Part shown: positions 1 to 23,754 of the stretch, piece after piece
How positions within the stretch are numbered: the stretch's first letter is position 1
How the letters are laid out: each line of letters starts with the position of its first letter
Virus record (IMG/VR): IMGVR_UViG_3300023109_000143
Span: 1 to 23,754 of that record
DNA: 23,754 nucleotides
Strand: one strand, 5' to 3'
Origin: a virus
Made by a program: the position numbers and the translations under genes
The notes under the pieces: model-generated
Told to the model about the DNA's origin: nothing
Databases searched by the model: none
Seen by the model: the letters and a program-made list of their open reading frames with translations, nothing else

Positions 1-41
1 AACCTATTATAAATCAATTTAAAGAGTTAGGTATAAAATAA
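1..41 (+). CDS. 3' end of an upstream gene (possible gp47/SbcD-like nuclease)
   Basis: A reading frame is open from the window edge to a TAA at 39-41 and would end a protein in the residues PIINQFKELGIK. The next ATG follows three bases later, and the purine-rich AAAGAG inside this tail could serve as its ribosome binding site. In T4-like and many marine phages the gene before the gp46-like ATPase encodes its Mre11/SbcD-type partner (gp47), so that is the natural guess. Twelve residues are far too few to identify a family, so the identity is inference from position only. Confidence 0.45.
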   Translation, partial: PIINQFKELGIK

Positions 42-44
42 ATT

Positions 45-1868
45 ATGTCTATTATTCTAAAAACTTTAAAATTTAGTAATATGTATAGTTATGGAGAAAA
101 TGTATCTATACAACTAGATAAAGAAAAAATAACTCAATTATCTGCTCCTAATGGTAGTGGTAAAAGCTCTATTGCTTTTATACTACAAGAAATACTATTT
201 AATAAAAATATTAAAGGAATTAAAAAGGGAGATATACTAAACAAATACTCCAACTCAAAAAACTGGTCTGCTAATTTAATTTTTTCTGTAGATTCTATAG
301 AGTACACCTTAGACGTTAAAAGATCAGGAGCGCAAACTAAAGTAGTTTTATATAAAGGAAAAGAAGATATATCAGAACATAAAGTTCTAGATACTTATAA
401 AAAATTACACTCTCTATTTGGCATGACTTTTGAAGTGTTTTCTCAATTATCCTATCAAAGCTCAACAGATTTACTAGACTTTTTAAAAGCTACAGACTCT
501 AACAGAAAAAAATTCTTAATAAACCTATTCAGTTTAGAAAAATATTTAACTATTGGAGAAGAGATAAAAAAAACAGGCACAGAAGAAGAACGTAAATTAG
601 TTTCTTTGAAAGGCGAACAGAAAGCAATAGAAACTAGTATTTCAAATATAAATATAGGAAGTAAAAAAGAGTTTGTAGAGATAATAGATATAGACCCGTC
701 CTTAGAGGAAGAAATTATTAAGCTAGAAGCTTCTCTGGCTAACCTAGAAAAAGATACTAGACAGATAGATAAGAATAATATAAATATTAAAGAGTTAGAA
801 GCTATTTCTTTTGATGTGTCTTTAGAAAAACCAGAAGATCCAAACTTAGATAAAGAAATACAAGAAGCTAGAGAAACTGCTAATAATGCTAAGAGAGTTG
901 TTGAAGATACTAGTAAAAAGTTAAAAGGGCTAGATTTAGAAGATAAATGTTATGCCTGTGGGCAAGAGTTAGACATATCTCAATCTATAATACAAAAAAA
1001 TAAATTTGAACAACAAATAGAAGATAGTAAGACTATTTATAATAACTATAAAGATAAGTTTATTTCTTTAACAGCTAAAAATGATATGTATAAATCTTTA
1101 CTTAGAAAATATGAGATAAATCAAAAAAACATAGAAAAATTTGAGACTATTTCTAACTTAATTGATAAGACTCTTCCTACTGACGTTCCTGATAAAAGAG
1201 AAATACAAACAGAATTAAGTAGTTTAAAAAAGACCTTAAAAAATCAAAGAACAGAAAAAAATTATACAGAAAAAATAAACGAAGATATTAGGGTGCATAA
1301 CACAAAAGTAGATCTATTTTCAGAGGAAAAGGAAAAATTTTTATCTAGACAGCTAGTATTAAGAAATGATATACTAAATCTTCAAGATAAGGTTAACAAT
1401 ATTCAAATACTTAAAAAAGCATTTTCTTCATCGGGTATTGTAGCCTTTAAACTAGAAAACGTAGCAAAAGATTTAGAACAAACTATTAATAAATATCTAT
1501 CTATACTATCTGATGGTCAATTTTCAGTATTATTTAGGTTAACAGGAGAAAAACTAAATGTAATTGTTATTAATGAAGGTAAAGAAGTAACTATTGAGTC
1601 TTTATCAGGCGGAGAGTTTAGTAGAGTACAAACAAGCGTATTACTTGCAGTAAGGTCTACTCTTTCTAAAATAGGCGGCAATAGTTTAAATCTATTATTT
1701 TTAGATGAGATAACAGGGGTATTAGATGAGGCAGGAAAAGAAAAGCTATTTGAAGTTCTATCTGTAGAAGAAGGATTGAATGTTTTTCTTATTAGTCACG
1801 ACTATAATCACCCTCTAATACCTAAGATAGAGATAGTAAAAGAAAATAATATGAGTAGGATAGTATAA
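45..1868 (+). CDS. Rad50/SbcC-like recombination endonuclease ATPase subunit (T4 gp46-like)
   Basis: This is a 607-aa SMC-type ATPase. The N-terminal half-domain carries a Walker A motif (APNGSGKSS, residues 34-42). Two long charged coiled-coil stretches follow, interrupted at residues 302-305 by a CYAC (CxxC) that looks like the zinc hook of Rad50-family proteins. The C-terminal half-domain has the ABC signature LSGGEF (520-525) and the Walker B LLFLDE with D554 and E555. Known relatives pair with an Mre11-type nuclease to resect double-strand ends for recombination-dependent replication. The length is close to that of T4 gp46 and much shorter than bacterial SbcC, as expected for phage versions. 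The start at 45 lies three bases after the preceding stop. The nrdA gene follows after nine bases, so this is one transcription unit. I am sure of the family; the exact partner lies outside the window. Confidence 0.93.
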   Translation: MSIILKTLKFSNMYSYGENVSIQLDKEKITQLSAPNGSGKSSIAFILQEILFNKNIKGIKKGDILNKYSNSKNWSANLIFSVDSIEYTLDVKRSGAQTKVVLYKGKEDISEHKVLDTYKKLHSLFGMTFEVFSQLSYQSSTDLLDFLKATDSNRKKFLINLFSLEKYLTIGEEIKKTGTEEERKLVSLKGEQKAIETSISNINIGSKKEFVEIIDIDPSLEEEIIKLEASLANLEKDTRQIDKNNINIKELEAISFDVSLEKPEDPNLDKEIQEARETANNAKRVVEDTSKKLKGLDLEDKCYACGQELDISQSIIQKNKFEQQIEDSKTIYNNYKDKFISLTAKNDMYKSLLRKYEINQKNIEKFETISNLIDKTLPTDVPDKREIQTELSSLKKTLKNQRTEKNYTEKINEDIRVHNTKVDLFSEEKEKFLSRQLVLRNDILNLQDKVNNIQILKKAFSSSGIVAFKLENVAKDLEQTINKYLSILSDGQFSVLFRLTGEKLNVIVINEGKEVTIESLSGGEFSRVQTSVLLAVRSTLSKIGGNSLNLLFLDEITGVLDEAGKEKLFEVLSVEEGLNVFLISHDYNHPLIPKIEIVKENNMSRIV

Positions 1869-1877
1869 AGGAGTGCC

Positions 1878-4193
1878 ATGATACAGGTTATAAAGAGAAC
1901 AGGTAAAAAAGAAGATCTAAACATTGAAAAACTACATAAGGTAGTTTTTTTAGCTTGTGAGGGTATAGCAGGAGTAAGTCCTAGTGAAGTAGAGATTAAA
2001 AGTCAAATACAGTTTTTTGACGGTATTAAAACTTCAGACGTACAAGAAACACTTATAAAAAGTGCCGCAGATTTAATATCTGAGCAAACTCCTAATTATC
2101 AATGGGTAGCAGGAAGACTAATAAACTATAATCTTCGTAAAGAGGTATACGGTCAATTTGACCCTCCTGATCTTTATTCTATAGTAGATAAAAATGTAAA
2201 ATTAGGATTTTATGATCCTGAACTTATAGAAAACTACTCTAAAAAAGAATTTTCAACTGTTAATAAATATATAAAGCATGTACGAGATGATAAATTAACT
2301 TATGTTGCTATGGAGCAATTTAGAGGTAAATATTTAGTACAAAATAGAGTTGAAGAGATTATATACGAAACACCTCAAGTAGCCTATATGTTAATATCTA
2401 TGACACTGTTCGCTAACTATCCTAAAGAAACTAGATTAAAATGGGTAAAAGATTATTATGACGCTATTAGTTTGCATGAGCTTAGCTTGCCTACTCCTAT
2501 CATGGCGGGTCTGCGTACGCCACAACGACAATTCTCTTCTTGCGTACTTATTGAAGCTGATGACAGTCTTGACAGTATTAATGCTACTAGTTCTAGTATT
2601 GTTAAATACGTCAGTCAAAAAGCCGGTATCGGTATCGGAGCAGGAAGAATTAGGTCTATCGGTTCTCCCATACGTAAAGGAGACGCCTATCATACAGGGG
2701 TAATTCCTTTTTATAAAATGTTTCAAGCAGCTACAAGAAGTTGTTCTCAAGGAGGTGTTAGAAACGGGGCAGCTACTTTATATTACCCTATATGGCATCT
2801 TGAAGTAGAAGACTTATTAGTATTAAAGAATAATAAAGGCACAGAAGAAAACCGTGTAAGACATATGGACTATGGAGTACAATTCAATAAGTTATTTTAT
2901 GAGCGCTTAATTACTGGAGGAGATATAACCCTATTCTCTCCTAGTGATGTTCCAGGATTGTACGATTCATTCTTTAATGACCCTGATACTTTTAAAATTA
3001 TGTACGAGGGAGCAGAAAAAAACACAAAGCTAAGAAAGAAAACTGTAAGTGCTATTGATCTATTTTCTTCATTTATGGAAGAACGTAAAAATACAGGACG
3101 TATCTATTTACAAAATGTAGATCATGCTAATACACATTCTAGTTTTGATGAAAAGGTAGCTCCTATTCATCAGTCTAATCTATGTGCAGAGATAGATTTA
3201 CCTACTAAGCCTTTAAAAGACATATTTGATGAAGAAGGTGAAATAAGTCTGTGTACTTTGAGTGCTGTTAATTGGGGCAATGTAAAATGTAAAGAGGATT
3301 TTGAGAGAGTAGGGGCTTTAGCCGTAAGAGGACTAGATGCTCTATTAAGTTATCAAGATTATCCTTTACGTGCAGCACAGCTATCTACAGAAAAAAGAAG
3401 GCCTTTAGGCGTTGGTATTATTAATTTTGCATATTGGTTAGCTAAAAATAATCTTAATTATCAAGATATAGATGAGCAAGGATTGTCTCTGATAGATGAA
3501 TGGGCAGAAGCATGGAGTTATTACTTAATTAAAGCAAGCGCAGATTTAGCTGTTGATAAGGGTGCCTGCCCAGGAGTTATGGAAACAAAATATGGACACG
3601 GCCTTACACCTAATCAAACATATAAGAAAGACGTAGATGAACTAGTTCCTCATGTAGAGCGTATGGATTGGGAAGGGCTACGTGAGCAGTTAAAAACAAC
3701 AGGTATTCGTAATTCAACACTAATGGCTCTTATGCCTGCAGAAACTAGCGCACAAATAAGTAATAGTACTAACGGTATTGAACCTCCCAGAAGTTTAGTA
3801 AGTATTAAACAGTCTAAACATGGAGTATTAAAACAAGTAGTTCCTGGTATACATAAACTAAAGAATAAATATGATTTATTATGGGATCAACGTTCTCCAG
3901 AAGGGTATATTAAGATTATGGCCGTACTGCAGAAGTATATTGATCAAGGAATTAGTGTTAATACAAGTTACAATCCTCAGTACTTTGAAGAAGAAAAAAT
4001 ACCTATGAGTTTAATGTTACAGCATCTATTAATGTTTTATAAGTATGGCGGTAAACAATTATACTACTTTAATACCTATGATGGACAAGGGGAATTAGAC
4101 TTAAGTAGCTTAGAAGATAAAGAAGAATTAGACAGAGATAGTTTTGACTCAGACGAAGAGTATGATGACTATTGTGAAAGTTGTGTATTATAA
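1878..4193 (+). CDS. nrdA: Ribonucleoside-diphosphate reductase class Ia, alpha subunit
   Basis: The 771-aa protein is the large, catalytic subunit that reduces ribonucleotides to deoxyribonucleotides in the cytoplasm, working with NrdB. An ATP-cone allosteric domain occupies roughly residues 1-90. The redox and radical residues align with E. coli NrdA at a constant offset of three: C222 (SSCVL), N434/C436/E438 in NLCAEI, and C459 in CTLSAVNWG. The radical-transfer tyrosine pair is Y729/Y730 in KQLYYFNT. The acidic C-terminal tail ends in CESC (C766, C769), the mobile dithiol that a glutaredoxin or thioredoxin re-reduces. AAAGGAG sits just before the ATG at 1878. nrdB follows 11 bases downstream. 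Bases about 2461-2700 are clearly richer in G+C than their surroundings; I see no intein or intron. Confidence 0.98.
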   Translation: MIQVIKRTGKKEDLNIEKLHKVVFLACEGIAGVSPSEVEIKSQIQFFDGIKTSDVQETLIKSAADLISEQTPNYQWVAGRLINYNLRKEVYGQFDPPDLYSIVDKNVKLGFYDPELIENYSKKEFSTVNKYIKHVRDDKLTYVAMEQFRGKYLVQNRVEEIIYETPQVAYMLISMTLFANYPKETRLKWVKDYYDAISLHELSLPTPIMAGLRTPQRQFSSCVLIEADDSLDSINATSSSIVKYVSQKAGIGIGAGRIRSIGSPIRKGDAYHTGVIPFYKMFQAATRSCSQGGVRNGAATLYYPIWHLEVEDLLVLKNNKGTEENRVRHMDYGVQFNKLFYERLITGGDITLFSPSDVPGLYDSFFNDPDTFKIMYEGAEKNTKLRKKTVSAIDLFSSFMEERKNTGRIYLQNVDHANTHSSFDEKVAPIHQSNLCAEIDLPTKPLKDIFDEEGEISLCTLSAVNWGNVKCKEDFERVGALAVRGLDALLSYQDYPLRAAQLSTEKRRPLGVGIINFAYWLAKNNLNYQDIDEQGLSLIDEWAEAWSYYLIKASADLAVDKGACPGVMETKYGHGLTPNQTYKKDVDELVPHVERMDWEGLREQLKTTGIRNSTLMALMPAETSAQISNSTNGIEPPRSLVSIKQSKHGVLKQVVPGIHKLKNKYDLLWDQRSPEGYIKIMAVLQKYIDQGISVNTSYNPQYFEEEKIPMSLMLQHLLMFYKYGGKQLYYFNTYDGQGELDLSSLEDKEELDRDSFDSDEEYDDYCESCVL

Positions 4194-4204
4194 AGGAAAA
4201 AATT

Positions 4205-5335
4205 ATGTCAGTATTAAATGAAAACAGCAGAAATAAACACTTAACCTCCCTAATGTTTTTAGATCCCGAAGGAGGAGTAGACATTCAGAGGTATGATACT
4301 TTAAAGTATAAACAATTTGATAAACTTACAGATAAGCAGTTAGGTTTCTTTTGGCGCCCAGAAGAGATAGATGTAACTAAAGATAGTAAAGATTTTAGAG
4401 GTTTAACAGAGCATGAGCAGCATATTTTTACTGCAAACTTAAAACGGCAAATCTTACTAGATTCTGTTCAAGGAAGAGCGCCTGTAGAAGCTTTTGGAGG
4501 AATAGTAGGTCTTCCAGAGTTAGAAAATTGGATTTTAACTTGGACTTTTAGTGAATCTATTCACTCTCGTAGCTACACTCATATTATTAGAAATATTTAT
4601 ACTAATCCTAGTATTATATTTGATGAGATGATGAATGTTACTGAGATCACAGACTGCGCCTCTGATATTACTAAGTACTATGATGAGCTTCTAAGATTAA
4701 GCAAACTATATCAATTATTTGGTGAGGGAACCCACACAATTAATGGTGAAAAGTATGTAGTTGATATGTATGAGCTTAAAAAATTATTGTATCTTTGCAT
4801 AGCTAGTGTTAATATCTTAGAAGGTGTTCGTTTCTATGTAAGCTTTGCATGTAGTTGGGCATTTGCCGAACTAAAGAAGATGGAAGGCAACGCTAAGATT
4901 ATTAAACTAATTGCTCGCGATGAAAACTTACATCTTGCCTCCACACAGCAAATGATTAAATTATTACCTAAAGATGATCCTGATTATGCTACTATTATTC
5001 CTGAGTGTGAGGATACTGTTAGAAGTATGTTTACAGAAGCGATGCAGCAGGAAAAACAATGGGCAGAATACTTATTTAAAGATGGTTCAATGATTGGTTT
5101 GAATGCTCAATTACTAAGTGACTACGTAGAGTGGATAACTCATAAAAGACTAGTAGCTGCAGGAGTAAAGCCTGATTTTAGTGTTCCTAGAGCTAACCCT
5201 CTTCCTTGGACTCAAAAATGGATAAGTGGGGCAGAAGTACAAGTAGCCCCTCAAGAAACTGAAATTTCTAGTTATGTTATCGGTGGCACAAAAAAAGATG
5301 TTAGTGATAAATCATTCGAAGGATTTAGTTTATAA
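4205..5335 (+). CDS. nrdB: Ribonucleoside-diphosphate reductase class Ia, beta subunit
   Basis: This 376-aa small subunit holds the di-iron centre and tyrosyl radical that starts catalysis in NrdA. All the key residues are present at a constant offset of two from E. coli NrdB: iron ligands D86, E117, H120, E206, E240 and H243, and the radical tyrosine Y124 in ESIHSRSY. It is therefore a classical Y-radical class Ia enzyme and not a variant lacking the tyrosine. I chose the ATG at 4205 because AAAGGA at 4193-4198 is well placed for it. The in-frame TTG at 4181 would put the start inside nrdA and has no ribosome site. The stop is followed after one base by a tRNA gene, so both probably share one transcript that ends at the hairpin at 5419-5444. 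Confidence 0.97.
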   Translation: MSVLNENSRNKHLTSLMFLDPEGGVDIQRYDTLKYKQFDKLTDKQLGFFWRPEEIDVTKDSKDFRGLTEHEQHIFTANLKRQILLDSVQGRAPVEAFGGIVGLPELENWILTWTFSESIHSRSYTHIIRNIYTNPSIIFDEMMNVTEITDCASDITKYYDELLRLSKLYQLFGEGTHTINGEKYVVDMYELKKLLYLCIASVNILEGVRFYVSFACSWAFAELKKMEGNAKIIKLIARDENLHLASTQQMIKLLPKDDPDYATIIPECEDTVRSMFTEAMQQEKQWAEYLFKDGSMIGLNAQLLSDYVEWITHKRLVAAGVKPDFSVPRANPLPWTQKWISGAEVQVAPQETEISSYVIGGTKKDVSDKSFEGFSL

Positions 5336-5336
5336 A

Positions 5337-5412
5337 GCTCCTATAGCTCAGCTGGTAGAGCAATTGATTTGTAATCAATAGGTCCGCGGTTCGAGTCCGT
5401 GTGGGAGCACCA
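5337..5412 (+). tRNA. tRNA-Thr, anticodon UGU
   Basis: The 76 bases fold into a standard cloverleaf. The acceptor stem is GCTCCTA paired with TGGGAGC, the D stem is GCTC/GAGC, the anticodon stem is ATTGA/TCAAT around the loop TTTGTAA (anticodon TGT at 5370-5372), and the T stem is CGCGG/CCGTG with loop TTCGAGT. Discriminator A and an encoded CCA follow. It reads ACA threonine codons, which suit an AT-rich phage. It begins one base after the nrdB stop and must be cut out of the reductase transcript. Confidence 0.97.
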
Positions 5413-5418
5413 TTAATT

Positions 5419-5444
5419 ATAACCAGAGAGCAATCTCTGGTTAT
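5419..5444 (+). terminator. Rho-independent terminator after nrdA-nrdB-tRNA
   Basis: A perfect 11-bp stem (ATAACCAGAGA with TCTCTGGTTAT) closes a GCAA tetraloop and is followed by the T-rich TTTATTTT. It stops the upstream operon and insulates the small-gene cassette that follows. The stem is partly palindromic, but a T tract is clear only on the + side. Confidence 0.85.
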
Positions 5445-5472
5445 TTTATTTTAGCATTTTGTACCTCTAAGC

Positions 5473-5489
5473 TATGCAAACTGTGCATA
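5473..5489. promoter_or_regulatory. Inverted repeat, possible operator
   Basis: TATGCA and TGCATA flank a 5-base spacer (AACTG), making a 17-bp dyad about 20 bases upstream of the probable promoter of the small-gene cassette. The position fits a repressor or activator site. No A/T-tract suggests termination. Such short dyads can arise by chance, so confidence is low. Confidence 0.3.
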
Positions 5490-5510
5490 CCGGGTTTGAC
5501 ATAATTATAG

Positions 5511-5539
5511 TTGTTTTTTGAGCCTTTTTATTATATACT
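5511..5539 (+). promoter_or_regulatory. Probable sigma70-type promoter of the small-gene cassette
   Basis: TTGTTT (5511-5516) and TATACT (5534-5539) are separated by exactly 17 bases, and an AAGGAG-type ribosome site and ATG (5562) follow. The site lies between a terminator and the first small gene, where a new start is required. A perfect TTGACA at 5496-5501 lies just upstream but has no -10 box at the right distance; it may be part of an activator or overlapping promoter region. This is prediction from consensus only. Confidence 0.55.
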
Positions 5540-5561
5540 ATAAGTATAGAAGGAGAAAAAC

Positions 5562-5723
5562 ATGAAACTTTTAAAAAGACTATTTAGTAAATTAAAACCA
5601 AAAACAGAGCAAGAAAGAATTAATGAGTACCTAGCTCAATCTACTGACCTAGTAGACCTAGAGAGAAGACAAAAGAAATTAATATACGGGAACATGAATC
5701 CTAACTTAAGAGGATGGGTATAA
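5562..5723 (+). CDS. Small DUF3563-like protein, first gene of the cassette
   Basis: This 53-aa ORF has a very basic N-terminus (MKLLKRLFSKLKPK) followed by YLAQSTDLVDLERRQ and an end in NLRGWV. The YLAQS.DL.DLERR pattern resembles the DUF3563 family of small proteobacterial proteins, whose function is unknown. An AAGGAG-type ribosome site lies about 8 bases before the ATG. The stop (TAA at 5721-5723) overlaps the next start in a TAATG, so the two genes are probably translationally coupled. The family call rests on a remembered pattern and not a search. Confidence 0.6.
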   Translation: MKLLKRLFSKLKPKTEQERINEYLAQSTDLVDLERRQKKLIYGNMNPNLRGWV

Positions 5724-5956
5724 TGACACAGCATATATTAATAGCACATAATTTCTCTACTAAAATAATTGAAAACTTAATAGATTCTTTACGAACTTTT
5801 GCACAGTATTATAAACAAAAGCGCATAACTAAACAAACTATAAAAGAGCTATCTAGATTATCAGACTATGACTTAGAAGATATAGGTCTTACCCGAGGCG
5901 ACATTTACCGTGTAGCTCGTTCAGGCTCTAAAATTAAAAATAGGGGGTGGCTATAA
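5723..5956 (+). CDS. DUF1127 (YjiS-like) small basic protein
   Basis: The 77-aa protein ends in the DUF1127 signature, LSDYDLEDIGLTRGDI followed by basic residues, at about residues 47-62. DUF1127 proteins are small, arginine- or lysine-rich proteins abundant in Alphaproteobacteria. At least one, CcaF1 of Rhodobacter sphaeroides, has been reported to bind RNA and affect RNA turnover and stress responses. I chose the ATG at 5723, which overlaps the previous stop and is well placed from AAGAGG at about 5708-5713; the ATG at 5714 is too close to that site. A phage-borne copy could modulate host RNA or metabolism, which is inference. The stop overlaps the next start (TAATG), so coupling continues. 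Confidence 0.8.
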   Translation: MTQHILIAHNFSTKIIENLIDSLRTFAQYYKQKRITKQTIKELSRLSDYDLEDIGLTRGDIYRVARSGSKIKNRGWL

Positions 5957-6138
5957 TGACAGCTTTAGTAACAAACTATATCTTCTCACCCTTGTCGGGT
6001 TTGTGGTCTTCATTCGATCGGTTTACACAGACGATTGGATACTCCAGAGCGGCAGCGGAGCTCGCAAGAATGGGTTACCACGAGGAAGCCAAACGTTGTA
6101 TATTGCAGATTCAAGAAATGCATAACAAAAGGAAATAA
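5956..6138 (+). CDS. Small protein of unknown function, base composition unlike neighbours
   Basis: This is a 60-aa ORF whose middle reads GYSRAAAELARMGYHEEAKR, an Ala/Arg/Glu-rich helix resembling segments found in small proteins encoded near DUF1127 genes. I cannot name a family. The start at 5956 overlaps the DUF1127 stop and follows a good ribosome site (AGGGGG). Bases 5991-6120 are about 48% G+C (63 of 130 counted), far above the surrounding phage sequence, and use codons such as CTC, CGG, TCG and GCG that are rare elsewhere in the window. This suggests recent acquisition, perhaps from the host. Coupling to DUF1127 suggests the two proteins act together. Confidence 0.75.
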   Translation: MTALVTNYIFSPLSGLWSSFDRFTQTIGYSRAAAELARMGYHEEAKRCILQIQEMHNKRK

Positions 6139-6139
6139 A

Positions 6140-6328
6140 ATGACTCCTAGAGAGCAAGCACAAATAGAAGCAGAGAAAACTTTTAACTTGTTTATTATGT
6201 GGAGTAAAAGAGTAACATTATGGTCTATAGTATTTTTATTAATCGTAGTTGTGGGCTGCAACTCTGGTGTTCAAGATAAAGATACATATCCAGGCTATAA
6301 TGGAGAGCAGTATGCTCCAACGATATAA
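6140..6328 (+). CDS. Single-span membrane protein resembling aa3 oxidase subunit IV (or a lipoprotein)
   Basis: The 62-aa protein starts at 6140 behind AAAAGG. The N-terminal part REQAQIEAEKTFNLFIMW followed by one hydrophobic span (about residues 25-39) resembles the alphaproteobacterial aa3-type cytochrome c oxidase subunit IV family (COX4_pro_2), whose typical members carry EQEKTF..F and then one helix. An alternative is a lipoprotein: VVGC at residues 37-40 fits a lipobox, but the 24-residue stretch before the hydrophobic core would be long for a signal peptide. If the first reading is right, it could sit in the host respiratory membrane. It overlaps the next gene by 17 bases. The longer in-frame extension upstream is a shadow of the preceding gene. 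Confidence 0.7.
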   Translation: MTPREQAQIEAEKTFNLFIMWSKRVTLWSIVFLLIVVVGCNSGVQDKDTYPGYNGEQYAPTI

Positions 6329-6485
6329 AAGAATTGTTGACTGGTATTATCACTTAAGACATCAAGGTTGGTGTCTTGGTGTAACGAATACAGGCCCTTG
6401 GTATAGTCGTTACAGTAAGTTTAATTGTATTATATGGGCTTGGCATAACTCAAGTACTCATACTCCTGATGGTAAATACTTGTAG
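6312..6485 (+). CDS. Hypothetical small protein, last gene of the cassette
   Basis: This 57-aa ORF begins MLQRYKRIVDWYYHLRHQGW and is rich in Trp, Tyr and His (five Trp), with two cysteines (C21, C39). There is no signal peptide or membrane span. I do not recognise the family. The ATG at 6312 is chosen because GGAG at 6302-6305 is correctly spaced; longer in-frame starts lie inside the preceding gene with no ribosome site. It overlaps the membrane-protein gene in another frame, so coupled translation is likely. A strong terminator begins ten bases after its stop, making it the cassette's last gene. Confidence 0.65.
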   Translation: MLQRYKRIVDWYYHLRHQGWCLGVTNTGPWYSRYSKFNCIIWAWHNSSTHTPDGKYL

Positions 6486-6494
6486 TATAAAAGT

Positions 6495-6524
6495 AAAAAG
6501 AGTCCAATAAGGGCTCTTTTTTTA
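6495..6524 (+). terminator. Rho-independent terminator ending the small-gene cassette
   Basis: AAAAAGAGTCC pairs with GGGCTCTTTTT (11 bp, one G-T wobble) around an AATAA loop, and the T run continues beyond the stem. Together with the hairpin at 5419-5444 it brackets the five small genes as an independent transcription unit. Confidence 0.88.
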
Positions 6525-6579
6525 TATTATATTAGACTTATGGTTCTTTTTTATATTAGTATTGTGTAAAGGAGATATT

Positions 6580-7026
6580 ATGAGTAGTAAAAGTAAAACT
6601 AAAGGAAGAAGTTTTGAGTACGTAGTTAGAGATCTTTTTTCTAAACATTTTAATAATAAGTTTGAAAGGGTGCCCTTATCAGGCGCATTAGAGTATCTCA
6701 AAGGAGACGTATATTGTCCTTGGCTTCCAAATTTTACATATTGTATAGAGGCTAAACATCACAAAGAAATAAATTGGAATAATTTATTAACAGCTAAAAA
6801 ATCTGCTTTACTATTAGACTTTTGGAAACAAACTATAAGAGAAGCAGATACTATGAAAAAAGAACCACTATTAATATATAAGTGGGATAGAGGTAAAGTA
6901 TACTGTTGCTGGGCCAATGAAGTTGAGGTGCCTAATCAAATAACTGTTAGAGTAGATGACTTATACTTTAAAATGGGTTTATTTGATGAGTGGGTGTTAG
7001 AGGCTGTAAAATTAGAACCTACTTAA
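6580..7026 (+). CDS. PD-(D/E)XK nuclease, Holliday-junction-resolvase-like
   Basis: The 148-aa protein has the arrangement of Hjc/archaeal-type resolvases and related phage nucleases: a GRSFEYVVRDLF helix with E13, then GD (D43), and EAK (E57, K59) as the metal-binding and catalytic residues. Such enzymes cut branched DNA. With the gp46-like ATPase and the exonuclease it would complete a recombination and packaging-repair set. The ATG at 6580 follows AAAGGAG; an in-frame TTG 18 bases upstream has no such site. The gene lies just after a terminator, so it needs its own promoter (candidate in 6525-6570, not convincing). Branch specificity cannot be read from sequence. Confidence 0.75.
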   Translation: MSSKSKTKGRSFEYVVRDLFSKHFNNKFERVPLSGALEYLKGDVYCPWLPNFTYCIEAKHHKEINWNNLLTAKKSALLLDFWKQTIREADTMKKEPLLIYKWDRGKVYCCWANEVEVPNQITVRVDDLYFKMGLFDEWVLEAVKLEPT

Positions 7027-7038
7027 GTTAGATTTAAC

Positions 7039-7067
7039 TTGCTTAGTGATTAAATATATTATATTAT
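7039..7067 (+). promoter_or_regulatory. Possible promoter before the exonuclease-thyX-groES-grx operon
   Basis: TTGCTT (7039-7044) and TATTAT (7062-7067) have a 17-base spacer and lie 26 bases before the next ATG, in the only gap of this stretch. The -35 matches consensus at only three positions and the area is very AT-rich, so this is weak support. Confidence 0.35.
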
Positions 7068-7092
7068 AAAGTATAAATATGGAGAAAATTTA

Positions 7093-7944
7093 ATGAGTGC
7101 AAGTTGGAATGATCTAGCCGAGCTAGAACAAGATAAATATGAAGAAAACAACCTTCTTTTGATTGATGCGAATAATGTAGCTTTCAGATACTTACATAGA
7201 CCTAACTTTGATGATTACTCTCAAGAGTACATTAAAACTATTAGTAGTCTAGGAAAAAGCTATTCTGCGAAACGAATAGTTTGTTGCTTTGATGTAGGCG
7301 CTTCTTCTTATAGAAAAGCTATTTATCCTGGGTATAAACAAAATAGAAAAGTAGAGAGAACAGAAGAAGAAAAAATTAGATTCACAGGTTTTTTCAACTG
7401 TTTAAAAGATACCACAGAGTTATTACCTTTTGAACATTACAAGTTTAAAGGTATTGAAGCTGATGATCTAATAACTTACCTAGCAAATAATCTAAAAGAA
7501 CAGTATGACAATGTATGGATTGTATCTAGCGATAGAGACTTATATCAACTACTAGATCATAATGTTAATATATTCAATCTATTCTCTAGAAAAGAGATAA
7601 CTCTAGACTCTTTACACGAAGATTGGCAGTTTACTCCTCAAGAGTTTTTATTCTCTAGAATTATTGAAGGAGATAAAAGTGATGGCATTATGGGTATTGA
7701 TGGTATAGGTAAAAAACGTAGTCAATCTTTAGTAAAAGAATACAAAAGTTTAGATAATCTGATTAACAATCTACCTATAGCAGGTAAGGCTAAATACATA
7801 CAAAATTTAAATAGTGGTAAAGAAATACTATTACTTAATAAACAACTAATGGATCTAAATACTTATTTAGAAGAAGCTATTAATATGTCAGAAAATCCTG
7901 AAGTTATAAAAACAATTATGGGTGAAGCCCTAACAAAGGTATAA
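7093..7944 (+). CDS. 5'-3' exonuclease / flap endonuclease (PIN + H3TH domains)
   Basis: This 283-aa enzyme has the acidic metal-binding set of the FEN/T4 RNase H/T7 exonuclease family: D25 (LLIDANN), D67 (CCFDVG), E122 with D124/D125 (IEADDL), D147 and D149 (SSDRDLY), and D194/D197 (GDKSDGI). These are followed by the helix-three-turn-helix DNA-binding motif GIDGIGKKRS (201-210). Family members remove RNA primers and 5' flaps during replication. GGAG precedes the ATG at 7093. The next gene, thyX, starts two bases after its stop, so it heads an operon of replication and precursor genes. Family assignment is secure; whether it acts as RNase H, flap nuclease or both is not shown. Confidence 0.93.
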   Translation: MSASWNDLAELEQDKYEENNLLLIDANNVAFRYLHRPNFDDYSQEYIKTISSLGKSYSAKRIVCCFDVGASSYRKAIYPGYKQNRKVERTEEEKIRFTGFFNCLKDTTELLPFEHYKFKGIEADDLITYLANNLKEQYDNVWIVSSDRDLYQLLDHNVNIFNLFSRKEITLDSLHEDWQFTPQEFLFSRIIEGDKSDGIMGIDGIGKKRSQSLVKEYKSLDNLINNLPIAGKAKYIQNLNSGKEILLLNKQLMDLNTYLEEAINMSENPEVIKTIMGEALTKV

Positions 7945-7946
7945 TA

Positions 7947-8612
7947 ATGAAAGTAAAATTAGTAAGCTATAGTAAAGCTACAGAAGTATTTGAAGAAGAA
8001 GGGTTAACTGACTTACAAGAGCTAATTGCTTTTTGTGCAAAAGTATCAAACCCTGCGGCACAGATAAACACAGAAACAAGTGAAAGACTTATTAAGTATT
8101 TAATTAAACATCAACATTGGTCGCCTTTAGAGATGGCAAATGTAGTAATGGAGATCGAAACTACTAGAGATATTGCTCATCAAATAGTTAGGCACAGGTC
8201 TTTTGCTTTTCAAGAGTTTTCTCAGAGGTACGCAAATCCTTCAGAAATGGGAGATGTTTTTGTTCCTAGAAAAGCTAGACTACAGGATACTAAAAATAGA
8301 CAGAATAGCGTTATCACTGATGATGTAAACTTACACACAGTATGGGAACAACATCAGCGTAATGTTTGGCACTCTGCTATTACAGCTTATGAGTGGGCTA
8401 TAGATAATGGTATAGCAAAAGAACAAGCACGAGCGGTACTACCAGAGGGTAATACTAAAACTAAGCTATATATGAATGGGTCTATACGTAGCTGGGTACA
8501 CTATATTGAGCTAAGAAGTGCTAACGGCACACAAAAAGAACACATGGATATAGCACATGCATGCGCTGATGTTATTGCATCTATATTCCCTATAGTAAAT
8601 AAATTAACATAA
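7947..8612 (+). CDS. thyX: Flavin-dependent thymidylate synthase
   Basis: The 221-aa protein methylates dUMP to dTMP using FAD, NADPH and methylene-tetrahydrofolate. The diagnostic ThyX motif RHRx7S is intact at residues 82-92 (RHRSFAFQEFS), followed by QRY. The length fits the family. It starts two bases after the exonuclease stop with AAAGG upstream and is followed 12 bases later by groES. With the reductase it lets the phage supply thymidine nucleotides for its own AT-rich genome. ThyX and not ThyA is common among phages of Alphaproteobacteria and cyanobacteria. Confidence 0.98.
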   Translation: MKVKLVSYSKATEVFEEEGLTDLQELIAFCAKVSNPAAQINTETSERLIKYLIKHQHWSPLEMANVVMEIETTRDIAHQIVRHRSFAFQEFSQRYANPSEMGDVFVPRKARLQDTKNRQNSVITDDVNLHTVWEQHQRNVWHSAITAYEWAIDNGIAKEQARAVLPEGNTKTKLYMNGSIRSWVHYIELRSANGTQKEHMDIAHACADVIASIFPIVNKLT

Positions 8613-8624
8613 GGAGAAAATATT

Positions 8625-8912
8625 ATGGCATTAACACCTCTTCAAGATCGGGTGCTTGTTAGACGAACAGAAACAGAAGAAACTACTTCAGGAGGTATTA
8701 TAATTCCTGAAAGTGCTAAAGAAAAACCTGCAGAAGGTATAGTAGTAGCTTGTGGTAAAGGAATAAGAAAAGATAATGGGGAATTAGTACCCTTATCTGT
8801 ATCTACGGGAGATACTATTTTGTTTGGTAAGTGGTCAGGCACAGAAGTAACTATTGATGGAGAAGATCTTCTAATAGTAAAAGAGTCTGATATTCTAGGT
8901 ATATTACATTAA
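8625..8912 (+). CDS. groES: GroES-type co-chaperonin
   Basis: The 95-aa protein matches the GroES fold along its full length: an N-terminal [10 protein letters not shown] strand, a mobile loop with the GroEL-binding [21 protein letters not shown], and a C-terminal [14 protein letters not shown]. It would cap the host GroEL, since no groEL is present here. In phages such as T4 (gp31) a dedicated co-chaperonin enlarges the cage for the capsid protein; a similar role here is inference. AAGGAG precedes the ATG. It sits between thyX and glutaredoxin in a tight operon. Confidence 0.97.
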
Positions 8913-8923
8913 AGGAGTTAATT

Positions 8924-9307
8924 ATGACAGAAAAATCTACTACAGCTAAAGCTACTAATAAACCTAACCCCGTTAAGAAGCCTATACCTGTAAAAAAAGA
9001 AGAGGCTATCCCGTCTCCGCCTAAGCCAGCAAGCTGGCTGAAAGATAACTCAAAAAAAGTAGTTTGGAGTATGGTATCTATACCTAACTGTGATTGGTCA
9101 CAAAAAGCACTACAATTGCTAAAAGAACATGGAGAAGAGCATATACACCATCAAACTCATAGTGAGTCTACTGCTCAAGAAGCTATATCAAAAGGGTTGA
9201 ATTATTCTCCTTGTATTTATATGAATGGAAAACTATTAGGAAGTTATAAAGAGTTAGAAGGTTATTACTCACGAAACTATTTCTCAATGATACGAGAAGC
9301 AGTATAA
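8924..9307 (+). CDS. Glutaredoxin-like protein with CxxS active site and N-terminal extension
   Basis: The 127-aa protein has a thioredoxin-fold glutaredoxin domain from about residue 45. The active site is C56-D-W-S59, the cis-proline region is YSPCIYMNG (P96), and the GSYKEL glutathione-binding segment starts at 106. The second cysteine of the classical CPYC is replaced by serine, so the chemistry may be monothiol. C97, beside the cis-proline, is an extra candidate thiol. The first 40 residues are a Lys/Pro-rich extension likely to be disordered. Its likely role is re-reduction of the phage NrdA C-terminal CESC tail, which is inference from gene company. AAAGGAG precedes the ATG, and a terminator starts three bases after the stop. 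Confidence 0.85.
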   Translation: MTEKSTTAKATNKPNPVKKPIPVKKEEAIPSPPKPASWLKDNSKKVVWSMVSIPNCDWSQKALQLLKEHGEEHIHHQTHSESTAQEAISKGLNYSPCIYMNGKLLGSYKELEGYYSRNYFSMIREAV

Positions 9308-9309
9308 AA

Positions 9310-9335
9310 AAAAAGAGGGCTTATGCCCTCTTTTT
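9310..9335. terminator. Bidirectional terminator between convergent modules
   Basis: AAAAAGAGGGC and GCCCTCTTTTT form a perfect 11-bp stem around TTAT. Because the stem starts with a run of A and ends with a run of T, it works as a rho-independent terminator on both strands. It serves the + strand metabolic operon and the - strand tail/lysis operon that meet here. Confidence 0.95.
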
Positions 9336-9338
9336 AGT

Positions 9339-9461
9339 TTAATATAATAAAAATGATAGAAAAGGAAAAATACTTTCAACAAAGTCTTGTATTTTAAGCA
9401 CATACTTTGAGTAGGTTATATCTAACCAAGAAGTATCTAACCATACAATAAAAATTACCAT
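9339..9461 (-). CDS. Possible 40-aa hydrophobic ORF at the end of the lysis operon
   Basis: From an ATG at 9461 an uninterrupted frame encodes 40 residues (MVIFIVWLDTSWLD... ending FPFLSFLLY), strongly hydrophobic at both ends. The frame stays open upstream almost to the holin stop, with a TTG at 9467 as another start, but neither start has a clear ribosome site. Its stop lies directly before the terminator, as expected for the last gene of an operon. It could be an accessory membrane protein of lysis or a chance ORF. I do not recognise it. Confidence 0.3.
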   Translation of the reverse strand: MVIFIVWLDTSWLDITYSKYVLKIQDFVESIFPFLSFLLY

Positions 9462-9499
9462 AAACAATACTAAGTCTGCTACAGTAATATTTACTTTTT

Positions 9500-9727
9500 T
9501 TATTTACTTTTTCCCGATCCGGTATATAGGCCAAACCATGCAGCCCCCGCACCTACTACTATACTTACTAAACCTGATTGCTCCATAGTAGGATCTTCTA
9601 TTCCCATGTACCATACAACCACTTTATATAATAAGTAAATATAAGTAGTAATAAATAGTCTAGGAAATATTCTCCAAGAATCTACAGCAGTAGCCATATC
9701 TATCCATTTTTGATATTTATTTTCCAA
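9500..9727 (-). CDS. Holin-like two-span membrane protein
   Basis: The 75-aa protein has two membrane spans, about residues 20-41 and 52-70. The second is glycine/alanine-rich (VVGAGAAWFGLYTGSGK), and a basic tail follows. I recognise the pattern WIDMATAVDSWRIFPRL as typical of a small holin-type family frequent in marine phages. Holins form the inner-membrane lesions that time lysis. The start codon is TTG: AAGGAG lies about 8 bases upstream on the - strand, whereas the first in-frame ATG is ten codons later and would lose the N-terminal amphipathic part. Position beside spanins supports the role. No endolysin is seen next to it. Confidence 0.72.
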   Translation of the reverse strand: MENKYQKWIDMATAVDSWRIFPRLFITTYIYLLYKVVVWYMGIEDPTMEQSGLVSIVVGAGAAWFGLYTGSGKSK

Positions 9728-9741
9728 TTGTTATCTCCTTT

Positions 9742-10110
9742 TTATTTTTTATCTGTACTAGTTTTTGATTTTGAATATGCCTGAGCACCAAAGAATGCAG
9801 CAACTAGTCCGGCAATAGCTACAAAATAAGTAGGCGCTATATCTCCTATTAACTGTGCAGCATCTTTTACTCCTAAAAAAGAAGTAGCTAATATTAAGAT
9901 AGGATACAGTAGCATACCCCAAAGAGCAAACCAGGCCATAGCTCTTATTTGATCTTCTTTTTTATCTTCGTTTTCTTGCATATTACGTTTATGTTCAAAT
10001 TCTGCTATTTCTTTTGCACGAGACATTTCTTCGTCTGTGATTATACCATCTCCATCTGCGTCTAGTTCCGCAAAAATAGAATCAGGTTGCAGTGTTTTTG
10101 CAGCTGCCAT
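9742..10110 (-). CDS. EF-hand protein with two membrane spans
   Basis: The 122-aa protein has a canonical 12-residue EF-hand loop at residues 17-28 (DADGDGIITDEE) with D17, D19, D21, G22, I24 and E28 in the right places. A charged helix follows, then two hydrophobic spans (about 54-76 and 91-112) and a Ser/Lys-rich tail. The loop should bind calcium. I do not know its role. The size, topology and position directly upstream of the holin suggest a holin, antiholin or other lysis-linked membrane protein whose state could depend on Ca2+, which is abundant in seawater. A good AAGGAG lies before the ATG. Confidence 0.85.
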   Translation of the reverse strand: MAAAKTLQPDSIFAELDADGDGIITDEEMSRAKEIAEFEHKRNMQENEDKKEDQIRAMAWFALWGMLLYPILILATSFLGVKDAAQLIGDIAPTYFVAIAGLVAAFFGAQAYSKSKTSTDKK

Positions 10111-10129
10111 ATGTAGTTCTCCTTTGAAA

Positions 10130-10270
10130 TTATTTATTTCTAATAATTCCGAGAGGACAAGTTTGCCACTCCCATATCCAGTATTGTCTTGTGTTCCATA
10201 CTAATTCTGGATGTTGATATCTACATACTCTTACTAAGGTTGAAGGAGGTTGATTATCTATAAAAATCAT
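10130..10270 (-). CDS. Small Trp-rich hypothetical protein
   Basis: A 46-aa ORF runs from an ATG at 10270 to a TAA at 10130-10132: MIFIDNQPPSTLVRVCRYQH, then a stretch with four tryptophans (W25, W31, W33, W35), ending CPLGIIRNK. It fills the gap between two clear genes. The frame is open upstream to a GTG at 10306 that overlaps the end of the previous gene; that start would add VVIWPLVYTTLT and give 58 aa. Neither start has a strong ribosome site. The FIDNQPP...VRVCRY...WEW pattern reminds me of small conserved ORFs in marine phages, but I cannot name a family. Confidence 0.55.
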   Translation of the reverse strand: MIFIDNQPPSTLVRVCRYQHPELVWNTRQYWIWEWQTCPLGIIRNK

Positions 10271-10299
10271 AGTTAGAGTAGTGTAGACCAGTGGCCATA

Positions 10300-10782
10300 T
10301 TACCACCAACCAGCGCCAGTACCCACTAAAAAAGTAGTTATACCTACTATACCCGCTCCTAGAGCTATTAACCCTATTAAAAGAAGCCCTTCAAAAAAAG
10401 CAGCTTTTCTTTCTTGCTGCTTATAAAGAGTTTCTTCTCTTTCCTTTTTAATTTTTCTACGAAGCTCTACCATCTCTTTCCAAGTACCAAAACCAAATCG
10501 TATATTTAACAAGTCTTGAAGTTGTTTCTCTTGCTCTTCTAGTTTTTTCTTTTGTACTATTATTCCTAAAGCTTCTTCTTCTATTGAACCACCGTTGAAT
10601 AGTTTACTAAATATTGGTGGATTTTTTCGTTGGGCTTCTGCTCGATTTAAGTCTGCAGCAGCTCCATACCATTTACCAAGCTGCCCTACTACATCTTCTA
10701 TCTCTCGACCAGCAGCTACTAGTTTTTTTACTCCATTAAATGCAGCCGTAGCCGCAGTAATAGCCGTTATTGGATCTATCAT
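10300..10782 (-). CDS. Conserved marine-phage-type protein with coiled coil and C-terminal membrane span
   Basis: The 160-aa protein begins MIDPITAITAATAAFNGVKK. It contains NPPIFSKLFNGGSIEEEA in the middle, a charged heptad-like helical region (KKKLEEQEKQL; RRKIKKEREETLYKQQERK) and one hydrophobic stretch at the C-terminus (about 128-155). I recognise this layout from uncharacterised proteins often encoded near structural or lysis genes of marine podo- and siphoviruses. The function is unknown. GGAGG sits before the ATG. It may be a virion-associated or inner-membrane protein acting at entry or lysis, which is inference. Confidence 0.7.
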   Translation of the reverse strand: MIDPITAITAATAAFNGVKKLVAAGREIEDVVGQLGKWYGAAADLNRAEAQRKNPPIFSKLFNGGSIEEEALGIIVQKKKLEEQEKQLQDLLNIRFGFGTWKEMVELRRKIKKEREETLYKQQERKAAFFEGLLLIGLIALGAGIVGITTFLVGTGAGWW

Positions 10783-10802
10783 TTAAACTGCCTCCGTATT
10801 AC

Positions 10803-10824
10803 TTAAATAATAGATATTATTTAA
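10803..10824. repeat. Perfect 22-bp AT-only-arm palindrome upstream of the 160-aa gene
   Basis: TTAAATAATA and TATTATTTAA are exact inverted arms separated by GA. The match continues outward with one bulged base (ACT/AGT). It lies 21 bases before the start of the 160-aa gene, between it and the spanins. It could be an operator, a processing hairpin or chance in AT-rich DNA. There is no T tract typical of a terminator. Confidence 0.45.
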
Positions 10825-10846
10825 AGTAGTATATTAAATTAACACC

Positions 10847-11197
10847 TTAATCCCCTTCTAATAGTGTTTCATAATAAATTATTATTTCTTTTTGTTGTTT
10901 TATATATCTAACAAGATCTTGAGTATTTAGAGCTAACTTTTCGTAATCTCTAACATCTAGAGCTATAAAAACTACTTCTCCTTCTAAAGATCTCATTTCT
11001 GCTAAAAACTGTTCTAAATTATTTTCATTTATAACTTTAAAGTTTATAGGATAGGTCTCCACTGCTTTAGGAGACTCTTGAAAAATAATTGGAGTTTTTA
11101 TCTCTGTCTCAATTACTTCTATTTCTCTAGGTATTATACCACAACTAGTCACTAGTAAAAGAGGTAATATCATTGAACAATTCATTAGTCGCATCAT
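10847..11197 (-). CDS. Outer-membrane spanin-like lipoprotein (Rz1-type)
   Basis: The 116-aa protein has a short signal peptide with lipobox VTSC, giving a lipidated C19 after MMRLMNCSMILPLLL. The mature part is about 98 residues, longer than lambda Rz1 and without its proline-rich core. Its first 53 bases overlap the end of the coiled-coil membrane protein gene in a different frame. That arrangement (inner-membrane coiled coil followed by an overlapping lipoprotein) is the hallmark of two-component spanins, which fuse inner and outer membranes at the end of lysis. Assignment is by architecture and not sequence similarity. It implies a Gram-negative host. Confidence 0.72.
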   Translation of the reverse strand: MMRLMNCSMILPLLLVTSCGIIPREIEVIETEIKTPIIFQESPKAVETYPINFKVINENNLEQFLAEMRSLEGEVVFIALDVRDYEKLALNTQDLVRYIKQQKEIIIYYETLLEGD

Positions 11198-11498
11198 TTA
11201 TCTTCTTTTCTAATATTTCTGGTTTAGACTTTGCTATCTTAGTAAGATCATGTTTAGTAAGTGTCTTTCGTAAACTATCTATAGCAGTTTCTTGTGCTGT
11301 TAAAGCTTTTTGTAACTTTGAATTTTCTTCCACAGAAGTTGAAAAACTTTTTTCCATTTCTAATATGGTCGTTTTTTGACGTTCATAAACTGCTTCTATC
11401 TTCACTAGATTCTCTTTTAAGACGTTATTTTGCCAAAATAAAAAACCTGAAGCACTAAGACTAGCTAACAAAAATCCAAATAAAACTTTTGAAAACAT
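11145..11498 (-). CDS. Inner-membrane spanin-like protein (Rz-type)
   Basis: The 117-aa protein has one N-terminal membrane anchor (about residues 4-23, VLFGFLLASLSASGFLFW). A long coiled-coil-prone periplasmic helix follows to about residue 90, and the C-terminal part is charged. This is the i-spanin plan. Its ATG overlaps the stop of the fibre-like gene (TAATG at 11500-11496), so translation is probably coupled. Its 3' end overlaps the lipoprotein gene by 53 bases. The pair would span the periplasm and destroy the outer membrane after holin and endolysin action. Confidence 0.72.
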   Translation of the reverse strand: MFSKVLFGFLLASLSASGFLFWQNNVLKENLVKIEAVYERQKTTILEMEKSFSTSVEENSKLQKALTAQETAIDSLRKTLTKHDLTKIAKSKPEILEKKINDATNELFNDITSFTSD

Positions 11499-12124
11499 TA
11501 TAGCACCATGCTTAGCATAACTAAGGAAGAATCTAATTTACTATCGGTAACTGATTCATCTGCAAAATCTGTTTCTATTACCGTTCCAGGAGCTATATGA
11601 TCAGAGGTGATAGCATTATCAGCTATTTCGTTTCCAGTAATACTTTTAGAAACTATAGTATTATTAGATATAACCCCATCAGTTGTAGGTATTCCTACAT
11701 CTATTAAATGTTTGTTATCATCAGATACTAAGTAAACTCTGTTATTTGCAGCAGTACCTCCTGTATCATTAATTACTACTATTAACTCTCCTGGATCTAA
11801 CACCGCACTATCTAAAACAGCGGCAGCTACAGTAGTATAAGGTCTAGTGCCTAGTCCTGCTCTTCTAAAATTTCCATAAGGACCTTGACCAAACTTAGTA
11901 GTGTGTAAGTACATACCCCCCGTAGTATTGTTATAATATAACATACCATCAGGCTCAGTAGTAAGTGCCCCTTCAAAGTTTAAGTTATTAGCATTAGGAG
12001 TAGCATTGGCGCTATTAAAATTTCTTAACAGAGCTTGAAAACTAGAATTCCAGTAACCTCTAGCACTCGATATAGTGTCAGAGATAGCAGCTGTATGAAA
12101 GGTATTTGAAGTAGTTATGGCCAT
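11498..12124 (-). CDS. Small tail-fibre-like structural protein
   Basis: The 208-aa protein starts MAITTSNTFHTAAISDT. The middle holds short beta-rich segments (GMLYYNNTTGGMYLHT). The C-terminal third is a run of Asn/Ile/Ser/Thr repeats (NTIVSKSITGNEIADNAIT) followed by DFADESVTDSKL, a pattern often seen in phage fibre and neck-fibre proteins. Its place directly after the large tail-tip genes agrees. A receptor or fibre-accessory role is inference; no known receptor-binding domain is recognised. The 1099-aa gene ends one base before its ATG. Confidence 0.6.
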   Translation of the reverse strand: MAITTSNTFHTAAISDTISSARGYWNSSFQALLRNFNSANATPNANNLNFEGALTTEPDGMLYYNNTTGGMYLHTTKFGQGPYGNFRRAGLGTRPYTTVAAAVLDSAVLDPGELIVVINDTGGTAANNRVYLVSDDNKHLIDVGIPTTDGVISNNTIVSKSITGNEIADNAITSDHIAPGTVIETDFADESVTDSKLDSSLVMLSMVL

Positions 12125-12125
12125 T

Positions 12126-15100
12126 TTATGCTCCTGTAGCAGAAATTGTTATTTCAATATCGAGATTGTCAACAACATTCCCGTTTTGTGTATTAAATAT
12201 AGTAACATTGCAACTTTCATTTGTCAAATCGCTAGTTCTAGATATAAGGCTGGTATTAGCAGATAGTACTTGAGTAAATACCGTAGGTATTCTAAAAAAT
12301 TCTGCACTGCTATAGTCTACTACTAAGTTTCCTTGAATTTTGTTAGTAGAGCTTACAACTGTTGTAAATTCTTTTTTTATACCCCTGACTTCATAGTTTA
12401 ATTCGTCTATAAAAGTATTTGCTGAGTCTCCATAATCATTTATATCAAACTCCGTTTTAACTTGAAAATACCTAAAACGTCTTAAACCAAAATAGTTTGA
12501 TTGCCAGTTTTCTTCATCATCTCCCTCATCAAACAGAGAAACATTGACATTTCCATGAGGTTTAGAAGAAACATTATCAGAAGCCTCAAAAACATTCGAA
12601 GATGAGAATCTTACATAAACATTCTTAGATACTTCTACATCAGGAGAAAAATCTCTAGTTCCAAAAGCGTCTATAAACTGATTCATATCTACTAATTTAT
12701 AGCTGCTTCCAGACTGAGTTATATTGGAAAGAGCAGTACTATTTGTAGCATTTCCTGTAGGTACAGGTTTTCCATTAGCGTAGTATACAGCACTTAATTC
12801 TATAGCATTAGTATTTATAGCGCCTGCGATAAGAGCATAACTATGTATATTAGAAACGTCATCGGCAGCGTTCATAGAGCCTACAACTTCTTGTCCCGGA
12901 TTTACAACTACAAACACCTTATTATTAGCAGAACCATCAGTTATAGTATTATGAGTATTACTGAAAGAAAAAGAAGATTCTGCATTATTATAGCCTACTA
13001 CTGTTCCTATAGCAAAGTCTGAGTCAAATAAAACATTAGCCTCTGATGTGTGTCCCTCAGCTACTCCTACTATTAAGTCTTGAGATACATCTAAAAACTT
13101 TTCTAATAAAGAAGAATTTACTAGGCTAGAAATAACAATGTTTCCTCGTACTACAGAACCTAAATCTCTAACAGGGCTTATATATACAGAGTTAGCAGAA
13201 GTAATAAGCAAGTCTGTTCTATCTACTCCTTGATATTGACCTTGCGCCCATGAAAAACCATTAGAGGATGCGTTTGCATCTTCTGCTAAACTAGAAGGGG
13301 TATTTACTCCTAACACTACAGAAGTTACAGGGTCTACGTGATAAACAAAACCTCCATTATCTACTTCTGTAGCACCTACAAACACATTATCTCCATAATT
13401 GTAATTACCTACTGAAGAGGATATATTAGTATTAGGAGCTGCTTCATTCCATATAGCTAGAGTATCTGTTTGTGTAGATATTTCTACTTGTAAATTTCTA
13501 GCCAAAGCGTTTAAAGAGTAATTACCACTAGTATCTACAGTTTTTGCTGAGAAAGTATAAGAGCCAGAAACAAATCTATCTAAAGATATTTCTGCTCTAC
13601 TTAGAGGATGAGGTAAAAGCATTACTTTATCCCCTCTTAAGAAAGCATCATTAATACTATTTTGAGAATTAACACTTACTACTGGTTTTAAAGATCTAAT
13701 TTCTGTATGTAAAATATCTAATTCATCTAAATTATTTTGTGAATCAACAGGATATTCAATATCAAAAACTATAGAGTCGTTAGTCTGATTAAGATTAAAA
13801 CTATTTAACGATAAGGGTCTAGCAGATTTACCAGATAAAGTAATTGACTTATATACAGGAATACCAGATATTAATCCGTTTATAGGAAGAATTTTTACTT
13901 GAAGAGAGTAAACATTTCCTGCTTGTCCTAAGTCTAAGTTGTTTATATTAAAATGAATATTACCATCCTCACCAGCTTCATTAGCATCTACTATAAAACT
14001 AGTAAAATTAGTCATGCCGCTGGGATGAGGATCTGATCCTGATAACTGTACTATCTTGTAACTAATATCATAAGTTTTTACATTTCTATTTATGATATGC
14101 GAAAACTGACCTATCACTCTTGACATAATACCTTTAGTTCTATCTCTAAATAAATTTTCAGATAAGACTACTTGGTCTTCAGGTACCTGTCCTAATGGAG
14201 GATAAGATGTAGCTACACTTTGAGTAATAGGAACACTAGATCTATTAAACTCATTTATAGCAGATACCTGAAATACAAATACACCTGCTGTAGCTGGAGT
14301 TTGTATCTTACTATCTACCAAAGTTACAGAGTTAAAGTCATTATAGCTAAAAGGAGCCAGTATATAAATACCATTATTTGCTAGTTCATATCCTTTATCA
14401 TATTTAAGATCGTCATAAGTAATAGTTACTTTATTATTTATACTATCAATAGAAGTAATATCTGCAATTAAGTCTTCTGACGTATTCATTATAGCAGTCT
14501 TACCTACAGAAGAAGCAATATTATCTGTAAGTTTTACCTTAAAAAAGTCCGAAGAAGTTAGAGCAGAGTTATAAGTAGGAGAAGAAGCTATGTAAGATAC
14601 TGAATTTATTGTATTTAATTGTTCGTTATCAACTATAAATATGCTGTCTTTACTTTCAAATGCAGGAGAAGAATAGTTTTCTACTGAAGTAATTATCTGT
14701 AAGTCACTTGAAGCTATATTATGCTCTATATAGCCGTCTCCTGTAGACCAAGAAAACTCAGTGGCTTCTTCTTCAATTAAGCTACCGTTTACAAAAGTGC
14801 TTATTAAGCCTTTAGCAGGGGGCACTACTCCTAGAGGTAAGGATAAAACGCCTGCCTGCTCAGCAACATTATGAGTATTAGACAGTATACTAAGAGCCCC
14901 AGACACAAAAAAAGTATTAGAAGTAGATATTGTAGGCTCTATTATTTGCTGAAGTTCTACATAAAAAGGAGAAGGCAATAAAGCATTTTTAACTACTGCT
15001 GCTACTTCTGCAGTATTATAATCTATAGTTAAGGTATTAGCACTTATATTAAAAGAAGTTATATTAGAGCTTAGTGCTACTAAAGTAGAGTCATGACCTA

Positions 15101-15425
15101 CAGTATTTTCTGTAGCTCCAGCAGTATTAGAGGCTGATTTTATATTTAAATTGTATCTAAGTAGGTTATCTGGTGCTTGACCTTTAAGAGTTACCAACTG
15201 GGTATTATTTCTAGCCTCTAATAAGTGAGAGTCAAAATTATCATCATACATTAAGTGTAAGTTAGACACAGAAAAAGTAATACTAGTATCAATTAATTCA
15301 GTGTTTAAAACTAAAGGTTTTACAGTACCTAAAGATGACTTAGCTCCATTCTTCCCAAATAAGGCTGCAGAAGGTTGACCCACAAAAGGTGTAGTGTTAG
15401 ACACTAATAAATTTAAATTAGCCAT
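12126..15425 (-). CDS. Large tail-tip/fibre protein downstream of J
   Basis: The 1099-aa, Ser/Asn/Thr-rich, beta-strand-dominated protein has no membrane span. A central part (about residues 380-640) looks like fibronectin-type-III-like modules (FVFQVSAINEFNRSSVP; SLQVKILPINGLISG; YTFSAKTVDTSGNYSL), the kind found in the C-terminal part of lambda J. Its ATG overlaps the stop of the J-like gene (TAATG). I infer that the job of a long J protein is split between two genes, with this one carrying the distal, probably receptor-facing part. No catalytic motif is seen. The exact family is unknown to me. Confidence 0.65.
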   Translation of the reverse strand: MANLNLLVSNTTPFVGQPSAALFGKNGAKSSLGTVKPLVLNTELIDTSITFSVSNLHLMYDDNFDSHLLEARNNTQLVTLKGQAPDNLLRYNLNIKSASNTAGATENTVGHDSTLVALSSNITSFNISANTLTIDYNTAEVAAVVKNALLPSPFYVELQQIIEPTISTSNTFFVSGALSILSNTHNVAEQAGVLSLPLGVVPPAKGLISTFVNGSLIEEEATEFSWSTGDGYIEHNIASSDLQIITSVENYSSPAFESKDSIFIVDNEQLNTINSVSYIASSPTYNSALTSSDFFKVKLTDNIASSVGKTAIMNTSEDLIADITSIDSINNKVTITYDDLKYDKGYELANNGIYILAPFSYNDFNSVTLVDSKIQTPATAGVFVFQVSAINEFNRSSVPITQSVATSYPPLGQVPEDQVVLSENLFRDRTKGIMSRVIGQFSHIINRNVKTYDISYKIVQLSGSDPHPSGMTNFTSFIVDANEAGEDGNIHFNINNLDLGQAGNVYSLQVKILPINGLISGIPVYKSITLSGKSARPLSLNSFNLNQTNDSIVFDIEYPVDSQNNLDELDILHTEIRSLKPVVSVNSQNSINDAFLRGDKVMLLPHPLSRAEISLDRFVSGSYTFSAKTVDTSGNYSLNALARNLQVEISTQTDTLAIWNEAAPNTNISSSVGNYNYGDNVFVGATEVDNGGFVYHVDPVTSVVLGVNTPSSLAEDANASSNGFSWAQGQYQGVDRTDLLITSANSVYISPVRDLGSVVRGNIVISSLVNSSLLEKFLDVSQDLIVGVAEGHTSEANVLFDSDFAIGTVVGYNNAESSFSFSNTHNTITDGSANNKVFVVVNPGQEVVGSMNAADDVSNIHSYALIAGAINTNAIELSAVYYANGKPVPTGNATNSTALSNITQSGSSYKLVDMNQFIDAFGTRDFSPDVEVSKNVYVRFSSSNVFEASDNVSSKPHGNVNVSLFDEGDDEENWQSNYFGLRRFRYFQVKTEFDINDYGDSANTFIDELNYEVRGIKKEFTTVVSSTNKIQGNLVVDYSSAEFFRIPTVFTQVLSANTSLISRTSDLTNESCNVTIFNTQNGNVVDNLDIEITISATGA

Positions 15426-17914
15426 TATATAGCCCCCAGTACAGGTACAAAGCTTGAGCTAGGTATAAAAGCTTGAGCTATTTGAATATTAGAACTGCTC
15501 TGTACGTTAAATAAAAAGTTTAAAATTGGATTACCAGCACCTGTATTGGTGTACACAGGGCTAATAGAAAATATAGGAGGGGCAGGTTTTATAAGAGGAT
15601 TAGCTATTGTTTTAATAGGTATAGGCTCAAAGTTTATAATATTTTCACTATCTATATACACTTTTGGTACATATTCACTAGCAGAAATACTAGTTTCTGC
15701 ACCAGAGGGCATAGATATAGAATCTATCCTAAATAATTTTGCAGCGTTAGTAGAGTAGTAGTTATTAGGATCTATTTCTCCAAGGGCCCATAAGTCTTTT
15801 TCTTTAGGAGTATTAAAAGGATCGAAAGTGCTAATTCCTACAAATGTGTTTACTAAAGGATCCCACTTACTTAAAGCTTTAACTTCTATAAAGTCATAAC
15901 CAGATAATGCTCCTTGTACATTACCCGTAGTGGCATAAGAAACTTGAGTATTGCTTATAATATAAAGCTCAGATTTACCGCTTTCTTGGCTATAGTGACG
16001 TAAGGCTAGGGGTTGCGTATTACTTTCAAATACAGTATTAGAAATTGGAGGATAAGAAATATGTTGTAGTTTTACATTTGTTGTAGCGCTACTAGCCGAA
16101 GAATTATCTTGAATAATACCATTATACCCATATATAGAGCCTACTGTCTGAGTTGATAAAGAAACAATAGTCCCAGGGGTTAAATCTGAAGTAGTTACAA
16201 AAGTAGAAAATTCTACTTTTCTTTTTACATATTTTTTAGAAGCTAATATATATTGAGCAAATCTAATAGCTTCACTTCGTCTAGAACAGCCTATTAAATC
16301 TATACTAGCTACTCTTTCCTCTAGCATATCAGAATCAGGGTCGTATATCTTTATTAAGTCTTTATTATAGTTATTAGCCCCGTCATTAAAAGATACTTCT
16401 ACTGCAGTTATATAGTCTTCTGCTCTATTTCCTGAATATTTGATCGCTGTTAAATTAACTTCGTTGAACATTTGCTCTGGAAGGGAGTTAGGATAGTCTA
16501 AAACTAATCCTATCTTATCATTACTAATTTCTAAATAACCTTTGGCAGACGCAACTATTTTATTTATAAGCTCATAAGTTTCTATAGAGTCTGTCACACT
16601 AAGATCACATACTATCCTTCTTTCTTTTATGACTTTAGAAGAGGATAAACCTATTTGATCTTCTAGTATAGACGTAAATTGTCCTCTAGGCTTATGACGT
16701 ATACTACCATCAGCGTATGTTTCAACACCTATAAATTTTCCTGTTTCAGGCTCTACTGCATCAAATATTTGTGAAGCTTTATAAAAGTTATACTTATCTA
16801 TGTAAGACTCGGGTATTCCATATCCATAAGAAGTATTAGTTAATAAATCATATATAATCCATGCAGGATTCTGAGTCCAGTCATATTTAAAAGTACCATC
16901 CCAAATACCTTTATAAACTATAGGATTAGCATCAAAACTAACAATTCCTGGAGAGGACTGAAGTTCGTATCCTGTAGAAGTTATGTCATCAACTTCTACT
17001 TCTCTCCAGTCTACTTCCCCATTAGTTAGTATAGGTTGATCATAATTAGAAGGGACTTTAACTATAAGACCTTTTACTAAACTAGAGTAATTTAGAACAG
17101 CATCTGATCTTAGCCCAGTAGCTTTTAAAGCATAGCCTATACTAGCTGTTCTAGGGTACGAGAAAGGTTCGTGAGATATTTCATTAAAACCTAAAAAAGA
17201 AACTTCAGAACTAATCTCAGAGTCCAAAGTGTCATCTGAACCTTTTAATACTGATACTCTATATCCATTATCACTTTGGTTAGCTGAAGGTATACTTATA
17301 GGTACTTCTAATATAGTATCAAAGGTAATAGTTTCAGTAAAAGAGTGTTGTACTAAAGCAATATAGTTATTTATGTTTGATGTTTCATTTCTATCGTGTA
17401 CTATTATTCTTAAATCTAATCTTTGATTCTGTGGTCCTGTAGTAGAATTATTATTAGTATCTTGTTTGTATAACTCTTCGACAGAAAATTTAAATACTAA
17501 AGTGTCTATAGGATTATCTCCTACAGAAGCAGAAGTCGGAAAAAAGATTACATTAGCTTCAGGTACTCCCGTTACAACACCTTTTATCTGTCCCGACTTA
17601 AGAACCACAGGAGAGGAGAATCTTAAATTATTTGTCACTTCATCGCTGAAAGGAGTGAGTACCTGCTGATTAATACTACCAGTAGTACTTTTGTATTGAA
17701 AAACATAAGGATCTGGCTCATTATTAACAGTTATTAAATCATCAATAAACTTACCATCTACTCTAATATCTTGAACACCGTTTGGATTTATTCTGTATAT
17801 AGGCCCTTCACCAATAGCGACATGACTAAACTGAATATCTGTATTTAGTTTAGTTAACTGCTTTTGAAATGTTTGATTTTGCCCTACAGATAAGGTCAGT
17901 GGTGAAATAGCCAT
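15425..17914 (-). CDS. Tail tip attachment protein J-like (central tail fibre hub)
   Basis: The 829-aa protein has the core motif of lambda gpJ-type proteins at residues 334-366: YKGIWDGTFK, then NPAWIIYDLL and YGYGIP. An N-terminal region with YRINPNGVQDIRVDGK and a hub region follow (AEDYITAVEVSFND; GCSRRSEAIRFAQYIL; LTPGTIVSLS). J trimers close the tail tip and contact the host receptor. Lambda J is about 1130 aa; this one stops after the hub, and the next gene seems to supply the distal part. Both ends overlap neighbouring genes by one base, so translation is probably coupled. Confidence 0.85.
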   Translation of the reverse strand: MAISPLTLSVGQNQTFQKQLTKLNTDIQFSHVAIGEGPIYRINPNGVQDIRVDGKFIDDLITVNNEPDPYVFQYKSTTGSINQQVLTPFSDEVTNNLRFSSPVVLKSGQIKGVVTGVPEANVIFFPTSASVGDNPIDTLVFKFSVEELYKQDTNNNSTTGPQNQRLDLRIIVHDRNETSNINNYIALVQHSFTETITFDTILEVPISIPSANQSDNGYRVSVLKGSDDTLDSEISSEVSFLGFNEISHEPFSYPRTASIGYALKATGLRSDAVLNYSSLVKGLIVKVPSNYDQPILTNGEVDWREVEVDDITSTGYELQSSPGIVSFDANPIVYKGIWDGTFKYDWTQNPAWIIYDLLTNTSYGYGIPESYIDKYNFYKASQIFDAVEPETGKFIGVETYADGSIRHKPRGQFTSILEDQIGLSSSKVIKERRIVCDLSVTDSIETYELINKIVASAKGYLEISNDKIGLVLDYPNSLPEQMFNEVNLTAIKYSGNRAEDYITAVEVSFNDGANNYNKDLIKIYDPDSDMLEERVASIDLIGCSRRSEAIRFAQYILASKKYVKRKVEFSTFVTTSDLTPGTIVSLSTQTVGSIYGYNGIIQDNSSASSATTNVKLQHISYPPISNTVFESNTQPLALRHYSQESGKSELYIISNTQVSYATTGNVQGALSGYDFIEVKALSKWDPLVNTFVGISTFDPFNTPKEKDLWALGEIDPNNYYSTNAAKLFRIDSISMPSGAETSISASEYVPKVYIDSENIINFEPIPIKTIANPLIKPAPPIFSISPVYTNTGAGNPILNFLFNVQSSSNIQIAQAFIPSSSFVPVLGAI

Positions 17915-18531
17915 TAAGGTATTACATCCTTTACTCTAAACACATCAGGATCACATCTATATGTTTTAGTATAATTATTTATTAAAGTACCTGATACTCT
18001 TACAAGACCGTAATGAAGTCCTATAGGCAGTTTTGCATTAGTATTGATTTGTAAGTCCCCGAATACATCATTTTCTGTTCTCATACCTGCTGCGTATACT
18101 TCTTCTGCTCTCCCAAATAAAGATGAGTCTAGTATTCTTTTATCTAATCCTTCGAAGTCAGAAGACTCTGTACTAGCAGTAGATAAACCAAATAAAGGAT
18201 ACATAAAACTAGATTTTATATCACTATATAAATTAGAAAAAGTATAAGAAGGGGCTGCTCCAAAAAATACAGGCGTTAACGATACTTCTAAGTTTTCTTT
18301 AATTATTAATTTAAATTTAGATACGTCTATAATTTTGTTATCTTGAATAAACACTACATCTTGAAATTTAGACTCTGTATTCTTCATAGAGTTTAATAAC
18401 TTCTCAAATTTAGGAAACATATTTTTAAGACCAGAGTATATATCAAAGTAATCTGAAGCATCTAGTATTACATCAGACCTATCATCAAAGAAAGTTCTAA
18501 GAGGCTTATTAATATTTACAGTGATCTTCAT
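17914..18531 (-). CDS. Tail assembly protein I-like
   Basis: The 205-aa protein sits between the K-like peptidase and J, as gpI does in lambda. It opens with the beta-strand MKITVNINKPLRTFF and an early helix (YFDIYSGLKNMFPKFEKLL), which fits the ubiquitin-like N-terminal fold of the family. A later segment reads DLQINTNAKLPIGLHYGLV. I chose the ATG at 18531: AAAAGG lies upstream of it, and the alternative ATG at 18570 has no ribosome site and would overlap the peptidase gene by 62 instead of 23 bases. gpI helps tail-tip assembly in lambda. The call rests mostly on synteny. Confidence 0.65.
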   Translation of the reverse strand: MKITVNINKPLRTFFDDRSDVILDASDYFDIYSGLKNMFPKFEKLLNSMKNTESKFQDVVFIQDNKIIDVSKFKLIIKENLEVSLTPVFFGAAPSYTFSNLYSDIKSSFMYPLFGLSTASTESSDFEGLDKRILDSSLFGRAEEVYAAGMRTENDVFGDLQINTNAKLPIGLHYGLVRVSGTLINNYTKTYRCDPDVFRVKDVIP

Positions 18532-18886
18532 TAAACTTTTCGTACCTTTTAATATTTTTATCTGTGTCATACCAATATATGTAAAAATTTTTATTATTAA
18601 ATAATATAAATTTTATATCTGGATATACGGTTAAAGACATATCTAATTCTGAGGGAGTTTCAAACTTTTCATCTGTATGAGAATGAAAAATACCCCATAT
18701 ATTTTCGTCATACCTATTAACAACAATAGGATCAATTATAAAACTGTGTCTAGGATTATTACTTAAGTTACTGCTGGGTATAAATTCAAAGTCTAAAGTA
18801 ATTATACCACAAGCCTCTAAAGGGTACTGAGACTGAGAATATTTGCCTATTGTATCTAAAAGTAAATTAAACTTTGTTTCTAACAC
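18509..18886 (-). CDS. JAMM-domain tail peptidase (K-like, without NlpC/P60 domain)
   Basis: The 125-aa protein is a Mov34/MPN/PAD-1-type metallopeptidase domain. It has E24 (YPLEACG) and the zinc motif H68-S-H70...S79..D82 (GIFHSHTDEKFETPSELD); the spacer between HSH and S is eight residues, one more than the usual seven. In lambda K this domain is fused to an NlpC/P60 domain; here only the JAMM half is present. It may process a tail protein or cut peptidoglycan crosslinks. The start is GTG at 18886, supported by GGGAGG upstream inside the L-like gene, with which it overlaps by 20 bases. Confidence 0.85.
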   Translation of the reverse strand: MLETKFNLLLDTIGKYSQSQYPLEACGIITLDFEFIPSSNLSNNPRHSFIIDPIVVNRYDENIWGIFHSHTDEKFETPSELDMSLTVYPDIKFILFNNKNFYIYWYDTDKNIKRYEKFNEDHCKY

Positions 18887-20657
18887 CGGGAAACCCTCCC
18901 CAATTTAATAAATTATTTCGTAATTTACAAGCAGATATACTTTTAGAACATTTATCTAAGTTAGGGTCAGAAGTCGCCACATTATTTATAGTGAACATAC
19001 CATTAGCAGTTTTAGGTAGCACACTATTGCTAATTACCCCTGTGCCTCCACTAGGATACTTACACTCTACTCCTTTATATTTCCAAGGGCAAGTGTTTTT
19101 ATAAAATTTTCTTCTTGGCACTTCTTTTAATAAATTAGTTGTTCTACTTCCTAAGTTAAAACTAATAGAAGAATCATTATATGAGTTAAGTTTATTAATT
19201 GTAAACTTTCTTTCTACATAAGCATCAGGATCATAATTGCTATTATTTATTAAAAGTTTATCTCCTATTACAGCGCCAGTAATAGATTGATCTAATTTTA
19301 TATAGTTATTACTATAAACATTTGTAATAGTGGCAGTACTAGTACTTACATTACTATTTACGGTGTCTCCTACTCTATAGGGGGCTGTAGATTCTAAGCG
19401 TATAGAATCTCCAGATACTCCACTTATGATAGAAAACTCAGGCCAATACTCTAGTGAAGATGCATAATAGCTTCTTACTTCTACTACCGCCCCTAATAAG
19501 TCTCTACTATCCGGCATCAAAGAAACCCATTCTTCTCCTAAAGAGCTAGTAGTACTATAATCATAAGGTTGATTTTGTCCTCTAGAATCTGCTATATCTG
19601 AGTCATAAGAAGGGTTAGAAAGTACAGTTCTTGGATCAATGTTAGTTAGTACCTCACCGTTAACAGTACTAGATATTGCAGAAGTATTATTGTACCCTAC
19701 TAGGAAAGGATCTTCTACTAAGGTGGGTAGAGCTAAATCAATACTACTTATTTCTAAGTCTATCTCTCCTATAGATCCATCAGAGCTAATAGAGATTCCA
19801 GGATAGTTAATAGGAAAAGATACGTAGTTATTACTTTGATGAGTTATTGTATAGTCCTCAATAGAGAAGTCTTCTCCTATTATTTCTGCATATCTAATAG
19901 GGAAACCGTAAGGCCAAGGCCTTCCTGCGCCTTCTCCTGTAGGATTGCCCTTATCATTAGCAGGATACCACTCTCCTGGATAGTAGATAGAGTATAATCT
20001 TACAATAGGTTCTTCTTCAAAAGCATTTCTATTTAACACAAAGTTAGAAGGATATATAGTAGTTATAGTACTAGATCCTGTTTGTATTTGAGTAGTAGGA
20101 GTATTAGATCCTAAAAAAGACAAAGAATCTTTATCTCCCGTAGATATTTTCAGAGTTAAACTAGTAGTACCCGTAGTAGGAAAATTAGCACTAGTTACTA
20201 TAGCCCTATCATTAGCTGCTGGAAAGGTTACTATTTCTATATCTTTAAAATCTACTCCTACACCATCTAAAACTGTACTAGGCCATACATATTTTTCAGA
20301 TTCTATAAATACATTATCAGCATATATTTCAATTTCTGCTTTATGTGAGGGAACATGCGGTAGAGCAAAAGTGTTACTTGTGCCATTTATAGAGTATGAG
20401 TTACTATCTATTACTATAGGAGTAGAAGTAAAAGATTGTTGGTAGGTAGCAGATGTATTTACTGTTACATTGGAAATTATATTTTCTGAAGAAATAAAGT
20501 AGTGTTTAGAATTGGCTACTTTTACTTTTAGATTACTACTATCCTTAGCTATTACTTGACCAAAAGCATTAGAAGAAACTCCTAGCACAGAATTTCCTAC
20601 AGAGAAGCTACTTGTATCAGCTAGTTTAAGTATAAAATCATAAGAACGAGAAGACAT
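18867..20657 (-). CDS. Minor tail protein L-like, with Fe-S-type cysteine motif and long N-terminal region
   Basis: The C-terminal part of this 596-aa protein matches the lambda L family: TCPWKYKGVECKY (C523, C532), then DKCSKSISACKLRNN (C570, C577) and NWGGFPGV. These four cysteines correspond to those that hold an iron-sulfur cluster in lambda gpL. Lambda L is about 230 aa, so this version has more than 300 extra residues, mostly beta-rich Ser/Thr/Asn sequence with no domain I recognise. The ATG overlaps the stop of the M-like gene (TAATG). The protein would sit at the tail tip below the tape measure. Confidence 0.83.
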   Translation of the reverse strand: MSSRSYDFILKLADTSSFSVGNSVLGVSSNAFGQVIAKDSSNLKVKVANSKHYFISSENIISNVTVNTSATYQQSFTSTPIVIDSNSYSINGTSNTFALPHVPSHKAEIEIYADNVFIESEKYVWPSTVLDGVGVDFKDIEIVTFPAANDRAIVTSANFPTTGTTSLTLKISTGDKDSLSFLGSNTPTTQIQTGSSTITTIYPSNFVLNRNAFEEEPIVRLYSIYYPGEWYPANDKGNPTGEGAGRPWPYGFPIRYAEIIGEDFSIEDYTITHQSNNYVSFPINYPGISISSDGSIGEIDLEISSIDLALPTLVEDPFLVGYNNTSAISSTVNGEVLTNIDPRTVLSNPSYDSDIADSRGQNQPYDYSTTSSLGEEWVSLMPDSRDLLGAVVEVRSYYASSLEYWPEFSIISGVSGDSIRLESTAPYRVGDTVNSNVSTSTATITNVYSNNYIKLDQSITGAVIGDKLLINNSNYDPDAYVERKFTINKLNSYNDSSISFNLGSRTTNLLKEVPRRKFYKNTCPWKYKGVECKYPSGGTGVISNSVLPKTANGMFTINNVATSDPNLDKCSKSISACKLRNNLLNWGGFPGVRNKV

Positions 20658-21037
20658 TAAGCCACCTCGGTTAATATTAGAGATATATTAAATATATCAG
20701 TATTATCGCCAGAAATTACATGATTTATGTCTAAAGATTCAGAGAACTTAACATTAGCAGTTCCTGATAATCCAAAATGAGCTAAGTCTAATTTAAAAGT
20801 CTCAAAGTCTCCACCCCTGTCTAAGTAAAAATTTTCAATACTAATTTTTCTAGCTTCGCTTATATTCGTATAGCTAAAAGTAAATTTTCTTAGTACTTTT
20901 CTAGATAATCTTTTTCTTTTTTCATATCCTAAAACAGAGCTAAAAGACGTATTATTAGGGGCTCTAGCAATGCTATAGCCCCTATCTGGTTTTCTATCGT
21001 TCATTGACGCATCATCTGGATATATGTATGTTGCCAT
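20657..21037 (-). CDS. Minor tail protein M-like (distal tail)
   Basis: The 126-aa protein lies between the tape measure gene and the L-like gene, the place of gpM in lambda. It includes the segment RGGDFETFKLDLAHFG followed by a beta-rich end (NVKFSESLDINHVISGD), compatible with a small tail-tube-end protein. AGAGGG precedes its ATG, six bases after the tape measure stop. The call rests on synteny and general fold features. Confidence 0.65.
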   Translation of the reverse strand: MATYIYPDDASMNDRKPDRGYSIARAPNNTSFSSVLGYEKRKRLSRKVLRKFTFSYTNISEARKISIENFYLDRGGDFETFKLDLAHFGLSGTANVKFSESLDINHVISGDNTDIFNISLILTEVA

Positions 21038-21043
21038 GTCCCT

Positions 21044-23754
21044 CTACTTTATCTTCTTAATAGTCTTCTTAATAGGACCATTAGTTCTTAAATCTTTAAG
21101 TATAACATCTACTACTACCTTGCCATCTATTATACTAACTTTAGGCTCAGCTTCTACGTCTACTGGAGACCCGTTATTAGTAATATTTACTTCTACATTA
21201 GTATCACCTTGAGGTAGTTGTCCTGTATTATTTATATAGTCTAAAGTATTTACCCCCACATTGTCAACAGATGAATTTCTAATAATATACTCACCGTCCG
21301 ACAACATAGCCATAATAGAATCACTAGTACTAGTACCAGCACCTGAAACCATACCTCCATCAGCAAAAGAAGGATAAGCATTTTGTAGTCTTGTTATTAA
21401 ACTATTTATATTGCTTGTGCCTCTGATTCTGTTGTTAAACTGAGAACCTCTATTGAACTGTATAATATTAGGTCGATCATATTCAAACCACGCATCAGAA
21501 ATAGAGTTAAAGGCTTGAGAATGCGTAAAGGATTTTCCATCTCTATTAGCTGCTATATATCTTGTAAGCTCTACTAATACTTTTTTAGCAAAAGTATTAT
21601 TAGCAAAATTTGCTGTATTCCAGCTAGCATTACTACCTATTTTTTCTGGACTATAACCTTCTGGATTATTTGTGTTACTTATAATTGATGTAGCAGCAGA
21701 TAGTGCTGCGTCTCTAATACCTAGTAAAGGATTAAATCCATCAAAGAAAAATTCTTTAAGACCAGAAAGAGGATTTTTAGAGCCTGAACCCCCTATTGAT
21801 TTAAGCATTTGGGCTTCTACAGAGTTAATATGTGCTAATTCTGTATCTCCTTTTCTACCTAAGGATGCTATAGACCCTGTAGAGTTAAGCATATCTAATA
21901 CGTCTCTACCCATACTCTTAGCAGAAGAAGCTTTTATTACATACTCGCCATTAGACAAGTTAGCACGAACAGAGTCGCTAGTAGAAGTTCCTGGTCCTAC
22001 TACAGGGCCTCCAGTTGCTAAACTAACTTCTGTTGCTCCTGAGTATTTATAGCGAGTTTTATTCTTATTTGTATTACTTATTATATCATCTAAGTTATTA
22101 GAAAGATGATCTAAATTACCAGAAATATGAGAGGTTGCATTATCTGCATTAGTTTTTAAATGGCTTGTATCTTGATCTATTGTTTTAAGATATGCACTAT
22201 TAGTAGCTATACTTTCTAGATAGGTAACCATATTTGAAGTGTCTATTTCTATAGCGTCTAATACTCCATCTATAGCAACTAAAGTCTTTCCTTGGTCAGT
22301 AAGCTCTGAAGACATACCAGGTAGATACAATACATATCCTTCAATAGCATTTGCTGTTTTCTCTAAAGTATCCAAATTATCAGAAATATGATCTAGTTTC
22401 TCTGCCAAGTCTTTTGCAATACCATCTAAATCATCAGAAATATGATCTAATTTTCCTTCTATACCATCTGTGTGATTTTCTATTTTAGTAAGTTTAGACA
22501 CATTTTCAGAAGTGTTAGTCTTAATATCAGAAGTATTAGCTTTAATATCTGCTAAATCTCCTAAAGAGGTAGAAATAGCTTCTAAGTAAGCTGTATCTTC
22601 TAATATAGCTGCATGAAAATCTGAGTCTGCTTTTGCAATATTTGTAAGTTTTTCGCTAGATACTTTAGTATAACTTTTTATAGTTTCTAACTTACCATAA
22701 TTAGTAATTAGATAGGAATCTTGATCATTAACTGCATCTGTTAGAGTAGATAGCTCAGATTCAAACATAGCGCTAACATCTATTTTTACTTTATTAAAGT
22801 TAAATAAATCGTTAGCTGTTATAGTGCTTTGAGTAGGACTAAAGAAATTTAAACCTGCTAATTCACTTTTAGTGGGTGTAAAGAAAGAGGCCCCTGATTG
22901 CTCACTAGCAGAAACTTCCCAGAAATCAGCACCTGCTTTATCACTTTTAGTTATATTATATACTTGGTTAGCTGTTTTATCTAAAGTACCTGATACTTTA
23001 AATACGTCAGAAGATTGAACAGTAAGTTTACCATTAACGTCTAATACATTCTTAGCTTCTGCTATATACTTAGAGTCAGCTAAGTAACTTAAATCAATAA
23101 AGTCTGCACCTTTAAGTTGTACTCCTGAAATAGTAAAGAAGTCAGTAGCAGTTTTATTTTCTTTTTCAAGATCGTAAAGATTATTAGCATCTATTTTTTG
23201 TAAAGTATTGCTTAATACAAACAAGGACGAACCATCTACAGATTGTGATGTAGGGTTAAATAAGTCAAGAGCAGATACGGGTTCAGGCGATATAAAGGTA
23301 AATAGATCTTTTGCGTCCATTTTATCTGCAGGATCTACTTTAAACCAGCTACTCCAGTGTAGACTTTGTTTACCTGCATCATCAGGAAGTTTAAATAGTG
23401 TTGTATATTCTATATCTGTAGCTTCTAAATTAAATAAATCTAAGTAGCTGATATCAACACTATCAATATCAAAACCTGAACCATTCCAGTTATCAAAAAT
23501 ATCACCTGTAGCAAGAATAGCCTTATTTGCAAGACCTTCTTTAAGCTTGTCTTCATTAATTACTTGACCTACACTTATTACAGCTTTTGTCCAAGTAAAA
23601 GCCCCACTATCATAATTACTAAATATATCAGATAAGCTTAAAGCCATCTTTGAAGTAGGTTTATCAAATATCTCATCCGCTCCTACTTGTATTCTATTAT
23701 TAGCCTTAACAGTTATAAGTGTTGACGCTGCAACTGAGTCTGCGGTTATAGAAA
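21044..23754 (-). CDS. Tail tape measure protein, C-terminal portion (start outside window)
   Basis: The frame is open from the window edge to a TAG before 21044. The first ATG (23647) is not the true start: it has no ribosome site, and in-frame codons continue upstream without a stop (ending ...IFDKPTSK before that Met). At least 903 residues are visible. Counted from Met-23647, residues 111-296 are degenerate 13-residue repeats, 300-530 are coiled-coil-like with three LDHxSxxLD copies, and two GTSTSDS...GEY(V/I)I modules lie at 546-593 and 764-811. Such glycine-rich GEYVI modules are typical of tape measure C-termini in many siphoviruses. The protein sets tail length and is ejected with DNA. 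Confidence 0.85.
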   Translation of the reverse strand, partial: SITADSVAASTLITVKANNRIQVGADEIFDKPTSKMALSLSDIFSNYDSGAFTWTKAVISVGQVINEDKLKEGLANKAILATGDIFDNWNGSGFDIDSVDISYLDLFNLEATDIEYTTLFKLPDDAGKQSLHWSSWFKVDPADKMDAKDLFTFISPEPVSALDLFNPTSQSVDGSSLFVLSNTLQKIDANNLYDLEKENKTATDFFTISGVQLKGADFIDLSYLADSKYIAEAKNVLDVNGKLTVQSSDVFKVSGTLDKTANQVYNITKSDKAGADFWEVSASEQSGASFFTPTKSELAGLNFFSPTQSTITANDLFNFNKVKIDVSAMFESELSTLTDAVNDQDSYLITNYGKLETIKSYTKVSSEKLTNIAKADSDFHAAILEDTAYLEAISTSLGDLADIKANTSDIKTNTSENVSKLTKIENHTDGIEGKLDHISDDLDGIAKDLAEKLDHISDNLDTLEKTANAIEGYVLYLPGMSSELTDQGKTLVAIDGVLDAIEIDTSNMVTYLESIATNSAYLKTIDQDTSHLKTNADNATSHISGNLDHLSNNLDDIISNTNKNKTRYKYSGATEVSLATGGPVVGPGTSTSDSVRANLSNGEYVIKASSAKSMGRDVLDMLNSTGSIASLGRKGDTELAHINSVEAQMLKSIGGSGSKNPLSGLKEFFFDGFNPLLGIRDAALSAATSIISNTNNPEGYSPEKIGSNASWNTANFANNTFAKKVLVELTRYIAANRDGKSFTHSQAFNSISDAWFEYDRPNIIQFNRGSQFNNRIRGTSNINSLITRLQNAYPSFADGGMVSGAGTSTSDSIMAMLSDGEYIIRNSSVDNVGVNTLDYINNTGQLPQGDTNVEVNITNNGSPVDVEAEPKVSIIDGKVVVDVILKDLRTNGPIKKTIKKIK
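21215..21358 (-). repeat. GEYVI module, copy 2, in the tape measure C-terminus
   Basis: Residues GGMVSGAGTSTSDS, then DGEYIIRNSS and TLDYINNTG, align along the full unit with copy 1 at 21869-22012. About 170 unrelated residues separate the two copies. Confidence 0.75.
21869..22012 (-). repeat. GEYVI module, copy 1, in the tape measure C-terminus
   Basis: Residues GGPVVGPGTSTSDS, then NGEYVIKASS and VLDMLNSTG, form a roughly 48-residue unit repeated at 21215-21358. Glycine-rich GTSTSDS followed by L-S-x-G-E-Y-[VI]-I is recurrent in tape measure proteins. Confidence 0.75.
22364..22453 (-). repeat. Adjacent LDHISDxLD direct repeats in the tape measure gene
   Basis: KLDHISDDLDGI and KLDHISDNLDTL lie 18 residues apart, and the bases TCAGAAATATGATCTA are identical in both (+ strand reading). 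A third, diverged copy (NLDHLSNNLDDI) lies at 22082-22117. The sequence is coiled-coil-like. Confidence 0.7.
22760..23317 (-). repeat. Degenerate 13-residue (39-bp) tandem repeats in the tape measure gene
   Basis: About a dozen units follow the pattern small-x-D/N/S-hydrophobic-aromatic, then polar residues: ATDFFTISGVQLK, ANQVYNITKSDKA, GADFWEVSASEQS, GASFFTPTKSELA, GLNFFSPTQSTIT, ANDLFNFNKVKID. Most are exactly 13 residues. One unit is stretched to about 32 and two or three to 14-16. The 39-base period is also visible in the DNA around 22850-22960. Weaker copies occur just upstream (YLDLFNLEATDIEYTTLF). Confidence 0.8.

Follow-up and report, generated by a model that had tools for sequence, protein, structure and literature searches.

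What kind of unit is formed by five very small genes (g1–g5) that lie in an uncultured phage between nrdB and a tRNA-Thr gene on one side and a PDDEXK nuclease gene on the other, and on what part of the host would it act? The window analysed here is the whole virus record, 23,754 bases long. A sequence-only reading had described the five genes as a terminator-bracketed moron with a fixed gene order and a host-physiology content. The features of the locus are as follows.

5337–5412, plus strand: tRNA-Thr (TGT) between nrdB and the cassette, found by ARAGORN and Rfam.
5419–5444, plus strand: terminator-like hairpin upstream of the cassette, kept in five records.
5473–5489, no strand: inverted repeat TATGCA-N5-TGCATA, a possible operator to judge from the alignment.
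5511–5539, plus strand: candidate sigma70-like promoter TTGTTT-17-TATACT (TATACT at 5534–5539), a weak match conserved in the compared records.
5562–5723, plus strand: g1, 53 aa, DUF3563 (Pfam), with the canonical C-terminal tail NPNLRGWV.
5723–5956, plus strand: g2, 77 aa, DUF1127 (Pfam), with the degraded tail NRGWL.
5956–6138, plus strand: g3, 60 aa, a two-helix protein as predicted by AlphaFold2, conserved partner of g2.
6138–6140, plus strand: g3/g4 boundary, the site of 814 extra bases in the close relative L002.
6140–6328, plus strand: g4, 62 aa, with a helix like that of aa3 cytochrome oxidase subunit IV, a conserved Cys and a YNGEQYxP tail.
6312–6485, plus strand: g5, 57 aa, Trp-rich, without a family.
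6495–6521, plus strand: terminator-like hairpin at the end of the cassette, identical in five records.

All five open reading frames are present with the sizes first proposed, and the substitution pattern relative to related records identifies them as real coding genes, least clearly for g5. The differences between the window and L004 by codon position are 5/4/10 for g1, 8/8/22 for g2, 2/1/8 for g3, 2/2/11 for g4 and 8/3/10 for g5. The genes had been described as joined by overlaps throughout. This holds for g1/g2 and g2/g3 (TAATG in both) and for g4/g5 (17 bases), but g3 and g4 are separated as TAA-A-ATG, so that one of the four junctions differs from that description.

Pfam confirms g1 as DUF3563-like (36.3 bits, cut-off 26.9) and g2 as a DUF1127 protein (44.6 bits, cut-off 23.3), both as initially read, and has no family for g3 and none near its cut-off for g5. 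PHROGs assigns g2 to a family of unknown function (6.3e-9), matches g4 weakly (0.087 and above) and has no match for g1, g3 and g5. NCBIfam gave a single match far below its cut-off and PADLOC a single weak one (E 0.034); the Rfam scan of positions 5200–6700 returned nothing but the tRNA above the gathering score, and the DNA-level search against annotated phages gave no match.

The regulatory signals were compared in five records (i.e. the window, L001, L002, L004 and L005). Both bracketing hairpins that had been proposed as terminators are retained in all of them, and two terminator-like sites per 3 kb are no excess over shuffled sequences (1.4 +/- 1.2). The arms of the inverted repeat are the same in 5/5 records, with a spacer that deviates in L004 alone. 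The proposed promoter is there and conserved, but it matches only 8 of the 12 consensus bases and is absent from the promoter-scan hits.

We then examined how far the five genes travel together. Viral contigs were scanned for each gene, which yielded 13 relatives of g2, 11 of g5, nine of g1, 114 of g3 (80 kept) and 88 of g4 (80 kept). The 183 loci compared (172 viral, the window, six from named phages and four from genome contigs) were grouped by shared 200-mers into 44 clusters. A cassette gene was detected by tblastn in 35 clusters; the remaining nine consist of named phages and genome contigs outside that tblastn. With one representative counted per cluster, the DUF1127 gene (g2) is found upstream of g3 in all 24 clusters where the two co-occur, and in the 15 clusters with both g3 and g4 the latter always comes downstream. 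A universal order is contradicted by phage Melnitz, in which g3 precedes the DUF1127 gene, by seven clusters with g4 but neither g2 nor g3, and by eight with g2 and g3 but without g4 or g5. Other clusters contain g1 alone (two), g3 alone (one) or g1 with g3 (one). Some of these incomplete clusters stop at a contig edge; L140 (g4 without g2 and g3) and L009 keep about 10 kb on each side.

The complete set of five genes was found only in the window group, six closely related records that include the window. Within this group L001 is closest to the window in g1–g5, and L002 and L003 have two more genes (pseudoazurin and DoxX-like) in the 814 bases between g3 and g4. A fixed five-gene system is rejected, since gene sets vary among relatives, including at the same site, and the fixed order suggested earlier fails with it. 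The cassette represents one configuration of a variable island that occurs in quite different uncultured phages. The genes of the island are drawn from a common pool and preferentially arranged with DUF1127 and/or DUF3563 first, followed by g3, a variable part, g4 and a second variable part.

Relatives with the same site were located via the PDDEXK and exonuclease genes. The site holds DUF1127–g3–F21 in L195, F16-like–DUF1127–DUF3563–g3 in L196, DUF1127–g3 in L197, and DUF1127–DUF3563 type–short ORF–g3 in L203. L199 has an F16-like gene, a protein ending in NIKGWIK that has no Pfam match, and g3, preceded by further genes. The F16 and F21 names and the g3 of L195 were assigned by eye; DUF1127 and DUF3563 were profile-tested, except that the DUF3563-type protein of L203, which matches nothing in Pfam at 0.01, takes its name from its resemblance to g1. 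The site is empty in L202, where about 107 bases with one hairpin separate the nrdB and PDDEXK matches; L202 also has an F5-like gene at another place. The seven relatives scanned for a tRNA have none.

Like phage morons, the cassette has terminator-like hairpins on both sides, is cargo-like and variable at a fixed site, and is absent from that site in one relative (L202), although loss there may replace gain. It differs from morons in that its contents exchange within the unit. Of the moron originally proposed, the terminator-like hairpins and a site that varies and is empty in one relative are retained, but not the fixed gene set; 'moron-like cargo' is a fair label.

To chart the contents of the island, genes were called with a simple caller and grouped into families by single linkage in 36 regions, one for each of the 35 clusters and one for the window; the window group accounts for three of them. 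Of these 36 regions, 18 encode a pseudoazurin, a cytochrome c or an ATP synthase c: pseudoazurin-like genes in 10, ATP synthase c-like genes in six and cytochrome c genes in two; DoxX-like genes occur in eight. Family tests were run on representatives. Pseudoazurins match Copper-bind (7e-16 and 1.9e-17) and PDB pseudoazurins (8e-25), and the cytochromes match Cytochrom_C (5.8e-12 and 2.6e-12). The ATP synthase c protein matches ATP-synt_C (1.9e-10) and, as best PDB chain, 5dn6_J (1e-15), which we take to be from Paracoccus; it keeps the AEALG stretch and has a loop five residues shorter than in 5dn6_J. The DoxX-like assignment is weak (0.0036 and below the cut-off in L002; no match at 0.001 in L164). 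Family F2, which looked like a phasin by eye, gained no support from Pfam and is left unnamed for that reason.

The respiratory-membrane theme and the host-physiology character that had been read into the cassette are thereby supported from the islands of other phages. In these relatives the island brings homologues of host metabolic genes into the phage genome, the hallmark of auxiliary metabolic genes. The window copy and L001 have no electron carriers, and the only respiratory candidate in the window is g4. The pseudoazurins of L002 and L164 are 92% identical, while their g3 proteins belong to separate deep branches of the g3 tree. Together with the same-site variants and the empty L202, this supports exchange, which apparently involves single genes or small sets.

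Searches of 50,697 annotated phage records returned nothing for the cytochrome c and the ATP synthase c; for the L002 pseudoazurin, cyanophage plastocyanins (27–30% identity) were the sole matches at E ≤ 1e-3. Relatives of the pseudoazurin are present in 40 of the 289 genomes searched from G003's class, taken as Alphaproteobacteria because G003 is a Pelagibacteraceae genome (best identity 66%), and at 76% in a MAG filed as Rhodobacteraceae that also has phage-like contigs. A limited search of published, mainly open-access papers turned up no phage with a pseudoazurin or ATP synthase c gene.

Photosynthesis genes are a well-known feature of the phages that infect photosynthetic cyanobacteria. 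The island resembles these genes in providing phage-borne electron carriers, and several of its carrier phages are T4-like with Hsp20 beside the island; it differs in that its genes are respiratory (i.e. pseudoazurin, cytochrome c, oxidase subunit IV-like and ATP synthase c). Cyanophage electron-transport genes (e.g. plastocyanin petE of S-SM2) are presumed to sustain electron flow (PMC5082946). A study of viral nitrogen-cycle genes reports that its phages showed no electron carriers, cytochromes being one example (PMC8115048). As far as our limited searches show, the electron carriers described here are new for phages of heterotrophs.

The g4 protein had been read as oxidase-subunit-IV-like; it scores 21.9 bits against COX4_pro_2 (PF07835), 0.1 under the cut-off of 22. 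The same profile matches 10 of 12 g4 proteins, the window's included (E ≤ 0.01; best 7e-7), and the relative in L169 is above the cut-off (29.8 against 22). The top two PDB chains for g4 are oxidase chains, 5weh_D and 1m56_D, at E of about 0.6; 5weh_D is named aa3 subunit IV and is presumably from Rhodobacter. A g4 profile found a match (E ≤ 0.01) in only one of 142 cellular genomes, namely a short ORF that has EKTFEGFIKWS in common with the L169 protein and is read as subunit IV; no oxidase genes were seen among its neighbours. Phage g4 shares with aa3-type cytochrome c oxidase subunit IV an EKTFxxFIxW-type core and a single predicted helix, and AlphaFold2 gives only helices, but past the helix it has an extra conserved Cys and the YNGEQYxP tail.

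These additions, present in 47/47 full-length distinct g4 proteins, raise the alternative that g4 is a small lipoprotein (e.g. for superinfection exclusion) or another membrane protein, with a chance likeness to the oxidase subunit. The lipobox [LVI][ASTVI][GAS]C fits 44 of the 47, the PDB match is poor, and a weak match to an Rz-like spanin (E 0.26) would suit such a protein. The recurrence of COX4_pro_2 across g4 proteins and the respiratory genes near g4 in many regions argue against it, and we consider this alternative unlikely.

Our preferred reading is that the cassette belongs to an accessory module that targets the respiratory membrane of the host and has the tailed protein and g3 as its phage-specific core, and we judge this reading evenly poised between right and wrong. 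It is supported by the conserved gene order (24/24 and 15/15), the respiratory cargo in half of the mapped regions and the COX4_pro_2 matches. Against it stand the two copies without electron carriers (the window and L001), the sub-threshold family score of g4 with its poor PDB E-value and single match in 142 genomes, the lipoprotein signal, and the exceptions to the gene order. An ordinary run of small early genes with unrelated functions, joined by transcription only, would account for g3 and g5 having no known function; the preferred order and the recurring respiratory content across different phages make such a run distinctly improbable.

The proposed core of the module involves a feature of g1 and g2 that the sequence-only reading missed while naming their families correctly. 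Although their domains belong to different Pfam families, g1 and most g2 proteins end in the same tail, N-x-N-L-[R/K]-G-W-V, defined here to admit Met or Ile in place of Leu and Ser in place of Trp. This shared tail is a new observation of the present analysis. It occurs on 46 of 53 distinct g2 proteins; the seven without it are four from the window group, one miscalled ORF, and L097 and L098 (NQNLQGWV). Among the distinct g1 proteins it is present on four of five, L107 being the exception. In the window the tail is canonical on g1 and degraded on g2. Both domains occur together in three backgrounds, i.e. the window group, L196 and L203, where the DUF3563-type protein bears the tail (NPNLRGWV, NANLRGWI and RNLKGWV, respectively) and the DUF1127 protein lacks it or, in the window group, has a degraded form (NRGWL or NREGL). 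Further variants are NTNLKGWI (L195), SKAKGWV (L197) and the NIKGWIK of L199.

Since 52 of the 56 distinct tails overlap the next gene as TAATG and their R/K-G codons are mostly purine-rich, the tail could be merely the ribosome-binding site of that gene, and the alteration of the g2 tail to NREGL in L004 and L005 fits this explanation. Several findings make it improbable. The Asn, Gly and Val codons of the 56 tails vary synonymously, and 208 other ORFs with a TAATG overlap have no tail; weight is placed only on this codon spread and this control, as the motif itself was the inclusion criterion for the tail set. L104 has the tail but no overlap, and its Shine-Dalgarno-like stretch comes downstream of the stop codon instead. 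Furthermore, the tail sits on the DUF3563-type protein where both domains are present. None of the 289 genomes of G003's class contains a DNA pattern written for the tail, with Leu coded as YTN, Arg only as AGR, Lys allowed and TAA as the stop.

The second element of the proposed core, g3, yielded a low-confidence AlphaFold2 model with helices only (pLDDT 73, pTM 0.35). Among annotated phages the window's g3 matches only four Melnitz-type records, and one divergent g3 protein has no match at E ≤ 1. The Methylophilales phage Melnitz resembles the cassette in that its genes 45–46, a g3-like and a DUF1127 gene, adjoin; it differs in their reversed order, and they are annotated as hypothetical and DUF1127. 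A genome scan gave four g3 hits, of which L180 and L181 are phage-contig-like by gene content and L183 was read as a Pelagibacteraceae chromosome locus. Only two of the 289 genomes have a g3 match: in G003 (9.7e-8) it is a 100-aa ORF whose neighbours, by eye, form a polyhydroxybutyrate locus, and in G130 (7.4e-4) it sits within a 413-aa open frame.

Small cellular DUF1127 proteins (e.g. CcaF1, YjiS and the Agrobacterium SDPs) belong to the same Pfam family as g2, which is above its cut-off, whereas most phage versions are tailed and adjoin g3. According to three papers, DUF1127 proteins bind PhoR (PMC12501420), bind RNA (PMC10253847) and are located at the inner membrane (PMC11707872). This literature and the respiratory cargo together point to the inner membrane and energy metabolism as the target. 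A regulatory takeover of host RNA or phosphate control is another reading of the PhoR and RNA binding: g2 would mimic cellular DUF1127 proteins, and the respiratory neighbours would be unrelated cargo sharing the insertion site. It would agree with DUF1127-like genes in the isolated phages SIO1, P12053L, CRP-7 and phiM19 (tblastn E 6e-6 to 6e-2), and with the result that a g4 relative had no match at E ≤ 1 in the annotated phage collection. Roseophages and Sinorhizobium phages are among the isolates with such DUF1127-like genes, in part only at weak E-values. However, the position of g4 downstream of g3 in every cluster with both does not look like that of random cargo, and we assign this reading a low probability.

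If the respiratory module is the right reading, the cassette would be an abridged form of an exchangeable accessory island, probably expressed as one early operon. The g4 protein would span the inner membrane with one helix, with its Cys and YNGEQYxP tail outside, and would associate with or replace the aa3 oxidase's subunit IV; this might maintain or redirect electron flow and proton-motive force as host gene expression drops. The g1/g2 proteins with g3 may form a membrane-associated regulatory pair. In this pair the shared C-terminal tail would attach a small basic domain to g3 or to a shared target in the host, and the DUF1127 portion may act on sensor kinases or RNA like its cellular relatives.

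A more specific version, which we put forward tentatively and think more probably wrong than right, is a phage-specific two-part adaptor: a portable docking tail, present on a single protein in each cassette and shuffled between the unrelated DUF1127 and DUF3563 domains, would together with g3 bring host-type small regulators to the respiratory membrane, while exchangeable oxidase, electron-carrier and ATP-synthase parts beside it (including the c subunit with its shortened polar loop) would rewire oxidative phosphorylation. If true, heterotroph phages would carry an oxidative phosphorylation kit as the counterpart of cyanophage photosynthesis genes, which would suggest that control of host energy is general, and several tiny 'unknown' genes would gain testable functions. 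The shared tail would give a starting point for finding a partner that DUF1127 and DUF3563 proteins have in common.

Concerning the hosts, we tentatively take them to be mostly alphaproteobacteria; against this, Melnitz infects a Methylophilales bacterium. The carrier phages are of different kinds: among 22 virus records, four have a T4-type gp23 and four others, all from the window group, have DNA_pol_A; the other 14 have neither, which carries little weight as the records are fragments. In several T4-like carriers, L039, L076 and L096 among them, the island follows gp45, the clamp loader, RegA and Hsp20 (in whole or in part) and precedes DNA polymerase B. L009, which has gp23, shows different island neighbours.

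Ahead of the cassette genes and upstream of their putative sigma70-like promoter, we find an inverted repeat in the sequence and in the alignment of five records:

window 5473–5489, inverted repeat TATGCA-N5-TGCATA

The arms are unchanged in all five records and the spacer differs in one; judged from its sequence, the repeat is a possible operator.

Genes resembling g3 (the predicted two-helix partner of g2) and the DUF1127 gene g2 also occur on genome contigs:

L183 4046–4348, small g3-like protein in a Pelagibacteraceae genome
L180 1084–1326, second DUF1127-like gene, 3′ of g3 (by eye)

The surroundings of the former look like a polyhydroxybutyrate locus. The L180 contig is filed under Flavobacteriales and reads as phage-like.

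Genes in relatives include the following:

L140 9476–9835 and relatives, F5, a membrane gene family without assigned function
L076 10170–10391, phage ATP synthase c homologue
L009 10400–10624, phage ATP synthase c homologue
L023 7262–8317, PnrA/BMP-type substrate-binding protein (family match 8e-52)

In L140 and relatives, the C-terminal tail of F5 (YNGR..GEHE) is similar to that of g4 (YNGEQY). Sequence and PDB comparison of the L076 homologue reveals a loop five residues shorter than in its best PDB match. The contig with the PnrA/BMP-type gene is T4-like and 177 kb long, and the gene lies inside its island.

Three further features lie in the window:

8625–8912, GroES-like gene (by eye)
9742–10110, minus strand, protein of membrane type (by eye), its N-terminus EF-hand-like
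10847–11498, minus strand, two overlapping genes, one for a membrane protein with a coiled coil, the other for a lipoprotein-like protein (by eye)

On one side of the GroES-like gene is a gene that by eye resembles thyX, on the other a glutaredoxin-like one (6.5e-4); both this match and the EF-hand-like one (2.6e-4) are below cut-off. Pfam gives no family above cut-off for the overlapping pair, which by eye looks like Rz/Rz1-type spanins.
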